Shown here piece after piece: positions 1-64,000 of a stretch of DNA of 64,000 bases. The position numbers and the translations under genes were made by a program. The notes beneath the pieces are model-generated. The model did not search any database, was not told where the DNA came from, and saw nothing but the letters and a program-made list of their open reading frames with translations. The stretch lies in NCBI GenBank assembly GCA_013177855.1, contig JABLYA010000001.1:1653573-1717572 (forward strand). Direction: 5' to 3'. This DNA comes from Ignavibacteria bacterium (GTDB taxonomy: Bacteria > Bacteroidota > Ignavibacteria > Ch128b). How positions within the stretch are numbered: the first letter of the stretch is position 1; each line of letters begins with the position of its first letter.

Positions 1-461
1 GGATTAAGTTTAAGCAATTCAATTAATTTTTGAAATTCTTTCTTTGCTTGATTTTTATTTCGAACAACCTTGGTTTCAAGTTCGATAAAATTTCCGAGTC
101 CACGCACTTTATCAAAATGAATTCTTGTATTAAAAAGATGATAAAGTGTTCTATGTTTATCGACAACGACTAATCTCTCAAGAAATTTGTCGAAAAACTT
201 AATCCATGTTTCAGGATTATCAACTTTAATTACCTCAAAGTCTGACCATCTTTCAGAGCCATCCTCAATTCTTTTATAGAAAATAATTGATTTCTCTCCA
301 TTCCCGCTTGAATTTCTAATTTTTAATCTGCCATTATTTAATTTGTAATAAACATCGACCTGCCGTGCTGAATAAATTTTCTTAGCTCCTTCCTTTTCGA
401 TTATATCAATCAAACTCTTAAGGTTTTTGACAGGAACTTTAATTTCAAGATTTACAGGCAT
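1..461 (-). CDS. CYTH-domain protein (CyaB/thiamine-triphosphatase-like), 3' end outside window
   Basis: The start codon is at 459-461 and the frame stays open to the window edge, so about 153 N-terminal residues are visible and the C-terminus is missing. The N-terminus reads MPVNLEIKV. CYTH proteins usually begin with ExExK; here E6 and K8 are kept but the first acid is Asn4. Further CYTH-like blocks are GRLKIRNSSG, IIFYKR and IELETKV, which form the charged tunnel strands. The family hydrolyses triphosphates or cyclises ATP, and the exact substrate cannot be read from sequence. It is transcribed divergently from the methyltransferase gene at 664. Family assignment is good; function is open. 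Confidence 0.75.
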   Translation of the reverse strand, partial: MPVNLEIKVPVKNLKSLIDIIEKEGAKKIYSARQVDVYYKLNNGRLKIRNSSGNGEKSIIFYKRIEDGSERWSDFEVIKVDNPETWIKFFDKFLERLVVVDKHRTLYHLFNTRIHFDKVRGLGNFIELETKVVRNKNQAKKEFQKLIELLKLN

Positions 462-521
462 TTGAAATTTCCTTTTGTTTGTTCATTTTTTAATGAAAAA
501 TTTAGTTTAATTAATTTTGCA

Positions 522-589
522 TTAACTGGAGGAATTTTTTCCTGTATCCCAGGTATCAGAACCTGTACGATACCGATTATCCCAGTTAA
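522..589. other. nested inverted repeats in divergent intergenic region
   Basis: An outer 8-bp pair, TTAACTGG (522-529) with CCAGTTAA (582-589), encloses two smaller hairpins. One is AGGAA-TTTT-TTCCT (530-543) and the other is GGTATC (552-557) with GATACC (569-574). Folded together they would form a three-way junction. The block is visibly richer in G and C than its surroundings. It lies between two divergent genes, so it could be a leader RNA structure of the plus-strand gene or a DNA element. I do not recognise a known riboswitch class. Confidence 0.4.
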
Positions 590-591
590 AT

Positions 592-614
592 AGAACGAAT
601 AAAAAATTCGTTCT
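592..614. other. perfect 9-bp hairpin upstream of rlmI-like gene
   Basis: AGAACGAAT (592-600) and ATTCGTTCT (606-614) form a perfect hairpin with an all-A five-base loop, directly after the nested repeats at 522-589. No T-run follows on the plus strand, so it is not a standard intrinsic terminator. It may be the last helix of the same leader structure. Confidence 0.35.
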
Positions 615-663
615 GTAAAAATCTATAAAACTTTGTTAACAAAACAAAAGGAGATCAGGAATT

Positions 664-1845
664 ATGGAATACCCAGTATTGAAATTAAAAAAAGGTCACG
701 AGAAGAGAGTAAGGGCAGGTCACCTCTGGGTTTACAGCAACGAGCTTGAAAAAATTGACAAATCTCTCCCAATTGGATGCCTGGTTGATGTGATCAATTC
801 AAAAGAAGAATTTGTTGGGACTGGTTTTTACAATCCGAATTCATTGGTAGTGGTTCGGATTCTAACTAAGACCAAAGAACCAATTGATCGTGAGTTTTTT
901 GCAAGAAGATTAAAACGAGCAAGAGAAATTCGTGAAACATTTTGTTCAAACCGAACTGCATACCGACTTGTGCACAGCGAGAGTGACTTTCTGCCTGGAC
1001 TCGTTATAGATAAATACAATGATAGTTATTCGATTCAGCTTAATTCAGCTGGAATGGAAAATTATCTTGATATTATTACAAATCTTCTTATAAAAGAATT
1101 TGACGCTAAAAATATCGTACTTCGAAATGATACAACGGCAAGGGAACTTGAAGGATTACCAAGATTTACTAAAGTTCTTTATGGCGATAATGTTGAAGAA
1201 ATAATTTTTGATGGTAAGTTGAAAATGAAAGTGAATTTGCTTGAAGGACAGAAGACAGGAATTTATCTCGATCAAACAGAAAACCGACATTTACTTATTC
1301 CAATTTCGAAAGATGCTGAGGTGCTGGATGTTTTTTGCAATGAAGGTGGTTTTTCTCTGGCTGCATTACTCGGTGGCGCAAAGAAAGTTACATCTATTGA
1401 TATTTCTCAGGAATCACTTGATCGATTCAAAGAAAATATTGAATTGAATGGTTTTGATTTAGATAAAGTTGAGATTATTAAAAAAGATGCTTTTGATATT
1501 TTGAAAGTGATGAAAAAAGAAGGACGAAAGTTTGATGTAATTAATCTCGATCCGCCTTCATTTACAAAAACAAAGAAAAATGTTCCGCAGGCAAAGAAAG
1601 GTTACTATGTGATTAACAATCATGCATTCAATATGATCCGAGAGGGTGGATATATTCTTACTTCATCCTGTTCGCATCACTTAAGTGAAGATGACTTTCA
1701 GGAAATAGTTTTGACTGCAGCACTGAAATCTGGAAGACAATATATGATTTTGAAAACAGGCGAAGCTTCTATTGATCATCCAATTCACCCAAGAATGCCC
1801 GAAACTCGTTACCTGAAATTTATGTTGCTGAAAGTTGTAAATTGA
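664..1845 (+). CDS. rlmI: 23S rRNA (cytosine-C5) methyltransferase, RlmI family
   Basis: The protein has 393 aa, about the length of E. coli RlmI. It opens with a PUA-type RNA-binding region (about 1-75, including GHLWVYSNE). GQKTGIYLDQ follows at 195-204, then the SAM-binding motif LDVFCNEGGF (221-230), the DPPSF motif (296-300) and SSCSHH (334-339). The Cys in the last motif is the expected catalytic nucleophile for m5C transfer. Members of this family methylate 23S rRNA; the exact position (C1962 in E. coli) is inferred. An AAGGAG Shine-Dalgarno lies about 10 bases before the ATG. The gene appears to be monocistronic. Confidence 0.85.
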   Translation: MEYPVLKLKKGHEKRVRAGHLWVYSNELEKIDKSLPIGCLVDVINSKEEFVGTGFYNPNSLVVVRILTKTKEPIDREFFARRLKRAREIRETFCSNRTAYRLVHSESDFLPGLVIDKYNDSYSIQLNSAGMENYLDIITNLLIKEFDAKNIVLRNDTTARELEGLPRFTKVLYGDNVEEIIFDGKLKMKVNLLEGQKTGIYLDQTENRHLLIPISKDAEVLDVFCNEGGFSLAALLGGAKKVTSIDISQESLDRFKENIELNGFDLDKVEIIKKDAFDILKVMKKEGRKFDVINLDPPSFTKTKKNVPQAKKGYYVINNHAFNMIREGGYILTSSCSHHLSEDDFQEIVLTAALKSGRQYMILKTGEASIDHPIHPRMPETRYLKFMLLKVVN

Positions 1846-1909
1846 TTTAAGTTGTGTGTGAAATTTTTTTTAAGAAAATTATGAATGAGAATATTACTGG
1901 AGTTTAGAA

Positions 1910-2521
1910 ATGAAAAAGGTTTTTCTGATTTCATCAATGATTTTTATGGCTTTTACTTTTCTTTATGGACAGGAAAAGCTTTACACGAATATGTACTTTG
2001 ATCTCCATTTTTCTGAAGGTGGTTTGGGAATTGGATTGACTTACAACAAAGAGATCACACCGACAACATCAATCTTTGCAGATTTAATGTTTTCTGAATC
2101 AAAAGATGCTCAGGAATTCGAATATTATGATTATTGGGGAAATGTTTATGTTGTCGGCAAAAAGAATCGCGTTTTTATTATGCCGCTTAATATTGGTTTA
2201 AGGTACAGACTTTTTAAAGAAGATATAGTCGATAACTTCAGACCTTTTGTTCAAGTTGCAATAGGTCCTGCAATGACGATAACAACACCTTATAAGTACG
2301 AATTCTTCACAAGCTTCAAGTATGCTCATGCAAGATATACACTTGGTGGTTCAATCGGTGCAGGTGCATATTTCGGCTTTGATAGAAAAAATCCGATTGG
2401 GATAAGCCTCAAATATCAATTCATTCACTTCTTCAATGAAGGAGTTGAAAATTTAGAAGGATTTACACGCAAAGACTTAGGCGGGATATTTATCACATTG
2501 AATTTTGGCTTCACACCTTAA
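1910..2521 (+). CDS. secreted outer-membrane beta-barrel protein (hypothetical)
   Basis: The protein has 203 aa with a clear signal peptide (about 1-20, ending LYGQ). Alternating aromatic/polar strands follow, such as GIGLTYNKEI, PLNIGLRYRL and GGSIGAGAYFGF, and the C-terminus is GGIFITLNFGFTP. The pattern fits a small outer-membrane barrel of the OmpX/porin-like fold. Ligand and partners are unknown. It stands alone, 64 bases after the rRNA methyltransferase, and converges on the thioredoxin-fold gene. Confidence 0.6.
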   Translation: MKKVFLISSMIFMAFTFLYGQEKLYTNMYFDLHFSEGGLGIGLTYNKEITPTTSIFADLMFSESKDAQEFEYYDYWGNVYVVGKKNRVFIMPLNIGLRYRLFKEDIVDNFRPFVQVAIGPAMTITTPYKYEFFTSFKYAHARYTLGGSIGAGAYFGFDRKNPIGISLKYQFIHFFNEGVENLEGFTRKDLGGIFITLNFGFTP

Positions 2522-2685
2522 AGTTATCTAATTGCTTGATTACTATGATTTACATTGAAGCAATAAAATCTATTTGATAAAAAAATGTTGTCAAAGAATT
2601 GGAATCATTAGATGAGTAATTTTGGCTGATTCAATTTTGTGACAATTCGTTTTAATCAACTCGAATACGGAAAGTTATTATTTTT

Positions 2686-2717
2686 CTCTGCCAGAGGTGG
2701 AAAAGTCTCTGGCAGAG
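2686..2717. repeat. 11-bp perfect inverted repeat in convergent intergenic gap
   Basis: CTCTGCCAGAG (2686-2696) pairs perfectly with CTCTGGCAGAG (2707-2717) around a 10-base loop. It is the strongest structure in the 343-base gap between convergent genes (2522-2864). The arm is preceded by five T and followed only by TTT, so it lacks the usual U-tract. It could be a bidirectional terminator of the T-poor type or a dispersed REP-like element. Confidence 0.45.
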
Positions 2718-2746
2718 TTTAACTAAAAAGACAAATTAAAGAATAA

Positions 2747-2854
2747 TTATTTCTTAGGTTCACACAATTCGATTATCCGCTCATCAACTGTTTTGACTAG
2801 TTTAAAAGAACATAATCGAGTTTGAATTCCTTCATTTACTTCGGTATAAACCAA
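2747..2854 (-). CDS. possible short ORF or gene remnant (36 codons including stop, TTG start)
   Basis: Just downstream of the thioredoxin-fold gene an open frame with natural-looking composition reads LVYTEVNEGIQTRLCSF and ends in ELCEPKK. There is no ATG; TTG at 2854 or an upstream ATT codon would be needed. It is in a different frame from the gene before it and separated by a stop, so simple readthrough is excluded. I cannot tell whether it is translated. The rest of 2522-2864 shows no gene. Confidence 0.2.
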   Translation of the reverse strand: MVYTEVNEGIQTRLCSFKLVKTVDERIIELCEPKK

Positions 2855-2864
2855 TCTTGAAAGA

Positions 2865-3407
2865 TTAATTTACCTTCCACTTAATTGTACATCCGATTGA
2901 ATATGTCTCTTTAATCTTTACTTCTCTACCTTCAAGCAGTGCTTTGATTGCATCCTTCAGGTAAGTTTCTTTGACTTGATTGGGATAATTCCAATTGTCA
3001 TCAATCTTTCCGTGATATTGTAGTTTTCTTTCCTGATCGAATAGAAAAACTTCGGGTGTATGAGTGGCTCCGTAAGCTTCGGCAATAGTTTGATCTTTAT
3101 CTCGCAGATAAGGAAAATTAAATCCTTTCTCCTTTGCTCGTTTTTTCATTTCTTCAAAAGAGTCTTCGGGATAGTTAACTTCATCGTTTGAGTTAATCGC
3201 AACGATTTGTAAATCGTTTTCAAATTCCTTCTGCAATGCAATAATTCTATCTTCATAAGCTTTAACATATGGGCAATGATTGCAGCTGAAAATTACACAG
3301 AGTAATTTTTTGTCCTTAAATGAATCAAGTGAATAATATTTTTCGTCAACTCCAATTAAGTTGAAGTCGGGAGCTTTATCGCCAATTTTAAGTTCTTCTG
3401 TTGCCAT
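2865..3407 (-). CDS. thioredoxin-fold (AhpC/TSA-TlpA type) redox protein
   Basis: The protein has 180 aa with no signal peptide. The GDKAPDFNLIGV opening (9-20) is typical of the AhpC/TSA-redoxin group. The active site is CNHCPYVKAYEDR, with C42 and C45 as a CxxC. Members of this cytoplasmic subgroup ('thioredoxin family protein', often next to oxidative-stress genes) have no settled substrate. The cis-Pro region reads THTPEVFLFD. It sits alone on the minus strand, with a purine-rich ribosome-binding site just upstream of the ATG. Confidence 0.8.
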   Translation of the reverse strand: MATEELKIGDKAPDFNLIGVDEKYYSLDSFKDKKLLCVIFSCNHCPYVKAYEDRIIALQKEFENDLQIVAINSNDEVNYPEDSFEEMKKRAKEKGFNFPYLRDKDQTIAEAYGATHTPEVFLFDQERKLQYHGKIDDNWNYPNQVKETYLKDAIKALLEGREVKIKETYSIGCTIKWKVN

Positions 3408-3450
3408 TTTTATCTCCTTTATTGTTTAATTTTGTATCGAAATTATTGAA

Positions 3451-4908
3451 ATGAAATCTATGAAAAAATTACTTTTAATTTACACTTTAATTCTTATGAG
3501 CATCAATAAATCATCTTCACAGCAACACGATCAATATTTAAATGAACTTGTATCAGAACTTCATAGAGATTATTCCAAATACAAAGTCACACAAATCCAG
3601 ACTCGAAGATTTGATATAAAGGATTATCACAGAACTCTTGACTCGTTAATTGAAAGCGAAAGGGAAATTTTTTCAGTTCAGAAAATTGGCTCATCGTTCA
3701 AAGGCCGAGATATCAAGCTTCTGAAATTTGGAGACGGTAAAATAAAAATATTGATGTGGTCACAAATGCACGGAGATGAATCAACTGCATCTCTGGCTTT
3801 ACTTGATTTAGTTAACCTTTTTATAAAACATAAAGATTATTCAGAAAGATTAAAATCGAAAATCACTTTATACATCATTCCAATTTTAAATCCTGACGGA
3901 GCAAAAGAATTTGAAAGAAGAAATTATCAAGAAATTGATATCAATCGCGATGCATTAAGGCTTCAGACTCCTGAAGGTAAAATATTAAAGAAAATCCGGG
4001 ATGAAATTGAACCAGATTTTGCTTTTAATCTACACGATCAATATACAAATAATTCGGTCGGCAGGAGTGGTAGACCAGCGGCAATTGCATTGCTCGCCCC
4101 CGCATTTGATTACGATAGAAATATAAATAATGTTCGGGAAAGAGCAATTAAAGTTTGTGTTGAGATAAAAGAGATCATAGAAGAATTCTATCCCGGAGTT
4201 GTTGCCCGTTACGATGATGAGTTTGAGCCAAGAGCATTTGGCGATAATTTTCAGAAATGGGGAAGCAGTACAATTCTAATTGAGTCGGGCGGTTACTTTA
4301 ATGATTTTGAAAAACAAGAAATTCGAAAAATGAACTTCCTTGCTCTTGCAGGTTCACTTTGTTCAATTGCTTATGAAATTTACAAATCCAAATCTCTGGA
4401 AAATTATCTTTCAATTCCTGAAAATCAACGATTGTTTTTTGATCTCTTGATTAAGAATGTGAAAGTTGAAAAAGACTCAGCAGAATACATTGTTGATCTT
4501 GGTATCAATTATACTGAGAAATACGATTCGCTTCGTAATAGATATATAAGATTTTACACCGTCGCTGATATAGGTGACCTTTCAACTTTTTCTGGTTTTG
4601 ATACTTTAGATGGTAAAAATTTAAAATTGGAATTCGGGAAAGTTTATGAAAATATCTTAAACGAATATGAGCAACTCAAAAATCTCGATCTGGAAAAATT
4701 GCTCGACAATGGTTTTACTACAATAATTTATCAGGGAAGTTTTGAGAAGATAAATGAAGATACTTTGCTTGATCAAATGATTAGTTCAACAAAGTCACCC
4801 TTACGTGAATCAAAAAAGTTTTTAGGTCATAGCGCAAATTTCGTTCTGAAAGATGATGAAAATAAAATCCAATTTGTTGTAATTAATGGAAAAATCTATA
4901 AACGATAG
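3451..4908 (+). CDS. M14-family zinc carboxypeptidase, secreted
   Basis: The protein has 485 aa with an N-terminal signal (about 1-24) and a metallocarboxypeptidase domain. The zinc ligands are visible: H107 and E110 in MHGDE and H195 in FNLHDQ. NPDG (147-150) and INRDA (164-168) are the usual substrate-binding blocks. The catalytic Glu is likely E278 in LIESGGY. The last 190 residues have no recognised domain. It is exported to the periplasm or beyond and probably trims peptides. Start: ATG 3451 gives MKSMKKLL; the inner ATG at 3460 is equally possible. Confidence 0.8.
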   Translation: MKSMKKLLLIYTLILMSINKSSSQQHDQYLNELVSELHRDYSKYKVTQIQTRRFDIKDYHRTLDSLIESEREIFSVQKIGSSFKGRDIKLLKFGDGKIKILMWSQMHGDESTASLALLDLVNLFIKHKDYSERLKSKITLYIIPILNPDGAKEFERRNYQEIDINRDALRLQTPEGKILKKIRDEIEPDFAFNLHDQYTNNSVGRSGRPAAIALLAPAFDYDRNINNVRERAIKVCVEIKEIIEEFYPGVVARYDDEFEPRAFGDNFQKWGSSTILIESGGYFNDFEKQEIRKMNFLALAGSLCSIAYEIYKSKSLENYLSIPENQRLFFDLLIKNVKVEKDSAEYIVDLGINYTEKYDSLRNRYIRFYTVADIGDLSTFSGFDTLDGKNLKLEFGKVYENILNEYEQLKNLDLEKLLDNGFTTIIYQGSFEKINEDTLLDQMISSTKSPLRESKKFLGHSANFVLKDDENKIQFVVINGKIYKR

Positions 4909-4986
4909 AAATATTTTGATTTAATGAGAAGATTTTGGGATTAAATTCTGATTTTCCACAAATTTTTTACTCTACCAAATTATTTT

Positions 4987-4994
4987 TATCTTTG
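4987..4994 (+). promoter_or_regulatory. Bacteroidetes-type -7 element upstream of rpmH
   Basis: TATCTTTG at 4987-4994 matches the TAnnTTTG consensus used by the Bacteroidetes primary sigma factor. It lies about 35 bases before the rpmH ATG, and a T-rich stretch near 4963-4968 could serve as the -33 region. Confidence 0.45.
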
Positions 4995-5028
4995 CGACAA
5001 AATTGAAAACAAAAATGAAGGGTATTAG

Positions 5029-5175
5029 ATGAAAAGGACATTTCAACCGAGTAAAATAAGAAGAAGAAGAACCCATGGATTCAGAGCTCGAATGAAATCT
5101 AAAGACGGAAGAGCCGTTCTTAAAAGAAGAAGAGCTAAAGGAAGAAAAAAATTAACTGTAAGTGACGAGAAATAA
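5029..5175 (+). CDS. rpmH: 50S ribosomal protein L34
   Basis: A 48-residue, very basic protein beginning [19 protein letters not shown] and continuing with [16 protein letters not shown], the invariant L34 signature. It is the first gene of the conserved rpmH-rnpA-yidD-yidC cluster, so its product feeds the large ribosomal subunit while its neighbours handle tRNA 5' processing and membrane insertion. It carries a short acidic tail (VSDEK) beyond the basic core. The chromosome-origin gene dnaA, often just upstream, is not here. Confidence 0.97.
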
Positions 5176-5180
5176 ACAAT

Positions 5181-5600
5181 TTGCATCGTTTTCGCTTTCC
5201 CAAAAGTGAAAAAATCAAATCAAAGAAAGTTTTCGAAAGAACTTTACTATTTGGAAAAAAGCTTTATTCAAAAAGTCAAAAAATTAAATGTTCTTTCGTC
5301 ATCGAAGAGCTGAATCCTGAAATTCCAGAAAAAAATTATATTCAAATTGCATTTGCCGTTAGCAGGAAAAGTGGAAAAGCTGTCTGGAGAAATCGATTAA
5401 AAAGAATTTTTCGAGAGCTTTACAGATTAAACAAACATTCTTTAATTGATACATTGAAAAATCGTTCTCGAAAGTTATATGTAATTATCTCTTCACATAA
5501 ATTAAATGAGAAAATTTCTCCGAAATTGAAGATGCGTGATCTTGAAAACGATGTGCTTGAATTATTTGAACTGATTAAGAAGGATATAGAAAAAGAATGA
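5181..5600 (+). CDS. rnpA: ribonuclease P protein component
   Basis: The protein has 139 aa. It binds the RNase P RNA and assists removal of tRNA 5' leaders. The signature block [12 protein letters not shown] appears here as [12 protein letters not shown]. No ATG is available before the conserved N-terminus ([17 protein letters not shown]), so the start must be TTG at 5181, five bases after the rpmH stop. The pair is therefore probably translationally coupled. The end overlaps yidD by 4 bases. Confidence 0.93.
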
Positions 5601-5806
5601 AATATGTATTTATTTACTTAATTAAATTTTATCAAAAGTTTATTTCTCCGCTTTTTCCACCTTCCTGCCGATTTTATCCAACTTGCAGTCAATATTCTAT
5701 TGAAGCATTTCAAAAGTATGGAGTAATTAAAGGATTTTTAAAATCCACCTGGCGGATTCTGAGATGCAATCCGTTTAATAAAGGTGGATATGACCCGTTA
5801 GAGTAA
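5597..5806 (+). CDS. yidD: membrane protein insertion efficiency factor YidD
   Basis: The protein has 69 aa. It shows the family hallmarks: an N-terminal amphipathic helix ([13 protein letters not shown]), the three-cysteine block [11 protein letters not shown], and the [16 protein letters not shown] ending. It acts at the inner membrane next to YidC. It overlaps rnpA by 4 bases and is followed 18 bases later by yidC, an arrangement conserved across bacteria. Confidence 0.95.
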
Positions 5807-5824
5807 TTAAAAAAGGTTTGAATT

Positions 5825-7672
5825 ATGGATCGAAATACAGTCTTAGCTTTTATATTAATTGGATTAGTTTTGATGGTCTGGCTCTGGTATAATACACCAG
5901 ATCCCAGTAAAATGCCTAAAAAACATCAGGACTCAGCTCAAGTTCATTCCGAACAAAAGAAAAGCTCCGAGTTAGGTGAAGAAAAATCTGCTGACTTAGT
6001 TAAAAAAGAAGAGACAAAAGAAGTTATCGATACACTCGGAATTTACTTTTCAAAAGCTGAATTGGGTAAAAATAGATTTTTTACAGTTGAAACTCCTTTA
6101 TATAAAGTTGAAATTAATTCCACTGGTGGAAAGTTCAATCGTGTTTTTCTGAAAAAATACAAAGAGTGGTATGGCGGTCCGGTTCAATTAATCAATACCA
6201 AACAAGGTGGTGATTTAAATCTCTCTTTCGTAACCAAAGATGGTAAATTAATCAGCACTTCTTACTTTGAATTCAAACCTGAATTTACTGAAAGCTTTGT
6301 AAGTTTAACTGACAGTGATTCAATCACAAAAAGTTTTGTACTAAAACTTAATGATACCTCATTCATTAGAAAGAAATTTACTTTTTATAAAGATAAATAT
6401 TTTGTGCGCGTTGATGTTGAATTCAAGGGAATGGATCGAGTTATTTCGGGTAATCGTTACAGCCTTGATTGGGAAAATGGAATTAGGTTCGTCGAGAAAA
6501 ATACATTTGACGAAGCATCGTTTGCAAAAGTAGATTATTACGCTGCAGATGAATTGTTTAATTTTGATGCGACTAAATTCGGCGAAAAACTCGAAAAGAA
6601 AGTTACGGGAATCTTTGATTGGGTAGGAATAAGAAATAAATATTTTGTTATTACAATTCTCCCACTTCAAAAAGATCCAGATGGACTTTTAGAGCTTAAA
6701 GGTGAGAAAAAAGCCCTTCCAAATGGAGGTGTAATTGATAGATACTCTATCTCCATAAGCAAGAACATCAATAACTTTGCTTATGCCAGTGATGCTTACA
6801 ATTTTTACTTTGGTCCTATTGAATACAACACTTTGAAAGCTCATTATCCAACAATGACTTCGATTGTGGATTTTGGTTCATTTTTGGGTTTGACATTTAT
6901 TATTCGCCCCATTGCCGAATATTTGATGCTTCCACTATTGAAATTTTTACATTCATTTATTCCAAATTATGGAATAGTTATCATCATCTTTTCATTAATA
7001 ATTAAAATCCTTCTTCATCCATTGACAAAACAAAGTATGACGTCGATGAAGAAGATGCAGCTTTTGCAGCCGATGATGAATGAGATTAGAGAAAAGTATA
7101 AGGACGATCCGCAGAAGATGAATCAGGAAGTGATGAAATTATATCAGACTTATGGAATTAATCCTGCAGGCGGATGTCTTCCAATTTTGCTTCAAATGCC
7201 AATTTTGATTGCATTATACGGTCTCTTCCGTGCAACAATTGAATTAAGACAACAACCTTTTACACTTTGGATTACAGATTTATCGGTTCCAGATACAATT
7301 GTGCATTTGCCATTCCGACTTCCATTCTTTATGATTAATGAAATCAGCGGGCTTGCACTTCTTCTTGGTATTACAATGTTCATTCAACAAAAAATGAGCA
7401 TTACCGATCCAAGACAGAAAGCGATGATTTATATTATGCCAATTCTTTTCACTTTGCTTTTTAATAGTTTTCCCTCCGGTTTGAATCTTTACTATTTTAT
7501 GTTTAATCTTTTCTCGATTGCTCAGCAGTATTATATGAATAAATTTTCGAAACCAATTGAATTGAAACCTGTTGACAGAAAATCTAAAAAAGGATTTATG
7601 CAACGATTGATGGAACAGGCTGAGCAAAATGCAAAGGAAAGAAGAAAAAGATTAGCCAAAGGAAAATTTTAA
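5825..7672 (+). CDS. yidC: membrane protein insertase YidC
   Basis: The protein has 615 aa. It has an N-terminal membrane anchor (about 7-24), a charged linker, a large periplasmic beta-domain (about 65-335), and the conserved insertase core from about 345 to 585. Core marks are IIRPIAEYLMLPLLKF, SMKKMQLLQPMM, the cytoplasmic helical hairpin EIREKYKDDPQKMNQ and the GGCLPILLQMPI helix. The C-terminal tail is strongly basic (about 590-615), as expected for ribosome contact. It inserts inner-membrane proteins with or without SecYEG. It is slightly longer than E. coli YidC (548 aa), the excess being linker and tail. Confidence 0.97.
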   Translation: MDRNTVLAFILIGLVLMVWLWYNTPDPSKMPKKHQDSAQVHSEQKKSSELGEEKSADLVKKEETKEVIDTLGIYFSKAELGKNRFFTVETPLYKVEINSTGGKFNRVFLKKYKEWYGGPVQLINTKQGGDLNLSFVTKDGKLISTSYFEFKPEFTESFVSLTDSDSITKSFVLKLNDTSFIRKKFTFYKDKYFVRVDVEFKGMDRVISGNRYSLDWENGIRFVEKNTFDEASFAKVDYYAADELFNFDATKFGEKLEKKVTGIFDWVGIRNKYFVITILPLQKDPDGLLELKGEKKALPNGGVIDRYSISISKNINNFAYASDAYNFYFGPIEYNTLKAHYPTMTSIVDFGSFLGLTFIIRPIAEYLMLPLLKFLHSFIPNYGIVIIIFSLIIKILLHPLTKQSMTSMKKMQLLQPMMNEIREKYKDDPQKMNQEVMKLYQTYGINPAGGCLPILLQMPILIALYGLFRATIELRQQPFTLWITDLSVPDTIVHLPFRLPFFMINEISGLALLLGITMFIQQKMSITDPRQKAMIYIMPILFTLLFNSFPSGLNLYYFMFNLFSIAQQYYMNKFSKPIELKPVDRKSKKGFMQRLMEQAEQNAKERRKRLAKGKF

Positions 7673-7688
7673 TTCTAATTTCAATGTG

Positions 7689-10382
7689 ATGCGTAATGTT
7701 TTAACTGCTATTTTAATTCTTGTTTTTTTTAGTTCTGTTTATTCTCAGAATCAGATAAAAACTGAATTTAGAGAAGTTCCGCTTCCATTTGGGCTCTTAA
7801 AAAAAGTCCCTGTCGAAAAACCCAAAGTTGCATTAGTGCTTTCTGGAGGTGGTGCGAGAGGCGCAGCTCAGGTCGGTGTTCTTAAAGCTCTTTTTGAAAA
7901 TGGAATTAAACCCGATTTAATTGTAGGGACAAGTTTTGGGTCGATTGTCGGCGGGCTGTATGCTAGCGGATATACAATTGATCAGCTTGACTCAATACTT
8001 GTTAATACTAATTGGGATGATATCGTTTCACCCTCGCCTCAAAAGAAAAGATCAAATCTTTTCGTCGAACAAAAGATTACAGAAGATAGAAGTATTCTAA
8101 CATTAGAACTTGAAGGTTTAAAACCTGTCATACCAACCTCAGTTAGTACGGGACAAAATCTTGTCAATTATCTTAATCAATTGATTATTCAGGCTCCTTT
8201 ACATTCTAAAGAAAGTTTTGATGAACTTTTAATTCCCTTTAGAGCTGTTTGCACAGATCTTTTAACAGGGAAGCCAGTCATTCTTTCAGATGGTGATTTA
8301 AGTGAAGCGATGCGTGCAAGTTCAAGTGTATCTTTTTTGCTTTCTCCAATTCCAAGAGATACCTTCCTTTTAGCGGATGGCGGTTTAGTTGCAAATATTC
8401 CTGTTAGAATCGCAAAACAGCTCGGAGCAGAGATTGTTATTGCTGTTAACACTACAAGTTCATTGAGATCAAAAGAAGAATTAAAACTTCCCTGGTTCCT
8501 TGCCGATCAGGTCGTAAGCATTCCACTTAAAACGATTGAGCAGCTGGATTTACAGGAAGCCGATTTTGTTATTACCCCTGAAATTTTTCATCAATCAACG
8601 GATTTTAGCGGGCTCGACTCATTAATCCTCAAAGGATATGAAACAGCTTCAAAAATTGCTCCTGAAATTAAAAAAGCAATTGATCAAGAATATTTAAATC
8701 GATTAGAAGAAAAATCTTTTGATATTCGCTCGATAAAATATCAGGGAAGCGGAAGCAGTAAAATAGATCTCGCAATTTTAAATCTAATTAAGCTTGATAA
8801 ATTCAATTCATCAACTCTTCTAAAAAATTTTTATGATTTCTGCGAAGATGACTTTTCTTTCATCGAAATGAGCCTATATCCAGAAGGTGATTATTTGTCA
8901 TATAAACTTAAGTGGAAAGAGAAACCAGTAATTAGGGAAGTATTTGTTAATAATGCTGCATCTCTGATTAAAATTGGAATTTACGACGATATAATGAAAA
9001 TCAAAGGTCAAAAATTTAATGAAGAAAAAATCGCTGATCATTTCCTTGATGTTCTAAGAAAACTCCGAAAGTTAAATCTATCTTTACTGACCATTGATAA
9101 AATCGATTTTGATGAAAGAAATAATGTACTGAATATTAACTTTACTTCGGGCGAAGTTGACTCAGTAATTATTCTTGGAAATACAAAAACGAACTATTCA
9201 GTTATTGAAAGAGAAATTGTCGTAAAACCGAATCAGATTTTTGATATCGAAGATCTTAAGAAAAGTATGACCAATCTTGAAGCCACAAATCTTTTTGAAA
9301 ATGTTTTTGCTTATTATTTACAAGAAAATGGCAGAGAGAATTTATTTTTCAAAGTCAAAGAAAAAAACACTGGACTGGCAAGGTTCGGACTTAGAAGCGA
9401 TAACGAACGAAATGTACAAATTGCTCTTGATATTAGAGATGAGAATTTTAATGGAACAGGTACCGAAATTGGAGCTCAATTTTTTGGTGGATTAAGAAAT
9501 CATTTCATTGGTATTGAACATCGTTCAAATAGAATTTTTAACACTTATTTGAATTACAAGCTTAGAGTGTTTTATTCTTTCATCAATCGAAATTTCTTCG
9601 GTGATTCACCTTTTAATACAAGTAAAAGATGGGAAAGAATGCAAATTGGTTCTTATGATATCCGAAAAACTGGAATTGCTTTTTCGACAGGTTCCCAGGT
9701 TGAAAAACTTGGAATGGTCTTCATTGAAACCAGATATGAACTGGCTCGATTTACTCCAAATAATATTCAGGGATTAAACAAAACAGATTTTAATCTTTCT
9801 GTTTTGAAATTGAGTACTCTTTTTGACTCAAGAGATAAGTATCCTTTCCCGACCGAAGGAATTTATCTAAACACATTTTATGAAAGTTCTTTGAAAGCAT
9901 TTGGCGGAAAAACGAGTTACTCAAGGATTTATTTTGAATATGAATCAAACACGACTTATTTCAGCCGTCACCGATTAACGACAAAATTGGTTTTTGGATT
10001 TGGTGATGAGACACTCCCGTTTTTTGAACAATTCCGTCTTGGAGGACAGAATTCATTTTTTGGTTTAAGGGAAGACGATTTTCTTGGAAGACAAATTTTG
10101 GTCACTTCTCTGGAATATCAATTTTATCTTCCCTTTAAAATATTTTTTGATACTTATCTAAAACTTCGTTACGATCTTGGTGGAATCTGGAGCAGTGCAG
10201 CATCAATTAAGTTTGATGAACTCAGACATGGTTTTGGCTTTACAATTGCATTTGATACACCAATCGGACCGGCTGATTTTTCTATAGGGCGAAGTTTTTA
10301 CATTCGTAAGGATCTGTTGAAAAAACCATTGAGTCTTGGACCTTACTTATTCTATTTCTCAATTGGATATCCGCTGATTTAA
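7689..10382 (+). CDS. patatin-like phospholipase fused to POTRA and Omp85-type barrel (PlpD-like)
   Basis: About 897 aa with a signal peptide ending VYSQ. The patatin domain follows with oxyanion loop GGGARG, nucleophile motif GTSFG and the DGG of the Ser-Asp dyad (roughly residues 54-59, 81-85 and 231-233 counted from the alternative GTG at 7686). A POTRA-like region covers about 470-540 (VIILGNTKTNYSVIEREIV). The remainder is a 16-strand-type surface-antigen barrel ending FYFSIGYPLI. The layout matches type Vd autotransporters such as Pseudomonas PlpD and many Bacteroidetes homologues. It probably hydrolyses phospholipids at or outside the outer membrane. It overlaps the convergent metallophosphoesterase by 4 bases. 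Confidence 0.85.
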   Translation: MRNVLTAILILVFFSSVYSQNQIKTEFREVPLPFGLLKKVPVEKPKVALVLSGGGARGAAQVGVLKALFENGIKPDLIVGTSFGSIVGGLYASGYTIDQLDSILVNTNWDDIVSPSPQKKRSNLFVEQKITEDRSILTLELEGLKPVIPTSVSTGQNLVNYLNQLIIQAPLHSKESFDELLIPFRAVCTDLLTGKPVILSDGDLSEAMRASSSVSFLLSPIPRDTFLLADGGLVANIPVRIAKQLGAEIVIAVNTTSSLRSKEELKLPWFLADQVVSIPLKTIEQLDLQEADFVITPEIFHQSTDFSGLDSLILKGYETASKIAPEIKKAIDQEYLNRLEEKSFDIRSIKYQGSGSSKIDLAILNLIKLDKFNSSTLLKNFYDFCEDDFSFIEMSLYPEGDYLSYKLKWKEKPVIREVFVNNAASLIKIGIYDDIMKIKGQKFNEEKIADHFLDVLRKLRKLNLSLLTIDKIDFDERNNVLNINFTSGEVDSVIILGNTKTNYSVIEREIVVKPNQIFDIEDLKKSMTNLEATNLFENVFAYYLQENGRENLFFKVKEKNTGLARFGLRSDNERNVQIALDIRDENFNGTGTEIGAQFFGGLRNHFIGIEHRSNRIFNTYLNYKLRVFYSFINRNFFGDSPFNTSKRWERMQIGSYDIRKTGIAFSTGSQVEKLGMVFIETRYELARFTPNNIQGLNKTDFNLSVLKLSTLFDSRDKYPFPTEGIYLNTFYESSLKAFGGKTSYSRIYFEYESNTTYFSRHRLTTKLVFGFGDETLPFFEQFRLGGQNSFFGLREDDFLGRQILVTSLEYQFYLPFKIFFDTYLKLRYDLGGIWSSAASIKFDELRHGFGFTIAFDTPIGPADFSIGRSFYIRKDLLKKPLSLGPYLFYFSIGYPLI

Positions 10383-11512
10383 ATCTTAAATGTTATCAAG
10401 ATTAATTCGGCATCATTACCGATTTTAATTGGCGGTCCCCATGTTCCAATTCCAGATGAAACATAAAAATGTGTCTTACCTTTCTTTTTATATCCCCAGC
10501 TTAATTCGTAAACTAAATTTGTAATCAAGTTTGCCGGTGCGATTTGCCCGTGATGAGTATGTCCAGAAAGTTGTAAATCTATTGAGTTTTCAACTGCTTC
10601 GTTTAGATTTAATGGTTGATGATCAATTAAAATTTTAGGTTTTTCGATTTCAAGTTTACTTACAAGTTCTTCGAGTGATTTTCTTTTGATATCGGTAAAA
10701 TTGTTTTTGCTGAAATCTTCTCTTCCAATTACATAGAATGAGCTATCTATTAAAACATGCTCGTCCCTGATGAATTTAATTCCTAGTTCACTGAGGAATT
10801 TTATTACTGGCTCTGCACGATTTATGTATTCATGATTTCCAGTCACTGAGTAAATGCCATATTTAGATTTAAGATTTTTAAGTTCATCAACAAGTTTTAG
10901 CTTTTCTAATTTTTCAGCTCTTTCATCTACTAAGTCTCCGCCAATTAGAATTAGATCAGGCTTGAGTGAATTAATTCTATCTACAACATCTTTCAGAAAA
11001 GAATGATTGTTTACAACAGAAATATGCAAATCAGAAAAGAACACAATTCGATATTCTTTTGATGAGTCTTCAGTCAAACTTATGTTTAGTTCTTTCACTT
11101 TTATATTCAATCGATTAAAATAACCATAAACTGTAAAACTCAATGTGAATAGAACAACAGCAAGCGCAACATAAAATCTTGTCTGTTCAGGATTTCTAAA
11201 TAGAAATGATGGCAGAAAATGAATAAAGTGATTAACAAGTCGAACTAAATCAATCAGAACAATTGATAGAAAAAAGTAAAACAAGAACATAAACCAGAAA
11301 GAACCAATCCAGACCAAACTTGTGTAAATAAAATCTGGTAAATGATTCGAAAGAGATTTCGCAATTATGTAGGCACTCGCAGCTATGATGAAAATTATTG
11401 CGTACAAAATTCTGAAATGTGGATAAATTGAAAGAGACTGCCAGCCACGATAGAAAATGTACGAGTTTATTAAAGTGTAAAGACTAAAAAAGATAGTAAA
11501 GAAGATAGCCAT
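10379..11512 (-). CDS. membrane-anchored metallophosphoesterase (YkuE/YaeI-like)
   Basis: The protein has 377 aa. About 135 N-terminal residues hold four hydrophobic helices; the phosphoesterase domain follows with every metal motif visible: SDLHIS (160-165), GGDLVDE (191-197), GNHEY (225-229), DHQP and SGHTHHGQ near the C-terminus. Relatives include YkuE and YaeI, which act on lipid-linked phosphates such as UDP-diacylglucosamine, but the substrate here is unknown. The catalytic domain would sit at the membrane surface. It stands alone and its stop overlaps the stop of the patatin gene. Confidence 0.82.
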   Translation of the reverse strand: MAIFFTIFFSLYTLINSYIFYRGWQSLSIYPHFRILYAIIFIIAASAYIIAKSLSNHLPDFIYTSLVWIGSFWFMFLFYFFLSIVLIDLVRLVNHFIHFLPSFLFRNPEQTRFYVALAVVLFTLSFTVYGYFNRLNIKVKELNISLTEDSSKEYRIVFFSDLHISVVNNHSFLKDVVDRINSLKPDLILIGGDLVDERAEKLEKLKLVDELKNLKSKYGIYSVTGNHEYINRAEPVIKFLSELGIKFIRDEHVLIDSSFYVIGREDFSKNNFTDIKRKSLEELVSKLEIEKPKILIDHQPLNLNEAVENSIDLQLSGHTHHGQIAPANLITNLVYELSWGYKKKGKTHFYVSSGIGTWGPPIKIGNDAELILITFKI

Positions 11513-11747
11513 TTTTATCTCTCATTTATTCACAAAATTAACTAGTGATTGTTTAAATTAATGTTAAGATTTAATCAAGCATCAAAAAATCTTGCACTAA
11601 AGAACAAATCAAACAAACAAATTGTTTCTTCAAAGTTGTTTTCAATTGAAATGTCTGACTGGATTTGAAGCCTTGAGTTTCTTACTCAAAAAATATTCTA
11701 ACGATTTCTTATTTTGTTTTTAGATTTCATCTCAAATTAAGGAGATA

Positions 11748-12470
11748 ATGATTAAACCAGATAAGATTATTCGTTCAAATAGAAAAACTGTATCGATAAA
11801 AATCAATCAATATGGTGAGTTAATTGTTCAGGCTCCGAAAACGTTACCAAATGATTCCATTTTTAAGATAATTGATAAATATAAAGACTGGATATCTGAC
11901 CGCAGAACTAAAATATTGTCAAAAAGAGCTAAAATCAGAAAATATCTTTTTCGTGATGACGAAGAGTTTTTGTTTCTGGACAAGCCGCTAAAACTTAAAA
12001 TAGCTGGAAACATCTATCCTTTTGATAATAAAATAAAAATTTTTATAACAGATAGTTCCTTGATTATTTCTGAAAGAGATGTAAAAGATGCAAAAAAGTT
12101 AATTGAAAAGTTTTATCGTCAAAAGGCAAGGGATATTTTTACGGAGAGAGTTAATTTTTATATAGATAAATACTTTGAATTATTCGGAGAGAGATTGATT
12201 TATTCGAACATAAGAATTAGCAGTGGTGAAAAAACTTTGGGTTCCTGCTCAGCAAAAAACAACTTAAACTTCTCATGGAAATTAATTCAGGCTCCGCTTG
12301 ATGTAATTGATTATATAGTTGTTCATGAAATTGTTCACATAAAAGATAAACATCATAAAAAATCTTTCTGGCAGAAGGTTAGGAAATTATATCCGGATTA
12401 TAAAGATAAAATAAAATGGTTAAGAGAAAACTGGTTCTATTTGCGCGAATTTCTATCAGAAGAACATTAA
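11748..12470 (+). CDS. YgjP-like zinc metallopeptidase (DUF45)
   Basis: The protein has 240 aa. The zinc motif HEIVH lies at 193-197 with a third ligand H203 in HHKKSFW, the pattern of the YgjP/SprT-like family. The SCSAKNNLNFSWKL block (166-179) is the usual strand segment before the catalytic helix. No signal peptide is present, so it is cytosolic. Family members are poorly characterised and are sometimes linked to DNA-protein or phage-defence loci; nothing in this neighbourhood supports either. An AAGGAG site lies a few bases before the ATG. Confidence 0.8.
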   Translation: MIKPDKIIRSNRKTVSIKINQYGELIVQAPKTLPNDSIFKIIDKYKDWISDRRTKILSKRAKIRKYLFRDDEEFLFLDKPLKLKIAGNIYPFDNKIKIFITDSSLIISERDVKDAKKLIEKFYRQKARDIFTERVNFYIDKYFELFGERLIYSNIRISSGEKTLGSCSAKNNLNFSWKLIQAPLDVIDYIVVHEIVHIKDKHHKKSFWQKVRKLYPDYKDKIKWLRENWFYLREFLSEEH

Positions 12471-12500
12471 TAGGTTAAAAACAAAAAATCAATTTAGAGT

Positions 12501-14627
12501 ATGACATTTCTAAATCCTTTAGTTTTATTTGGATTAATTGCAGCTTCAATTCCAATTATTATTCATTTGCTTAATCTGCGAAAACTTAAAGTAATCGAAT
12601 TCAGCTCTCTTCAGTTTCTGAAAGAGATGCAAAAAAATAAAATGCGCAAGATTAAGATTAAGCAGATTCTTCTTTTAATACTCAGAACGCTTGTGATTAT
12701 TTTTCTTGTTCTTTCATTTGCAAGACCAACTATCAGAAATGTTAAGATAGCCGGACTTGGTTCCGAAGTTAAAAATACAATCATTCTTGTGATTGACGAT
12801 ACGCCAAGTATGTCGGTTGAAGATAAAAAAGGTACTTACATCTCGCAGGCTAAAAAAATCGCAGAGAAAATACTTGAGATGACCGAAGAAGGTGATGAAA
12901 TTTATCTGCTTAAATTTTCCGAACTGAGTGTTTTAAAAGAAGATTTTAATCCTTTAAGTAAAAATCTTGTCTTGAATGAAATAGAAAATATTGAAGTAAA
13001 AGATGTTTCAAAAACTTTTATTGATGTTTTTATTTCTCTTTCTAAGATTCTTGAAAAGACAACAAATCTTTCAAAAGAAATTTACATTTTGACAGATTTT
13101 CAGAAAACAAATTTGTCAGATAATTTATCCGAATTACCAAAGTTAGACAAATCTTTTGATGCCAATACAAGAATTTATATTTTCAAAATAGGCGAAAAGG
13201 ATGCTTTCAATATTTCCATAGACTCACTTCAGGTCTTAACGAGAATTTTTGAAATTAATAAGCCAGTTTCTATCAGTGCAACATTAAACAATTATTCTTC
13301 TGAAAAAGGTATTAATGTCAGTACAAACCTTTACTTTAATGATAGAAAAGCTGCTCAAAAAGGGATCGATCTTAATAGCAATGCGTCAGGCAACTTTACA
13401 TTTACTGGACAGATAAAAGAATATGGATTTAATTCAGGGAAACTCGAAATAGAAGAGGATGATTTTCTAAAAGATAATGTTCGATTTTTTAATTTCTATG
13501 TACCCGAGAAAATCAAAGTTTTAATGGTAAGCGAAAATCAAAATGATTTGCTTTTTATAAATCTCGTTTTATCACAAACTCTTGATGATAATTCTGAACC
13601 GATCTTTTATATTACTCAATCATCAACGCAGTTTTTTAATTCATATAAGCTCGAGAACTACGACATTATAATACTTTCATCTCCAGAAAAAATTTTTAAT
13701 CTGAATTCGCTGAAAAATTATATTCTAAATGGAGGCAAGATTTTAATACTTCCTGGAATTAATTCCTCAGCATTAGCATTTAGTAAGGCAATCGAAACTC
13801 TCGGACTAAATCCTATAGATGGAGTAACTGGTTCAAAGGAAAATAAATCAAGCTTCACAAGATTTAAAGAGATTGATTTTAATCATCCAATTTTCTCTGG
13901 AATATTTGCGGAAAGCACACCAAAGAAAATTGAATCTCCTAAAATTTTTATGTCGTTTAATTATAAGCCTACATTAAATGGGAAAGAAATAATTACTCTT
14001 GAAAATAACTACTCCTTTCTTGTGGAAGAAAAAATTGGTCAGGGGGTGGTTTTACTTTTTACCTCAGCAATGGATCTGAATTGGAACGAGCTTCCCCTAA
14101 AGCCAATTTTTGTACCTTTAATAAATCGAATAGCGCTTTATGCAAATTCTAATGGAACTAATCTTAATTTTATCGCTGGTGATGATGTCCAATTCAAACC
14201 ATTTAAAAGAATTACTGATCAACTTAGAGTTCAAGCTCCTGACGGGAAAGAGATGATTTTTTCATCAGAGAATCTTGTGAAAAATGTTGTAAGTATTGGA
14301 GAACTTGAGAATGCTGGTAATTATAAAATTTTTGAGGGCGATAAATTAATTGGAATGATTTCAGTAAATATTAATTCGCGGGAATCCAATCTTACCAAAC
14401 TCAAAGATGATGAATTTGAAAAATTTGCAAAATTATCTTTTCCTTCTTCAAGGTTTCGAATTTTAAATTTAGAGGTAAACCCACAGGAAATTATTGCCCA
14501 GGAGAGATACGGAACCGAGCTGTGGAAACTTTTTTTAATTCTTGCAATTATATGTCTGGTAATTGAAATGATTATTGCAAGAGCTTCTAAAAACGATTTA
14601 AAAAACATTGAACCAATAAAAATTTAG
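12501..14627 (+). CDS. BatA-domain / VWA-domain membrane protein
   Basis: The protein has 708 aa. The N-terminus is the BatA ('aerotolerance regulator N-terminal') module with two membrane helices (about 5-24 and 56-73) around the basic LRKLKVIEFSSLQFL stretch. A von Willebrand A domain follows with a MIDAS-like site, IDDTPSMS (98-105), where the first Ser of DxSxS is Thr. A glutamine-amidotransferase-like fold (about 330-450) is likely in the middle, and a last helix lies near 670-690. Such proteins usually work with MoxR ATPases and DUF58 proteins; here the only MoxR gene is about 22 kb away. It abuts hflX directly. Confidence 0.8.
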   Translation: MTFLNPLVLFGLIAASIPIIIHLLNLRKLKVIEFSSLQFLKEMQKNKMRKIKIKQILLLILRTLVIIFLVLSFARPTIRNVKIAGLGSEVKNTIILVIDDTPSMSVEDKKGTYISQAKKIAEKILEMTEEGDEIYLLKFSELSVLKEDFNPLSKNLVLNEIENIEVKDVSKTFIDVFISLSKILEKTTNLSKEIYILTDFQKTNLSDNLSELPKLDKSFDANTRIYIFKIGEKDAFNISIDSLQVLTRIFEINKPVSISATLNNYSSEKGINVSTNLYFNDRKAAQKGIDLNSNASGNFTFTGQIKEYGFNSGKLEIEEDDFLKDNVRFFNFYVPEKIKVLMVSENQNDLLFINLVLSQTLDDNSEPIFYITQSSTQFFNSYKLENYDIIILSSPEKIFNLNSLKNYILNGGKILILPGINSSALAFSKAIETLGLNPIDGVTGSKENKSSFTRFKEIDFNHPIFSGIFAESTPKKIESPKIFMSFNYKPTLNGKEIITLENNYSFLVEEKIGQGVVLLFTSAMDLNWNELPLKPIFVPLINRIALYANSNGTNLNFIAGDDVQFKPFKRITDQLRVQAPDGKEMIFSSENLVKNVVSIGELENAGNYKIFEGDKLIGMISVNINSRESNLTKLKDDEFEKFAKLSFPSSRFRILNLEVNPQEIIAQERYGTELWKLFLILAIICLVIEMIIARASKNDLKNIEPIKI

Positions 14628-14633
14628 GTGAAT

Positions 14634-15938
14634 ATGTTAGAGATAAAACCAACAGAACTTGAAAAGGTTGTTTTAGTTGGAGTGATTTTACCAAAACAGG
14701 ACAAGAGAGTTGTCTTTGATCATCTTGAAGAATTAAAACTTTTGTGTAAAACTGCCAGAGGTGAGGTTGTAAAAGTTTTTATTCAAGATTTAAAAAATCC
14801 AAATCCTGCTTATCTGGTTGGAAAAGGCAAGGCTGAAGAGATTGCTCAATTTGTTCAGGAAAACAATATCAGTGCAATTATTTTTGATGAAGAATTAACA
14901 CCAACTCAGGTCAGAAATCTTGAAAACTTAGCTAAATGCAAAGTACTTGATAGAGCAGCGGTTATTCTTGATATTTTTGCTTCTCATGCAAGAACGAGAG
15001 AAGCTAAAACTCAAGTTGAGCTCGCTCAGTATGAATATTATCTACCAAGACTTACCCGCCAGTGGACACACCTTTCTAAACAGTATGGTGGAATTGGTAC
15101 AAAAGGGCCTGGCGAAACTCAAATTGAAACTGATAGAAGAATCATCAAAAGAAAAATATCGACTTTAAGACATAAACTTGAAGAGATTGATACTCAGAGA
15201 ACTACTCAAAGAAAACAGAGAGAAAAATTTTTCAAAGTTGTTTTAACAGGTTATACAAATGCTGGAAAGTCCACTCTATTGAATCTTTTAACTGATGCAA
15301 ATGTACTTGTTGAAGATAAACTCTTTGCAACTTTAGATTCGACCACGCGATTGGTCAGAACAAAAAATGGGTATGAATTTCTGCTTTCTGATACTGTTGG
15401 TTTCATCAGGAAACTGCCGCCAAATTTAATTGCATCTTTCAGAAGTACATTATTCGAAATTGTTTATGCCGATCTAATTCTTCACATTGTTGATGCAAGT
15501 CATCCCAATCGTGAAGAGCAAATTCAGGTTGTCGAAGACACATTAAAAGAAATAAATGCGGATAAAAACAAATCTCTTATCGTTTTTAATAAAATTGATT
15601 TGATAGAGGACAAATCTATTATAGAATTCCTAAACTTAAAATATCCTCAGGCAATTTTCATTTCGGCTGAGCGAGGAATAAACATTAATGCTTTGATTGA
15701 GAGAATTGAAAAGTTTATTGAAGAAAATTATGTTGAAGAAGAAGTGCTTTTAGCACCAGATAAAGCTTATAAGTTAGCTTTCATTCAAAAATTTGCTGAT
15801 AGTGTTGAAAGTGAATTTGATAATGAAATGATCAAAGTAAGATTTAAAGCCAAGAAAGATGATTACCAAAAAATCTTAAAAGTTCTAAAAAACGAAGAAC
15901 AGCAAGAAAATTTTGAGTTGAATTTTAATCACATATAA
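14634..15938 (+). CDS. hflX: GTPase HflX
   Basis: About 434 aa. The N-terminal HflX domain includes NPAYLVGKGKAEEI and the glycine-rich segment GGIGTKGPGETQIETDRR. The GTPase domain has G1 GYTNAGKST, G3 DTVGF and G4 NKID. HflX splits stalled or heat-stressed 70S ribosomes. ATG at 14634 is preferred because AGGTG sits five bases upstream; a GTG at 14628 directly follows the previous stop and is also in frame. The gene lies immediately after the BatA/VWA gene, suggesting co-transcription. Confidence 0.93.
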   Translation: MLEIKPTELEKVVLVGVILPKQDKRVVFDHLEELKLLCKTARGEVVKVFIQDLKNPNPAYLVGKGKAEEIAQFVQENNISAIIFDEELTPTQVRNLENLAKCKVLDRAAVILDIFASHARTREAKTQVELAQYEYYLPRLTRQWTHLSKQYGGIGTKGPGETQIETDRRIIKRKISTLRHKLEEIDTQRTTQRKQREKFFKVVLTGYTNAGKSTLLNLLTDANVLVEDKLFATLDSTTRLVRTKNGYEFLLSDTVGFIRKLPPNLIASFRSTLFEIVYADLILHIVDASHPNREEQIQVVEDTLKEINADKNKSLIVFNKIDLIEDKSIIEFLNLKYPQAIFISAERGININALIERIEKFIEENYVEEEVLLAPDKAYKLAFIQKFADSVESEFDNEMIKVRFKAKKDDYQKILKVLKNEEQQENFELNFNHI

Positions 15939-15982
15939 ATAAGTTAGTCTTAAAAAATTTTCCCGACCAATTTGCAAAAGGT

Positions 15983-16942
15983 ATGAAAATCCCAGCCCCA
16001 AGAAATCGAACAATTCGACTTACTAAAGATGAAATCAATGAATTGAAAAAAAATCTAATTCATCTTGATACTCAAGTTTTGTCATCAGAGATTGAAAATA
16101 AAATTATCAATCAGGATTTATTTGATGTAATAGATAAATTGCCGGGAAATTTTGTGGATTTACTTTTCATTGATCCGCCTTATAATCTGGATAAAAATTT
16201 TTCTGTTAATTCTAAGATTAAAAATTATTTCAAAGCATTAAAGCCGGAAGAATATAAGGAATGGTTTGAAAGTTGGTTTGCTAGATTGTTAAAAATTCTC
16301 AAACCCAATGCATCGGTCTACATTTGCAGTGATTGGCGTTCCACTTATTTGATTCAAGATGTTGCTCAGAAATATTTGAAAGTTCAGAACCGTATTACCT
16401 GGGAAAGAGAGAAAGGCAGAGGTGCAAAATCGAATTGGAAAAATTGCAGTGAGGATATTTTATTCTGTACCGTTTCGGATAATTTTGTTTTTAATGCCGA
16501 TAAAGTGAAATTGAAACGAAAGGTAATTGCTCCTTATCGTGATGAAAATGGAAATCCAAAAGATTGGAAAGATGGTTTTCGATTAACTTATCCGTCGAAT
16601 CTGTGGACTGATATTTCAGTTCCATTCTGGTCGATGCCTGAAAACACAGATCATCCAACGCAAAAACCGGAGAAACTTTTAGCAAAAATAATTCTAGCAA
16701 GTTCAAATGAAGGAGATTTTGTTTTTGATCCATTTTTGGGTTCAGGAACAACTGCTGTTGTTGCAAAAAAATTGAATCGCAAATTTAGCGGTGTTGAAAT
16801 TGATGAATACTATTGCTGTATAGCTGAAAAAAGATTAAAACTTGCTGAAGAGGATAAATCCATTCAAGGTTATGAAGATGGCGTTTTCTGGGAAAGAAAC
16901 ACTTTAAATCTTATAAGAAAAAATAAAAATGGAAATTCCTGA
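15983..16942 (+). CDS. site-specific DNA methyltransferase (beta class, amino-methyltransferase)
   Basis: The protein has 319 aa. The catalytic motif DPPYNL (64-69) comes first and the SAM-binding FDPFLGSGTT (about 246-255) comes near the C-terminus. That order (motif IV, recognition region, motif I) defines the beta class, which methylates adenine N6 or cytosine N4. NTDHPTQKPEKLL precedes motif I, as in MunI- and HinfI-like enzymes. No restriction endonuclease or second methyltransferase is adjacent, so it looks solitary. Recognition sequence and biological role are unknown. It overlaps the next gene by 14 bases. Confidence 0.87.
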   Translation: MKIPAPRNRTIRLTKDEINELKKNLIHLDTQVLSSEIENKIINQDLFDVIDKLPGNFVDLLFIDPPYNLDKNFSVNSKIKNYFKALKPEEYKEWFESWFARLLKILKPNASVYICSDWRSTYLIQDVAQKYLKVQNRITWEREKGRGAKSNWKNCSEDILFCTVSDNFVFNADKVKLKRKVIAPYRDENGNPKDWKDGFRLTYPSNLWTDISVPFWSMPENTDHPTQKPEKLLAKIILASSNEGDFVFDPFLGSGTTAVVAKKLNRKFSGVEIDEYYCCIAEKRLKLAEEDKSIQGYEDGVFWERNTLNLIRKNKNGNS

Positions 16943-17453
16943 AGCTAAAGGGTATTCCATCTGGTTACTGTTCGAAAAGGATGTCGAAAAATTACTTCAA
17001 TCATTAATCAATCAGTTCGGTTATGTGACTAATTCACCTACATTTATCCCTCACTTGACTTTAATATCTGGTCTCACAGGAAATGAAGAAGACTTATTCG
17101 AGCAATTTGAAATTTTTTCCTCGAAGGTTAATTCTTTCTTTGTAAGAATTAAAAAGATTGATTTCTCTGACAACTTTTATCGTTCTCTTTTTATTGAAAT
17201 TGAAAAAAATGATGAATTAAGAAAGATTTACAATTTTGCCTCCGATATTTTTAATGTCAAAAATGATTATGATAAGTTTACTCCTCATATAAGTTTACTT
17301 TATTCATTTGAAAAAGCTGAGACGAAGAAAAATTTAATAGACAAGTATTTAGAAAATTTGCCAGTTACTTTGTTAATTAATCGTATTGGATTTTGTAGAA
17401 CCGAAGGCAAGCCGAGTGAATGGATATTACTAAAAGTGATTGAATTAAGTTAA
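16929..17453 (+). CDS. 2H phosphoesterase (2'-5' RNA ligase / cyclic phosphodiesterase-like)
   Basis: The protein has 174 aa. Both signature motifs are present at the right distance: HLT (42-44) and HIS (120-122), which frame a pseudo-symmetric active site. The family opens or forms 2',3'-cyclic or 2'-5' phosphates in RNA and nucleotides; the plant cyclic phosphodiesterase branch is the closest in motif style. It starts inside the last 14 bases of the methyltransferase gene, so translation is probably coupled. A functional link to DNA methylation is inference only. Confidence 0.78.
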   Translation: MEIPEAKGYSIWLLFEKDVEKLLQSLINQFGYVTNSPTFIPHLTLISGLTGNEEDLFEQFEIFSSKVNSFFVRIKKIDFSDNFYRSLFIEIEKNDELRKIYNFASDIFNVKNDYDKFTPHISLLYSFEKAETKKNLIDKYLENLPVTLLINRIGFCRTEGKPSEWILLKVIELS

Positions 17454-17530
17454 ATTCAAAAAGTTTACAAGAAATTTTAAATGTTTAAATTCTAATTTTA
17501 AGAGTTGATAAAATTTATCCTAAATCACCC

Positions 17531-18706
17531 TTAGTAAAAAAATATTTTTGCAAAATCAAAAAGAAGTGATGGCTTATCGAAAAGAGCGATTTTAAAGATT
17601 GAGAGTAAAGTTCTTTCATTCTCCGGAATTTTAATTGCTGAGTGGGCAATACTGTTCAATGTTTCATCAGAAAAATTATAAATAGCGTTTTTGATTTTGT
17701 AATAAATCTCATGTCGTTTACCAACTCTTTGATGCCAGATTTTAGGATATTCATTTAAGAGTCTGAAATTATTTTCTTTGATGGCTCTGCCTGCAATATC
17801 TCCTGCGATACTTCCGCCAATCATTCCGCTTGTTATTCCGCCACCTGAAAGTGGATTAACCTGTCGAGCGGCATCTCCAACAAGCATTACATTTTCTTTA
17901 ACTATTTCACTTAAAGTAATGCTGCAAGGAACCCCGCCAGATATCATTGTCAATTTTGGAATAGAAGGAAATTTCTTTTCAAGGAAATGATTCATATAAG
18001 AAATTGGAGAACGAAGTTTTGCTTTATCGCCGCCAATGCCAAGTCCTACATTTGCTGAATCTGAACCTTTTGGAAATATCCATAGATAACCGCCTGGTGA
18101 ATACTCTGTTCCAAAATAGAAATAGCAGGATTCTGGATCGACATTAATATTTGAAACTGTGAATTGCACACAACATTCCATATCAGAAATTTTTGTATGA
18201 GTTTTAATTCCTGCAAATCTTCCAATTCGAGATTCAACCCCATCGGCGCCAATAACAATTTTTGCTTTTACTTCTTTTGGTTCACCATTGTGTTCAAACT
18301 TAACTCCAGAAATTTTTCCATCTTCCCTTAGAAGATCATAAACATAAGCTTTGGTTAAAATTTCAGCTCCGGCTTTAGCTGCGAGTTTTCCAAGTTCGTA
18401 ATCAAAAATTCTTCTTTCCAAGATATAGCCAGTTCTATTAAATTTAATTTTTACTTCAGTTTCATCTGGAGCAATGAAGACAAAGCTATTGATTGTAGAA
18501 GCAATCCACTTTGGATCTGGTTTAATGAAAGGCTCAATTCCATCTTTACTAACCGCTTCGCCGCAACGAACTGGATAACCAACATCACGATCTTTTTCTA
18601 AAACTAAAACAGAGACACCCTGTTCAGCAGCAAATCGTGCTGCGGTTGTCCCTGCTGGACCAGCACCTACAACAACTACATCGTAAAAATTTTTTATCAG
18701 GCTCAA
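17531..18706 (-). CDS. geranylgeranyl reductase family FAD oxidoreductase
   Basis: The protein has 391 aa. The FAD-binding VVGAGPAGTTAA lies at 12-23. The family hallmarks YPVRCGEAVSKDG, PGGYLWIFPKG and GDAARQVNPLSGGGI follow. These enzymes saturate isoprenoid chains, for example of chlorophylls, archaeal-type lipids or menaquinone. Its frame overlaps the ferredoxin gene by 4 bases, suggesting that the ferredoxin is its electron donor. The exact isoprenoid substrate cannot be read here; no pigment or lipid gene is next to it. Confidence 0.83.
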   Translation of the reverse strand: MSLIKNFYDVVVVGAGPAGTTAARFAAEQGVSVLVLEKDRDVGYPVRCGEAVSKDGIEPFIKPDPKWIASTINSFVFIAPDETEVKIKFNRTGYILERRIFDYELGKLAAKAGAEILTKAYVYDLLREDGKISGVKFEHNGEPKEVKAKIVIGADGVESRIGRFAGIKTHTKISDMECCVQFTVSNINVDPESCYFYFGTEYSPGGYLWIFPKGSDSANVGLGIGGDKAKLRSPISYMNHFLEKKFPSIPKLTMISGGVPCSITLSEIVKENVMLVGDAARQVNPLSGGGITSGMIGGSIAGDIAGRAIKENNFRLLNEYPKIWHQRVGKRHEIYYKIKNAIYNFSDETLNSIAHSAIKIPENERTLLSIFKIALFDKPSLLFDFAKIFFY

Positions 18707-18915
18707 TTTGATTTTGCCTTAAGTTGTTGGACTTTATCTTTTCTAAAGATTAAAACTTCAATTGGGCAGCACCAGACACACTTTGCACAATTTGTGCATC
18801 GTTCTTCAATTATTGAAATGCTTGCTTCTTTAAGTTCGATTGCATCTTCTGGACAAACCCCAACACAAACCCCACAGAAATCACATTTATTTGGTTTAAT
18901 TTCTATTAAAATCAT
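18703..18915 (-). CDS. 2x[4Fe-4S] ferredoxin
   Basis: The protein has 70 aa. Two complete CxxCxxCxxxCP motifs are visible, C11/C14/C17/C21 and C40/C43/C46/C50, with an extra Cys at 49. It is a small soluble electron carrier. It is the first gene of a two-gene operon, and its last bases overlap the start of the geranylgeranyl-reductase-like gene, so it most likely delivers electrons to that flavoprotein. Confidence 0.88.
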   Translation of the reverse strand: MILIEIKPNKCDFCGVCVGVCPEDAIELKEASISIIEERCTNCAKCVWCCPIEVLIFRKDKVQQLKAKSN

Positions 18916-18974
18916 AGTTTTTTATTAAAATAAAATTTTAACTAAAAATTTGAAATGTGAATAATGAGTGAGAT

Positions 18975-19010
18975 AAAAAAGCTGCTTTCATCAAATGAAT
19001 GAAAGCAGCT
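18975..19010 (-). terminator. strong intrinsic terminator
   Basis: A perfect 12-bp stem joins AGCTGCTTTCAT (18980-18991) and ATGAAAGCAGCT (18999-19010) around a 7-base loop. Read on the minus strand it ends in six T (18975-18980). It lies 11 bases after the stop of the lipoprotein gene and upstream of the ferredoxin gene, so it closes the upstream minus-strand unit. Confidence 0.92.
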
Positions 19011-19020
19011 ATGAATTTAT

Positions 19021-19800
19021 TTATTGAACACTGGTTAGTTCAATTTCTCTGCCTAATTCGATTACACCAAAGAGATTTGATTTAACAGTGGGTTGGTACT
19101 GTTTAACCCACCAATCAATGTCGTCATTTACCCAGATGTATTGAGCCATTTCAAAGCTGTCGAGTTTTTGATTATAAGCATAAACTTCAATATTAATTGA
19201 AACTTTGACTTTATAAGCTTTAAAATTTCCAGCTGGAACAGTAATATTTTCAAAACCTTCGTTTTTGCCTTTCATTTCAAAACTTACATTTACAAATACA
19301 CCGGTATCAACCTGCATTGTGTAAAATCTTTTTGATAGTATTACGTACTCAGCATTGTTACCTTTGCTGAGAAGTAAGCGTGGAAGCCATACATAATTCT
19401 GAGCTAATTTTTGTAAAGCGTTTTTAAGATTTGATTTTATATACGAGCTACCTTCAAAGAAATTAGTTGTGTCCGTATATTCATAAACGTCTTTGCCATT
19501 AACAACTCGTAAGTAAGTTGTATCAGAATAAAAGGTTGAATAATTAACTGAGACAAAAGCATCATTAACTCCGCCAATGCTTACATTCTTGGCAACGCAC
19601 TTCTCAGCATAATTATAATATTGATTGGTTCTTCTGTTTAGTGAGTCTAATGAGTATTCGGTAAAGTTATAAATTTTACCAAGCTGAGGCTCAAGCATAA
19701 ATTGAATGTCTGGTCCTGTGGGACCTTCGTCTTTTTTCTCACAACTTGTTAAGAAAAAGGAAAGGATAAGGATGGTGGAGATAATTAAAAGTTTTTTCAT
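19021..19800 (-). CDS. lipoprotein of unknown function
   Basis: About 259 aa from the ATG at 19800, which has an AGGAG site eight bases upstream; an earlier in-frame ATG at 19854 lacks this and would place 18 odd residues before the signal. The signal peptide ends in a lipobox FLTSC followed by charged residues, so the mature protein is lipid-anchored. The body is beta-rich, includes FENITVPAGNFKAYKVKV, and resembles secreted DUF-type barrel or sandwich domains without a match I can name. It is followed by a strong terminator. Confidence 0.7.
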   Translation of the reverse strand: MKKLLIISTILILSFFLTSCEKKDEGPTGPDIQFMLEPQLGKIYNFTEYSLDSLNRRTNQYYNYAEKCVAKNVSIGGVNDAFVSVNYSTFYSDTTYLRVVNGKDVYEYTDTTNFFEGSSYIKSNLKNALQKLAQNYVWLPRLLLSKGNNAEYVILSKRFYTMQVDTGVFVNVSFEMKGKNEGFENITVPAGNFKAYKVKVSINIEVYAYNQKLDSFEMAQYIWVNDDIDWWVKQYQPTVKSNLFGVIELGREIELTSVQ

Positions 19801-19920
19801 ACAGATTTCTCCTAAATTTTGATCATAAATACTAAAATATATGGTAATAAACAAATAAAGAGTTTTTAAGAAATTTTTTTTGTGTTCAATTCTAATTTTT
19901 CAAGTGGTGATAGGTAAATC

Positions 19921-21861
19921 TTAATATTGAATTGGCAGGTAAATTCTAACGGTAGTTCCCCTGTCTATTTCCGAATCAATTTCGATTCTTCCGCCTAAAA
20001 GTTCTATCAGTTTTTTGGAAAGATATAAACCAATTCCAATTCCTTCATATTTTCTATCCAGCCCGGAAGATGCCTGAGTGAATGATTCGAAAAGTTTCTG
20101 CTTGAATTTTTCAGAGATTCCAATTCCAGTGTCGATTACCTCGATTAAACCCGAAGTTGTTTTGTCTGCATTTTCTACAATTTGAGTTATGATTTTTACA
20201 CCACCTTTTTCGGTGAACTTAATTGCATTATCAATTAAATTACTTAAAACAAGAGATAATCTTTTGGCATCGGTTAGAGTAACAAAATCATTCTCGTAAA
20301 TTTTCTCGAGATAAAGATTCTTTTCTTTTGCTTGATTAGTAAATGAATTTACCAGCGGATCAATAATGAGATTAATACTTATTTTTTCAAGGCTTAATTC
20401 AGATTTTGAAGATTCAATTAGAGAAATTTCAATAATGTTATCCATTAAGTTAAGAAGTCGCATACCGCCGCGTTTAATGCTTTTTGCGAATTCTGTCAGT
20501 TCAGGGAAATTGAGTGCATTTAGTTCTGAAATCAGTAATTCGCTGAAACCTAAGATTGAATTAAGAGGAGTTCTTATTTCATGACTGATATTTAATAGAA
20601 AACTGCTTTTGAGGTTATTCAACTCTTCTATTTTTTCTTTCTCTTGTTTTAATAATTCGTACATCATTTTTTGTTCAGTAATGTCTTTGTACAATCCAAA
20701 AATTCCAATTCTTTCACCTTTGTGTAAAATTGGATAACCAATTACAAGAACATCAACAATCGAACCGTCTTTTCGCATTCTTTTGGTTTCTGTGATAACC
20801 ACTTCATCACTGAGAACTTTATCCGAGAGCATTAATCCTTCTGATTTTTTATCTGGTGGGACAATTAATTGATTTAAAGTAAGATTTATAACTTCATCTC
20901 TTTTAAAATAAAACAGCTCTTCAAACGCTTTATTTATATCAATAATTTTGTCATTGCGATCTAAAATAACGATGGCTATTGGTGAATTTTCAAAAAGTTG
21001 CTTGAAAAATTCTCTTTGAATTTGAAGTTGTTCTTCCGCCTGAACCTTTTCAGTAATATCAAAGATATAACCTTCGAGGTAGATTTCTTTGTTTTCTTTC
21101 TCAGTTATTGCTATACCTTGTTCCCAGACCCATTTTATTTTTCCATCTCTGGTTTTTATTCTATAGGTTAATTGAAAAGGTTTGTTCGATTTTATTGTAT
21201 CGTTTATTTGAAGATAGATTTTTTCTTTATCTTCATCTAAGATTAAATCGCCGAAGTTTACTATGCCCTTAATGAATTCATCTGCCGTGTAGCCAGTAAG
21301 TTCAAAACATTTGCTGCTTATTTCAACCATTGTAAAGTCTTTATCGTTTTTGCACTTGAAAATCATCCCGGGCAGATTTTCGACTAATGTCTTAAAACTT
21401 TTTTGATAATCAATGAATTGATTTAGTATTTGAAGGTTTTCAGTTATGTCAATTCCAAATGAAAGTGTTCCAATAATTTCATTTCCTTTCTTTAGAATTG
21501 AATTCCTCCAGCTAATGAATCTTTCTTTACCATTTTTTGTCAGAATAGGATTTTCGAAAATTTCTACAATTTCACTTTTCTTTTGAAATTCCTCGAAAAC
21601 TTTCCAGACCTGTGGATATTTATTTTTTGGAACAAGAGTCTCGAACCAATTTTTACCGGTTATCTCTTCTTTTGAATAACCTGTAATTATTTCAACCCCT
21701 TTATTTACGAAAACAACATTTCCCTCCTTATCCAAATGTACGATGATAACATTCGTTGTCTGCAAAATTTCATTTGTAAATGATTCGTACCAGCTAAGCT
21801 TATTTTCTAATTCTCTTATTTTATTCTGTAAAATCTCAATTTCATTTTTCGAAGCTGACAT
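19921..21861 (-). CDS. multi-PAS sensor histidine kinase (no membrane segment)
   Basis: The protein has 646 aa. A short coiled coil (5-30) leads into three PAS domains, roughly 27-145, 155-275 and 285-400, the first two with PAC-like tails. HisKA has the phospho-acceptor H427 in SHEIRTPLN. The ATPase domain shows the N box (541-549), DTGIG (577-581) and GIGIGL (607-612). No transmembrane helix is seen, so it senses a cytoplasmic cue such as redox or a small ligand. No response regulator is adjacent. It is the last gene of the DUF4956-porin-lamin-tail operon. Confidence 0.88.
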   Translation of the reverse strand: MSASKNEIEILQNKIRELENKLSWYESFTNEILQTTNVIIVHLDKEGNVVFVNKGVEIITGYSKEEITGKNWFETLVPKNKYPQVWKVFEEFQKKSEIVEIFENPILTKNGKERFISWRNSILKKGNEIIGTLSFGIDITENLQILNQFIDYQKSFKTLVENLPGMIFKCKNDKDFTMVEISSKCFELTGYTADEFIKGIVNFGDLILDEDKEKIYLQINDTIKSNKPFQLTYRIKTRDGKIKWVWEQGIAITEKENKEIYLEGYIFDITEKVQAEEQLQIQREFFKQLFENSPIAIVILDRNDKIIDINKAFEELFYFKRDEVINLTLNQLIVPPDKKSEGLMLSDKVLSDEVVITETKRMRKDGSIVDVLVIGYPILHKGERIGIFGLYKDITEQKMMYELLKQEKEKIEELNNLKSSFLLNISHEIRTPLNSILGFSELLISELNALNFPELTEFAKSIKRGGMRLLNLMDNIIEISLIESSKSELSLEKISINLIIDPLVNSFTNQAKEKNLYLEKIYENDFVTLTDAKRLSLVLSNLIDNAIKFTEKGGVKIITQIVENADKTTSGLIEVIDTGIGISEKFKQKLFESFTQASSGLDRKYEGIGIGLYLSKKLIELLGGRIEIDSEIDRGTTVRIYLPIQY

Positions 21862-21870
21862 ATTCCAATC

Positions 21871-22404
21871 TTATTGGTTGAAATTATTTGGTGTTGGATT
21901 CATAAATTTCCAGAAATTTGATCCATCAGGAAATCTTCCGAAAGATGTATCAGTTTTTTGAGGACCATAAGTTATTGTATCAATAGCTTCCAATGAAAGA
22001 GAAAAGATTCCAAGTTGTTCACCTGCAGCAGAAAGTTTAAAATTAGAATGTAAAATTCCCTGAGCTGAGTCCTCGTCACACCAGATTAGAATCCACTTTT
22101 TAGGTTGAATAGATACATTTGGCATTAGCCATTTATTTTTTCTGTTAAAATCATCGGTGAGATAGAATTGATTTAGGTTAATCGTTGTGTCTTCTCCATT
22201 GTAGAGTTCAACCCAGTCATCGTATTGATTTTTTTCATCTGCAATTGTGGATTTATTTGAAGCCATAAATTCATTAATGTAAAGTTTTAGTCTTTTGGGT
22301 TGATCTTTTTGCTCAGGTTCAGTCGATTTGTCGCAAGCCTGAATAAGTAAAAGTAAAATTATTGCAACGATTAGTTTAAACCATCTATAAAAATTAAAGG
22401 ACAT
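21871..22404 (-). CDS. lamin-tail-domain lipoprotein
   Basis: The protein has 177 aa. A lipoprotein signal ends LLLLIQAC with the anchor Cys at 24. Residues about 40-150 match the lamin-tail (LTD) fold: LYINEFMASN, DDWVELYNGED, INLNQFYLTDD, KWILIWCDED and the C-terminal SFGRFPDG. In bacteria LTD domains occur on secreted proteins, often together with CotH kinases or nucleases. Here it is a minimal single-domain form. It overlaps the porin gene by 11 bases and is 9 bases from the kinase gene. Confidence 0.78.
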   Translation of the reverse strand: MSFNFYRWFKLIVAIILLLLIQACDKSTEPEQKDQPKRLKLYINEFMASNKSTIADEKNQYDDWVELYNGEDTTINLNQFYLTDDFNRKNKWLMPNVSIQPKKWILIWCDEDSAQGILHSNFKLSAAGEQLGIFSLSLEAIDTITYGPQKTDTSFGRFPDGSNFWKFMNPTPNNFNQ

Positions 22405-23335
22405 ATGAAACTCCTATGACAAACTTATTATTAAATTTTGATGATTTATTTTCACCTAACCAATTAAGGGAGATTTTAATTGTCTTAGCTGGTTTATAAT
22501 CAGTTTTTGCTTCAAAGTAGTTTGTGCTTTTCTTTTTAATGTTACTATAGAATTGGCTGAACCTTACCCCAAATATAAATTTATCCAGAGTATATTCAAG
22601 TGCGATATATTCGCCGCCGAGAAGAGAATTTGCGTTTTTCCTGCCAATAAGAAATTCCGATGAGAATTTGAGATTATTAATTAGTTCGACTTCAAAATCG
22701 AAACCATTTGCGACAAAATATTTTGATGTAAGGGAATCGAATTTTTGTGCTGAGTTAATTCCTATTGAGAAATCTTTATGATTTAATTCCAATCTCTGTA
22801 CATAAGTTTTTGAATTATTATAATCACCATTTAGATCGCCTTTATTACCGTTAAAAATACCTGCCGAAAAACTGATTCTTATCGTTTTGACTTTAGTATT
22901 TAATGAGGCAATCAAACCAATATCCCTTCCAGCATAAGCTAAATCGTCAAATTCTTTCACTACCTTTGTTCTCTCAAAATATTGTATGTTCTTCACCGAA
23001 GTTAATCTTTCTCTTGAAAAAGGCATCTTCTGCCTTCCAAGAGATAAACTTAAATATTGGTTTAATTCGAAATTGATATTTGCATCTTTAATTAAATTTT
23101 TATCAAGAGGATCAAGTTCAATTTCTGTTTTTACCCAATTTGAAAATTTGCTGTTAAGTCCGATTCGAAATCGATTGATTAAAAATGAGTTATTAGGAAT
23201 TTGATCGTTTGTGGGCTGCCATTCATAGATCGGCTGCACAAAGCCAAATGCATTAACAACAATATTTGAATTTTCTTGTGCAAATAATGCATTTAGAAAA
23301 ACCAAAAGTAAAAAAATGAACTTCATTACTCTCAT
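22394..23335 (-). CDS. outer-membrane porin (phosphate-selective porin O/P-like)
   Basis: The protein has 313 aa with a signal peptide ending LFAQ. The pattern INRFRIGLNSKFSNWVKTEI followed by SLGRQKMPFSRERLTS is typical of OprO/OprP-like porins. Repeated amphipathic strands continue to the end, VIGVSYVL. It probably forms a channel for anions or other small solutes; selectivity cannot be judged. It starts 1 base after the DUF4956 stop and overlaps the lamin-tail gene, so it belongs to the same transcript. Confidence 0.72.
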   Translation of the reverse strand: MRVMKFIFLLLVFLNALFAQENSNIVVNAFGFVQPIYEWQPTNDQIPNNSFLINRFRIGLNSKFSNWVKTEIELDPLDKNLIKDANINFELNQYLSLSLGRQKMPFSRERLTSVKNIQYFERTKVVKEFDDLAYAGRDIGLIASLNTKVKTIRISFSAGIFNGNKGDLNGDYNNSKTYVQRLELNHKDFSIGINSAQKFDSLTSKYFVANGFDFEVELINNLKFSSEFLIGRKNANSLLGGEYIALEYTLDKFIFGVRFSQFYSNIKKKSTNYFEAKTDYKPAKTIKISLNWLGENKSSKFNNKFVIGVSYVL

Positions 23336-24160
23336 TTAATCACCAATAGATTTTACTAAAAAATAATCACTCACTTTGTCAGCTTTCTTCTCTGTCCACA
23401 TTACATCAATAACTTCGAATTTTAATTCTCGTAATTTTTGTGTAATTGTGTCTTTCATATCAAGATTATCGAGTACAATTTCATAACTTAGTATAGTCTG
23501 TTCAGGGGCAGACTTCTTTTCTTTAGCAGAGACAAATTTGAAATTAAGATTTTCCTTTGTCAACAATTCATCTATATCCTCAATCAAAACTTGAGTGGCA
23601 ACGCTTGGAACGGAAATCTTTAAATTAAAATTGTGCTTTATATCGAAAAACAAATTCATTAAAAAAGTTGGAAGAAGATTAAAAACATTGAATCCAATTC
23701 TAACGAAAATTGTTGCAACAATCGCAAGGGTGTAAAGACCAACTCCGCAAGCCATTCCTATTCCGAGAGAAATAATAAGTGAACTTGCTTCTCTTGGACT
23801 GCTCAGACTGTAACGATACCTAACAATTGTCGCTGCCCCCATTAATCCAAAAGCTCGTGCAATTTCTGAACCTATTATCATCATCATCAATGCAGCTGCA
23901 AATGCTAAAATGATGTGAGCCTCCATAACGGCAAGTCCATAAGCATCAATTTTTTTTCGATACGAAACAACCGCTCCTAAAAGACCAGCAAGAAGAAATG
24001 AAAAGATTGTTAATGATAAACTGTGGCTTCCACCAATTTTTGGCAGAGTATGTTCATCTTGAAAAATTTTTAATATATCATTTTGAGCAAAAGAGGTTAC
24101 AGTAAGAAAAATGATAATTAAAAATATAAAGCCTGCAAATTTGGGTATGGAGTTTTTCAT
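23336..24160 (-). CDS. DUF4956 membrane protein
   Basis: The protein has 274 aa. An N-terminal hydrophobic segment is followed by three or four membrane helices (about 45-165) and a soluble C-terminal region (about 175-274). The block GLMGAATIVRYRYSLSSPRE (20 residues) is the DUF4956 signature and loosely recalls MgtC proteins. In other bacteria DUF4956 genes are commonly beside VTC-type polyphosphate polymerase and CotH genes; neither is present here, though the lamin-tail partner is. It is the first gene of a four-gene minus-strand operon. Confidence 0.8.
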   Translation of the reverse strand: MKNSIPKFAGFIFLIIIFLTVTSFAQNDILKIFQDEHTLPKIGGSHSLSLTIFSFLLAGLLGAVVSYRKKIDAYGLAVMEAHIILAFAAALMMMIIGSEIARAFGLMGAATIVRYRYSLSSPREASSLIISLGIGMACGVGLYTLAIVATIFVRIGFNVFNLLPTFLMNLFFDIKHNFNLKISVPSVATQVLIEDIDELLTKENLNFKFVSAKEKKSAPEQTILSYEIVLDNLDMKDTITQKLRELKFEVIDVMWTEKKADKVSDYFLVKSIGD

Positions 24161-24305
24161 AATCTCAACTAAAAATTTTTCTTAAATTTATTATTGTTTG
24201 AAGTAAAAATGAAATTTTTTTGCAAATGGTTTTATTATTTTGAAGTTATATTTTTCCTTTCAGTAATTATTTATTAATAACTAAACATCATTAACTTGAG
24301 TACAA

Positions 24306-25124
24306 ATGATAAACGAAAAAATTAAAAATCTTGAAAAGCTAATTCGATCTTATGGAAAAGTAATAGTAGGTTTTTCAGCCGGGGTTGATTCGACATTGGT
24401 TTCTTTTATTGCAAATAAGGTTCTTGGCAATAAAGCTTTGATTGTTCTTGCAAAAACTGAAACAATTTTAGAGGAAGACATCCAACTAGCGAGAGAAATT
24501 TCTCAAAAGTTCAATTTTAATTATAGAGAAATCGAATACAACGAACTTGAAATTGAAAATTATGCATCGAACCCAATCAATCGCTGTTATTTCTGTAAGT
24601 CAGAACTTTATTCGAGATTAATTCGATTGGCAGAAAATGAAAATGTAAAATACATTTTAGACGGAGCAAATCTTGATGATCTCGGTGATTACCGTCCAGG
24701 TAGATTAGCAGCCAAAGAGAAAGAAATAAAATCTCCTTTAATTGAGTGTGGATTTACAAAAAAAGATGTTCGCGAAGCAGCATTTCTATTAGGACTTCCA
24801 AATTATGATAAGCCCGCAGCTCCCTGTTTATCTTCCAGAATTCCTTATGGAACAACCATTGATAGAAAATCTCTTGAAATGATTGCAAAAGGTGAAAGAT
24901 TTTTGAGACAGATGGGATTTGTAAATGTGCGTGTTCGTCATTATGGAAGTAAAGCCAAAATAGAAGTTGATAAAGAGTTGATTGAAATATTGTACCAAAA
25001 CTTTGATAGAGTTAAAGAATATTTAAATCAGATAGGTTATGAAGAAATAGAAATCGATCCCGAAGGTTTTGCATCGGGCAAATTAAATCAAAACATTATT
25101 AATAAAATTGAAATACTGAAATGA
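24306..25124 (+). CDS. larE: nickel-pincer cofactor sulfur transferase LarE, probable [4Fe-4S] type
   Basis: The protein has 272 aa. The PP-loop is GFSAGVDST (22-30). Cysteines C94 and C97 (NRCYFCKSE) plus C174 (APCLSSR) match the three-Cys pattern of LarE proteins that carry an iron-sulfur cluster, as opposed to the Lactobacillus form that sacrifices a single Cys. LarE adenylates the pyridinium carboxylate and inserts sulfur during synthesis of the lactate racemase cofactor. It overlaps larB by 4 bases. Confidence 0.85.
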   Translation: MINEKIKNLEKLIRSYGKVIVGFSAGVDSTLVSFIANKVLGNKALIVLAKTETILEEDIQLAREISQKFNFNYREIEYNELEIENYASNPINRCYFCKSELYSRLIRLAENENVKYILDGANLDDLGDYRPGRLAAKEKEIKSPLIECGFTKKDVREAAFLLGLPNYDKPAAPCLSSRIPYGTTIDRKSLEMIAKGERFLRQMGFVNVRVRHYGSKAKIEVDKELIEILYQNFDRVKEYLNQIGYEEIEIDPEGFASGKLNQNIINKIEILK

Positions 25125-25882
25125 AGAAAGATTTAAAAGAAATATTAAAAGATTTGAAAGACTCAAAAATAGATATTGAAGATGCATTAACTTTTATTGA
25201 ACAAAACCAAAAAACGGTTGAACTTGGTTTTGCCTCACTTGATGTGCATAGAGAAAATAGAACAAACATTCCAGAGATAATTTTCTGTGAAAATAAGACC
25301 ATAGATAAGATCCTGAAAATTATTAAGACAATTTTGAAAGAAAAAGATTTAGTAATTGGAAGCCGATGTTCAGAAGAAAAATTAAAATTGATCAAAAAGA
25401 AATATCCAAAGGGAATTTATTCTTTCGAAGGCCAGGCATTTTTTATAGGCAAAGTAAAAGAGAAAATTCCTGGTAAAGTTGCATTAATTTCGGCAGGAAC
25501 AACGGATGTTCCAGTTTGTGAAGAAGCAAGTATTGTTTTACAGGCGCTTGGGATTGAACACGAAAAATTTTATGATATTGGCGTAGCAGGGATTCACCGA
25601 TTATTATCTAGAGCGGAAAAAATCAACAAATGTGATGTTTTAATTGTTGCTGCTGGAATGGAAGGAGCTCTCCCTTCTGTTATTGGTGGAATGTTTTCTC
25701 AACCAATTATTGCAATTCCAACAAGCATTGGCTATGGAACTTCCTTGAGCGGTTTTACTGCTCTATTTGCGATGTTGACAAGTTGTTCACCGGGAATTAC
25801 AGTCGTAAATATTAACAATGGAGTTGGCGCTGCTTCAGCTGCTGTTAAGATATTGAAATTAATCGATAATAAGATTAAATAA
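25121..25882 (+). CDS. larB: nickel-pincer cofactor biosynthesis protein LarB
   Basis: The protein has 253 aa. The C-terminal half is PurE-like: ALISAGTTDVPVCEEA, YDIGVAGIHRLL, VAAGMEGALPSVIGG and VNINNGVGAASAAV. LarB carboxylates nicotinic acid adenine dinucleotide and cleaves its phosphoanhydride, giving the substrate for LarE. It begins within the last four bases of larE. LarC (nickel insertion) and LarA (racemase) are not in the window and may be elsewhere. Confidence 0.88.
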   Translation: MKKDLKEILKDLKDSKIDIEDALTFIEQNQKTVELGFASLDVHRENRTNIPEIIFCENKTIDKILKIIKTILKEKDLVIGSRCSEEKLKLIKKKYPKGIYSFEGQAFFIGKVKEKIPGKVALISAGTTDVPVCEEASIVLQALGIEHEKFYDIGVAGIHRLLSRAEKINKCDVLIVAAGMEGALPSVIGGMFSQPIIAIPTSIGYGTSLSGFTALFAMLTSCSPGITVVNINNGVGAASAAVKILKLIDNKIK

Positions 25883-25894
25883 AGATTAATAAAT

Positions 25895-27364
25895 ATGAAA
25901 GTTGCCTTTGTAACTTCTGAGTTGGCGCCATTTGCGAAAGTGGGCGGACTTGCAGATGTTGCTCAGGGTTTGACCAAAGCTTTAAGTAAACTGGGATGTG
26001 ATATTAAAATTTTCCTCCCCAAGTACTCCACCATCGATCCATGGCGTGACGAGCTCCATTATTGCTTTGATATAAATGAAATAAAATTAAAAATTTCTGA
26101 AAAAGAATTTTCGGTTCATACATTTAAAAAAGAAATTGAATTTAATTCGAAATACAGAGTTGAAGTTTATTTTGTCGACTCTCCTTTTCATTTTGAGCGT
26201 GATTCTATTTACACTAATGACATAGACGAAGGAGAAAGATTCCTGCTTTTTTCTAAAGCTGTTATTGAAATCATACAAAGATTAAAATGGGCTCCCGATG
26301 TTTTTCATATCAATGACTGGCCCACAGGTCTACTGCCCGTAATTCTCAATCAACATTACAGTTGGGATACTTTATTTAAGCATTCAAGATTTCTTTTTAC
26401 AATTCACAATATCGAGTATCAGGGGAATTTTCAGCCTGAACTTATTTATAATAATCATCTGGATGGGAAATATTTTTACTTAGGCGGTCCTCTTGAATTT
26501 CACGGTAAAGTATCTTTTTTGAAAGCTGGTATTGAATTCTCTGATATCATTACAACTGTTAGTGAAAATTATGCAAATGAAATTTTAATGCCCGAATTTG
26601 GTGCGGGAATGGAAAATATTCTTCAAACGAAAAAAGATAAACTTTTTGGCATCTTAAATGGAGTCGATTATTCAGAGTGGAATCCAAAAACGGATCAATT
26701 CATTCCTTACAAATATTCTGAAAAATCTCTTTATCGAAAAAAATGGAATAAAATTGAACTTCTAAAAACTTTTCATTTACCGGAAGATAAAGAAACACCG
26801 TTAATCGGAATTGTCTCAAGACTTGTTTCTCAAAAAGGATTTGATTTAATAATTAATGGTATTGATGAAATTTTAAAGTTGAATTGCCGATTTGTAATTC
26901 TTGGTTCGGGTGAAATTAAATATGAAGATTTCTTCAGAAGCTTATCTTATTCTTATCCAGAGAAATTTGGTTTGAAAATTGGATTTGATAATCATCTGGC
27001 ACATTTGATTGAAGCTGGTGCAGATATGTTTTTAATGCCTTCAAAATATGAGCCTTGTGGACTTAATCAAATTTATAGTTTGAAATATGGGACTGTACCA
27101 ATCGTTAGAAAAACCGGCGGGCTTGCAGATACTATTCGTGATTGGGATCTATACATAGAATTGAATTTACATTCAGGCAATGGATTTACATTTAATGATT
27201 ATACGGCAGATTCAATGCTTGATGCAATTAACAGAGCACTTTCGAAGTATAGGGATAAAAAAGTTTGGAAGCAGATACAATTAAATGGAATGAAAGAAGA
27301 TTTTTCCTGGGATAAGTCTGCAAAAAAATATTTGCAATTGTATCAATTAGCTTCGAAAATTTAA
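25895..27364 (+). CDS. glgA: glycogen synthase (ADP-glucose type, GT5)
   Basis: The protein has 489 aa, normal for GlgA. The N-terminal ELAPFAKVGGLADV (10-23) binds ADP-glucose, HINDWPTGLLP follows, and the C-terminal half has IGIVSRLVSQKGFDLI, MPSKYEPCGLNQ and RKTGGLADTI. It elongates alpha-1,4-glucan from ADP-glucose. The gene is 12 bases after larB, possibly co-transcribed by position, and no other glycogen gene is adjacent. The partial amylase at the window end could act on related polysaccharide but is exported. Confidence 0.93.
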   Translation: MKVAFVTSELAPFAKVGGLADVAQGLTKALSKLGCDIKIFLPKYSTIDPWRDELHYCFDINEIKLKISEKEFSVHTFKKEIEFNSKYRVEVYFVDSPFHFERDSIYTNDIDEGERFLLFSKAVIEIIQRLKWAPDVFHINDWPTGLLPVILNQHYSWDTLFKHSRFLFTIHNIEYQGNFQPELIYNNHLDGKYFYLGGPLEFHGKVSFLKAGIEFSDIITTVSENYANEILMPEFGAGMENILQTKKDKLFGILNGVDYSEWNPKTDQFIPYKYSEKSLYRKKWNKIELLKTFHLPEDKETPLIGIVSRLVSQKGFDLIINGIDEILKLNCRFVILGSGEIKYEDFFRSLSYSYPEKFGLKIGFDNHLAHLIEAGADMFLMPSKYEPCGLNQIYSLKYGTVPIVRKTGGLADTIRDWDLYIELNLHSGNGFTFNDYTADSMLDAINRALSKYRDKKVWKQIQLNGMKEDFSWDKSAKKYLQLYQLASKI

Positions 27365-27436
27365 TTTTTCTCATTAAAATCCATCCTTGAATTCAAGCTC
27401 TATCTTTTCGATATTTGTAAAACCAATGGTAGAGAA

Positions 27437-28363
27437 TTGAGATTTCTAAAATACTTCTTCTATATTCTTCCCACATTAATCTTTATTGTCTTCATTTCGA
27501 TTAGGGAGACAAAAGGAACACTTGGAACTTTAAAAAATCCTGTTAAGCTTTATTTTACACCCTCAGTTGATGCTGAAAAGATTACTCTCAGCGCCAAACC
27601 GTTAATTAAATTTCTTGAAAAAGAAACTGGCTATTATTTTGAGACAGCAGTTCCAACTTCTTACATCGCAGTTGTTGAAGCTTTTGGAACAGACCGGGCA
27701 GATATTGCAATAATTAACTCGTTCAGTTATTTACTTGCTCATGAAAAATACGGCGCAAATGCTGTGCTGAGAGTAATCAGAACCGGTAATCAAGCATATT
27801 ATCGTGGGCAAATAATAGTAAGAACTGATTCCGGAATTGAAAAACTTGAAGACTTAAATGGGAAATCAATTGCTTATGTTGATGCATCATCGGCTTCAGG
27901 TTATATTCTGCCAAGTGCACTCCTTCGAAAGAAAGGAATAAAGCCTTCCAGAGAAACTTTTGCGATGAAACATGACAATGTTGTGATTATGGTTTACCAG
28001 AAGCAAGTTGATGCAGGCGCCACTTTTTACTCTCCACCACATCCAGTGACTGGCGAACCTCTTGATGCACGATCAAGAGTTAAAAAACAGTATCCAGATG
28101 TATTTGAAAAAATTAAAATACTTGCTCTAACTGATTCTTTGCCAAATGATCCTGTGGTTTTTAGAAAAGGAATGCCTCGTGCGATGGTTGAAAGAATTAA
28201 AAATGCTTTGCTGAAGTTTGCTAACTCTGAAGAAGGCAAAAAGATTATGCCCGAAATTTATAGTATGGAAGGTTTAATGGAAACACAAGATTCAGATTAT
28301 GATCTTCTTCGAAAACTTATCAAAGAAGCTGGATTAAATCTTGAAGAAATGGTTAAGAAATAA
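27437..28363 (+). CDS. phnD: phosphate/phosphonate/phosphite ABC transporter substrate-binding protein
   Basis: The protein has 308 aa. A hydrophobic N-terminus (about 5-22) acts as a signal or anchor; the PhnD-type fold follows with YFTPSVDAEKI, ADIAIINSFSYLLA, YRGQIIVRTDSGI and YVDASSASGYILPSALL. No in-frame ATG precedes the conserved region, so TTG at 27437 is the start; the nearby ATG at 27426 runs into a stop. Ligand could be phosphonate, phosphite or phosphate. It shares one base with the ATPase gene. Confidence 0.85.
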   Translation: MRFLKYFFYILPTLIFIVFISIRETKGTLGTLKNPVKLYFTPSVDAEKITLSAKPLIKFLEKETGYYFETAVPTSYIAVVEAFGTDRADIAIINSFSYLLAHEKYGANAVLRVIRTGNQAYYRGQIIVRTDSGIEKLEDLNGKSIAYVDASSASGYILPSALLRKKGIKPSRETFAMKHDNVVIMVYQKQVDAGATFYSPPHPVTGEPLDARSRVKKQYPDVFEKIKILALTDSLPNDPVVFRKGMPRAMVERIKNALLKFANSEEGKKIMPEIYSMEGLMETQDSDYDLLRKLIKEAGLNLEEMVKK

Positions 28364-29136
28364 TGAACTCAAATGTAATCGTTGAAGTACGCAACTTACA
28401 CAAAGTGTATCCAAGTGGAACTCACGCATTGAAAGGAGTTTCGCTTGATGTTTATGAAGGTGAGTTTCTTGTTGTAATCGGTTTAAGCGGTTCTGGCAAA
28501 ACAACTTTATTAAAATGCATTAATCGACTTGAAGAACCAACGGCAGGTACAGTTAAATTTCTCGGTAAAGATATAACGCATATTAAAGGTAAGGAACTTC
28601 GAGAAGTTAGAACACACATTGGAATGGTTTTCCAGCAGTTTAATTTGATCAAAAGAATGAGTGTACTTAATAATGTACTTGCTGGAAAACTAGGATATAT
28701 GAAAACATTACCATCGATACTTGGCAACTTCCCGCCGCAATGTATTGAAGAAGCTTTAAAGAATCTTGATATAGTTGGTATAAAAGAATATGCATACGAA
28801 CGAGCTGATAAACTTAGCGGTGGTCAGCAGCAGAGAGTTGCAATTGCAAGAAGTTTAATGCAATCACCAAAACTGTTACTTGCAGATGAACCAGTTGCAA
28901 GTCTTGATCCGGCAACTTCAAATTCAATAATGCAATATTTCGAAAAAGTAAATAAAGAACTTGGCGTGACTGTTGTCTGTAATTTACACTTTCTTAGTCT
29001 TGTTAGAAGATACGCAACTCGTGTGATTGCTCTAAAAGCCGGTGAGATTGTTTTCGAAGGTTATCCGAATGAAATTGATGAAAAGTGGTTCAAAAAAATT
29101 TACGGAGAAGAAGCAGAAGAAGTGGAGATTAGATAA
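28363..29136 (+). CDS. phnC: phosphonate-type ABC transporter ATPase
   Basis: The protein has 257 aa. Walker A is GLSGSGKTT (40-48), the signature is LSGGQQQR, and Walker B leads into LLADEPVASLDP. It energises import with PhnE and PhnD. The start codon overlaps the phnD stop (TAATG), and the same arrangement links it to phnE, so the three are one operon. Confidence 0.9.
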   Translation: MNSNVIVEVRNLHKVYPSGTHALKGVSLDVYEGEFLVVIGLSGSGKTTLLKCINRLEEPTAGTVKFLGKDITHIKGKELREVRTHIGMVFQQFNLIKRMSVLNNVLAGKLGYMKTLPSILGNFPPQCIEEALKNLDIVGIKEYAYERADKLSGGQQQRVAIARSLMQSPKLLLADEPVASLDPATSNSIMQYFEKVNKELGVTVVCNLHFLSLVRRYATRVIALKAGEIVFEGYPNEIDEKWFKKIYGEEAEEVEIR

Positions 29137-30209
29137 TGTTAGAACCAGAATTAGAGTTACATCCTAAGGAAAAAATTTTAAGAAAGAAAAGAAATCAAGA
29201 AAAGATTGATCTTGTAAAAGCTATCCTTTTAGATAGTTTCTTTATTTTTTACACAATTCTTGTTTGTCAAAGAGCTATTTATTACAAAGTAATCCTTGAT
29301 CTTCGAGAATTACCTTTTTCGTGGTCTGAAATTCTCATCTTTGCTATCTTTTCATTAATAGTAGGATTTGTTTGGGGTTACAGCCGCACTTCACTCGGAG
29401 CTAAAATTATGGGTCTGGCGAAGGATACCAAATTCGCCAAATGGTCTTCTGAGATTTTTGCATGGACATTATTCAATTTAACCTTTATTGCGGGTTGGTT
29501 AGTTACCAAAATTTCGCTGATCGATTTATTCAGCAAAGAAGGAATTGAAGGAGCAAATAGAATATTTCACGCATTATTTACTCCTGAGTTTGGAATTTTT
29601 GATGATGCTCTCTTTGCGATAATTGAAACAATTTATCTTGCATTAGTCGCAACTTTATTATCCATTCCACCGACATTAATTATAAGCTTCTTCACTGCTC
29701 GTAATCTGATGAAGGATAATTGGTTTACTATGACTATTTATTATGTGTTGAGAATAATTTTAAATTTTGTCCGTTCGATTGAACCACTAATTTGGGCAAT
29801 TATTTTTTCTGTGTGGGTTGGAATTGGACCTTATGCTGGAATGATCGCGTTACTTGTTCATACAATCGCCGCAAATGCAAAACTTTATTCTGAAGCAATT
29901 GAAAGTATTGAAGAAGGGCCAGTTGATGCAATTGAAGCAACAGGTGCGAATAAAATTCAAGTCATATGGTATGCTGTGGTTCCTCAAATAATTCTGCCGT
30001 TTTTATCTTTTACTATTTATCGTTGGGACATAAATGTTAGAATGGCGACTGTGATTGGTCTGGTTGGGGGTGGTGGAATTGGTACAATGCTTATGCAGTA
30101 TCAGGGACTTGCTCAATGGCATGAAGTTGGTTTGATTGTTATTATGATTGCAATTGTTGTATGGATAATGGATTACATTAGTGCAAAGATTAGAGAAGCA
30201 ATTTATTAA
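29136..30209 (+). CDS. phnE: phosphonate-type ABC transporter permease
   Basis: The protein has 357 aa, longer than the usual PhnE of about 270 aa because of an extra N-terminal region (about 1-140) with additional membrane helices. The core carries the permease loop EAIESIEEGPVDAIEATGA, which docks on PhnC, followed by WYAVVPQIILPFLSF and GLVGGGGIGTMLM. No C-P lyase, phosphonatase or phosphite dehydrogenase gene lies nearby, so the transported compound is not identified. Confidence 0.88.
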   Translation: MLEPELELHPKEKILRKKRNQEKIDLVKAILLDSFFIFYTILVCQRAIYYKVILDLRELPFSWSEILIFAIFSLIVGFVWGYSRTSLGAKIMGLAKDTKFAKWSSEIFAWTLFNLTFIAGWLVTKISLIDLFSKEGIEGANRIFHALFTPEFGIFDDALFAIIETIYLALVATLLSIPPTLIISFFTARNLMKDNWFTMTIYYVLRIILNFVRSIEPLIWAIIFSVWVGIGPYAGMIALLVHTIAANAKLYSEAIESIEEGPVDAIEATGANKIQVIWYAVVPQIILPFLSFTIYRWDINVRMATVIGLVGGGGIGTMLMQYQGLAQWHEVGLIVIMIAIVVWIMDYISAKIREAIY

Positions 30210-30483
30210 TAAACTGAACTGAGTGTGAATACTTATACTGTTTTTGCACCATTTCTAATTGAGTAAAAATTTTTTCAATTATTCTTTCACTTATAATGTC
30301 ACTCGTTACTTAACCTTTTCTTTTTGGATCTATACTAAGTTTGGCATATAAAGGGTATTGGGTTTAGAATTAAATTTTCAATGGTTATGATTAACATAAA
30401 TCTTAAGAATTTGTTTTAAACTGTTGCAAAGTGTTTTTTCTTTAGCAAATAAAATTAAATAAAACAAAATCCTGAGGCATCAC

Positions 30484-30834
30484 ATGAAAAAATTAATTCT
30501 TACTGCTTTTGCTATCATTTTTACATCTTCGATTGCTTTTGGGTAATCAGTCCAAAGTGGGACCTGGTTTGCTGGAGTAAGGGAAGGATTTACTCTTGAT
30601 AAAGGAAATGGGGAAAGAGTTTTAACCATTTCGGTTGATTTTCCAAATCCGTTTGAGAAAAAACCAATAGTTATGGTTGGCGTCAATCAAATTGATGCTG
30701 ATAAGACGACAAACCTTCGTTATAAAGTTGAAGCAACAACAGTTTCAAGAGATGGTTTTGCATTAAAAATCACGACCTGGGGCGATACAAAAATTTTTGG
30801 GATCGGAGGATTTTGGATTGCGCATCAACCGTAA
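30484..30834 (+). pseudogene. secreted H-type lectin domain protein with one in-frame stop
   Basis: An ATG at 30484 opens a signal peptide (MKKLILTAFAIIFTSSIAFG), but codon 21 is TAA (30544-30546). The same frame then continues without further stops to 30834 and encodes a complete H-type lectin-like domain: FPNPFEKKPIVMVGVN, NLRYKVEATTVSRDGFALK, TTWGDTKIF and FWIAHQP. A single CAA-to-TAA change at the cleavage site would explain it. H-lectins bind sugars such as GalNAc. Either this is a fresh pseudogene or a sequencing error. A good terminator follows, so the unit is otherwise intact. Confidence 0.78.
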
Positions 30835-30849
30835 CTAAAAAAATTTTTA

Positions 30850-30889
30850 AGTCACCCTCTATGAAATTAGGGGGTGGCTTTTTCTTTTT
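30850..30889 (+). terminator. intrinsic terminator after the H-lectin gene
   Basis: AGTCACCCTC (30850-30859) pairs with GGGGGTGGCT (30870-30879) over 10 bp including two G-U pairs, followed by a T-rich run to 30889. The lectin stop is 15 bases upstream. Confidence 0.85.
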
Positions 30890-31038
30890 ATTTGTTCTCA
30901 TCAATTATGTATTATATCGCACTTGACTTAAAGAAATCTCTTCGGGCATTAAAGTTTCAATTAAACATTCATTAAAAAAATCAAAAAATACCTTTCTAAT
31001 TAAAATTTCTCTTGTTTTAAAAATTCTCACTCATAACT

Positions 31039-31046
31039 TAAATTTG
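31039..31046 (+). promoter_or_regulatory. Bacteroidetes-type -7 element before metG
   Basis: TAAATTTG fits TAnnTTTG and lies 13 bases before the metG ATG, with a TTGTTTT stretch about 22 bases upstream as a possible -33. The transcript would have almost no leader. Confidence 0.35.
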
Positions 31047-31059
31047 TCAAAAATTTTGG

Positions 31060-33120
31060 ATGGATAACAAGACTTTCAAGCGAACCTTAGTTACAGCCGC
31101 ATTGCCTTACGCAAACGGACCCATTCATCTTGGACATTTAGCAGGAGCTTATCTCCCTGCCGATATTTTTGTCCGTTTCAAAAGATTGAAGGGTGAAGAT
31201 ATAATTTTTATCTGCGGTTCTGACGAGCACGGCGTTCCAATAACTATTACAGCCGAGAAAGAAGGCGTTTCTCCAAAAGTTATTATTGATCGTTATCACG
31301 AAATGAACCGCAAGGCATTTGAAGATTTTGGAATGAGTTTCGATAACTACTCGAGAACTTCTCTCCCGCTTCATCATAAGACTGCACAGGAATTTTTCTT
31401 AAAGTATTATGAGAATGGAATCCTCAAACAGAAGAAAGAAATGCAGTATTATGATGAAAAAGCTAAGATGTTTTTGCCAGATAGATATCTTGTGGGCACC
31501 TGTCCGCATTGTAAGAGTGAAGATGCTCGAGGCGATCAATGTGAGAATTGTGGTAGCTATCTTAATCCCACTGATCTAATTAATCCGAAAAGTAAAGTAA
31601 CAGGTGAAACTCCCGTCCTAAAAGAAACGATCCATTGGTATTTCCCTCTCGGAGCTTATCAGGAACGTCTTGAAAAATATATTGCTGAAAAAGATGCTCA
31701 GGAAGGATGGAAAGAAAATGTTTTAAATTATTGTCGAAGCTGGTTTCAAGAAGGTTTGCAGGATAGAGCAGTTACTCGTGATCTCGATTGGGGAGTTAAA
31801 GTACCAGTTGCAGGATTTGAAAATAAAGTTCTTTATGTCTGGTTTGAAGCAGTTCTCGGTTATATTTCATCGACAAAAGAATGGGCAGAAAAAAAAGGAA
31901 ACCCAGACGAATGGAAAAAATACTGGCAGGATCCTGAAACAAAATATATTGCCTTCATTGGTAAGGATAATGTAGTTTTTCATTGCATCGTATTCCCAGC
32001 AATGTTAATGGCTTGGAATGATTTGAGTGAAGAAAAATACATCCTTCCAGATAATGTGCCTGCGAATGAGTTTTTGAATTACGAAGGATTGAAATTTTCA
32101 AAAAGTCGGGGTTGGGGAATTGATTTAAAAGATTTCTTGGAACATTTTCCACCAGACCCATTGAGATATTATTTAGCTTCAATTCTTCCAGAGAACCGCG
32201 ACACTGATTTTTATTGGCGAGATTTTCAAGCCAAAAACAATAATGAACTTGCCGATATTTTTGGAAATTTTGTCAATCGAACTTTAACTTTTACAGCTAA
32301 ACATTTTAATCTCCAGGTTCCTGAAATCAAAAAATTAAGACCGATTGATGAGGAACTCCTGAAACAAATTCCTGAATTCAAAAAAAATGTTGAGCATTAT
32401 TTCGAAAAGATCAGGATCAAAGATGCTTTGACTGAGACAATGAATCTCGCTCGACTTGCAAATAAATATTTTAACGATTCTCAACCATGGAAAACAATCA
32501 AAGAAGATCCTGAAGCCTGCGCAACAACAATAAATCTTTCTTTGCAACTGATCAGAACTCTGGCTGTAATGCTTTCACCAGTTATTCCATTTACATCCGA
32601 AAAAATATTTAAACTATTGAACATTGAAAGCGAAGAATTAAAAAAATGGGATGGCTGTGAGGAACCAAAACTTCAAGCGGGGCATAAAATCAACCAGCCT
32701 GAAATTATTTTCACCAAGATTGAAGATAAAACAATTGAACCTTATCTAAAGAGTCAGGAGAAACAGGAACAGGTTGAATTGAAAAACCGGGAGAATAAAA
32801 TTGAGATTGATGATTTTAAGAAAATTGAAATTCGAGTTGCAAAGGTAATTGAATGCGAGAATGTTCCTAAATCAAAAAAACTTTTGAAGCTAAAAATAGA
32901 TCTTGGTTTTGAGAAACGTCAGGTTATAGCTGGGCTTGCCGAGTTTTATAAACCTGAAGAAATGATTGGAAAGAAAGTTTTAGTTGTTTCGAATCTTAAA
33001 GAAGCAAAATTAATGAATGAAATCTCACAAGGAATGATACTCGCAGTTGAAGACGAAAATAAAAAACTTAAACTTGTAACTGTTGATGATAATTTACCTC
33101 TCGGTGCAATTTTAAGATAA
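31060..33120 (+). CDS. metG: methionyl-tRNA synthetase
   Basis: The protein has 686 aa. The class I HIGH motif appears as HLGH (23-26) in PYANGPIHLGHL. A zinc knuckle CPHC...CENC lies at about 147-165, and the KMSKS equivalent reads KFSKS (about 345-349). The anticodon-binding helical domain is followed by a C-terminal EMAP-like tRNA-binding domain from about 585 (KKIEIRVAKVIECENV). It charges elongator and initiator tRNA-Met. The C-terminal module promotes dimerisation in relatives. Confidence 0.96.
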   Translation: MDNKTFKRTLVTAALPYANGPIHLGHLAGAYLPADIFVRFKRLKGEDIIFICGSDEHGVPITITAEKEGVSPKVIIDRYHEMNRKAFEDFGMSFDNYSRTSLPLHHKTAQEFFLKYYENGILKQKKEMQYYDEKAKMFLPDRYLVGTCPHCKSEDARGDQCENCGSYLNPTDLINPKSKVTGETPVLKETIHWYFPLGAYQERLEKYIAEKDAQEGWKENVLNYCRSWFQEGLQDRAVTRDLDWGVKVPVAGFENKVLYVWFEAVLGYISSTKEWAEKKGNPDEWKKYWQDPETKYIAFIGKDNVVFHCIVFPAMLMAWNDLSEEKYILPDNVPANEFLNYEGLKFSKSRGWGIDLKDFLEHFPPDPLRYYLASILPENRDTDFYWRDFQAKNNNELADIFGNFVNRTLTFTAKHFNLQVPEIKKLRPIDEELLKQIPEFKKNVEHYFEKIRIKDALTETMNLARLANKYFNDSQPWKTIKEDPEACATTINLSLQLIRTLAVMLSPVIPFTSEKIFKLLNIESEELKKWDGCEEPKLQAGHKINQPEIIFTKIEDKTIEPYLKSQEKQEQVELKNRENKIEIDDFKKIEIRVAKVIECENVPKSKKLLKLKIDLGFEKRQVIAGLAEFYKPEEMIGKKVLVVSNLKEAKLMNEISQGMILAVEDENKKLKLVTVDDNLPLGAILR

Positions 33121-33137
33121 TTTAAAAAAGTGGAGGA

Positions 33138-35123
33138 ATGATGAAAGCTTTGAAGCAATTTTCTGTATTGTTAATCTTGATCTTATCAATATTATTGGTT
33201 TCTTGTTCGACATCTAAAAAAGAAATAGTTTTAGCTGAATTCGACAAACAAAAAATCACGGTTGATGAATTCGAAAAAGTTTATGCAAAAAACAACGGCG
33301 GTTATGAAGCAGCAAAGAAAGACTCACTTCAGAAAAAAAGAAATTTCCTTGACCTTTATGTTAATTTTAAAATGAAGGTTTATGATGCAAAACGAAGAGA
33401 ACTGGACAAACTTCCAGATGTAGTCGCAGAGTATAATGATTACAAACAAAAAATTGGAGTTACATATTTACTCGAAAAAGAATTAGTTGAACCAAATATC
33501 AAAGAACTTTACGAGAAAAGAAAAGAAGAATTAAGAGTAAGCCATATAATGTTCCGGCCTGACTCAGCAGGATTTGAAGGTGCTTATCTTAGAGCTCTCG
33601 CTGTTCTTGATTCAATAAAGAATGGTGCTTCATTTGAAGAAATGGCAAAAAAATACAGTCAGGATTATTATTCTGCTCCTTACGGTGGAGATATTTTTTA
33701 CATAACAGCTGGAGATATAATCCCTTCATTTGAGCAAGCTTGTTATAAATTAAAAGCTGGAGAAGTTTATCCCGAACCAGTTAGAACTCAATTCGGATAT
33801 CACTTAATTAAAGTTACTGATAGAAGGCCAAGAATTCCTGAAATAAGAGCAAGTCATATTTTAATAGAACTTAAACCCGGATTCACATCTGAAGATTCAG
33901 CTAAAGCTCTTGAAAAAATTCAAAAGATAAAAGAGAAAATTAATCTTGGTGAAGATTTTTCAGAGTTAGCAAAAGAATTTTCTGAAGATGAAGGAACTAA
34001 AAGTCTTGGTGGTGATCTTGGCTTCTTTTCGAGAAGAATGATGGTGCAGCCATTTGACGAAGCTGCGTTCAATCTAGAAGTTGGTCAGGTTTCTGATATT
34101 GTCAAAACACAGTTCGGTTATCACCTGATAAAAGTAACCGACAAGAAACAATTGAAGTCTTTTGAAGAAGAAAAAGATTTTCTTAAGTCGATCTATCAAC
34201 GAATTAAATATAATGATGATAAGCAGAGATTTCTTGATTCGCTTAAACGAGCATTCAATTATAAAGTGAATTCGGATTTAATTGATCAAATCGCTGCTAA
34301 GGCCGATACAATTCAGATTGGTGGACAGTACTGGGTCAGCGATTTAAAAACAGAATTTGGTGATTCAATAATCATTACCTATGCGAAGCAAAAAATTTCA
34401 GTCGATACTTTAATGGCTCGAGCTGAAAATCTTGCTGAGTTTATAAACAGACGAATTACAAAATCGACACTCGATAATATTGTTAATAGAATCTCAGAAG
34501 ATTTGCTGTTAGCCGAAGCTGTTGAGTATCTCCCGGCAAAGTATCCACAATTTGCCGAATTGATGGAAGAGTACAAGAATGGAATCTTAATTTTCAAACT
34601 TCAGGAAGAAGAAGTTTGGAACAAAATTCAGATTGATGAAGATAAATTAAGAACTTATTGGGAAGCAAATAAAGAAAAATTCCAGTGGCCCGATCGAGTT
34701 GAGTATGCTGAGATATTTGTAAAATCTGATTCTCTCGCACAGGAAATTTATAAAATGTTGAAGGCTGGAGAAATTTTTGATTCTTTAGCTGCTAAGTATA
34801 CAGAAAGACCAGGCTTCAAAGAAAAGTATGGGTATCATGGTATTAAACCAGTTCTTGATAATGCACTTTCACAAAAAGCCGATCAATTAAAAGAAGGCGA
34901 GTTTTCAGAACCATTTAAAAACACAAACGGTTATTCAATAGTTAAATTGATCAAAAAACATCCTGCAGGTTTAAAGACATTTGAGGAGGCTTTGCCAGAG
35001 GTTAGCGGTGCAGTTCAAGAAATTGAATCTAAGCGGCTTGAAAATGATTATATCGAATTTCTTAAATCAAATTACAAACCTCGCATTTACTACGATAAAC
35101 TTAGCAAGGCTTTTATTGATTAG
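33138..35123 (+). CDS. lipoprotein peptidyl-prolyl isomerase with three parvulin-type repeats
   Basis: The protein has 661 aa. A lipoprotein signal ends LLVSC (anchor C23). A short SurA/PpiD-like helical region follows, then two clear PpiC domains, about 130-228 (ELRVSHIMFRP...FGYHLIKVTD) and 235-338 (EIRASHILIEL...FGYHLIKVTD), and a weaker third one at about 525-625. It is probably a periplasmic outer-membrane-protein chaperone. It is the first of three consecutive SurA-like genes. Its stop overlaps the likely start of the next gene by 8 bases. Confidence 0.87.
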   Translation: MMKALKQFSVLLILILSILLVSCSTSKKEIVLAEFDKQKITVDEFEKVYAKNNGGYEAAKKDSLQKKRNFLDLYVNFKMKVYDAKRRELDKLPDVVAEYNDYKQKIGVTYLLEKELVEPNIKELYEKRKEELRVSHIMFRPDSAGFEGAYLRALAVLDSIKNGASFEEMAKKYSQDYYSAPYGGDIFYITAGDIIPSFEQACYKLKAGEVYPEPVRTQFGYHLIKVTDRRPRIPEIRASHILIELKPGFTSEDSAKALEKIQKIKEKINLGEDFSELAKEFSEDEGTKSLGGDLGFFSRRMMVQPFDEAAFNLEVGQVSDIVKTQFGYHLIKVTDKKQLKSFEEEKDFLKSIYQRIKYNDDKQRFLDSLKRAFNYKVNSDLIDQIAAKADTIQIGGQYWVSDLKTEFGDSIIITYAKQKISVDTLMARAENLAEFINRRITKSTLDNIVNRISEDLLLAEAVEYLPAKYPQFAELMEEYKNGILIFKLQEEEVWNKIQIDEDKLRTYWEANKEKFQWPDRVEYAEIFVKSDSLAQEIYKMLKAGEIFDSLAAKYTERPGFKEKYGYHGIKPVLDNALSQKADQLKEGEFSEPFKNTNGYSIVKLIKKHPAGLKTFEEALPEVSGAVQEIESKRLENDYIEFLKSNYKPRIYYDKLSKAFID

Positions 35124-35991
35124 TCAAATTAATTCTCAGTGGATTCTTCGATCTCTCTATAGAAAAATTTTTCGAAGAATCCACTGGGAAACCTTGTTAA
35201 TGATTTATCTTATTCTGCAATCGGGTTGTTCTGAAGAAAAATTACCTGAAGATTATCTTGCTGTCGTCAATGATAGAATGCTTACTAAAAAGACAGTAAG
35301 TTATCTTATCGATTCACTTTATTTTAGTGAAGAAAATCTTGAACAGTTAGTTCAAAATTGGATTGAGATGGAATTATTAACGCAGGCAGCTTTAGACGAA
35401 GGTCTCGAAGCCAAAAATGAATTTGCTGTAAGAAATGATATCAATACAAGAAGACTACTCGCTGCAGAATATTTGAAAGAAAAACTTAAAGAAGTAAATA
35501 CAGTTGTATCAAAAGAAGAACTTGAAGATTATTATCAAAAACATAAGGGCGAGTTTATTCTTAATTACGATATCTACAAAGTAAATCAAATTATAACTAC
35601 AAATCTTTCGAAGGCAATTGATTTGAGAAACACAACTCTATCGCAACTCGATTTTTCCAAATCAATTCAAGTTACCTTCAGACCAGAAGAAATTATTGAT
35701 GAACGGTACGCTGTTTATCTCAGAGAGTTTGACGATATGCCATACGAACTTGCAAATGTAATTCAAACACTTACTCCGGGAGAAATTACTTATCCTATTG
35801 ATATAGGTAATGGTGAATATTTAGTTACTCAACTAATTTCAAGCTATAAAAAAGGCGATGAGCCTTCCATTGAATTTGTAAAAGAATTAATTGAAGAAAG
35901 AATTATCTTTGAAAGACAAAAAAAGTATTATCAAGAGCTAATCAATAAACTAGCACAGGAAGCTGATATAAAGGTAAGAGAATTAAAATGA
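35116..35991 (+). CDS. SurA-N-like lipoprotein without a clear isomerase domain
   Basis: From TTG at 35116 the protein would have 291 aa with a basic n-region, a hydrophobic stretch and a lipobox LQSGC (C38). An ATG at 35200 would leave only nine residues before the Cys, too short for a normal signal, so the start is uncertain. The body resembles the SurA N-terminal helical chaperone fold (AVVNDRMLTKKTVSYL), then a degraded parvulin-like region (about 150-270) lacking the usual FGYH-type ending. It is the middle of three chaperone genes and overlaps the next by 4 bases. Confidence 0.7.
   Translation: MISQINSQWILRSLYRKIFRRIHWETLLMIYLILQSGCSEEKLPEDYLAVVNDRMLTKKTVSYLIDSLYFSEENLEQLVQNWIEMELLTQAALDEGLEAKNEFAVRNDINTRRLLAAEYLKEKLKEVNTVVSKEELEDYYQKHKGEFILNYDIYKVNQIITTNLSKAIDLRNTTLSQLDFSKSIQVTFRPEEIIDERYAVYLREFDDMPYELANVIQTLTPGEITYPIDIGNGEYLVTQLISSYKKGDEPSIEFVKELIEERIIFERQKKYYQELINKLAQEADIKVRELK
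35135..35188. repeat. 17-bp inverted repeat at a gene junction
   Basis: CTCAGTGGATTCTTCGA (35135-35151) pairs with TCGAAGAATCCACTGGG (35172-35188), 16 Watson-Crick pairs plus one G-U, around a 20-base loop. It sits between the first two chaperone genes and, with the TTG start, inside the n-region codons of the second. It has no T-run after it, so it is not a plain terminator. It could limit read-through, protect mRNA ends or be a small insertion. Confidence 0.7.
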
Positions 35992-37265
35992 ATCAAATTA
36001 GAAAAATATTTTTTGTGTTTTTAATTATTTCAATAAATGGTTTTGCTCAGGAAGTTCTGGACAAAGTCGTTGCTGTAGTTGATAATCAATACATTCTGTT
36101 AAGCGAGCTTGATTTTCAAACTCAAATTATTGCTTATCAAAGGAAGTTAAATCCCAACGATCCAAATTTGAAAAAAGCAGTTTTAAATTCATTGATTGAA
36201 GAAAAATTAATGCTTGTTCAGGCTGAACTTGATTCAATTCGCGTGACTGAAGACGAAGTTAATCGTCAGCTCGATTTTCAAATTGAAAATTTTATTCAAC
36301 AATTTGGTTCAAAAGAAAAATTGGAGCAGGCATATAATCGGCCATTAGAGAAAGTAAAAAGAGAATTAAGAGATGAAATAAGAAATAACATCTTAATTCA
36401 AAAAGTTCAGGATCAAAAATTTGCTCGGTTAGAAGTTAGCCGCTTTGAAGTTGAAAAGTTTTTTGAACAATATAAAGACAGTATTGGTCTTGTGCCTGAA
36501 GAGGTTCAACTCTCTCAAATATTTATTCAAGCCAAACTTTCTGATTATGATAAAGGAATTTTGAGGAAAAAACTTCAAACCATTTTAGACTCAATTAAAA
36601 ATGGCGGCGATTTTGCTGAGTTTGCAAAAAGGTACAGTGAAGATCAAGCGACCGCAAAACAGGGAGGCGATTTAGGTTTTGTTCGTCGTGGTTTATTCTT
36701 CAGAGAATTTGAAGAAGTCGTATTCACTTTGAAAGAAGGGGAATTCTCAGATATCATTGAAACTCCAGTTGGATTTCACATTGCTCAACTCGTTGAAAGA
36801 AGAGGTGAAACAGTTAGAGTAAGACACATACTTTTGAAACTTCAACCCAGTGCCGAAAGTGAACAGAAAATTATTGAATTTCTTTCAGCAATTAGGGATA
36901 GTATTCTCAGCGGAAAAAATTCATTTGCATATTACGCACGTCTTTATTCTGAAGATAAAGCTACTGCTCAATTTGGAGGTGAAATGGGCAAAGTGCCCGT
37001 TGCCGAACTTGATCCTGATTTAAGAAATTTAATTTCAAAAATGAAAGATGGTGATGTATCGCAACCAAGAAAACTAACTGTTTCTAAAGATATGTATGGT
37101 TATCAATTGATTTTGCTCGAAAAGAGAATTCCTGAACATTATCCAGACATTAATTTAGATTATGATAAAATTGCTCAGCTTGCTCTTTTACAAAAGAAAC
37201 AAAAGGTGTATCGAGACTTAATTGAACAACTTAAAAAACAAGTTTATTGGGAAATAAGATTATAG
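35988..37265 (+). CDS. surA: periplasmic chaperone/peptidyl-prolyl isomerase SurA-like
   Basis: The protein has 425 aa, the normal SurA length. The signal peptide ends NGFAQ. The SurA N-terminal domain begins EVLDKVVAVVDNQYILLSEL, and two parvulin domains follow (about 175-275, with FAEFAKRYSEDQATAKQGG, and 280-385). It escorts outer-membrane proteins through the periplasm. Together with the two upstream genes it forms a three-gene chaperone set, overlapping the middle gene by 4 bases. Confidence 0.88.
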   Translation: MNQIRKIFFVFLIISINGFAQEVLDKVVAVVDNQYILLSELDFQTQIIAYQRKLNPNDPNLKKAVLNSLIEEKLMLVQAELDSIRVTEDEVNRQLDFQIENFIQQFGSKEKLEQAYNRPLEKVKRELRDEIRNNILIQKVQDQKFARLEVSRFEVEKFFEQYKDSIGLVPEEVQLSQIFIQAKLSDYDKGILRKKLQTILDSIKNGGDFAEFAKRYSEDQATAKQGGDLGFVRRGLFFREFEEVVFTLKEGEFSDIIETPVGFHIAQLVERRGETVRVRHILLKLQPSAESEQKIIEFLSAIRDSILSGKNSFAYYARLYSEDKATAQFGGEMGKVPVAELDPDLRNLISKMKDGDVSQPRKLTVSKDMYGYQLILLEKRIPEHYPDINLDYDKIAQLALLQKKQKVYRDLIEQLKKQVYWEIRL

Positions 37266-37272
37266 GTCGTAA

Positions 37273-38256
37273 ATGTTTAAAAGCGATATCGAAGCAGTTG
37301 AGGCTTTAAGTTCAAGCATTAAAAAATTAAAACAGGAAATTAAAAAAGTAATTGTTGGTCAGGATGAAATAATTGAAAATCTTTTAATCGCATTACTTTC
37401 AAAAGGACATTGTCTTTTAATTGGAGTTCCTGGACTTGCTAAAACTTTATTGATTAAAACATTAGCTCAGGCACTTGATTTAAAATTCAGTCGAATTCAA
37501 TTTACACCTGACCTGATGCCCAGTGATATTACTGGAACAGAAATTCTTGAAATTGATCCAGCGACTAATCAAAGAGTATTCAAATTTATCAAAGGACCTA
37601 TTTTTACAAACATTTTGCTTGCTGATGAAATAAATAGAACGCCGCCAAAAACTCAATCAGCCTTGCTTGAAGCAATGCAAGAACTTCAAGTAACAGCAGC
37701 AGGTAATAAATACCAACTCGATGAGCCTTTCTTTGTTCTTGCAACTCAAAATCCAATTGAACAGGAAGGAACTTATCCTTTGCCAGAAGCTCAACTCGAT
37801 CGATTTATGTTCAACCTCTGGCTTGATTATCCTTCAAAGGATGAAGAAATTCAAATTGTAAAAACTACAACAGCTCAATATAGCCCTGAAGTATCCAAAG
37901 TAATGAATAAGGATGAAATAAAATATTTTCAAGAACTTGTCAGAAGAGTTCCTGTTGCAGACAATGTAATTGAATTTGCTGTTCGATTAACTAATATGTC
38001 ACGACCTGTCGATGGTGCAATTAAGTTTGTTAAAGACAATGTAAGCTGGGGAGCTGGACCTCGAGCATCACAATTTATGATAATTGCTGCAAAAGCCCGG
38101 TCGGTAATGAACGGATCTTTTACTCCTACAATTGATGATGTTAAAAGTGTTGCTCTTCCAATTCTCAGACATAGAATAATTCCAACATTTAGTGCTGAAG
38201 CAGATGGTATTACTTCAGCCGATATAGTGAAAACATTACTAGAACAAATAAATTAA
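37273..38256 (+). CDS. MoxR-family AAA ATPase
   Basis: The protein has 327 aa. The P-loop variant GVPGLAKT (51-58), Walker B LLADEINR (about 115-122), the KTQSALLEAMQE segment and ATQNPIEQEGTYPLPEAQLD are all diagnostic of MoxR. Such ATPases act as chaperones for VWA-domain proteins. The usual DUF58 and VWA partners do not follow; the BatA/VWA gene at 12501 is a possible distant partner. It is 7 bases after surA and 9 bases before the bTHX gene. Confidence 0.92.
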   Translation: MFKSDIEAVEALSSSIKKLKQEIKKVIVGQDEIIENLLIALLSKGHCLLIGVPGLAKTLLIKTLAQALDLKFSRIQFTPDLMPSDITGTEILEIDPATNQRVFKFIKGPIFTNILLADEINRTPPKTQSALLEAMQELQVTAAGNKYQLDEPFFVLATQNPIEQEGTYPLPEAQLDRFMFNLWLDYPSKDEEIQIVKTTTAQYSPEVSKVMNKDEIKYFQELVRRVPVADNVIEFAVRLTNMSRPVDGAIKFVKDNVSWGAGPRASQFMIIAAKARSVMNGSFTPTIDDVKSVALPILRHRIIPTFSAEADGITSADIVKTLLEQIN

Positions 38257-38265
38257 GGAGATCAT

Positions 38266-38400
38266 ATGGGCAAAGGTGATAGACGAACAAAAAGAGGAAA
38301 AATCTTTCGTGGAACTTTTGGTAAATGGAGACCACGAAAAAAGAAAAAAAACAAATTAACTCAAGAAGCTAAGCCCGAACAAACTGAGACTAAAGAATAG
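38266..38400 (+). CDS. 30S ribosomal protein bTHX
   Basis: A 44-residue basic peptide beginning [20 protein letters not shown] matches the THX family, which sits at the top of the 30S head in Thermus and in Bacteroidetes/Chlorobi relatives. It has a longer, Lys/Glu-rich tail ([19 protein letters not shown]) than Thermus THX. An AAGGAG site lies a few bases upstream, and a strong terminator follows. Its position after moxR suggests it ends that operon. Confidence 0.9.
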
Positions 38401-38443
38401 TTCTTCTTTTTTTGTTTATTTCTTAAACAAAATTTTGTTGATC

Positions 38444-38491
38444 AACTCCCGCAGATAGCGAATATGATTTGCGGGAGTTTTTTGTTTTTTT
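38444..38491 (+). terminator. intrinsic terminator after bTHX
   Basis: AACTCCCGCA (38444-38453) and TGCGGGAGTT (38470-38479) form a perfect 10-bp stem, followed by a long T-rich run. It closes the metG-to-bTHX direction of transcription about 45 bases after the bTHX stop. Confidence 0.93.
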
Positions 38492-38593
38492 ATGGGATTT
38501 ACGGTATAGGAATTTAATAACAACAATCTAGAAATGATGTTTTTGGATTTAGTTGAATGAAAGGTTAGATGTGTTTGATATTTATCGTTTGAT

Positions 38594-38655
38594 TTGAGTA
38601 TTTATACTCAAAAGATTGAGTAAATTTACTCAATGCATTGAGTAATTTTACTCAA
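38594..38655. promoter_or_regulatory. three tandem 18-bp palindromes with 22-bp period
   Basis: TTGAGTA-N4-TACTCAA occurs three times, at 38594-38611, 38616-38633 and 38638-38655. All seven arm bases are identical in each copy; the middle four differ (TTTA, AATT, ATTT) and the spacers AAGA and TGCA are four bases each. The exact 22-bp repeat places each centre about two helical turns apart, as expected for cooperative binding of a dimeric regulator. The block ends 31 bases before the start of the decayed AAA/DUF4143 gene, so it looks like an operator for that gene. Confidence 0.75.
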
Positions 38656-38686
38656 TATCTATAAATTTAATTTTCTGGGTTTTGAG

Positions 38687-39879
38687 ATGTATGAAAGAAA
38701 ACAATTAAAACTTTTGCTTGAAAAAATTTCGTACAAAAAAATTTGACTCAGGTGATTACTGGACTAAGGCAATCCGGTAAAACTACACTTGCAACACAAT
38801 TAACTAATAAAATAAAAATACCATATCATTTTGTATCGGCTGATGCAGTTCCTTCATCGAATATGATGAGGATTAAACAACAGTGGGATTTTGCAAGAAT
38901 TCAATATAATCAATCAGGAAGAAATGAGTTTTTATTGTTAATTGATGAAATACAGAAAATTTAAATTGGAGTGAATTAGTTAAGAAAGAATGGGATTACG
39001 ATAGAAGGCAAAAAATTAATATAAGAGTAATTTTACTTGGTTTCTCAACTCTCTTAATAAATAAAGATTTAAGTGAGTCACTTGTCGGTAGATTTGAATT
39101 GATTAAACTGCCACACTGGTCTTTTTTAGAAATGGAAGAAGCGTTCGGACTAAAACCCGAAGAATATGTATACTTTGGTGGATATCCAGTTTCGGTTGAT
39201 TTTAATAATGATGAATCAAGATGAAAAGATTATATCAGAAACTCTATTATAGAAACCACGATTTCAAAAGATATCTTACAACTTACCAATATTCAAAAAC
39301 CAGTACTGTTGAAAAATTTTTTCGAGTTAGGATGTATTTATTCTGGCAGATATTATCATATACAAAAATGTTAGGTCATTTAGTAGATGCTTGAAATACA
39401 ACTACTTTAGCTCATTACCAAAATTTATTAAATGAAATCTGGTTATTGTGTGGAATACAAAAATATTCTGGCTTAAAGATTAAAATTCGCTCTTCGACTC
39501 CCAAGTGGTTAACATATAACACGGCACACTTATATCTGTTTATGATGATTTTAATTTTTCCTCGCTTAAGTCAAATCCTGTTGAGTTCGGTCGTCGAGTT
39601 GAACAATCAATTGGAGCGTATTTACTAAACTCGGCGCGTGTCCATAACTTTAATATTTATTATTGGCGCGATGCAAATGATGAGGTTGATTATGTAATTC
39701 AAAAAGGTAAGACTGTAATTCCAATTGAGGTTAAAATTGGGAAAGTAAAATTTCATCGGGGTTTGCGTCGATTTGCTGAACAGTTTAAAGTGAAAAAAAA
39801 TTTTAATTTCGGACGAAACATTGGATTGGAAAGACTTTTTAAAAATGAACTTGAACGAACTATTCTGAAAAAAATTTGA
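38687..39879 (+). pseudogene. decayed AAA ATPase of the AAA_14/DUF4143 family
   Basis: A typical N-terminus MYERKQLKLLLEKISYKK starts at 38687 but a frame break occurs in the A-run just before 38743. The P-loop part (GLRQSGKTT) and Walker B (LLLIDEIQKI) are then readable, with another break near 38960 before NWSELVKKEWD. In-frame stops interrupt at about 39223 (Trp position in SRWKDYIRNS) and 39393. The C-terminus keeps the DUF4143 block YYWRDANDEVDYVIQ and PIEVKIGK and ends at 39879. At least four lesions make this a true pseudogene. Intact relatives are often called mobile or defence-like ATPases of unknown role. Confidence 0.85.
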
Positions 39880-39884
39880 GGTAA

Positions 39885-40940
39885 TTATAACTTAACAATT
39901 TTGTAGGATTTATAGCCCTGGTAAATTTCTGTGGCTAAAACTCTTAAAATATTTGCAACCGGAACTGCAAGTAAAAGTCCAAGCAAACCAAATAACTCAC
40001 TTCCAATCAGAATTAAAAGAATTATTACAACAGGATGAATTCTTAAGGATTTAGAATAAATCATTGGTTGAACGAAACCATTATCAATTGTATAAACTAT
40101 TGCAAATAATATCAAAATGGGTAATCCAAGTGAAAAGTTTCCTACTTGATAATATGAAACAAGAATAGCAGGTACAATCCCAATTATCGGACCGAGATAA
40201 GGAATTAAGTGACCAACTCCTGCAAGCAAACCAAGCATTACAAAATTGTTTAGTCCAATAATGTAGAGACCTATCATTACACATAAGCCAACAAACATCG
40301 CATCAAAGATCCAACCACGAACGAATTTACCGAGCTCATCAGAAACTTTTTGAAAAACTTCGTAAGCCATCTCAAAATATCTGTTCGGCAGAAGATTTAT
40401 AATGCCTATTTTAAGATTTCTTGAATCTTTTAAGATGAAAAAAGTAATAAATGGAACTATTAAAATAAAAGCTGCAATAGTGAAAATTTTGGGAATGAAG
40501 TTAGAAATATCAGTGACAAGATTTTCAACTCCAGTTTGAACAATTCTTGTAAAGTGTTTTGTAATTTCTCCTCTGCGGATAAATGGAAATGTATTTGAAA
40601 TTTTTTTCTCTATTTGAGTAATTAAATCTTGAATTCTTAAATCTCTGAATAAAATTAAAAGATTATCAAATTGTGCAGAAATAATTGGAACGAAATAATA
40701 AATTAAAAATCCAATAAATCCAACTGCGAAAATTACTGATAATAATGCAGCATAGACTCTTGGAATTTTTAGAAATTCAAGATAGCCAACAAGAGGTTTT
40801 AAGATAAAAGCCAAAAGAATGGAAATTGCTAAAAGAATAATGATATTGATTAATTCAAGAACAAAATATATAAGAAGCCCAAATGTTAAAAATGGAAGAG
40901 CATAAAGGAGAATTTTTTTTGTAATTCCTTCTCTAAACAC
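39885..40940 (-). CDS. AI-2E family (PerM) membrane exporter
   Basis: The protein has 351 aa with seven or eight predicted membrane helices. Diagnostic segments are GLLAGVGHLIPYLGPIIG and the C-terminal VQPMIYSKSLRIHPVVIILL. The family includes TqsA and PerM and contains sodium/proton-driven exporters; autoinducer-2 export is proven only for some, so the cargo is unknown. It lies 14 bases downstream of the nfu gene on the same strand. Confidence 0.88.
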   Translation of the reverse strand: MFREGITKKILLYALPFLTFGLLIYFVLELINIIILLAISILLAFILKPLVGYLEFLKIPRVYAALLSVIFAVGFIGFLIYYFVPIISAQFDNLLILFRDLRIQDLITQIEKKISNTFPFIRRGEITKHFTRIVQTGVENLVTDISNFIPKIFTIAAFILIVPFITFFILKDSRNLKIGIINLLPNRYFEMAYEVFQKVSDELGKFVRGWIFDAMFVGLCVMIGLYIIGLNNFVMLGLLAGVGHLIPYLGPIIGIVPAILVSYYQVGNFSLGLPILILFAIVYTIDNGFVQPMIYSKSLRIHPVVIILLILIGSELFGLLGLLLAVPVANILRVLATEIYQGYKSYKIVKL

Positions 40941-40954
40941 TTTTAACTCGGTGG

Positions 40955-41191
40955 TTAATCAAATACTGCTTCAACTCGTCTAATTTCAGGGATATTTCTA
41001 ATTAATGCTCTTTCAATGCCGGCTCTTAAAGTCATTTGAGACATTGGACAATTGCCGCAAGCTCCAGTCAAACGGACTTCCACAATTCCATCTTTTGTAA
41101 CCTGAACAAGTTCAACATCACCGCCATCAGCTTGCAAATATGGTCGAATAGATTGTAATGCATTTTGAACTCGTGTTTGGAGATCTTCCAT
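40955..41191 (-). CDS. NifU-like (Nfu) iron-sulfur scaffold
   Basis: The protein has 78 aa, the C-terminal NifU domain only. The cluster-binding motif GACGNCPM has C45 and C48. It carries [4Fe-4S] clusters to client proteins. The upstream gene, 7 bases away, is an Mrp-type carrier, so the two form a small Fe-S delivery operon. The iron importer and Fur regulator are encoded just upstream on the same strand. Confidence 0.92.
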   Translation of the reverse strand: MEDLQTRVQNALQSIRPYLQADGGDVELVQVTKDGIVEVRLTGACGNCPMSQMTLRAGIERALIRNIPEIRRVEAVFD

Positions 41192-41198
41192 CTTTCAC

Positions 41199-42299
41199 CT
41201 ATGAATTTAAAATTTCAATTTTGGGAATTATAGGAGCGTTAATGTTTCTAATGCTGATCTGAGCAGCCATATTTCTAGCAATTTCCATAATCTTTCGAGT
41301 CTCTTCACAATCTGGATCGGCAATCACTATTGGTTTGCCGGTATCACCGCCTTCTCGAATTAATGGATTAATTGGTATTTCGCCTAGGAATGGAATTCCC
41401 ATTTCTTCTGCTGCTTTTCTGCCTCCGCCGTTGCCAAAAATATCATAACGCTTTCCAGTATCTGGCGCAATAAAGTAACTCATATTTTCGACCAGACCTA
41501 ATATAGTCACATTAACCCTTTCAAACATTGTTATTGCTTTTCTTGCATCAATTAAAGCGACATCTTGAGGAGTAGTTACAACAACTGCACCCGTTAAAGG
41601 AATTGTTTGCACTAAAGTCAATTGAATGTCTCCCGTTCCGGGAGGCAAATCAAAAATTAAATAATCCAATTCATCCCACATTACATCGCTCATAAATTGT
41701 TTGATTGCACCGCTTGCCATTGGTCCACGCCAGATAACGGGTGTATTATCATCAATTAAAAAACCAATCGACATTAATTTCACGCCGTATCTTTCAAGTG
41801 GAAGAAGCTTTACATTATTAGGATCATCTCCAATCATCTTAGGCTGTTCTTTTACACCAAGCATCAAAGGAATACTTGGACCATAAATATCAGCATCAAT
41901 TAAACCAACATTTGCACCGTCTTTAGCAAGAGCTACAGCTAAATTTACAGCGACTGTTGATTTTCCAACTCCGCCTTTTCCACTTGCTACTGCTATTGTG
42001 TTTTTTACGCCAGGCAAAAGTTTTTCTTTAATTTCGTTGATGTGTGTGGTTACTGAAGAACCCATCTCAACTTGAATTGAAAAATCGTTGCCAACAACTT
42101 TTTGAATTTCTCTAATACAATCATTTTTAATGTTGTCTTTTAATGGACAGGCGGGGGTGGTTAAATTTACTTTAACAAAAATTTGATTTCCTTCAATCCT
42201 GATATCTTTGACCATATTTAGTGTGACTATGTCTCTTCTTAAATCAGGATCTTGAACATTGCTTAATGCTTTCAGAATTAATTCTTTATCGACTTTCAT
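41199..42299 (-). CDS. Mrp/ApbC-type iron-sulfur carrier P-loop ATPase
   Basis: The protein has 366 aa. The N-terminal MIP18/DUF59 domain (1-85; DPDLRRDIVTLNMV, TTPACPLK with C51) is followed by the deviant Walker A GKGGVGKST (107-115). DLPPGTGD and GIPFLGEIPINP are typical. The CxxC that holds a bridging cluster in many Mrp proteins is absent: the segment reads ENMSYFIAPDTGKRYDIFG, as in a recognised subgroup. It moves Fe-S clusters together with the Nfu protein encoded next. Confidence 0.9.
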   Translation of the reverse strand: MKVDKELILKALSNVQDPDLRRDIVTLNMVKDIRIEGNQIFVKVNLTTPACPLKDNIKNDCIREIQKVVGNDFSIQVEMGSSVTTHINEIKEKLLPGVKNTIAVASGKGGVGKSTVAVNLAVALAKDGANVGLIDADIYGPSIPLMLGVKEQPKMIGDDPNNVKLLPLERYGVKLMSIGFLIDDNTPVIWRGPMASGAIKQFMSDVMWDELDYLIFDLPPGTGDIQLTLVQTIPLTGAVVVTTPQDVALIDARKAITMFERVNVTILGLVENMSYFIAPDTGKRYDIFGNGGGRKAAEEMGIPFLGEIPINPLIREGGDTGKPIVIADPDCEETRKIMEIARNMAAQISIRNINAPIIPKIEILNS

Positions 42300-42444
42300 A
42301 TTTAACCTAAATTTTTTTGCTTTATTTTATAATGCAAATTATGAAAAAAGTTAAGAAAATAAAGTGACCGATTTTGCACTTCAGATTTAATCGAGATTGT
42401 AAGTTTAAAATTTTACCAAAAATTTAGAGCAGGATGTAACTAAG

Positions 42445-42466
42445 TTTAGATTTTTAATAATCTAAA
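42445..42466. other. 8-bp hairpin downstream of feoB
   Basis: TTTAGATT (42445-42452) and AATCTAAA (42459-42466) are perfect arms around six bases, 36 bases beyond the feoB stop. On the minus strand no T-run follows, so it could be a weak terminator of the feo unit or a regulator site for the Mrp gene. The TTAGA/TCTAA ends resemble the Fur-like box at 45214. Confidence 0.3.
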
Positions 42467-42502
42467 GAGAAAAAGAAATCTTAATGGCTTCATATTGAGT
42501 TA

Positions 42503-44500
42503 TTAGATTAAAATATGACTTAAAATTCCCCCAATAACAAATGCAAAAATCCAGGTTCCAGCCCAGATCACTAAACCTTGTTTAATGCCTCTTTCTTTTA
42601 TCATTACTAAGAATGAAGCAATACATGGAACAAAAAGCGTGATAGTGACAAGCGCAACTACTGTTTGATAAGTTGTCAAACTCATATGAAATAATCCAGC
42701 AGCGCCAAAATCTCTTCGAATCATTCCCATAATGAATGCAACAGCAGATTCTTTCGGAAGCTGCAAAACTTTTGTAGTTAATGGTTCAAGCAAATTAATC
42801 CAGATGTTTATCAAGTTAGTTGTGTGAAGCAATCCAATTATTGCTGTGCCTAAAAAGAAAAGAGGAGTTGCTTCTTTCATAAATCCAAGTGTTCTGTAAT
42901 AAGTTTTCCGAATAGTATTCTTCAGATCGGGAAGACTCATTAAAGGTAAATCAAGAATAAGTGGAGAAGATTGTCCAGGAACAATCTTATCTAAAATAGT
43001 GCTGGTTAAAATTAAAACTGTAAGTATAGTTAAAACATAAATTGCTATTGCCTGTGGACCTGCGGCACTGAGTAAAACAGTTATTACTGCAAGTTGTGCT
43101 GAACAAGGGATTACAAATTGAAGTAACGCAGTCGCTATAGTTTTTTCTCTTTCAGTTCCAAGCATTCTCGTTGTGATAGTAGCCATTGTTACACAGCCGA
43201 AACCGAGAATTATTGGGATTATTGCTTTTCCATTTAATCCAAGTTTGGTAAAAGTCCTGTCAGCAAGTGCGGCAAGTCTTGGCAGGTAACCACTATCTTC
43301 AAGTAAAGCGAGAGCAAAATAAAAAGAAGTTACTAGAGGAAGCAGAAGGAAAAACAGATAAGTCATAGTCATTGTAATTACACCAAACTCACCAAAAAAG
43401 AATTCAACGATTGGATTTTTAAATACGAAATTTATCTCAGTATTTTTATCTTTTAAGAAATCTTCGAATACTTGGTATTCAGCTTTTTCGTTGTTGATGC
43501 CTTTTTCGAAGATGAACTTTTTGCTTTCTATTACATTATCTTCATCGTCTAAAACATTTACTTCTATTTCAGTTGGTATCTCAAGCGCAACAAGTTTTTT
43601 AATATTGTATTCAATTAAACCTTTGCCAATTGTGTTTTCTGTGAAATCAACTAACCTCTGAGCAACAAGATCGCCAATTAGAAAATAAACCAGTGTCAGA
43701 ATTAATAATAAAATTGGAATACCAGTCCATGGATTTAAAGCCATTCGACCAAGTTTTGAAAAGAAAAGTCCACCAGGTGTATCGAGGCTTTCAACTTGAT
43801 CCACTATTTCTTTGACTCTGTTTCTTCTGTGGATATAAATTTCTTCACGGATGTCTTCGACTGGAATTTTGATGTTAGGATATTTCTTCTGAATTTCTCG
43901 ATCACCTTCGAGGAAAAGAAGAGCTTCAGCTTGATCTGGAATTTCGTTTTTGATGAGATTTAACTTCTCCCTGATGAATTTGTCCTCTTTACCTTGATGA
44001 GCTTTTTTAATAGCGTCTTCAAGATTTTCTAAACCCTCGCCTTTTAATGCTGATGTTTCGTAAACTTCTACGCCCAGTAATTCTGAAAGCCTCTTCGAGT
44101 TAATAATAAGTTTATGTTTTCTAACTTCATCCATCATATTCAAAATGACGGAAACCCTTTTGCCCATATCAATTAGTTGCAGTGTTAGGAACAAATCTCT
44201 CTCAAGATTTAAAGCATTGACAACGCTTAAAACAATATCACTATCAAGGATAATCTCTTTAGCAACCCTTTCTTCATCATTAAAAGATGAAACGCCGTAA
44301 ATTCCGGGTGTATCGAATATGTTGTAATTCTTATACCAGGCAGATGTTATTGAAACTGTTGTTCCTGGAAAATTTGAAACCTCCACATACATTCCGCTGA
44401 GGTGATTGAAAATTAGAGATTTGCCCACATTCGGATTTCCAGCAAGAACAACTTTCTTAAAATCAATTTTAGAATTTATAGGTTGAGAAGATGTATGCAT
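42503..44500 (-). CDS. feoB: ferrous iron transporter FeoB
   Basis: The protein has 665 aa. The N-terminal G domain has G1 GNPNVGKS (21-28), G3 DTPG (63-66) and G4 NMMD (121-124). The membrane part has the conserved LEDSGYLPR and GFGCVTMATITTRM gate segments. A hydrophilic stretch at about 305-365 between the first and second membrane helices is longer than in E. coli FeoB and would face outside. It imports Fe2+ together with FeoA. Order fur-feoA-feoB on one strand suggests control by the adjacent Fur-type protein. Confidence 0.95.
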   Translation of the reverse strand: MHTSSQPINSKIDFKKVVLAGNPNVGKSLIFNHLSGMYVEVSNFPGTTVSITSAWYKNYNIFDTPGIYGVSSFNDEERVAKEIILDSDIVLSVVNALNLERDLFLTLQLIDMGKRVSVILNMMDEVRKHKLIINSKRLSELLGVEVYETSALKGEGLENLEDAIKKAHQGKEDKFIREKLNLIKNEIPDQAEALLFLEGDREIQKKYPNIKIPVEDIREEIYIHRRNRVKEIVDQVESLDTPGGLFFSKLGRMALNPWTGIPILLLILTLVYFLIGDLVAQRLVDFTENTIGKGLIEYNIKKLVALEIPTEIEVNVLDDEDNVIESKKFIFEKGINNEKAEYQVFEDFLKDKNTEINFVFKNPIVEFFFGEFGVITMTMTYLFFLLLPLVTSFYFALALLEDSGYLPRLAALADRTFTKLGLNGKAIIPIILGFGCVTMATITTRMLGTEREKTIATALLQFVIPCSAQLAVITVLLSAAGPQAIAIYVLTILTVLILTSTILDKIVPGQSSPLILDLPLMSLPDLKNTIRKTYYRTLGFMKEATPLFFLGTAIIGLLHTTNLINIWINLLEPLTTKVLQLPKESAVAFIMGMIRRDFGAAGLFHMSLTTYQTVVALVTITLFVPCIASFLVMIKERGIKQGLVIWAGTWIFAFVIGGILSHILI

Positions 44501-44509
44501 AAAGAGTTT

Positions 44510-44737
44510 TTAATTTAACATCGTGACTTTGATTTTTTTTGCTAGTTCACTGCCTAAAGCAATTTCTAATCGGTTTTTTTTGAGAATGATTGTCCCTCCA
44601 AGAATTTTATCGAGGCAGGTAACTTTTTCTCCTTCAGCTATTCCAAATCGAATTAATTGAAGTTTATAATCATCGTCAGGTAATTGGTCAATAATTAATC
44701 TTTGACCTTTTTCGACTTTATCTAAGGTTGTTTTCAT
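44510..44737 (-). CDS. feoA: ferrous iron transport accessory protein FeoA
   Basis: The protein has 75 aa with the SH3-like FeoA fold: the N-terminal half ends DDYKLQLIRFGIAEGEKVTC and the C-terminal half is GTIILKKNRLEIALGSELA. It assists FeoB at the cytoplasmic face. It begins inside the last 20 bases of the fur gene and ends 9 bases before feoB, so the three genes are one transcript. Confidence 0.92.
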   Translation of the reverse strand: MKTTLDKVEKGQRLIIDQLPDDDYKLQLIRFGIAEGEKVTCLDKILGGTIILKKNRLEIALGSELAKKIKVTMLN

Positions 44738-45206
44738 TTCCGTTATCTCTATTTAATTTACATTGTTCTGGATTTTTACAATATCCGTAGATATTAAAAC
44801 TGTGATTAACAGGAATAAATCCAAATTCTTCGCAAATTTTTTCCTGTATCTTGAGAATTTCGTTATTATCAAATTCGATAATTTTCCCGCAATTAAGACA
44901 AATAAGATGATCGTGATCTGTGACTCCAAGGATTTTTTCATAGCGGGCTTCTTTGCCCATAAAGTTATGTTTGGCAAGAAGGCCGCAAGAAACGAGCAAT
45001 TCAAGGGTATTATAGACGGTTGCTCTTGAGATATTTGAGCCTTCGTTTTTCATTGCAAGAAACAACTCATCGGCACTGAAATGTTTTGTCTGCTTAAAAG
45101 CAAATTCAAGCACTTCAAATCTTTCGGGTGTAATTCTGTAAGAGCCTTTCTTTAAGAAGTCAGTAAATATTTCTGTTGCGTGAGTAATATTAATAATCAT
45201 TTTCAA
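44718..45206 (-). CDS. Fur-family metalloregulator (Fur/PerR)
   Basis: The protein has 162 aa. The winged helix shows ISRATVYNTLELL (59-71). The metal core has HDH (98-100), and the structural zinc site has C103/C106 and C143/C149. Histidines fit either a Fur or a PerR protein. Position at the head of feoA-feoB argues for iron sensing, while the divergent peroxidase-rich operon argues for peroxide sensing. The box at 45214-45228 immediately upstream suggests autoregulation. Confidence 0.88.
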   Translation of the reverse strand: MKMIINITHATEIFTDFLKKGSYRITPERFEVLEFAFKQTKHFSADELFLAMKNEGSNISRATVYNTLELLVSCGLLAKHNFMGKEARYEKILGVTDHDHLICLNCGKIIEFDNNEILKIQEKICEEFGFIPVNHSFNIYGYCKNPEQCKLNRDNGNENNLR

Positions 45207-45213
45207 TCATTAT

Positions 45214-45228
45214 TTAGACTAAATCTAA
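45214..45228. promoter_or_regulatory. Fur/PerR-like 7-1-7 box in divergent gap
   Basis: TTAGACT-A-AATCTAA is a 7-1-7 inverted repeat with one mismatch, the geometry of Fur and PerR sites. It lies 8 bases upstream of the regulator's start and about 90 bases before the dodecin gene, so one bound regulator could control both directions. Confidence 0.5.
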
Positions 45229-45318
45229 TTTAGCAATCAAAAAAACTTTTGTCAACATAAACTTTAATCTTTACTTTTTTGTTAAGAAATGCAGAAATTT
45301 GAAAAAAAGAGGAATAAT

Positions 45319-45525
45319 ATGAGCTCAAGTTCACAATTTGAAAAGAAAATCGTTGTCGGAACGTCTACTAAAAGTATTTCCGACGCAATTGAAAGCGTTG
45401 TAAAAGCATACAACGAAAAAAATCCAGTTCTCTGGTTTGAAGTTGTTGAAATTAGAGGCAGAGTAACTCAAACTGGAGAACTTGAATATCAGGTAACAGT
45501 AAATTTAGGTCAAAAAGTAAAATAA
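45319..45525 (+). CDS. dodecin
   Basis: About 68 aa from ATG 45319, which has an AGAGGAA site just upstream; an earlier in-frame ATG at 45289 is less likely. KIVVGTSTKSISDAIES, WFEVVEIRGRV and LEYQVTVNLGQKV follow the dodecin pattern. Dodecins form hollow 12-mers that bind flavin (or CoA) and buffer free flavins. It is the first gene of the peroxidase/pterin run, where flavin storage would limit unwanted radical chemistry. Confidence 0.88.
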   Translation: MSSSSQFEKKIVVGTSTKSISDAIESVVKAYNEKNPVLWFEVVEIRGRVTQTGELEYQVTVNLGQKVK

Positions 45526-45542
45526 ATATAAATGGAGGAAAA

Positions 45543-46025
45543 ATGTCCGTTAAAGTAGGTGATACTTACAAAAATTTTACTCTAAAAAATCATCGTCTTG
45601 AAGATGTAACTTTAAGCGATTTTGTTGGAAAGAAAAATATTGTTTTGTTATTCTTTCCCTTTGTAAATAGTGGTGTCTGTGAGAAGGAATTATGTCAAAC
45701 ACGTGATAGTCTTCAAGATTATCAACAACTTGATGCAACTGTTTTTGGAATTAGTGTAGATAGTCCGTTTGCTCAAAAGTTATGGAATGAGAAATTAAAT
45801 TTCGGATTTGACTTATTGAGTGATTTTAATAAAGAAGTGTGTCAGTCTTACGGTGTACTTGATGAAAATTGGCTGGCAGGGAAATTTGGTTATAAAGGTG
45901 TAGCTAAAAGATCAGCCTTTGTAATTGATAAAAATGGTATCGTTCAATATGTTGAAGTTCTTGACGATCCAGGCAAGGAACCTGATTATCAAAAAATAAA
46001 AGAAACTCTTTCAAATCTTAAATAA
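45543..46025 (+). CDS. peroxiredoxin (AhpE/AhpC-TSA type)
   Basis: The protein has 160 aa. The peroxidatic motif is PFVNSGVC, with P39, S43 and C46 (the usual Thr is Ser), plus a second Cys at 51. GDTYKNFTLKN and ISVDSPFAQKLWNEKLNFGF are typical of the AhpE branch. It reduces hydrogen peroxide or organic peroxides. It is 17 bases after dodecin and upstream of a second, different peroxiredoxin. Confidence 0.87.
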   Translation: MSVKVGDTYKNFTLKNHRLEDVTLSDFVGKKNIVLLFFPFVNSGVCEKELCQTRDSLQDYQQLDATVFGISVDSPFAQKLWNEKLNFGFDLLSDFNKEVCQSYGVLDENWLAGKFGYKGVAKRSAFVIDKNGIVQYVEVLDDPGKEPDYQKIKETLSNLK

Positions 46026-46033
46026 AAAATTAA

Positions 46034-46105
46034 ATGAGTGCCCATCTTTACAAAATCGTCTCGAAACTTTTACACACAATCATTATTTTTGAAATAAAAA
46101 AATAA
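46034..46105 (+). CDS. possible leader peptide (23 codons) before the membrane protein gene
   Basis: ATG 46034 opens a 23-residue frame (MSAHLYKIVSKLLHTIIIFE then IKK) that stops at 46103-46105, one base before the ATG of the next gene. Its first bases also form an inverted repeat with that next start region (see the repeat at 46037-46115). No convincing Shine-Dalgarno precedes it. It could be a coupled leader peptide or chance. Confidence 0.25.
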   Translation: MSAHLYKIVSKLLHTIIIFEIKK

Positions 46106-46115
46106 GATGGGCATT
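46037..46115 (+). repeat. 12-bp inverted repeat that contains a start codon
   Basis: AGTGCCCATCTT (46037-46048) can pair with AAGATGGGCATT (46104-46115), 11 Watson-Crick pairs plus one G-U, across a 55-base loop. The right arm holds the ATG (46107-46109) of the membrane protein gene, which has no evident Shine-Dalgarno. In RNA this would hide the start codon, so it could act as a translational switch. Confidence 0.55.
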
Positions 46116-46601
46116 CAATTCTTAAAATATCTGGCAAATATTTTACAGATTGTTTCAATGGTTTTCTGGACAGGTAGTTTAATGATGACGCTTTTTGTTT
46201 TTGGTTTCAGAAAAAAAATGGAAAACACTGATCAAAAGCTATTCAGAAAATTTTTAATTGATTTTTACCACAAACTTGAATATGTAATTATATTTTCAAT
46301 AGTTTTTATTTGGTCAGGGATTTTAATTAACTTTCTAATCTCGGCGAGTAATCCTTTGAAATCGAAATTATATTTACTTTACATATTCCTCACGAGTCTT
46401 TTGACTATAATCTCGTTAACAAAGATTTATCTTTTAGAAAAATCAATCATCAGAACTGAAAAAAATATTAAGCTTTATCCTAAACCAGAAATGATTCAAT
46501 TTCTTGAGCAGAGGATAGAGACTTATATTTCAGGTTATTATTATCTCTCTTTGATAAGTTTACTTATCGCTTTTACTATAATTCTCTTAAATCAATTTTG
46601 A
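46107..46601 (+). CDS. four-helix membrane protein (DUF4149/TMEM205-like)
   Basis: The protein has 164 aa with four hydrophobic helices at about 5-32, 57-77, 86-106 and 143-162. The first helix SMVFWTGSLMMTLFVFGF and the Lys-rich loop after it recall DUF4149/TMEM205-like proteins, which are membrane proteins of unknown role. It lies between two peroxiredoxin genes; its start may be occluded by a stem (46037-46115). The family call is tentative. Confidence 0.55.
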   Translation: MGIQFLKYLANILQIVSMVFWTGSLMMTLFVFGFRKKMENTDQKLFRKFLIDFYHKLEYVIIFSIVFIWSGILINFLISASNPLKSKLYLLYIFLTSLLTIISLTKIYLLEKSIIRTEKNIKLYPKPEMIQFLEQRIETYISGYYYLSLISLLIAFTIILLNQF

Positions 46602-46609
46602 GGTGAAAA

Positions 46610-47068
46610 ATGTTAAAAGAAGGTTCAAAAGCACCAGCTTTTACATTGCCAAATCAGGATGGGAAAAAAATATCATTAAAAGATTTTCTTGGTAAAAAAG
46701 TTGTCTTATACTTTTATCCTAAGGATATGACATCTGGCTGCACAAAAGAGGCATGTGATTTTAGAGATCATATCAAACTTTTCCATAATAAAGATGTAGT
46801 TGTTCTTGGTGTAAGCCCAGATTCCGTTCAATCCCATAAAAAATTTCAAGAGAAATATAACTTGCCATTTGATCTTTTAAGTGATGAAACAAAGAAAGTT
46901 CTTGAGAAATACGGTGTCTGGAAAGAAAAAAGTATGTATGGCAAAAAGTATTTCGGCGTTGAACGAACCACTTTTATTATTGATGAAAAAGGAAAAATTA
47001 AAAAGATATTTCCACGAGTTAAAGTAGACGGACACATTAAAGAAGTCTTAGAAGCATTGGAAAATTAA
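46610..47068 (+). CDS. bcp: thioredoxin-dependent thiol peroxidase (Bcp/PrxQ)
   Basis: The protein has 152 aa. YPKDMTSGCTKEACDFRDH carries the peroxidatic Cys (C44) and the resolving Cys (C49), the C-x4-C spacing of PrxQ/Bcp. It reduces peroxides using thioredoxin. It is 8 bases after the membrane protein gene and directly abuts the rubrerythrin gene, so these form one oxidative-stress unit. Confidence 0.93.
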   Translation: MLKEGSKAPAFTLPNQDGKKISLKDFLGKKVVLYFYPKDMTSGCTKEACDFRDHIKLFHNKDVVVLGVSPDSVQSHKKFQEKYNLPFDLLSDETKKVLEKYGVWKEKSMYGKKYFGVERTTFIIDEKGKIKKIFPRVKVDGHIKEVLEALEN

Positions 47069-47539
47069 ATGGTTGAAAAGACACATTTAGATAAAGAAAA
47101 ATTAAAACAACTTGCTAATTCAAGAACGCTTAAAAACCTTTTTGAAGGATTTGCATTAGAAAGTCAGGCAAATCGCCGTTATCTTTACTTTGCGCAAAAA
47201 GCAAAAGATGAAGGTTTTGAAGAAATTGCTAATGTGTTTCTTGAGACAGCAGAAGGAGAGGGCGGTCACGCTTTTGGGCATATAGAATTTCTTGAACCAA
47301 TTGCCGATCCATTAACGGGCAAAGAGCTCGGTGATACTGAAACCAATTTAAAAGTAGCAATTGAAGGCGAGACCTTTGAATTCAGTGAACTTTATCCTGG
47401 CTTTGCCAGAGTTGCCCGAGAGGAAGGATTTGATGAAATAGCTGAATGGTTCGAATTTCTCGCAAGAGCTGAAAAGTCTCATGCTGGAAGATTACAGAAA
47501 GCTCTCGAATTATTATTGGATTTAAAAAAGAAAAAATAA
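47069..47539 (+). CDS. rubrerythrin (diiron domain only)
   Basis: The protein has 156 aa. A four-helix diiron fold is shown by FALESQANRRYLYFAQKA, ETAEGEGGHAFGHIEFLEP, the second Glu helix FARVAREEGFDEIAEWFEF and RAEKSHAGRLQKAL. The C-terminal rubredoxin domain of classic rubrerythrins is missing; the sequence ends LLLDLKKKK. It reduces hydrogen peroxide with electrons from another carrier. Its ATG follows the bcp stop with no gap. Confidence 0.9.
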   Translation: MVEKTHLDKEKLKQLANSRTLKNLFEGFALESQANRRYLYFAQKAKDEGFEEIANVFLETAEGEGGHAFGHIEFLEPIADPLTGKELGDTETNLKVAIEGETFEFSELYPGFARVAREEGFDEIAEWFEFLARAEKSHAGRLQKALELLLDLKKKK

Positions 47540-47581
47540 ATACTTCCTCTCAAGTCATACCAGAACTTTATGAGGTTTTAA

Positions 47582-48166
47582 TTGAAGAAAATTGAACTTA
47601 AAGATATTATACCTTATCACGAATATCTAAAAGTAAGAAAAGAGTTTTTACAGAATATTATTAAGCTAAAGAAGAATCGTCGAATCCAAGTTGGTGAAAA
47701 CATTACCTTTGTTTTTGAAAACAGAGAAACTGTTTTGTATCAGATTCAAGAGATGATAAGACTCGAAAAGATGTTAGATGAAAAATTGATCCAACAAGAA
47801 CTGGATGTTTTTAATAAATTAATTCCTGATGAAAATGAACTTTGTGCGACCATGCTTATTGAAATTTTTGAACGACAATTCATAAAACCAATTTTGAATT
47901 CACTAATTGGAATTCAGGATAATAAAATTTTTCTGAAATTTGATGATGAAGCAATTGCTCCAAAATTCCTTGAAGAAAATCTACCCGATGGAAAGATAAG
48001 TGCAGTTCAATATTTGAAATTTAAATTCAATCAAAACCAGATAGAAAAATTTACTAATCCCAAGACCTTAGTTAAAATATCCATTGATCATCCAAATTAT
48101 AAAGCTGAGACAATACTACCTGAAAATTTAAAATCAAGTTTGTTAGAGGATTTAGTTAAAAAATGA
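47582..48166 (+). CDS. DUF3501 family protein
   Basis: The protein has 194 aa. The opening KKIELKDIIPYHEYLKVRKEF and the block FENRETVLYQIQEMIRLEKM, followed by DENELCATMLIEIFE, are characteristic of DUF3501. No ATG is available, so TTG at 47582 is the start. In other bacteria this family is found beside rubrerythrin and Fe-S oxidoreductase genes; here it follows rubrerythrin too, which supports a shared redox role. Function is unknown. It overlaps the pterin synthase gene by 4 bases. Confidence 0.8.
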   Translation: MKKIELKDIIPYHEYLKVRKEFLQNIIKLKKNRRIQVGENITFVFENRETVLYQIQEMIRLEKMLDEKLIQQELDVFNKLIPDENELCATMLIEIFERQFIKPILNSLIGIQDNKIFLKFDDEAIAPKFLEENLPDGKISAVQYLKFKFNQNQIEKFTNPKTLVKISIDHPNYKAETILPENLKSSLLEDLVKK

Positions 48167-48576
48167 AAGTTTATATTACTAGAAAAGCTCATTTTTCAGC
48201 AGCCCATCGTTTATTCAATCCGCAGTTTACTGATGAAGAAAATGTTCGTTTGTATGGGCTATGTAATAATCCGCTTTATCATGGTCACAATTATGTGTTA
48301 GAAGTGACTGTCTGTGGTGAAGTTGATCCTGAAACTGGATATTTGATTGATCTCAAGAAATTAAAGGAAATCATTAATGAAAAAATTATCAAATATGTTG
48401 ACCATAAAAATCTGAATTTAGAAGTTGAATTTTTGAAAGGAATAATTCCTACATCAGAAAATCTCGCAATGGCTTTTTGGAAACAACTTGAAAATGAAAT
48501 CCCTAATGGGAAATTATATTCAATAAAACTTTATGAAAGTGAAAGAAATATTGTTGAATTTAGAGGTGAAGAATGA
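48163..48576 (+). CDS. 6-pyruvoyl-tetrahydropterin synthase (PTPS/QueD family)
   Basis: The protein has 137 aa. Zinc ligands are H15, H40 and H42; catalytic Cys C34 lies in [13 protein letters not shown], with D80-H81 in VDHKNLN. The Cys-to-His spacing of 47 equals that of human PTPS (Cys42, His89), and the CNNP and [10 protein letters not shown] blocks resemble the biopterin enzyme more than E. coli QueD. It converts 7,8-dihydroneopterin triphosphate to 6-pyruvoyl-tetrahydropterin. It overlaps folE by 4 bases. QueD activity remains an alternative. Confidence 0.85.
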
Positions 48577-49139
48577 ATATAGAAAAAACAAAAAACTTAA
48601 TTCGAGAACTTTTAATTGAAATCGGAGAAGATCCTGATAGAGAGGGTCTAATAAAAACTCCAGAAAGAGTTGCAAAAGCATATGAATTTTTAACGAAAGG
48701 TTATCAACAGGATGTTGATGAAATATTGAACAAAGCTATTTTTACAGAAAAATATGATGAAATGGTGATTGTAAAAGATATCGATTTTTATTCGATGTGT
48801 GAACATCATATGCTTCCTTTTTTTGGAAAAGCTCATGTTGCTTACATACCAAACGGAAAAATCATAGGGCTGAGTAAAATTCCAAGGCTTGTGGATATTT
48901 TTGCAAGACGTTTACAGGTTCAGGAGAGACTGACCCAGCAAATCGCAGATACTTTGAATGAGTATCTTAAACCTGATGGAGTTGGTGTGGTTATTGAAGC
49001 AATGCATATGTGTATGATGATGCGAGGAGTTGAAAAACAAAACAGCATCGCGACAACAAGTGCAATGCACGGTTCATTCAAAGAAGATGAACGAACAAGA
49101 AATGAGTTTTTACGATTAATTAATTCGAGTATCAGATAA
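48573..49139 (+). CDS. folE: GTP cyclohydrolase I
   Basis: The protein has 188 aa. Zinc ligands C76 and H79 ([10 protein letters not shown]) and C147 ([11 protein letters not shown]) keep the E. coli spacing of 71 between the cysteines. [19 protein letters not shown] and [12 protein letters not shown] are also conserved. It makes dihydroneopterin triphosphate, the substrate of the gene just upstream. The last base overlaps the start of the following dehydrogenase gene. Confidence 0.95.
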
Positions 49140-49860
49140 TGAAAGAAGATAAAAAAGTTGTCTGGGTAACAGGCGGTTCCAGTGGAATAGGAAAAGCAAT
49201 CGCCTATAACTTTGCAAAAATTAATTGCAAAGTTTATATATCCGGCAGGAGAAATTCCGAGCTCGAAAGAACAGTAAAAGAATTTGCAAAAGAAAAACTA
49301 AAGGTAAAAACTATTCCTTGTAATGTTGCATCAGAAGTAAATGTCAGTCAGGTTGTCAAAACTATTATAAGAGAAGAAGGGAAGATAGATTGTCTAGTTA
49401 ATAATGCTGGAATTACTGCATTTAAAAATGTAATAGATACATCGAATAGGGAAGCAAAAGAAATCATTGATACTAATTTGCTTGGCGCAATTTACTGCAC
49501 CAAAAATGTTTTGCCTTATATGATTGAAAAAAATCGGGAATGATAATTAATATAAGTTCTTTTGCTGCAAGAAAGATTTATCCCAAAAGTGCTGTTTACT
49601 CGGCATCGAAAGCGGGGCTTGTAGCTTTTGCAGACTGTTTGAGAGAAGAAATTAGAGAATTTGGAATAAAAGTCGTAAATATTCTTCCTGGTCCAACCGA
49701 AACTCCAATGTGGGATAAAGAAATTAGAAAAGCTGCTTCAGATAAAATGATGAAACCTGATGATATTGCACATATTGTAGTTTCAGCTTTTCTTCAACCC
49801 GATTCAATTGTCAGTGAGGAAATTGTAATCAGACCAATTACGGGAGATTTAAATGTCTGA
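49139..49860 (+). pseudogene. short-chain dehydrogenase (SDR) with a frame break at an A7 run
   Basis: Frame 1 from 49139 holds TGGSSGIGKA and VNNAGITAF and stops at 49541-49543. The -1 frame continues at once with MIINISSF, the active-site VYSASKAG and a complete C-terminus ending at 49860. One added A in the run 49527-49533 would fuse them into a 240-aa SDR, joining as IEKKSGMIINISS, which aligns with the neighbour's IERKNGDIVFISS. In context the enzyme could be a sepiapterin-reductase-like step. It is either a recent frameshift, a sequencing error, or frame shifting at A-AAA-AAT. Confidence 0.85.
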
Positions 49861-50566
49861 ACTTAATAATAAAAATGTTTTTATTTCTGGATTAAGTAAA
49901 GGAATTGGCAAAGCAATCGCAGTTCAACTTGCAAAAGAAGGATACAACATCTTTGGAGTTGCGCGAAATGAATCTGATCTTAAGAAACTAGAAGATGAAC
50001 TATCACAATTCAATGTTCTTAAAAAATTTTTTCCAGTTGATGTAGGTGATTTCTACAAGCTTAAAGATGTTCTGGATAATTTTTTGAAAGAGACAAAGAT
50101 TGATATTCTCGTAAATAACGCTGGAATTGGTATGTTTAAAAATTTAGTGGATTACACTTATGAAGAATTTGATAGATTAATAAAAACCAATCTCTATGGT
50201 GTGTTTAATTTAACCAGATTAATTCTTCCGTCAATGATTGAAAGAAAAAACGGAGATATTGTTTTCATTTCTTCTCTTGCTGGTAAAAATGTAAATCCCG
50301 GAGGAACTGGATATTCGGCTACAAAATTTGCTTTAACAGGATTTGCTCATTCTTTAATGTTGGAAGTTCGTCAATACAATATCAGAGTTTGTTTGGTTCA
50401 TCCTGGTTTAGTTGATACCGATTTAATAGGCAATTTCAATCCTAATATTGATCGAGATAAAATATTAAAACCAGAAGATGTAGCGGAAGGAGTGCTGGCA
50501 TTTTTGAGACTACCAAGAAGAGCAATGCTTTCAGAATTTGAGATACGACCTACCAATCCAAAATAA
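49853..50566 (+). CDS. short-chain dehydrogenase/reductase (SDR)
   Basis: The protein has 237 aa. The nucleotide motif GLSKGIGKA lies at 13-21, NNAG follows at about 85, and the catalytic Ser (SSLAG) and Tyr-x3-Lys (YSATK) are intact. It closely resembles the preceding frameshifted SDR, so they look like an old tandem duplication. The operon context (PTPS, FolE) suggests reduction of a pterin side chain, as in sepiapterin reductase; that is inference. It overlaps the broken SDR by 8 bases and is the last gene of the run. Confidence 0.8.
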   Translation: MSELNNKNVFISGLSKGIGKAIAVQLAKEGYNIFGVARNESDLKKLEDELSQFNVLKKFFPVDVGDFYKLKDVLDNFLKETKIDILVNNAGIGMFKNLVDYTYEEFDRLIKTNLYGVFNLTRLILPSMIERKNGDIVFISSLAGKNVNPGGTGYSATKFALTGFAHSLMLEVRQYNIRVCLVHPGLVDTDLIGNFNPNIDRDKILKPEDVAEGVLAFLRLPRRAMLSEFEIRPTNPK

Positions 50567-50597
50567 TTTTTACCAAAAAAATTCTTTAAAATAAAAG

Positions 50598-50628
50598 AGC
50601 CTCACAGCAGGAGGTTAACTGTGAGGCT
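50598..50628. terminator. bidirectional hairpin between convergent genes
   Basis: AGCCTCACAG (50598-50607) and CTGTGAGGCT (50619-50628) form a perfect 10-bp stem. On the minus strand it is followed by CTTTTATTTT, so it best serves the Spy-like gene; it may also stop transcripts from the SDR gene on the plus strand. Confidence 0.78.
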
Positions 50629-50667
50629 TATGGGAATTTTACGCAAGCATGGAGGTTCTATGAGCAA

Positions 50668-51171
50668 TTACTTATCATCCCACCAGGGACCGTAACCCAT
50701 TCCACAGGGACCTAAACCACGACCAAAACCTGGACGTCTTGGTAAGAATTCCTTTTTAATCTTTGGTCCCCAGAATTTTCCATCTTTGAAAAACTCACTT
50801 CGGAATTCGCGGAATTTTTCTTTTTGTTTTTCGTCAAGCAGATTATAAATATCAAACCAGTGATTTAATCTATCCTGACTCATTTTCGTTCGAATTTCAT
50901 TCATTTTGTTTTGAAGAGATTCGATTTTTTTCTTGTCGGGATTTGAACTTCTCCACTCAGACCTTAAGTCAATAGCTAATTTGCTTAACTCATTTCTGTA
51001 ATCAGACATTTTTTTCAAATGCTGATCTCTGAGTTTTTCGATTTGAGTAATTTGTTGATCGCTTAGATTTAATTTATCGTAAAAGTAAGGTCTTCGTGGC
51101 TGTGCAAACATGCTTCCAGCGAAAACAGCAATCAAAAGCCCGATCAATGCTAAATTAAATTTTGCTTTCAT
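50668..51171 (-). CDS. Spy/CpxP-like periplasmic LTxxQ protein
   Basis: About 167 aa from ATG 51171, which has an AGGAGA site upstream; an in-frame ATG at 51228 would add 19 residues before a normal signal peptide (ending SMFAQ). The mature protein is helical with an LTxxQ-type motif in LNLSDQQITQIEKL and a second helix EKQKEKFREFRSEFF. The C-terminus is Pro/Gly/Trp rich (GFGRGLGPCGMGYGPWWDD). Such proteins act as envelope-stress or metal-stress chaperones. Confidence 0.78.
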   Translation of the reverse strand: MKAKFNLALIGLLIAVFAGSMFAQPRRPYFYDKLNLSDQQITQIEKLRDQHLKKMSDYRNELSKLAIDLRSEWRSSNPDKKKIESLQNKMNEIRTKMSQDRLNHWFDIYNLLDEKQKEKFREFRSEFFKDGKFWGPKIKKEFLPRRPGFGRGLGPCGMGYGPWWDDK

Positions 51172-51349
51172 TTTTGTTTCTCCTTTTTTGTTTAATGTTT
51201 TCGTGAATTTTGACAAATAAAATTTCAATTAGGTTTAATGAGTTAAATAGATTAGTCTTAGATTTTAAAATTAATCCCCTCAATTGGAACTAATTCATTT
51301 TTTTTGTCGTTTTGCAATTGGTAAATTGAAATAAAATTAGGTGAAAAAA

Positions 51350-51913
51350 ATGGCTATACTACCAATAAATATTTATGGTGATGAAATTCTTCGACAGAAG
51401 GCGAAGAAGGTGACAAAGGTTGATGATAAACTTTTAAGTTTCATTGAAGATATGTTTGAAACAATGAAAAAGAGCGATGGAATTGGTCTTGCTGCAACTC
51501 AGGTTGGTCAACGAGTTCAGATCCTTGTAGCTGATATTTCTGAAATTGAAGGATACGAACATACTAAACCTATGGTTGTAATTAATCCTAAGATTTTATT
51601 GACCGATGGTGAATCAGAAATGGAAGAAGGATGTTTATCACTACCGGGTTTGAGGGTTAATGTCAGAAGACCTGAAAAAATTCGCTTGAGATACAATGAT
51701 CTTGATTTGAAAGAGCATATTGAAGATTTCGAGGGACTTGCTGCTCGTGTTCTTCAACATGAAATTGACCATTTGAATGGTAAATTAATAATAGACTATT
51801 TGTCGAAGACCGAAAAAGAAAAAGTTAAACCGTTACTTGATAAAATGATAAAGCGAGAAATTGAGGTTCATTATCCAATTACCGGTTATCAGGTGCTGGA
51901 AAAGAGCCGTTAG
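51350..51913 (+). CDS. def: peptide deformylase
   Basis: About 187 aa. All three active-site motifs are present: GIGLAATQ (44-51), EGCLS (93-97) with the metal-binding Cys, and QHEIDH (136-141). It removes the formyl group from nascent proteins. ATG 51350 is preferred with AGGTG a few bases before; a GTG at 51341 is in frame. It appears to be monocistronic. Confidence 0.95.
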   Translation: MAILPINIYGDEILRQKAKKVTKVDDKLLSFIEDMFETMKKSDGIGLAATQVGQRVQILVADISEIEGYEHTKPMVVINPKILLTDGESEMEEGCLSLPGLRVNVRRPEKIRLRYNDLDLKEHIEDFEGLAARVLQHEIDHLNGKLIIDYLSKTEKEKVKPLLDKMIKREIEVHYPITGYQVLEKSR

Positions 51914-52029
51914 TTTTTTATAATTCTAATGATATTATAATTAAACTCAATTTGAAATTTTGTCAGTTAACAGAAATTTAAATTTAATTTCACTATTTAC
52001 CTCAGCTTTAATTTTTAATTCCAATTTTA

Positions 52030-52037
52030 TATTTTTG
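52030..52037 (+). promoter_or_regulatory. Bacteroidetes-type -7 element for tRNA-Phe
   Basis: TATTTTTG (TAnnTTTG) ends 20 bases before the tRNA 5' end, with a T-rich -33 candidate about 20 bases upstream near 52007. Confidence 0.45.
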
Positions 52038-52057
52038 CATCACCAAATTGAAATTAT

Positions 52058-52130
52058 GGGCAGATAGCTCAGTTGGTAGAGCAATGGACTGAAAATCCAT
52101 GTGTCGGCGGTTCGATTCCGTCTCTGCCCA
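52058..52130 (+). tRNA. tRNA-Phe (GAA)
   Basis: A complete 73-base cloverleaf. The acceptor is GGGCAGA/TCTGCCC, the D arm is GCTC/GAGC, the anticodon stem is ATGGA/TCCAT with loop CTGAAAA giving anticodon GAA (52091-52093), and the T arm is GGCGG/CCGTC with TTCGATT. The discriminator is A and CCA is not encoded (CAC follows). Confidence 0.97.
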
Positions 52131-52135
52131 CACGA

Positions 52136-52157
52136 CCCCGAGAAATCGGGGTTTTTT
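52136..52157 (+). terminator. terminator of tRNA-Phe
   Basis: CCCCGA (52136-52141), a GAAA loop, TCGGGG (52146-52151), then six T. It lies 5 bases after the tRNA. The rest of the gap to 52438 (about 280 bases) shows no gene or RNA that I can support, apart from a promoter-like motif at 52403. Confidence 0.95.
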
Positions 52158-52402
52158 GTTTTAAATTTTTCACTATCTCGAATGAAATCTTTAAAGAATT
52201 AGCTTAAGAATGCTCTTCCGGGAAAAAGTTGGTTGTCTTCATTTTATTAAGTATTAAGGATGCTTTTTTATAGGTTGCTGCTGTACGCTTTAATCGAATT
52301 ATTATTTATAAATATTCACTACAATTTGTAAGATTAGTTAATGAAGAGATTTTTGCAGCTTAAAAATTATTAGCTTATTTCTCCCAATAAAAATCAAATT
52401 CT

Positions 52403-52410
52403 TATTTTTG
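52403..52410 (+). promoter_or_regulatory. Bacteroidetes-type -7 element before the SDR gene
   Basis: TATTTTTG matches TAnnTTTG 28 bases before the start codon at 52439; a TTTCTCCC stretch about 20 bases upstream is the best -33 candidate. Confidence 0.4.
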
Positions 52411-52438
52411 AATTGAAAATAAAAAGAAAGGAATATTT

Positions 52439-53188
52439 ATGAACAAAATTGCTCTTATTACTGGTGCAACAAGCGGAATTGGAAATGCGACTTTGAGAAA
52501 ATTTATTGCAGAGGGTTTTTTTGTTGTGGGAGTTGGAAGAAATCAAAATAAATTAGATGAACTAAAAAATGAATTTGGAGATTCAATTGATGTTTATCGT
52601 GCTGATGTTTCTAAAAAAGAAGATAGAATAAATTTGGTCGAATATCTGAAATCAAAGAAATACGAACTTGATGTTCTGGTTAATTCAGCTGGTATTTTAA
52701 GAAATGGAACAATTGAAAACACATCCCTCGAAGCCTGGAATGAAATGATTGAAACAAATCTGACATCAACTTTTCATTTAATGAATCTTTGCATTCCGCT
52801 TCTTGAAAAGAAAAAAGGTTCAATTGTAAATGTGTCGAGCGTTACGGGACTTCGAAGTTTTCCTAATATTCTGGCTTATTGTGTAAGTAAAGCCGGTGTT
52901 GATCATTTAACCCGCTGCGCTGCTCTTGAACTTGCACCTAAAGGTATTCGAGTAAATGCAGTTAATCCTGGTGTTGTTGTAACAAATTGTCATCTAAATT
53001 CTGGAATGGATCAAGAAACTTACAATCGTTTTCTTGAGCACAGCAAAACAACTCATCCAATCGGTCGAGTCGGAAAAGCGGAGGAAATTGCAGATTTGAT
53101 TTTCTTCCTTGCTTCTGAAAAAGCTGGATGGATAACAGGCGAGACAATTGCAATTGACGGTGGAAGACATTTAACCTGCGCCAGATGA
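52439..53188 (+). CDS. short-chain dehydrogenase/reductase (FabG-like)
   Basis: The protein has 249 aa. TGATSGIGNA (8-17), NSAGILRNG (about 82), the catalytic SSVTG and YCVSKAG, and the C-terminal ITGETIAIDGGRH follow the classical SDR plan with an intact Ser-Tyr-Lys. The ending resembles 3-oxoacyl-ACP reductase-type or glucose dehydrogenase-type SDRs. The substrate is unknown. It is alone, between the tRNA and purC. Confidence 0.82.
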   Translation: MNKIALITGATSGIGNATLRKFIAEGFFVVGVGRNQNKLDELKNEFGDSIDVYRADVSKKEDRINLVEYLKSKKYELDVLVNSAGILRNGTIENTSLEAWNEMIETNLTSTFHLMNLCIPLLEKKKGSIVNVSSVTGLRSFPNILAYCVSKAGVDHLTRCAALELAPKGIRVNAVNPGVVVTNCHLNSGMDQETYNRFLEHSKTTHPIGRVGKAEEIADLIFFLASEKAGWITGETIAIDGGRHLTCAR

Positions 53189-53242
53189 GATAAATAATAG
53201 ATTAACAAAATTTTAATTTCACTTATTAAAAATGTCGTAACA

Positions 53243-54142
53243 ATGAAACAGGAAATAATTCTCGAAACTAATTTTGAAAATCTTAAACTACTTAAAAGAG
53301 GTAAGGTTAGAGATATTTATGATCTTGGTGAAAATTTATTAATTGTTTCGACTGACAGAATTTCTGCTTTTGATGTAATAATGAATGATGGAATTCCATA
53401 TAAAGGAATTGTTTTAACAAAACTTTCAGAATTCTGGTTTAGATTTACAAACGAGATAATTGATAATCATCTTATCACAACAGATGTGAATAAATTTCCT
53501 GAAGTGTGTAAGCCGTACCTTGAACAGCTTGCAAATCGTTCGATGCTTGTCAAAAAAACAGAAGTTATTCCAATTGAATGTGTAGTGCGCGGTTATCTTT
53601 CCGGTTCAGGATGGGAAGAATACAAAAAGTCACAATCTGTTTGTGGTGTAAAATTACCTTCGGGATTAAAAGAATCGGACAGATTGCCTTATCCAATTTT
53701 TACTCCAGCAACTAAGGAAGAATTTGGTAAGCATGATATTAACATTACTGAAGAAGAAGCAAAAAAAATTGCTGGAGAAAAAGAAATCGAATTTATCAAA
53801 CACAAAGCAATTGAAATTTACAAATCATGTTTTGATTATGCATTCACAAAAGGCATTATTATCGCTGATACAAAAATGGAATTCGGGTGGTTTAATGATA
53901 AAATAATTTTAATTGATGAACTACTCACACCTGATTCGAGTCGTTTCTGGCAAATTGAAAAATATCAGCTAGGAAAATCGCAAGAAAGTCTTGATAAACA
54001 ATTTTTAAGAGATTATTTGATAAGCATAAACTTTAATCGTCAGCCACCTCCTCCAAAATTGCCCAGAGAAATAATTGAGAAAACAAGTCAGAAGTATTTA
54101 GAAATTTTTGAAATTATAACAGGTGAAAAATTAAGAATTTGA
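53243..54142 (+). CDS. purC: phosphoribosylaminoimidazole-succinocarboxamide synthase
   Basis: The protein has 299 aa. RGKVRDIYDLGENLLIVSTD (16 on), DRISAFDVIMNDGIPYKG, VRGYLSGSGWEEYKKS and DTKMEFGW are characteristic of the longer PurC form found in many bacteria and yeast ADE1. It joins CAIR with aspartate in purine synthesis. No other pur gene is adjacent, and it converges on the cystathionine synthase gene. Confidence 0.95.
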   Translation: MKQEIILETNFENLKLLKRGKVRDIYDLGENLLIVSTDRISAFDVIMNDGIPYKGIVLTKLSEFWFRFTNEIIDNHLITTDVNKFPEVCKPYLEQLANRSMLVKKTEVIPIECVVRGYLSGSGWEEYKKSQSVCGVKLPSGLKESDRLPYPIFTPATKEEFGKHDINITEEEAKKIAGEKEIEFIKHKAIEIYKSCFDYAFTKGIIIADTKMEFGWFNDKIILIDELLTPDSSRFWQIEKYQLGKSQESLDKQFLRDYLISINFNRQPPPPKLPREIIEKTSQKYLEIFEIITGEKLRI

Positions 54143-54161
54143 AATCGTCAGGGATGTCTCT

Positions 54162-55526
54162 TTAAGTTTCCATTAATTCAATTAAATCATATCTGGTAAT
54201 TATGTCAATTATTCTACCGAATTCGCTCACAAGTACAGCGTAATCTTTTTTAAGATATTCTTTTACTTCTTCGATTCCAGTGTTTGCTTCAAGAATTTCA
54301 AGCGGTTCATCCATAACATCGCTAACTAAAGAATTTTTCAAATCAGGCTTTTCAATTAATTTCATCAACAATCTGTTTTCTCGAATTACACCAATAGATT
54401 TTTTGTCCTCAATAACAGGAAGATTTGAAAAACCACTCGATGAAATTAATTCAAGAGCTTTCTCAACTTTATCATCGGGACTTAATTTTACAAGAATCTG
54501 ATATCCTCGTGATTTTTTAATTTCAGATAAATCCTTTAAGGTTTTTGGTTTATCGAAATAAATTCTATGTTCTCGAAGCCAATCATTATTGTAAAGTTTA
54601 GAAAGATATCTTTCGCCGGTATCGCATACGATGAAAACGATCAAATCATTTTCTGAAAGGTTCTCGGCAATTTTTAGTGCTGCATAGAGATTTGTTCCAG
54701 TGCTTCCACCAGCAAAAATTCCTTCTTCTCTTGTTAACTTTCTTGCCATTAAAAACGAATCTCTATCACTTACATTTATTATTTCGTCAATCACACTAAA
54801 ATCAACATTCTCAGGTATACAATCCTGACCAATTCCTTCGACAAGATAAGGTGAGCCTTTAATCAATTCGCCGGTTTCTTTGTAATGTTTAAAAATTGAA
54901 CCAAAAGGATCAGCACCAATAATTTTTACATCTGGATTTTGTTCTTTGAGAAATTTTCCTGTTCCACTAATTGTTCCTCCAGTTCCAATTCCTGATACAA
55001 AATGAGTTATTTTCCCATCTGTCTGATTCCAGATCTCAGGTCCAGTTGTTTTGTAATGAATTTCGGGATTTGCTTTATTGGAATATTGATAGGCAAAAAA
55101 TGAATTTGGAATTTCTTGATGAAGTCTTTTTGCCAGATTCACATAATAATCTGGATCATCGGGTTCAAGCATTTTTGGAACGATGATTACTTCTGCACCA
55201 AATGCTTTTAGGTAATTTATTTTTTCATTGCTGACTTTATCTGTTACAACAAAAATACATTTATATCCTTTAACAGCAGCAGCGAGTGCAAGACCAATTC
55301 CAGTATTTCCGCTAGTTGCTTCGATTATAGTTCCACCTGGTTTTAATAAACCTTTTCGCTCTGCATCTTCAATCATTGCTATACCGATGCGGTCTTTAAC
55401 GCTTCCGCCTGGATTAGCTGATTCAAGTTTTGCAAAAATTCGAGGTTTTAGTCCACGATTAATTTTGTTTAATTCAATTAATGGAGTGTTCCCAATTTGT
55501 TCTAAGATATTTTTCTTGAAAATCAT
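54162..55526 (-). CDS. cystathionine beta-synthase-like PLP enzyme with CBS pair
   Basis: The protein has 454 aa. The PLP lysine is K44 in NPGGSVKDRIG; ATSGNTGIGLA and GIGTGGTISGTG are the phosphate-binding loops, and a catalytic Ser/Asn block is intact. Two CBS domains lie at about 335-454, as in human CBS. It condenses serine (or O-acetylserine) with homocysteine or sulfide; a cysteine synthase role is an alternative. No heme-binding N-terminus is present. It is divergent from the propeller regulator. Confidence 0.9.
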   Translation of the reverse strand: MIFKKNILEQIGNTPLIELNKINRGLKPRIFAKLESANPGGSVKDRIGIAMIEDAERKGLLKPGGTIIEATSGNTGIGLALAAAVKGYKCIFVVTDKVSNEKINYLKAFGAEVIIVPKMLEPDDPDYYVNLAKRLHQEIPNSFFAYQYSNKANPEIHYKTTGPEIWNQTDGKITHFVSGIGTGGTISGTGKFLKEQNPDVKIIGADPFGSIFKHYKETGELIKGSPYLVEGIGQDCIPENVDFSVIDEIINVSDRDSFLMARKLTREEGIFAGGSTGTNLYAALKIAENLSENDLIVFIVCDTGERYLSKLYNNDWLREHRIYFDKPKTLKDLSEIKKSRGYQILVKLSPDDKVEKALELISSSGFSNLPVIEDKKSIGVIRENRLLMKLIEKPDLKNSLVSDVMDEPLEILEANTGIEEVKEYLKKDYAVLVSEFGRIIDIITRYDLIELMET

Positions 55527-55749
55527 TAATAAGCATCCTCAAATGTTTGTGTTCAATCCGCAATTGAATTATAGAGCAGTTGATTGGAGTAACTCTACAA
55601 TTTCAATTTAATAATCGAATTCAATCAATTAAAGGTATTATTTTTGTTAGAAAATTTTTCGGCTTTGAGTTTTTTATTTTTTTAATTACGGCTAAATTCG
55701 ATGCAGTTTTATTGACTTTCAAAATTCAATATGATATTATAGTTATCAA

Positions 55750-58428
55750 ATGAAAAAATTTCTTTTTATTTTCTTTGGACTCACGGGATTAGTTGCTGCA
55801 CAGATTTATAATTTTCATTATTACAATTCCTCTAAGGGATTAACAAGTGCATCAATCACCAAAATTTCGCAGGATGAGAAAGGATACATATGGATAGGTA
55901 CTAATTCAAATTTATTCAGATACGATGGTTATCAATTTGAAGATGTTAGTAATTGGGATAATGCACTTAAAACAGAAATTGCAGGGATTGCTAATCTAAA
56001 CAATCAAGTCTGGGTTGCCACTTCTTTTAATGGACTTTTCGTTATAAAAAATCGGAATGAAATTTTAAATGTCAATCAAAGACTTCAATTCCTTCCTAAA
56101 AAAATTAAAAAGCTAAGAAGTGAACAGGGGAGATTGATTTTAATTTCTCAGGATAATGAATTTTTTGTTGTCACCAGTGATTCTCAGGCAACTAAAATTT
56201 TAGTCGACGCAAATCTTCCACTTACAAATTTCAACGATATTGTTCCAATTGATAATGGTTATGCGATTGCATCGGATAATGGACTTTTAATTTTTCAATA
56301 CAATCGAATCAAATTCACTTTCAATCAAAAAAAATCAGGTTCAACTTTTCAGGCTAAAGCTGTTGCTTTAGATAAGAATAAGAAGATAATTTTCATAACA
56401 AACGATGGAAGCATTTACAGAATTGAAAATTATCAACTTGTTGAATTACACTCTTCAAATAAATTTTACACTCGATTTACTTTAATTGTAGATCAATCAA
56501 ATGCAATATGGGCTGGCACTGATGATGGAATTTTGAGAATTGAAAATTCAAGGAAAGATTACATTGGCTATGCAAATGGTTTACCGCATAAGTTTGTGAC
56601 CGATATATTCGAGGATCGAGAAGGAAATATCTGGATTGGTACTCTAAATGGAATCGCAAAACTAAATTCACTTGCCATTCAAAATTATCCTTCTTTATTT
56701 CCGAAGGTTACTTCTTCAGTACACAAAATTTTCAAAGCAAAAAGCGGCGTTTATATATTTTCTGACGAAGGAATTTCAATTTTCAATCCGTTTGATAAAA
56801 CCTATTCAAATATTCAATTAAATTTCTCAAATCAAAATAAAGTCAATTCGGTTTTAGAATTTTCTAATTCAGCAAAACTGATTGGAACGAACAACGGACT
56901 TTTTATTTTGCAAGGTAACCGATTAACAAATTCTCCCCTCAATTCACAAATCAAAACAAGAAAAATTCTTTCACTTGCAAAAGATTCGGATAATAATCTT
57001 TATGTCGGAACCGACTCGGGACTTTATGTTTTTCAATCCAACAGAATAAAAGATTATTATTCAATTGATGATGTCTTACCTGGCAATGAAGTTAATGCGC
57101 TGCATATTACTCAATCAAATGATATTTATATCGGTACTGATAATGGACTTGTAAAAATTTCTAACAACTCAATCCTTGTTCTTAGAACAGGAAATGGATT
57201 GATAAACAATTACATAACAGCTCTTTCAGAAGATGATGAAGGAAGGATATGGATTGGTACAAAGAAAGGTCTATCGTCTTTCAAGAATGGAAGGTTTAAT
57301 AATTTTATTCCAAAGTTCGGAGGTAAAAATGCTGAAGAAATTTTAGAGGTTATTCCTGTTCAAAAAAATGAAGTCTGGATGGCTACACCTGAAGGAATTT
57401 TCATTATTAAGAATGGAGTGCAATATTCAACGATAAATTCTAATGATGGAATTCTCTCGAATTTTGTAAATGAACTTGAATACGATCCACAGTCCGGAAT
57501 TGTTTTTGTTGGGACAAATTCTGGCTTAAGCATAATTGAGTTAAAGTATCTTAAAGAAAATCACTTTTCATATAAAATTTACTTCACTGGATTTTCAACT
57601 AACAAGAAATCCTATGATTTGAACAAAATCGAGGTTTCTGATGATGAGGAAATCTTCAAAATAAATGTGTCGCTATTTTCATTCTTTGATGAGAAAAAAA
57701 TAATCTATCGATATCGAATAAAAGAATTTGAAGATAACTGGAACTATCTTACAGGCAGCAATACAATAACTTATAAAAATTTATCACCCGGTGATTATAC
57801 TTTAGTTGTTGAGGCTTCTATTGATGGAATTAACTGGTTAAGAGATTCAGCAGAATTAAAATTTTCGGTTAAGTCAAGTTTGTTGAAATATTTAGTTTAT
57901 GTGATTAGCGTCATCATAGGTTTAATTTTTGTGTACTCAGTTTTTCTGTTTGTCAGCAGCAGAAACAGAAAGAGAAATGATAAAATTGAATTTCCTGAGA
58001 TAGAGAAGGAAACTAATGCGGATCAAGAAGCAGCACAATTAAAGCAACAGGACTTAGAAACATCATTCGAAATCGAAGAAATTAAAAAACGACTCGAAGA
58101 GAAAATAGAAAACTTGAAAAAAATTATTCTTGAAAAAGAGAAAGTAATTGAGCAGCTGAAAGAAGAAAATAAATTGCTGAAAGAGAGAATAGTCGACCTT
58201 GAGAGTTCTCCACAAATTAAAAACTCGATTGATGAGGAAGAATTCGTTGAGAAATCCAGAATTGAAATTATTGTAAAGAGTTCTTCGGAAGCTGAAGAGA
58301 TAAAAAAGTATATAGATGCACTTGAAAAGACAAATTGGAATATACGAGCAGCGGCAAAACTTTTGAACATTCCACATTCAACATTTCATTACCGATTAAA
58401 AAAATGGAATTTGTTGAAAAATAAATAG
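55750..58428 (+). CDS. membrane propeller sensor with C-terminal Fis-type HTH
   Basis: The protein has 892 aa. A signal peptide is followed by about a dozen two-component-regulator propeller repeats (DEKGYIWIGTNSNLFRYDG-type, about 30-600), a Y_Y_Y domain (about 620-705) and a membrane helix (about 709-735). The cytoplasmic part lacks a kinase; it has a long Glu/Lys coiled coil (about 775-840) and ends in NIRAAAKLLNIPHSTFHYRL, a Fis-type HTH. That layout suggests a one-component regulator that senses outside and binds DNA while membrane-tethered. The 90-aa membrane protein gene follows 9 bases later. Confidence 0.83.
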   Translation: MKKFLFIFFGLTGLVAAQIYNFHYYNSSKGLTSASITKISQDEKGYIWIGTNSNLFRYDGYQFEDVSNWDNALKTEIAGIANLNNQVWVATSFNGLFVIKNRNEILNVNQRLQFLPKKIKKLRSEQGRLILISQDNEFFVVTSDSQATKILVDANLPLTNFNDIVPIDNGYAIASDNGLLIFQYNRIKFTFNQKKSGSTFQAKAVALDKNKKIIFITNDGSIYRIENYQLVELHSSNKFYTRFTLIVDQSNAIWAGTDDGILRIENSRKDYIGYANGLPHKFVTDIFEDREGNIWIGTLNGIAKLNSLAIQNYPSLFPKVTSSVHKIFKAKSGVYIFSDEGISIFNPFDKTYSNIQLNFSNQNKVNSVLEFSNSAKLIGTNNGLFILQGNRLTNSPLNSQIKTRKILSLAKDSDNNLYVGTDSGLYVFQSNRIKDYYSIDDVLPGNEVNALHITQSNDIYIGTDNGLVKISNNSILVLRTGNGLINNYITALSEDDEGRIWIGTKKGLSSFKNGRFNNFIPKFGGKNAEEILEVIPVQKNEVWMATPEGIFIIKNGVQYSTINSNDGILSNFVNELEYDPQSGIVFVGTNSGLSIIELKYLKENHFSYKIYFTGFSTNKKSYDLNKIEVSDDEEIFKINVSLFSFFDEKKIIYRYRIKEFEDNWNYLTGSNTITYKNLSPGDYTLVVEASIDGINWLRDSAELKFSVKSSLLKYLVYVISVIIGLIFVYSVFLFVSSRNRKRNDKIEFPEIEKETNADQEAAQLKQQDLETSFEIEEIKKRLEEKIENLKKIILEKEKVIEQLKEENKLLKERIVDLESSPQIKNSIDEEEFVEKSRIEIIVKSSSEAEEIKKYIDALEKTNWNIRAAAKLLNIPHSTFHYRLKKWNLLKNK

Positions 58429-58437
58429 GAGGTTTGA

Positions 58438-58710
58438 ATGGTCACAGTGCGACGAGTTGTATTTTTTATAGTTTCAACAATTATAATTGTTCTATTTGTG
58501 AAGTGGGGTTTTGATGGCTTCGAAATCTTTACAAAAATTTATCCATCGTCTGAATTAATTGATGAAAGTACCGGAAGAGTGATTGTTCAGACGAAAAGTT
58601 CTTATAAGCTTGGACTTGATATGGTGTTAATAATTTCAATTGGACTTTCAGCGTTGGGTTTGGTAGTAATTAATTTTTTCAAAATATGGTTCGCGGCAAG
58701 AGAAGAATAA
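58438..58710 (+). CDS. small two-helix membrane protein of unknown function
   Basis: The protein has 90 aa with two hydrophobic segments, about 6-23 and 62-83. The hydrophilic loop between them includes FEIFTKIYPSSELIDEST. An AGGAGG site lies just before the ATG. It is 9 bases after the propeller-Fis gene, so probably co-transcribed; it may help place or regulate that protein. I do not recognise a family. Confidence 0.65.
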   Translation: MVTVRRVVFFIVSTIIIVLFVKWGFDGFEIFTKIYPSSELIDESTGRVIVQTKSSYKLGLDMVLIISIGLSALGLVVINFFKIWFAAREE

Positions 58711-58713
58711 GAT

Positions 58714-59640
58714 TTAAAGTTCATTCATCGTTTTGAAGTGAGCTTTTACATATTCATAAAGTGTTTCTCTCCCAAATTGTTCAATTATTTTCCTTGCTGT
58801 CTCTTTAACCATTTCATTTGCACCTTTCGGAATTTGCATTCCAATTCTTTCTTCGGCTTTTTTAATCCATTCAAGAAAAGCATTTCGTGCAAGAATTGAT
58901 GCGGCTGCAACACCGATGAATCGCTCGGCTTTTGTTGTTTGAATAAGTTCAATCTGCTTTCCTTCTTTCATCAATGCATTTTTTATATAACTCTCATTCC
59001 CAAATTGATCGCAGATAGCAACGGGGACTTTATGTTTTGAAAGAATATTTTCAATGCATCTTGAATGTCCCCAGGCTAATAGTGTATTTAAGTTTTTAAT
59101 TTTTGAATAAAGTTCGTTGTATTTCTTTGGATAGATTTGAACGATTGTGAAATAATCAGCAAACTTTTCTTTTAGTACGGATGCAATCTCAATTACTTTT
59201 TGATCTGAAAGTTCTTTACTGTCTTGAACATTCAATTGAATCAAGTCTTTCTTTATTTCTGGAGTTGTATAAAATCCTGCGATTATTAATGGACCGAAGA
59301 AATCTCCTTTTCCAGATTCATCTACACCGATGTAATAATCAGGTTCGTCTGGTTTGTCATTTTTTGAATTATCTGGTTGATTTTCAATAATTGGTGAAAA
59401 AATTTTGTTGTGAATTTCGCTGTAAAGTTGAGAATTGGGATTTCCCTGAACAACAATTTTATATCCCTTTTTGCCGTAATAAACAACCACATTTACATTG
59501 CTCTTTGGCTTCTTAATTTGAAAATTAAAGTTGTAATTACCTTTTGAGATTCCTGTCACAAAGTAATTTTCTGCTTTGAACTGCTCATTTAATTTTTGAG
59601 CAATTTGACTTGCAATTAATTCTGAATTTTTTTCTGGCAT
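58714..59640 (-). CDS. rnhC: ribonuclease HIII
   Basis: The protein has 308 aa. The N-terminal TBP-like substrate-binding domain (about 1-90) is followed by an RNase H core with DESGKGD (107-113), the signature of HIII-type enzymes, and further acidic residues in VAICDQFG. It removes RNA from RNA-DNA hybrids. Its stop is 4 bases from the stop of the small membrane protein gene on the other strand. Confidence 0.93.
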   Translation of the reverse strand: MPEKNSELIASQIAQKLNEQFKAENYFVTGISKGNYNFNFQIKKPKSNVNVVVYYGKKGYKIVVQGNPNSQLYSEIHNKIFSPIIENQPDNSKNDKPDEPDYYIGVDESGKGDFFGPLIIAGFYTTPEIKKDLIQLNVQDSKELSDQKVIEIASVLKEKFADYFTIVQIYPKKYNELYSKIKNLNTLLAWGHSRCIENILSKHKVPVAICDQFGNESYIKNALMKEGKQIELIQTTKAERFIGVAAASILARNAFLEWIKKAEERIGMQIPKGANEMVKETARKIIEQFGRETLYEYVKAHFKTMNEL

Positions 59641-59922
59641 CTTAAATATCTTTTGTTTTACTAATCAAAATTAAAGGTTTAGAAGGAAAAATGATTTAAA
59701 CACTTTATTTGGGTTCGCTTTCATTGAAGAAAATATGTAAAGATGAAAATTAGTGTGTCTAAATATTAAAGTTTTAGTTATTTAAGATATTGTGAAAAGA
59801 GCTATTTCAAAATAAGTTGAACTTTGTAAAACTAAAAGTTATCTTTCATGGACTATATTGAAAAAACGAAAATGAAACTCTTCAACTTAAACTAAACTTG
59901 AGTAATTGCTGATTTAAGTGCT

Positions 59923-60507
59923 TCACCGCAAACCACAAATTCTCTTTAACTCTTTTATTTCTTCTTCTTTCAACTCTCTAAACTCTCCAGGTTTTAAATC
60001 AAATACTTCTAAAAATTCAATTTTAATTCTGACAAGTCTAAGTGTTGGATAACCAACTGCTGCGGTCATTTTTCTAATTTGGCGGTTTCGCCCTTCAAAT
60101 AATTCAATTTCGAGCCAGCTTGTAGGAATGCTTTTTCTAAATCGAATTGGTGGATTTCTTTCCCAGAGCCTGGGTTCTTCTGTTAGAATTCGAACATTTG
60201 CCTTCCGAGTCTTTTTATTTTCAATGACTACACCTTCTGATAATTTGTCAATTGCATCTGAGTCTGGTATTCCTTCAACCTGAACCCAGTATGTTCTTGA
60301 GTGACTGAATCTTGGATCAATTAATTTGTGATGAAGCAGACCATCATTGGTTAAAATTATTAATCCTTCTGAATCATAATCAAGTCTTCCGACCGGATAA
60401 ACATCTTTTGGCAGAGATAAAAAATCAGAAAGGGTCAACTTCCCTTCAACCGGACTAAATTGACACAAAACTCTATAGGGTTTATTGAAAATGAAATAAT
60501 ATTTCAT
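59923..60507 (-). CDS. 23S rRNA pseudouridine synthase (RluE/RsuA branch)
   Basis: The protein has 194 aa. PVGRLDYDSEGLIILTNDG has the catalytic Asp (D43) of the RsuA/RluE family; there is no N-terminal S4 domain, as in RluE. The C-terminal FEGRNRQIRKMTAAVGYPTL is conserved. It makes a specific pseudouridine in rRNA (E. coli RluE: 23S U2457); the site here is inferred. A gap of about 280 bases (59641-59922) separates it from rnhC and shows nothing I can identify. Confidence 0.87.
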   Translation of the reverse strand: MKYYFIFNKPYRVLCQFSPVEGKLTLSDFLSLPKDVYPVGRLDYDSEGLIILTNDGLLHHKLIDPRFSHSRTYWVQVEGIPDSDAIDKLSEGVVIENKKTRKANVRILTEEPRLWERNPPIRFRKSIPTSWLEIELFEGRNRQIRKMTAAVGYPTLRLVRIKIEFLEVFDLKPGEFRELKEEEIKELKRICGLR

Positions 60508-60524
60508 TTTAGTTTCTGGCAGAT

Positions 60525-61850
60525 TTAAAGAGAGTTATTTTCAAAAAATTTTTTCGAGAGATTGTGTTTAATTTTCAATTGAACCTCTTTTGCTGGTACA
60601 TCTCTCACTGATGATTTTTTAGATACAGAAATTGCGGCAAGTGCACCGGCTGCTTCGCCCATTGCTGCTGAAGTTGGCATTATTCTTAAAGCACCATGAG
60701 CTTTACGAGTTGCTGATACATTTCTCCCAGCGATTAATAAATTTTCAGCATCTTTAACAATCAAAGCTCTGAGAGGAATTTCGTAGTAATCATTCTCAGG
60801 CATTTCATCCAGACGGCTTTGTTCATCTTTTTGTCCATGAATATCAATCCCATAGCTTCCTCTTGCAATTGCATCATCAAATTTATGACAATGGATAATA
60901 TCTTCTTCTGTCACGACATAATCTCCAATACCTCTTCTTGTTTCTCTTACACCAACTTGAATAGCGGTTTCAATCAGGTAAGAGTTTTCAAAACCAGGAA
61001 TATCATTTTGTAAAACTTTAACAACCTGCCAGACTTGTTCTCTTCCAATTAATTCAGCTTTAGTCAAATCATAAGAAGTAGAACCATCGAGCCCAAGAAT
61101 ATTCGAAGTATTAAAAGAAGCTTCGCCTGAATTTGGCAGAGTTGTGTAAAAAATGTAATTAACATCCTCCGAAAGTCTGCCTTCTGCAATTGCTTTTTTA
61201 ACTGTACTAAAGTAACCAGCTACTGAAATAATTTTGTTCAAATCGAAATCGTAAGTCATCCATGAGAAGAAATCTTCTTTATGAGTTTTTACATAATCAA
61301 GTGCTTTTATGAAATCAATTCCACCCATTCTAAAGAATAAAGTCAATGCTTGAAGTTTTCCTGTTTCTTCATCACCTTTTACATAAGGAAAATTGCCAAG
61401 ATAAACCAATTGGGCATCGCCTGTTGTATCAATAAAGATTTTGCCTTCAATTTCTAATTCTTCACCAAATAAGAGACAGTGGATACTTTTTATTTTGTTA
61501 TTAACTCTATTGACTTTTGTGATTATCGTATGAACCAGAACTTTAACACCTGAATTTCTTAAAAGCGTGTAAGAAGCATTTCTAAAAGCACTTGCATAGA
61601 ATCCGTTATCAATCATACCGTCTCGTTTTCTCATTTCAATTTCAATTTCTTCAAAAATTCCCCGAACGAGAATTTCGTTATCAATAGAATGTTTCATAAA
61701 CGGTGAAACCATTCCAGCTGTAGACATTCCACCAACGAATCCATATTGCTCAATTAATAAAACTTTAGCGCCTTCACGAGCGGCTTTAACTGCTGCAGAA
61801 ATCCCAGCAATTCCTCCGCCGGCAACAACAACATCAAATGAAAGATGCAT
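60525..61850 (-). CDS. FAD-dependent oxidoreductase (FAD_oxidored family)
   Basis: About 441 aa from ATG 61850; an in-frame ATG at 61913 would add 21 residues before the nucleotide fold and looks unlikely. FDVVVAGGGIAGISAAV is the dinucleotide-binding start, then QYGFVGGMSTAGMVSP and DTTGDAQLVY; the C-terminal LLIAGRNVSATRKAHG and SAAMGEAAGALAA are family marks. Members oxidise or reduce varied substrates and none can be assigned here. It is 17 bases upstream of the pseudouridine synthase gene, so the two may be co-transcribed. Confidence 0.85.
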   Translation of the reverse strand: MHLSFDVVVAGGGIAGISAAVKAAREGAKVLLIEQYGFVGGMSTAGMVSPFMKHSIDNEILVRGIFEEIEIEMRKRDGMIDNGFYASAFRNASYTLLRNSGVKVLVHTIITKVNRVNNKIKSIHCLLFGEELEIEGKIFIDTTGDAQLVYLGNFPYVKGDEETGKLQALTLFFRMGGIDFIKALDYVKTHKEDFFSWMTYDFDLNKIISVAGYFSTVKKAIAEGRLSEDVNYIFYTTLPNSGEASFNTSNILGLDGSTSYDLTKAELIGREQVWQVVKVLQNDIPGFENSYLIETAIQVGVRETRRGIGDYVVTEEDIIHCHKFDDAIARGSYGIDIHGQKDEQSRLDEMPENDYYEIPLRALIVKDAENLLIAGRNVSATRKAHGALRIMPTSAAMGEAAGALAAISVSKKSSVRDVPAKEVQLKIKHNLSKKFFENNSL

Positions 61851-62041
61851 TTTTGTGACCTTTAATTTTTGAAACAAAAATTTGTAAAAAGTAAGATAAA
61901 GGCAAGGAGTCATAATAAAAAAAACTGTAATTAAATTTAGTGAATGAATTTCGTTCGATTAAAACATAAAATTTCCCCTTTTGCCTTTTCCCTCTTTTAC
62001 TTAACTTGTTATTGGTTAGATAAGATAAGGAATCTTTCATC

Positions 62042-64000
62042 TTGCAATCTTTAATAAGGACTTTTGTCATAACTCTTTTTCTAATTTTCATAACTATTCC
62101 AGTTTCCGCGCAGACTCCCTCAGGTGATACTTATCTGCAAGGATTTTATTGGAATGTAATTCCAGGCGGTGTGTGGTGGGATTCTCTTTCTTCACTCGGA
62201 TCAAAAATTAAAAGTGCAGGTTTTTCTGCGCTTTATATTCCACCGCCATCGAAAGGCGCAGGCGGTGGTTTTTCGATGGGCTATGATATTTACGATCATT
62301 TTGATTTCGGGGAGTTTTATCAGAAAGGTTCTACTGAAACACGTTTTGGAAGCAGAGTAGAACTTGAAAGAATGGTTAATATTTTAAAATCAATTGGACT
62401 TGATGTCTATGTTGATGTAGTTTTGAATCACACAGCTGGTGGAGAGCTAAAATCAAAAAACAATTGTCGAACCGATTCAGCATATCTGATTTTTAATTAT
62501 CCATTTGGAAGCAAAAGATTTCCAAAGAATGCAAATTCATTCAATCCGAGTGAAAACAATAACTGCAATCAATCACCACCTTACAATGATAATTTCTTCT
62601 CATTTGCTAATGACAACTGCACAGATTGTCCAGATGTTCGAGATAGTTTGATTGTTTGGGGAGCTTACTTAAAAAATCATTTCGGCTTCAGTGGCGCAAG
62701 ATTAGATGCGGTCAAACATATAAATCCAATTTTCATTTCTCAATTCGTTAATCAAACATTTCCTTCAAGTTACATTGTTGCTGAATACATAGGAAGCGGA
62801 GATGAAATTAGAAATTATTACAATCAACTCGCAGCAATGGGTGCAGGTAATGTCTCATTCTTTGATTTTCCACTTCGTTATACTTTGGCTGATATGTGTA
62901 ATAATTCAGCTGGGACATTCGATATGCGATCACTTGATTATGCGGGGTTAATCTTTGGAAAAGGAATGTCTGGTTTTAATGTTTCTACTTTTGTTGAAAA
63001 TCATGATTTCGATCGCACAGGCTGGGATGGAACAATTGATACTGCAGTTGGTGGACATTCGCCCGTTTTTAGAGATAAACATTTAGGTTACGCGTTCATA
63101 CTTTTTTCTGAAGGAAGACCTTCTGTCTTTTTCAAAGATTATTTTGATTATGGTCTTGGACCTTTAATTGATACATTAATTTTTATTCGACATAAATTTT
63201 TAGGTGGAAGTACAACTTTAAGAAGTGGACTCGATCCTTATTACATTCGTCAAGATGGAAATCAAGATCAAAATCTTCTAGCTCAAGATATTTATGTTGC
63301 AAGAAGAAACGGCTGGCAAAATCAAATTGGAGGCTATATTGTAATAAATGATAATCCATCACAATGGATAGATGTTTGGGTAGATACGGATTTACCAGTT
63401 GGCACTGTTTATAAAGATTATACAGGTAAGGATGTAAATAAAGTTGTAGTTGGTCCCAAACCTGGCGGAACAAAAAATAGAATTAAATTGTGGGCTCCAC
63501 CAAGAAATTTTACGATTTACATTGCTGATACTTCACAACAAATAAATCATTCTCCAGTACTTAATAAAGTTGATAAACTAAACGCTTTTACTTTTTCAGA
63601 ACTTAAATATCAATTTCGAGCAAGTGATGTAAATAGAGATACATTGTTTTTTACATTCTCAAACCTTCCGATGTGGTTGAATTCAACTTCTCAGGGATTG
63701 ATTTCAGGAATTCCACAAATTGCTGATACTGGCATTTATCAAAACATTATTGTGGAAGTTAGTGATGGAAAAGGCGGAATTGACAGAGATACTTTTTCAA
63801 TTCAAGTCTATTTAAATCATTTTCCAGTTATACAAGAACTTGGTGATACAACAATTTTTATTACTGAACGATTGCAAAGACAACTTTTAGCAACTGATCC
63901 CGACAATGATACAATCTTCTTTGCTTTTATTCAGAAGCCTAATTGGCTAGGGATAGATACTCTTTCTGGAATTATAGCTGGAATTCCTTCACCTGAAGAT
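62042..64000 (+). CDS. secreted alpha-amylase (GH13) with cadherin/Ig-like repeats, 3' end outside window
   Basis: No ATG precedes the signal peptide, so TTG at 62042 is the likely start; the signal ends PVSAQ. The GH13 catalytic regions are DVVLNH (125-130), GARLDAVKH with nucleophile D222, acid/base E248 in VAEYIG, and ENHD with D322. From about residue 500 onward two putative-Ig/cadherin-like repeats begin (RASDVNRDTLFFTFSN and ATDPDNDTIFFAFIQ). The frame is open to the window edge (653 codons). It hydrolyses starch or glycogen outside the cell. It is divergent from the FAD oxidoreductase. Confidence 0.88.
   Translation, partial: MQSLIRTFVITLFLIFITIPVSAQTPSGDTYLQGFYWNVIPGGVWWDSLSSLGSKIKSAGFSALYIPPPSKGAGGGFSMGYDIYDHFDFGEFYQKGSTETRFGSRVELERMVNILKSIGLDVYVDVVLNHTAGGELKSKNNCRTDSAYLIFNYPFGSKRFPKNANSFNPSENNNCNQSPPYNDNFFSFANDNCTDCPDVRDSLIVWGAYLKNHFGFSGARLDAVKHINPIFISQFVNQTFPSSYIVAEYIGSGDEIRNYYNQLAAMGAGNVSFFDFPLRYTLADMCNNSAGTFDMRSLDYAGLIFGKGMSGFNVSTFVENHDFDRTGWDGTIDTAVGGHSPVFRDKHLGYAFILFSEGRPSVFFKDYFDYGLGPLIDTLIFIRHKFLGGSTTLRSGLDPYYIRQDGNQDQNLLAQDIYVARRNGWQNQIGGYIVINDNPSQWIDVWVDTDLPVGTVYKDYTGKDVNKVVVGPKPGGTKNRIKLWAPPRNFTIYIADTSQQINHSPVLNKVDKLNAFTFSELKYQFRASDVNRDTLFFTFSNLPMWLNSTSQGLISGIPQIADTGIYQNIIVEVSDGKGGIDRDTFSIQVYLNHFPVIQELGDTTIFITERLQRQLLATDPDNDTIFFAFIQKPNWLGIDTLSGIIAGIPSPED

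Follow-up and report, generated by a model that had tools for sequence, protein, structure and literature searches.

Directly upstream of a decayed ATPase gene in the window, by which is meant the whole 64,000-nucleotide stretch of the Ignavibacteria bacterium contig that was analysed, are three exact copies of the palindrome TTGAGTA-N4-TACTCAA, with start-to-start distances of 22 and 22 bp, as the original prediction had described them. The regularity of the array goes deeper than these three palindromes. The segments that join them (TACTCAA-N4-TTGAGTA at 38605–38622 and 38627–38644) are also palindromic, and the array can therefore be read as six 7-bp half-sites whose orientation alternates every 11 bp. 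The features of the locus are as follows.

38594–38655, no strand: palindrome array of six 7-bp half-sites, forming three perfect 18-bp palindromes (sequence; same lattice upstream of homologues)
38594–38611, no strand: palindrome 1, TTGAGTATTTATACTCAA (sequence)
38616–38633, no strand: palindrome 2, TTGAGTAAATTTACTCAA (sequence)
38638–38655, no strand: palindrome 3, TTGAGTAATTTTACTCAA (sequence)
38638–38665, plus strand: possible promoter, with a -35-like TTGAGT (38638–38643), a 16-bp spacer and a -10-like TATAAA (38660–38665) (sequence; analogy with sigma-70 overlap at homologues)
38687–39868, plus strand: decayed ATPase gene of the PDC-S01 type, with AAA_14, winged-helix and DUF4143 regions (Pfam pieces, subfamily model, alignments with L127 and the sister-species copy)

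In a scan of the window at 0, 1 or 2 mismatches the three palindromes are the sole matches; at up to three mismatches there are ten, a total near the shuffle level (mean 6.27), whereas three tandem exact palindromes exceed shuffle expectation. The 3.66 Mb genome contains three exact copies of the motif, all within this array, and a reversed-pattern control gave none. Dispersed palindromes of the REP/BIME type were rejected since this locus alone carries the motif in the genome, and a plasmid iteron or replication origin with a Rep gene was rejected since the contig is chromosomal (2.65 Mb) and has cellular neighbour genes, among them a MoxR-like ATPase gene adjoining the locus. Positions 38266–38400 of the window encode a small basic protein, presumably resembling the small ribosomal protein bTHX, and are followed by a terminator-like hairpin near 38445–38485.

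The decayed gene runs from an ATG at 38687, 31 nt beyond the end of the array, to a stop codon at 39866–39868. The decay that had been claimed for it is confirmed by about five frameshifts, near 38740, 38962, 39347, 39526 and 39801, and two in-frame TGA codons at 39222 and 39392. It is too broken for whole-length scoring and was matched to Pfam in pieces, of which those for AAA_14 with its Walker A motif (38.1 bits) and for DUF4143 (45 bits) exceed the Pfam cut-offs. The closest intact homologue found, L127 from Ignavibacterium sp., is 57–73% identical to it over the main segments. A sister species (G001) shares the locus, with a MoxR neighbour that is 91% identical, an ATPase gene that is also broken and an array that is degraded. 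Three other DUF4143 genes are present in the window genome, none of which belongs to the same subfamily.

The original prediction had also suggested that a still-active factor binds the array here. This is not supported, since the gene is broken, the array perfect and no intact gene of the same subfamily left, the exact motif occurs nowhere else in the genome, and the sister species has a degraded array. That the array is still perfect most likely means that the gene decayed recently. Other genomes keep arrays left after gene loss. By a rough hand estimate, the chance that all 42 arm positions stay unmutated after gene death is 3–24%, and no special constraint on the array is therefore claimed. 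The window array looks like an orphan relic, an early stage of a gene-loss process seen elsewhere.

Intact homologues match the PADLOC model PDLC04791 (PDC-S01) over their full length (L127, 566 bits; L096, 578 bits), the window copy being a pseudogene of this type, and L127 contains both Pfam domains (AAA_14, E 5e-24; DUF4143, E 3e-21). PMC12988326 characterises PDC-S01 as an ATPase with a PD-(D/E)XK domain that ranks fourth in frequency among prokaryotic defences, and states that most such candidates still await experimental validation; PADLOC lists it as a candidate phage-defence family. Sequence searches with a family protein returned no match among solved structures or NCBIfam models, and the viral contigs searched contained distant relatives alone (≤27% identity). 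The ATPase gene moves horizontally and is present on plasmids and on a phage-like contig. In the paper library searched, a single paper, on Thermus Argonaute, names DUF4143.

Distribution of the array

Protein alignment against 84,980 species genomes, in which homologues were picked by protein similarity alone, detected 80 homologues in more than 12 phyla. Most of their upstream regions carry the same lattice right before the start codon, with half-sites alternating every 11 bp. When these homologues were combined with relatives from the class (91 upstream regions of 150 nt, one mismatch allowed per half-site), at least two half-sites were found in 76/91 regions vs 87/3003 control windows from the same loci, and at least four in 29/91 vs 1/3003. 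Half-site pairs are predominantly on opposite strands at 11 bp (115) or on the same strand at 22 bp (82), 33 and 44 bp being the next best distances. The last half-site lies a median of 15 nt from the start codon, gene starts being predicted by rule. Chance origin of the array is ruled out by the three tandem exact copies, their uniqueness in the genome and these homologue and control counts.

In the class set of 245 genomes, an array at no more than one mismatch occurs in 20 of the 30 genomes that have the gene vs 11 of the 215 that do not (Fisher p ~1e-14), and a pattern with spacing off by one, used as a register control, matches in 1/245. These genome counts refer to the one-mismatch pattern only, the two-mismatch pattern having a high background that the reversed control also matches. 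On inspection by eye, nearly all genes of the class set have the array or a variant of it, as do additional records from Thermus, Bacteroides and Collinsella plasmids and from a phage-like contig. The search for the motif in the genome and upstream of family members, as suggested by the original prediction, thus recovered it before the homologues. Preservation of the exact spacing upstream of homologues in many phyla lends strong support to the earlier proposal of an element copied with the ATPase family and, as far as sequence comparison can indicate, to that of a cooperative operator.

The array is private to the gene rather than part of a regulon, as the window genome has it at this locus only and other genomes contain few extra arrays. 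Downstream of several extra or solo arrays lie gene remnants, namely the last 26 codons in L282, a gene with an internal deletion in L292 and one with a truncated start in L149; others lie at assembly breaks, a scaffold gap in L288 and a contig end in L284. The array can therefore serve as a marker for lost PDC-S01 genes (L282, L292, L149, L288). In five genomes (L283, L285, L286, L287 and L289) neither an ATPase gene nor a remnant of one could be recognised near the array, and these arrays may be relics or something different; that of L285 is directly before a gene for a Clp1-like P-loop kinase, identified by eye. Arrays reach six half-sites in L300. An intact ATPase gene in L297 (G164:C1:1944177-1945448) is flanked by two arrays whose first 28 bp are identical.

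Repeat variants, the winged helix and the promoter

The sequence of the repeat varies among family members and its period is largely retained. Only 22 bp stands out in the lag spectrum, with 48 of 90 loci reaching at least 10/11 identity there, compared with at most three at any other lag; a 22-bp lag is strong in 19 of the 30 loci that do not contain an exact TTGAGTA, any other lag being found in at most one of them. Variant repeats in some members are the direct repeats TTGAGAATTTT, TTGAAGATTTT, AATCGGAGATTTT and TTGAACATTTT, or AATTTTATAAAAT, most of which keep 22 bp. L189 carries the AATCGGAGATTTT type and L127 the TTGAGTA type. The TTGAGAATTTT direct repeats of gut Bacteroidota also retain this period.

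An AlphaFold model (pLDDT 93.9) places helices at residues 206–218, 226–232 and 239–251 and strands at 255–260 and 274–277, a region predicted to form a winged helix that separates the ATPase domain from the nuclease-like one, with 239–251 as the putative recognition helix. AAA+-winged-helix proteins are near the top of a fold search, for example Orc1/Cdc6 on origin DNA and RuvB, at low whole-chain TM-scores (~0.3–0.4). The predicted recognition helix covaries with the repeat: GNTTTLAHYL is paired with TTGAGTA, GNVTTLASYL with TTGAGAATTTT, GNATTLVNYL with CGGAGATTTT (TTGAAGATTTT in L204), and GTVPTIGSYL or GTVPTIKNYL with AATTTTATAAAAT. A blind scan, in which 15-residue windows along the protein were compared with operator content by partial correlation, ranked STTLAHYQDLLEQIW highest (0.244), followed by an overlapping window (0.211) and a segment past the wing (0.201). 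Given the rest of the protein, the correlation of helix with operator is 0.268, above that of 1000/1000 permutations, which ignore shared ancestry. Part of this covariation may be phylogenetic, because variants of the operator are concentrated in gut Bacteroidota.

In a subset of homologues the array sits on the gene's own predicted sigma-70 promoter. TTGACA-like -35 sites matching at 5/6 positions or better peak 16 and 17 bp from TTGAG[TAAAAT] (9 matches vs 0–3 at other spacings), and the -10 hexamer of these loci is the TAAAAT of TTGAGTAAAAT, as in TTGACT-17-TAAAAT (L174, L177) and TTGACA-17-TAAAAT (L156). A simple consensus scan finds a -35/-10 pair in only 21/90 loci, and promoter type varies by phylum. 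The direct repeats of gut Bacteroidota stop right before a TAnnTTTG sequence, which we take to be the -7 element type of promoter. In the window, the predicted -35-like hexamer is inside palindrome 3, and the promoter there is a possible one by analogy, as promoter rules in the host phylum may differ.

Interpretation of the array and related systems

Taken as a whole, the array is probably an operator through which the downstream ATPase gene is autoregulated, read by the ATPase's own winged helix; the window copy of this operator would be an orphan. Most likely the ATPase, which consists of AAA_14, a winged helix and a PD-(D/E)XK-like DUF4143 domain, would bind the array through that winged helix, each half-site being contacted by one subunit and successive subunits occupying neighbouring major grooves along the same side of the double helix. 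Binding of one subunit per half-site in 11-bp steps would align the subunits cooperatively over the promoter and so repress their own gene. This repression would be relieved when the protein is titrated or is engaged at other sites, such as invading DNA, a response that would fit a candidate defence gene. Since operator and reader would share one transcription unit, they could move between phyla and change together.

The same data would accommodate a site that parks or licenses the ATPase-nuclease, in which case the array would anchor or sense self DNA and regulation would be secondary. A single protein that joins an effector nuclease with its DNA reader hints at such a role and arrays can be long, as in L300, but the location is the gene's own promoter and other chromosomal arrays are few, as an operator would predict; we consider this reading unlikely. 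Control of the ATPase gene by an independent host transcription factor, either FNR/CRP-like or another global regulator, would agree with the overlap of arrays and promoters and with the superficial likeness of the TTGA...TCAA dyads to FNR boxes. However, FNR half-sites are spaced as TTGA-N6-TCAA and those of the array as TTGA-N10-TCAA, so that the repeats are not FNR/CRP boxes. A host factor would moreover have to account for the same array accompanying the gene in more than 12 phyla, for its confinement to that gene (three copies in the window genome, few extra arrays in others) and for a repeat sequence that follows the ATPase's own helix, and is quite unlikely.

Solo arrays, the intact gene of G164 with an array on both sides, and horizontal movement of a gene that occurs on plasmids and a phage-like contig would be in keeping with a site of mobility or recombination (an element end, target or excision scar) instead of an operator. 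None of the 80 homologue loci has a downstream array, though, the recognisable remnants beside extra arrays are those of the same gene (L282 and L292 with internal deletions, L149 truncated, L288 at its scaffold gap), and arrays overlap promoters, which makes this explanation very unlikely. Hairpins formed in the leader RNA, as an attenuator or processing signal, would explain the strong predicted folding of the window leader (z = -5.5) and of that of L127 (z = -5.2). They are highly improbable because the direct-repeat variants keep the 22-bp period and barely exceed shuffles in folding (z -1.1 to -1.5 for L160, L189 and L192; -2.1 for L204); what is conserved is the period and register, not the inverted symmetry, and some arrays extend over the promoter sequence.

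No earlier account of the array was found in the open paper library searched, in which bioRxiv is absent and the majority of subscription journals are missing; the papers found describe no operator or autoregulation of PDC-S01, and the top matches of a literature text search with the motif were all unrelated. Winged-helix Rep proteins read phased repeats at plasmid iterons, also at Rep's own promoter, and these and Orc1/Cdc6, to which the family has fold similarity, resemble the proposed operator and reader in placing a winged-helix or AAA+-winged-helix protein on phased repeats. The window locus differs from both in having no origin or Rep gene, being a single chromosomal gene with a nuclease-like domain. 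The C proteins of restriction-modification systems provide dedicated local regulation of defence genes via promoter repeats. Dedicated local control via promoter repeats is also exerted by WYL-domain regulators of defence islands (PMC9122601). In both cases, unlike the arrangement proposed here, the regulator is encoded by a separate gene. We know of no lattice of 11/22 bp conserved across phyla in either system. RptR, the repressor of a restriction-modification island, acts at a defence promoter that contains three repeats in series, with a small palindromic core and an operator conserved with the genes (PMC12255303). The window array is likewise a repeat series with palindromic units at the putative promoter of a defence candidate and is conserved with its gene, but there the reader is a distinct protein, the small dimeric repressor RptR, whereas the one proposed here is a domain of the ATPase-nuclease itself.

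If a conserved operator changes with the effector's helix, the winged helix should bind DNA, the promoter should be amenable to assay and specificity should be open to swapping. A DNA-recognition code can be tested from the pairs of helix and repeat, and genes of PDC-S01 that have been lost can be traced in the DNA by their arrays.

Phased repeats in other DUF4143 subfamilies

Significantly repeated upstream words are present at 22/69 DUF4143 genes outside the subfamily vs 3/69 control upstream regions. Their lags are 22–23 bp in 11 loci and 32–33 bp in 11 loci, which is two and three helical turns, with other lags in at most one locus outside multiples. An intact paralogue in the window genome (G000:C1:2066912; L004 positions 1280–1430) has its own 32-bp array, TTTCGGTTGAAACCGAAA. 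These findings, from a small sample and by simple statistics, suggest that phased upstream repeats are a family-wide principle. We offer more tentatively the possibility that each PDC-S01/DUF4143 subfamily has a private phased repeat code, of two or three turns, read by the internal winged helix of the ATPase-nuclease; the effector would then double as DNA sensor and as repressor of its own gene, and operator and helix would co-evolve as a portable unit, allowing the gene to pass from phylum to phylum and to keep its self-regulation wherever it arrives.

Three repeat types were recorded upstream of genes from other DUF4143 subfamilies: GTGGATAATCATCCAC-type repeats in L045, L051, L053, L071 and L072, CATTTGGTCGG direct repeats in L052, L055, L058, L062, L076 and L078, and CTCCTTGTAAGAAGGAG repeats in L118, L119 and L121.

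Follow-up and report, generated by a model that had tools for sequence, protein, structure and literature searches.

HTCS receptors are laid out as Reg_prop repeats, a Y_Y_Y domain, a kinase, a receiver, and an AraC HTH, and take oligosaccharides as their cues, according to the portions of PMC3243724 that deal with them. SusR, in the relevant part of PMC3878776, is a membrane protein with a periplasmic sensor and a cytoplasmic DNA-binding domain. Transmembrane transcription regulators are widespread; the passages of PMC10269533 on their domains give Y_Y_Y in 7.7% of them and a share of about 8.2% for kinase/receiver hybrids, and some of them have a small partner protein in Table 1 of that source. 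In co-component systems, the regulator and a membrane partner are encoded together, as described in an excerpt of PMC9214523.

Here we describe P0001, a sensor-regulator gene found in a window of 64,000 nucleotides (the whole stretch of DNA analyzed) from an Ignavibacteria bacterium, and the small gene P0002 next to it. A sequence-only reading of this locus had pictured a sensor of about a dozen propeller repeats, a Y_Y_Y domain, and a membrane helix, which lead to a coiled coil and a Fis-type HTH in place of a kinase, with a tiny two-helix protein behind.

Table 1. Features at the P0001 locus, numbered from the first nucleotide of the window
Feature	Position	Strand	Basis and remarks
Promoter-like element TTGACT-N17-TATTAT	55712..55740	+	9 nt before ATG; seen in sequence
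P0001 sensor-regulator gene, 892 aa	55750..58428	+	ORF, Pfam, orthologues, model
Signal peptide-like N-terminus (predicted), residues 1-18	55750..55803	+	Hydrophobic N-terminus
Reg_prop double beta-propeller, residues 19-600	55804..57549	+	Pfam, AlphaFold2, Foldseek
Y_Y_Y domain, residues 601-708 (Pfam match 645-708)	57550..57873	+	Pfam, AlphaFold2
Single membrane helix, residues 709-739	57874..57966	+	Hydropathy, model helix 710-739
Long helix, probable coiled coil, residues 764-818	58039..58203	+	Model, heptad test
Fis-type HTH block, residues 837-892	58258..58425	+	Pfam, alignment, conservation, model, PDB match
P0002, 90-aa two-helix membrane protein, likely co-transcribed partner	58438..58710	+	Next gene in 6/6, alignments, model
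Ribonuclease HIII-like gene (presumed from sequence)	58714..59640	-	Convergent, adjoins P0002 in 6/6 family genomes; not part of the system

Architecture of P0001 and its likeness to known receptors

Pfam matched Reg_prop in P0001 at 98.6 bits against a cut-off of 20.4, Y_Y_Y at 50.9 bits against 26.6, and HTH_8, the Fis-type HTH, in residues 855-886 at 35.5 bits against a gathering threshold of 22. None of the 18 families that Pfam listed at E<=1 is a HisKA, HATPase, receiver, or sigma-54 AAA+ domain, and no AraC-type HTH was found by Pfam. An AlphaFold2 model computed from a 5-row orthologue alignment had a mean pLDDT of 73.5 and a pTM of 0.43. In this model, propeller strands extend from 22 to 597 and Y_Y_Y-like strands from 609 to 708, followed by the helix at 710-739 that is also indicated by hydropathy. 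The inner end consists of a long helix (764-818) and three short helices (845-860, 865-871, and 876-885). The pLDDT is below 50 in 736-773 and 820-837, and the linker 740-769, at about 30, is predicted to be disordered. The repeat count of the sequence-only reading is fair, as the template fold leads one to expect a pair of seven-bladed propellers, and the Y_Y_Y domain, the membrane helix, and the C-terminal Fis-type HTH were all recovered. The coiled coil held up in part. The heptad spacing of hydrophobic residues in helix 764-818 was above most shuffles in all six orthologues, but the signal was only modest in P0001 itself, where 196 of 5000 shuffles were as high, as compared with 7 to 132 of 5000 in the other five.

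Foldseek matched P0001 best to the sensor domains of the HTCS proteins BT4663, BT4673, and BT3049 (E 2e-37 to 4e-33), and a PDB sequence search also placed its outer part with HTCS sensor domains. P0001 shares with these Bacteroides proteins the double Reg_prop propeller, the Y_Y_Y domain, and the one membrane helix, as far as they are described in PMC3243724, and also the joining of a sensor and a DNA-binding end in one chain. The difference lies in the inner part. HTCS carry a histidine kinase, a receiver, and an AraC-type HTH in that same portion of PMC3243724, whereas P0001 is devoid of these and its HTH is Fis-type. The T9SS protein PorZ was rejected as a candidate; its score of 75.7 bits against a cut-off of 260 reflects only the shared propellers.

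As a membrane protein with a predicted periplasmic sensor and a predicted cytoplasmic DNA-binding end, P0001 is also similar to SusR (PMC3878776, in the part describing it). In that part, the DNA-binding domain of SusR is reported not to resemble significantly the corresponding domain of any other known factor, whereas P0001 has a recognizable Fis-type HTH, which sets the two apart by description. In addition, SusR-like systems differ from P0001 in that no polysaccharide-uptake genes are common to the six P0001 neighbourhoods. ToxR, CadC, and TcpP, in the passages of PMC10269533 on such proteins, are one-component, membrane-anchored regulators that act from the membrane, some of them with a small partner. 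P0001 would be alike in these respects by prediction. ToxR-type proteins have an N-terminal winged helix, whereas the HTH of P0001 is C-terminal and Fis-type and its sensor comprises about 700 residues.

The sole PDB match of the HTH profile was 2m8g (E 1.1e-4), listed as 'Transcriptional regulator', which we take to be an NtrC-type DNA-binding domain. The similarity is one of HTH sequence; P0001 has neither an attached AAA+ sigma-54 activation domain nor a receiver. With no AAA+ domain, P0001 cannot activate sigma-54 promoters in the way NtrC does. HTH_8 and the membrane helix 710-739 lie in one chain that has no kinase or receiver domain, the layout of a one-component regulator. We consider it very probable that P0001 is a membrane-tethered one-component transcription factor, in which a ligand-shifted dimer would bring a Fis/NtrC-type HTH to an operator, with P0002 as a probable tuner. 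An HTCS-type sensor is coupled here to a Fis-type output, beside which a small membrane protein, the likely partner, is conserved; the class itself is already known. Because Y_Y_Y has been reported in transmembrane one-component regulators, P0001 is a new combination and not a new kind of protein. The sequence-only reading of a regulator is supported, but part of its surprise is taken away by the prior description of such regulators with Y_Y_Y in the passages of PMC10269533.

Conservation, spread, and alternative readings

How widely is this architecture kept? A whole-genome search for P0001 in 99 genomes (its own and relatives) gave some match in 94, and orthologues were found in all five other genomes of its taxonomic family in this set, for a total of 6/6. 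The identity was 61-63% within the genus and 44-54% outside it. Four other assemblies contain full-length, uninterrupted orthologues (44-63% identity), and in the fifth (G004) the gene is split over two contigs. One orthologue is in CALDZP010000035.1 from an uncultured Ignavibacteria bacterium. The domain search for Reg_prop with HTH_8 that had been suggested along with the sequence-only reading returned Reg_prop, Y_Y_Y, and HTH_8 in 6/6 orthologues, with HTH_8 at E<=0.001 and the C-terminal piece standing for G004. In the other 93 genomes, the matches listed cover the propeller, Y_Y_Y, and membrane parts only, and none reaches HTH residues 860-892.

A profile of the HTH block was also searched against 391 genomes of the class, 126 of which had any match at E<=1e-4. 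The full score (129-135 bits) was reached in the six family genomes only; among the matches listed for the rest of the class the best was 40.7 bits, and the frames were mostly of NtrC size. The long carriers in G155, G239, G040, and G318 (listed frames >600 aa) were rejected as relatives, being AAA+ NtrC-type proteins without propellers when their sequences were read. At the phylum level, 33 of 395 genomes, a sample that overlaps that of the class, matched at E<=1e-5, and the match was full-length solely in the window's own genome. Among the matches listed in both samples (391 class and 395 phylum genomes), no similar HTH was located on a propeller protein outside the family, a search that a strongly diverged HTH could escape. 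The propeller-HTH_8 architecture thus appears, as far as searched, to be confined to one family of Ignavibacteria. In the part of the literature that was covered, no publication describes an HTH_8 end on a Reg_prop/Y_Y_Y protein, and an earlier census may mention one.

Within the family, the parts of the protein change at very different rates. The mean pairwise identity was 83.9% for the HTH (851-888), 59.4% for Y_Y_Y, and 54.7% for the propeller, as compared with 28.8% for the linker and coiled coil and 26.1% for the membrane helix. The dN was 0.05-0.09 in the HTH versus 0.12-0.29 in the propeller (four pairs, with dS saturated), and the recognition helix PHSTFHYRLKK is identical in 6/6 orthologues. 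Since the HTH is the slowest-changing part, selection keeps the predicted DNA-reading surface most strictly. The membrane helix and the linker would then be under selection only to keep their character.

A membrane helix and linker that change fastest (26-29% identity) are what would be expected of a simple tether, and together with the disorder predicted for linker 740-769 they fit regulated proteolysis, in which a signal would cause cleavage at the membrane and the freed coiled-coil-HTH fragment would act as a soluble regulator. We regard this as unlikely; neither a protease-site motif nor a neighbouring protease gene was identified, and for other transmembrane regulators the passages of PMC10269533 on them report action from the membrane itself. 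Still less probable is a loss of DNA binding that would leave the HTH as a protein-interaction or scaffolding module. The Pfam match does cover only positions 11-42 of the 42 in HTH_8, but the first helix is also present in the model and in the alignment, and the recognition helix stays invariant while the flanking parts drift. A chance fusion, frameshift, or assembly error that joined a kinase-type sensor to an unrelated HTH would agree with the lack, among the matches listed, of a propeller-HTH_8 protein beyond one family, but it can be dismissed given the orthologues in 6/6 family genomes, full-length in four other assemblies and as a C-terminal piece in a fifth. The membrane-tethered one-component regulator remains our preferred reading, in agreement with the 6/6 architecture, the resemblance to 2m8g, and the slow change of the HTH.

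P0002 and the genomic surroundings

The tiny two-helix protein noted behind P0001 is confirmed as an ORF. Its model has helices at 2-25 and 60-89 with a small beta element between them (mean pLDDT 81.8). P0002 starts 9 nt after the end of P0001 in the window and is the next gene in 6/6 family genomes, with a 4-nt overlap in G001 and G004 and a gap of 8 to 55 nt elsewhere. Such a cassette of a regulator and a small membrane partner is similar to the co-component systems of the VtrA/VtrC and ToxR/ToxS type. Partners in systems of this type form a periplasmic heterodimer with their regulator, and VtrC has a lipocalin-like sensor fold; in the P0002 model, the beta element of about 30 residues between two helices is too small for a lipocalin-like barrel. 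Pfam gave P0002 only sub-threshold matches to BphX (E 0.013) and YHYH, scans of its relatives (8 proteins, 7 of them two-helix, and a further scan of 12) gave no named family above cut-off, and PADLOC had no match for P0001 or P0002.

The P0002 profile matched 48 of 391 class genomes, 42 of them beyond the family (E 3e-10 to 5e-4). A YceI-like gene was present within the fetched stretch in 18 of 20 such loci and directly adjoined the small gene in 15 of 20; YceI was Pfam-confirmed for one (L089), and the others were assigned by similarity to it. The YceI-linked two-helix proteins (L088, L089, L090, L096, L101, L103, L105, and others) have the motif W...G..IFTKT..VE..DELFGT...GLDL. Comparison of the P0002 profile with this group scored 98.5% (E 2e-15), a kind of score that membrane helices can inflate, and the alignment has W, G, T, D, G, and GL(D) positions in common. 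Neither P0002 nor these relatives have a Pfam or NCBIfam name above cut-off. A homology of P0002 to an unnamed small two-helix membrane family beside YceI genes across Ignavibacteria is supported by these comparisons of predicted proteins. A single YceI gene occurs in the genome that contains the window, at a great distance from P0002.

A ToxS-like partner role for P0002 is plausible by analogy. YceI proteins are of a periplasmic, isoprenoid-binding type. On a bolder proposal, P0001 would work only together with P0002 as a receptor of two proteins, and P0002, whose family stands beside YceI genes elsewhere, would add a second, lipid- or quinone-related input to a sugar-type propeller sensor. 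This would be a co-component receptor evolved apart from the ToxR/ToxS lineage and with a Fis-type HTH. We hold this proposal to be doubtful.

The promoter-like element has a -35/-10 pattern at the same place in two congeners (G001, G002) in the alignment of six upstream regions; in G003 and G005 it lies at a greater distance from the start codon, and G004 has no clear copy. In the three congeners, about 9 nt separate the end of the -10-like hexamer from the start codon, so the mRNA should be leaderless or nearly so. The element is the only one common across genera and was tried as an operator. Its 12-mer with one mismatch occurred 16 times in the window versus 13.1 expected, not above chance, and its 19-mer with <=3 mismatches occurred at 132 places genome-wide versus 52 for the reversed control. 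These counts were read as a promoter and composition signal, and no operator was found in the six aligned upstream regions or by the pattern counts in the window and genome. The six neighbourhoods have only P0002 and the convergent RNase gene in common, with no consistent target gene, so that the regulon is not readable from context. Presumed ArsR-like and ArsM-like genes immediately precede the regulator, in the same orientation, in G005 (L042 10670-11803) and G003 (L043 7589-8718), and a presumed TerC-like gene is near the regulator in G003, G004, and G005. In the three congeners, what we take to be a cysteine synthase/CBS gene is divergently upstream.

Proposed mechanism and the modular platform

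We infer the topology, dimerisation, and DNA binding of P0001 and the partner role of P0002; the mechanism as a whole follows the order of the domains and what has been established for other transmembrane regulators. The exported double propeller and Y_Y_Y domain would face the periplasm and sense a ligand, by analogy an oligosaccharide or other envelope-exposed molecule. Binding would shift the geometry of a P0001 dimer, and the shift would pass through the one membrane helix and the coiled-coil stalk to the Fis/NtrC-type HTH, which would bind a conserved operator and switch sigma-70-type genes on or off without phosphorylation. P0002, from the same operon, would probably sit beside the membrane helix and stabilise or tune the receptor as ToxS and TcpH do for ToxR and TcpP. 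The domain order, the 6/6 architecture, the HTH conservation, the lack of an AAA+ domain, and the P0002 linkage all speak for this mechanism. Counting against it are the low sequence conservation of the membrane helix and coiled coil, the modest heptad signal in P0001, a five-sequence model with low-pLDDT regions, and the lack of a shared target gene or operator in the six neighbourhoods.

Where could such a protein have come from? We read 36 propeller proteins of the class, of which 24 were the best loci of the search and 12 were hand-picked, mostly for shorter frames. Left out of the domain scan were L017 and L034, cut by the fetched stretch; L119, the same gene as L024; and L028, L029, L118, L120, and L122, with no membrane helix near the C-terminus. 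Among the 29 proteins in the Pfam tally (28 class members and P0001), HATPase_c was found in 14, SpoIIE in 2, guanylate cyclase in 1, and HTH_8 in P0001 alone. The window's own genome has a propeller/Y_Y_Y relative with a kinase-type end (L121, G000:C1:1857049-1859436, 1070-aa frame). The phrase 'in place of a kinase' is thus apt. As the same platform occurs with several outputs and a kinase-type relative resides in the genome, P0001 arose most plausibly by a swap of the inner output domain.

L121 is a natural control for the kinase-less form. A second kinase-less propeller form occurs in L016, L019, L111, L112, L113, and L117, whose short tail carries four conserved cysteines in the motif CxxCKKIRxDKG..W ... 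HG(I/L)CPxC and may be a zinc-binding output. Beyond the membrane helix this tail measures 84-90 residues in five proteins, the exception being L016, in which no helix was called, and no family was assigned to it in the Pfam tally of 29 propeller proteins.

P0001 shows that the Reg_prop/Y_Y_Y/membrane-helix platform has a modular inner end, and its own DNA-binding end would skip phosphorylation. A route from ligand to promoter as short as this could prove useful in receptor design, and it could also be a clean setting in which to study how signals pass from a propeller sensor through a single helix. The locus also ties a small unnamed membrane protein family to a likely regulator, and this partner family is its least explored part.
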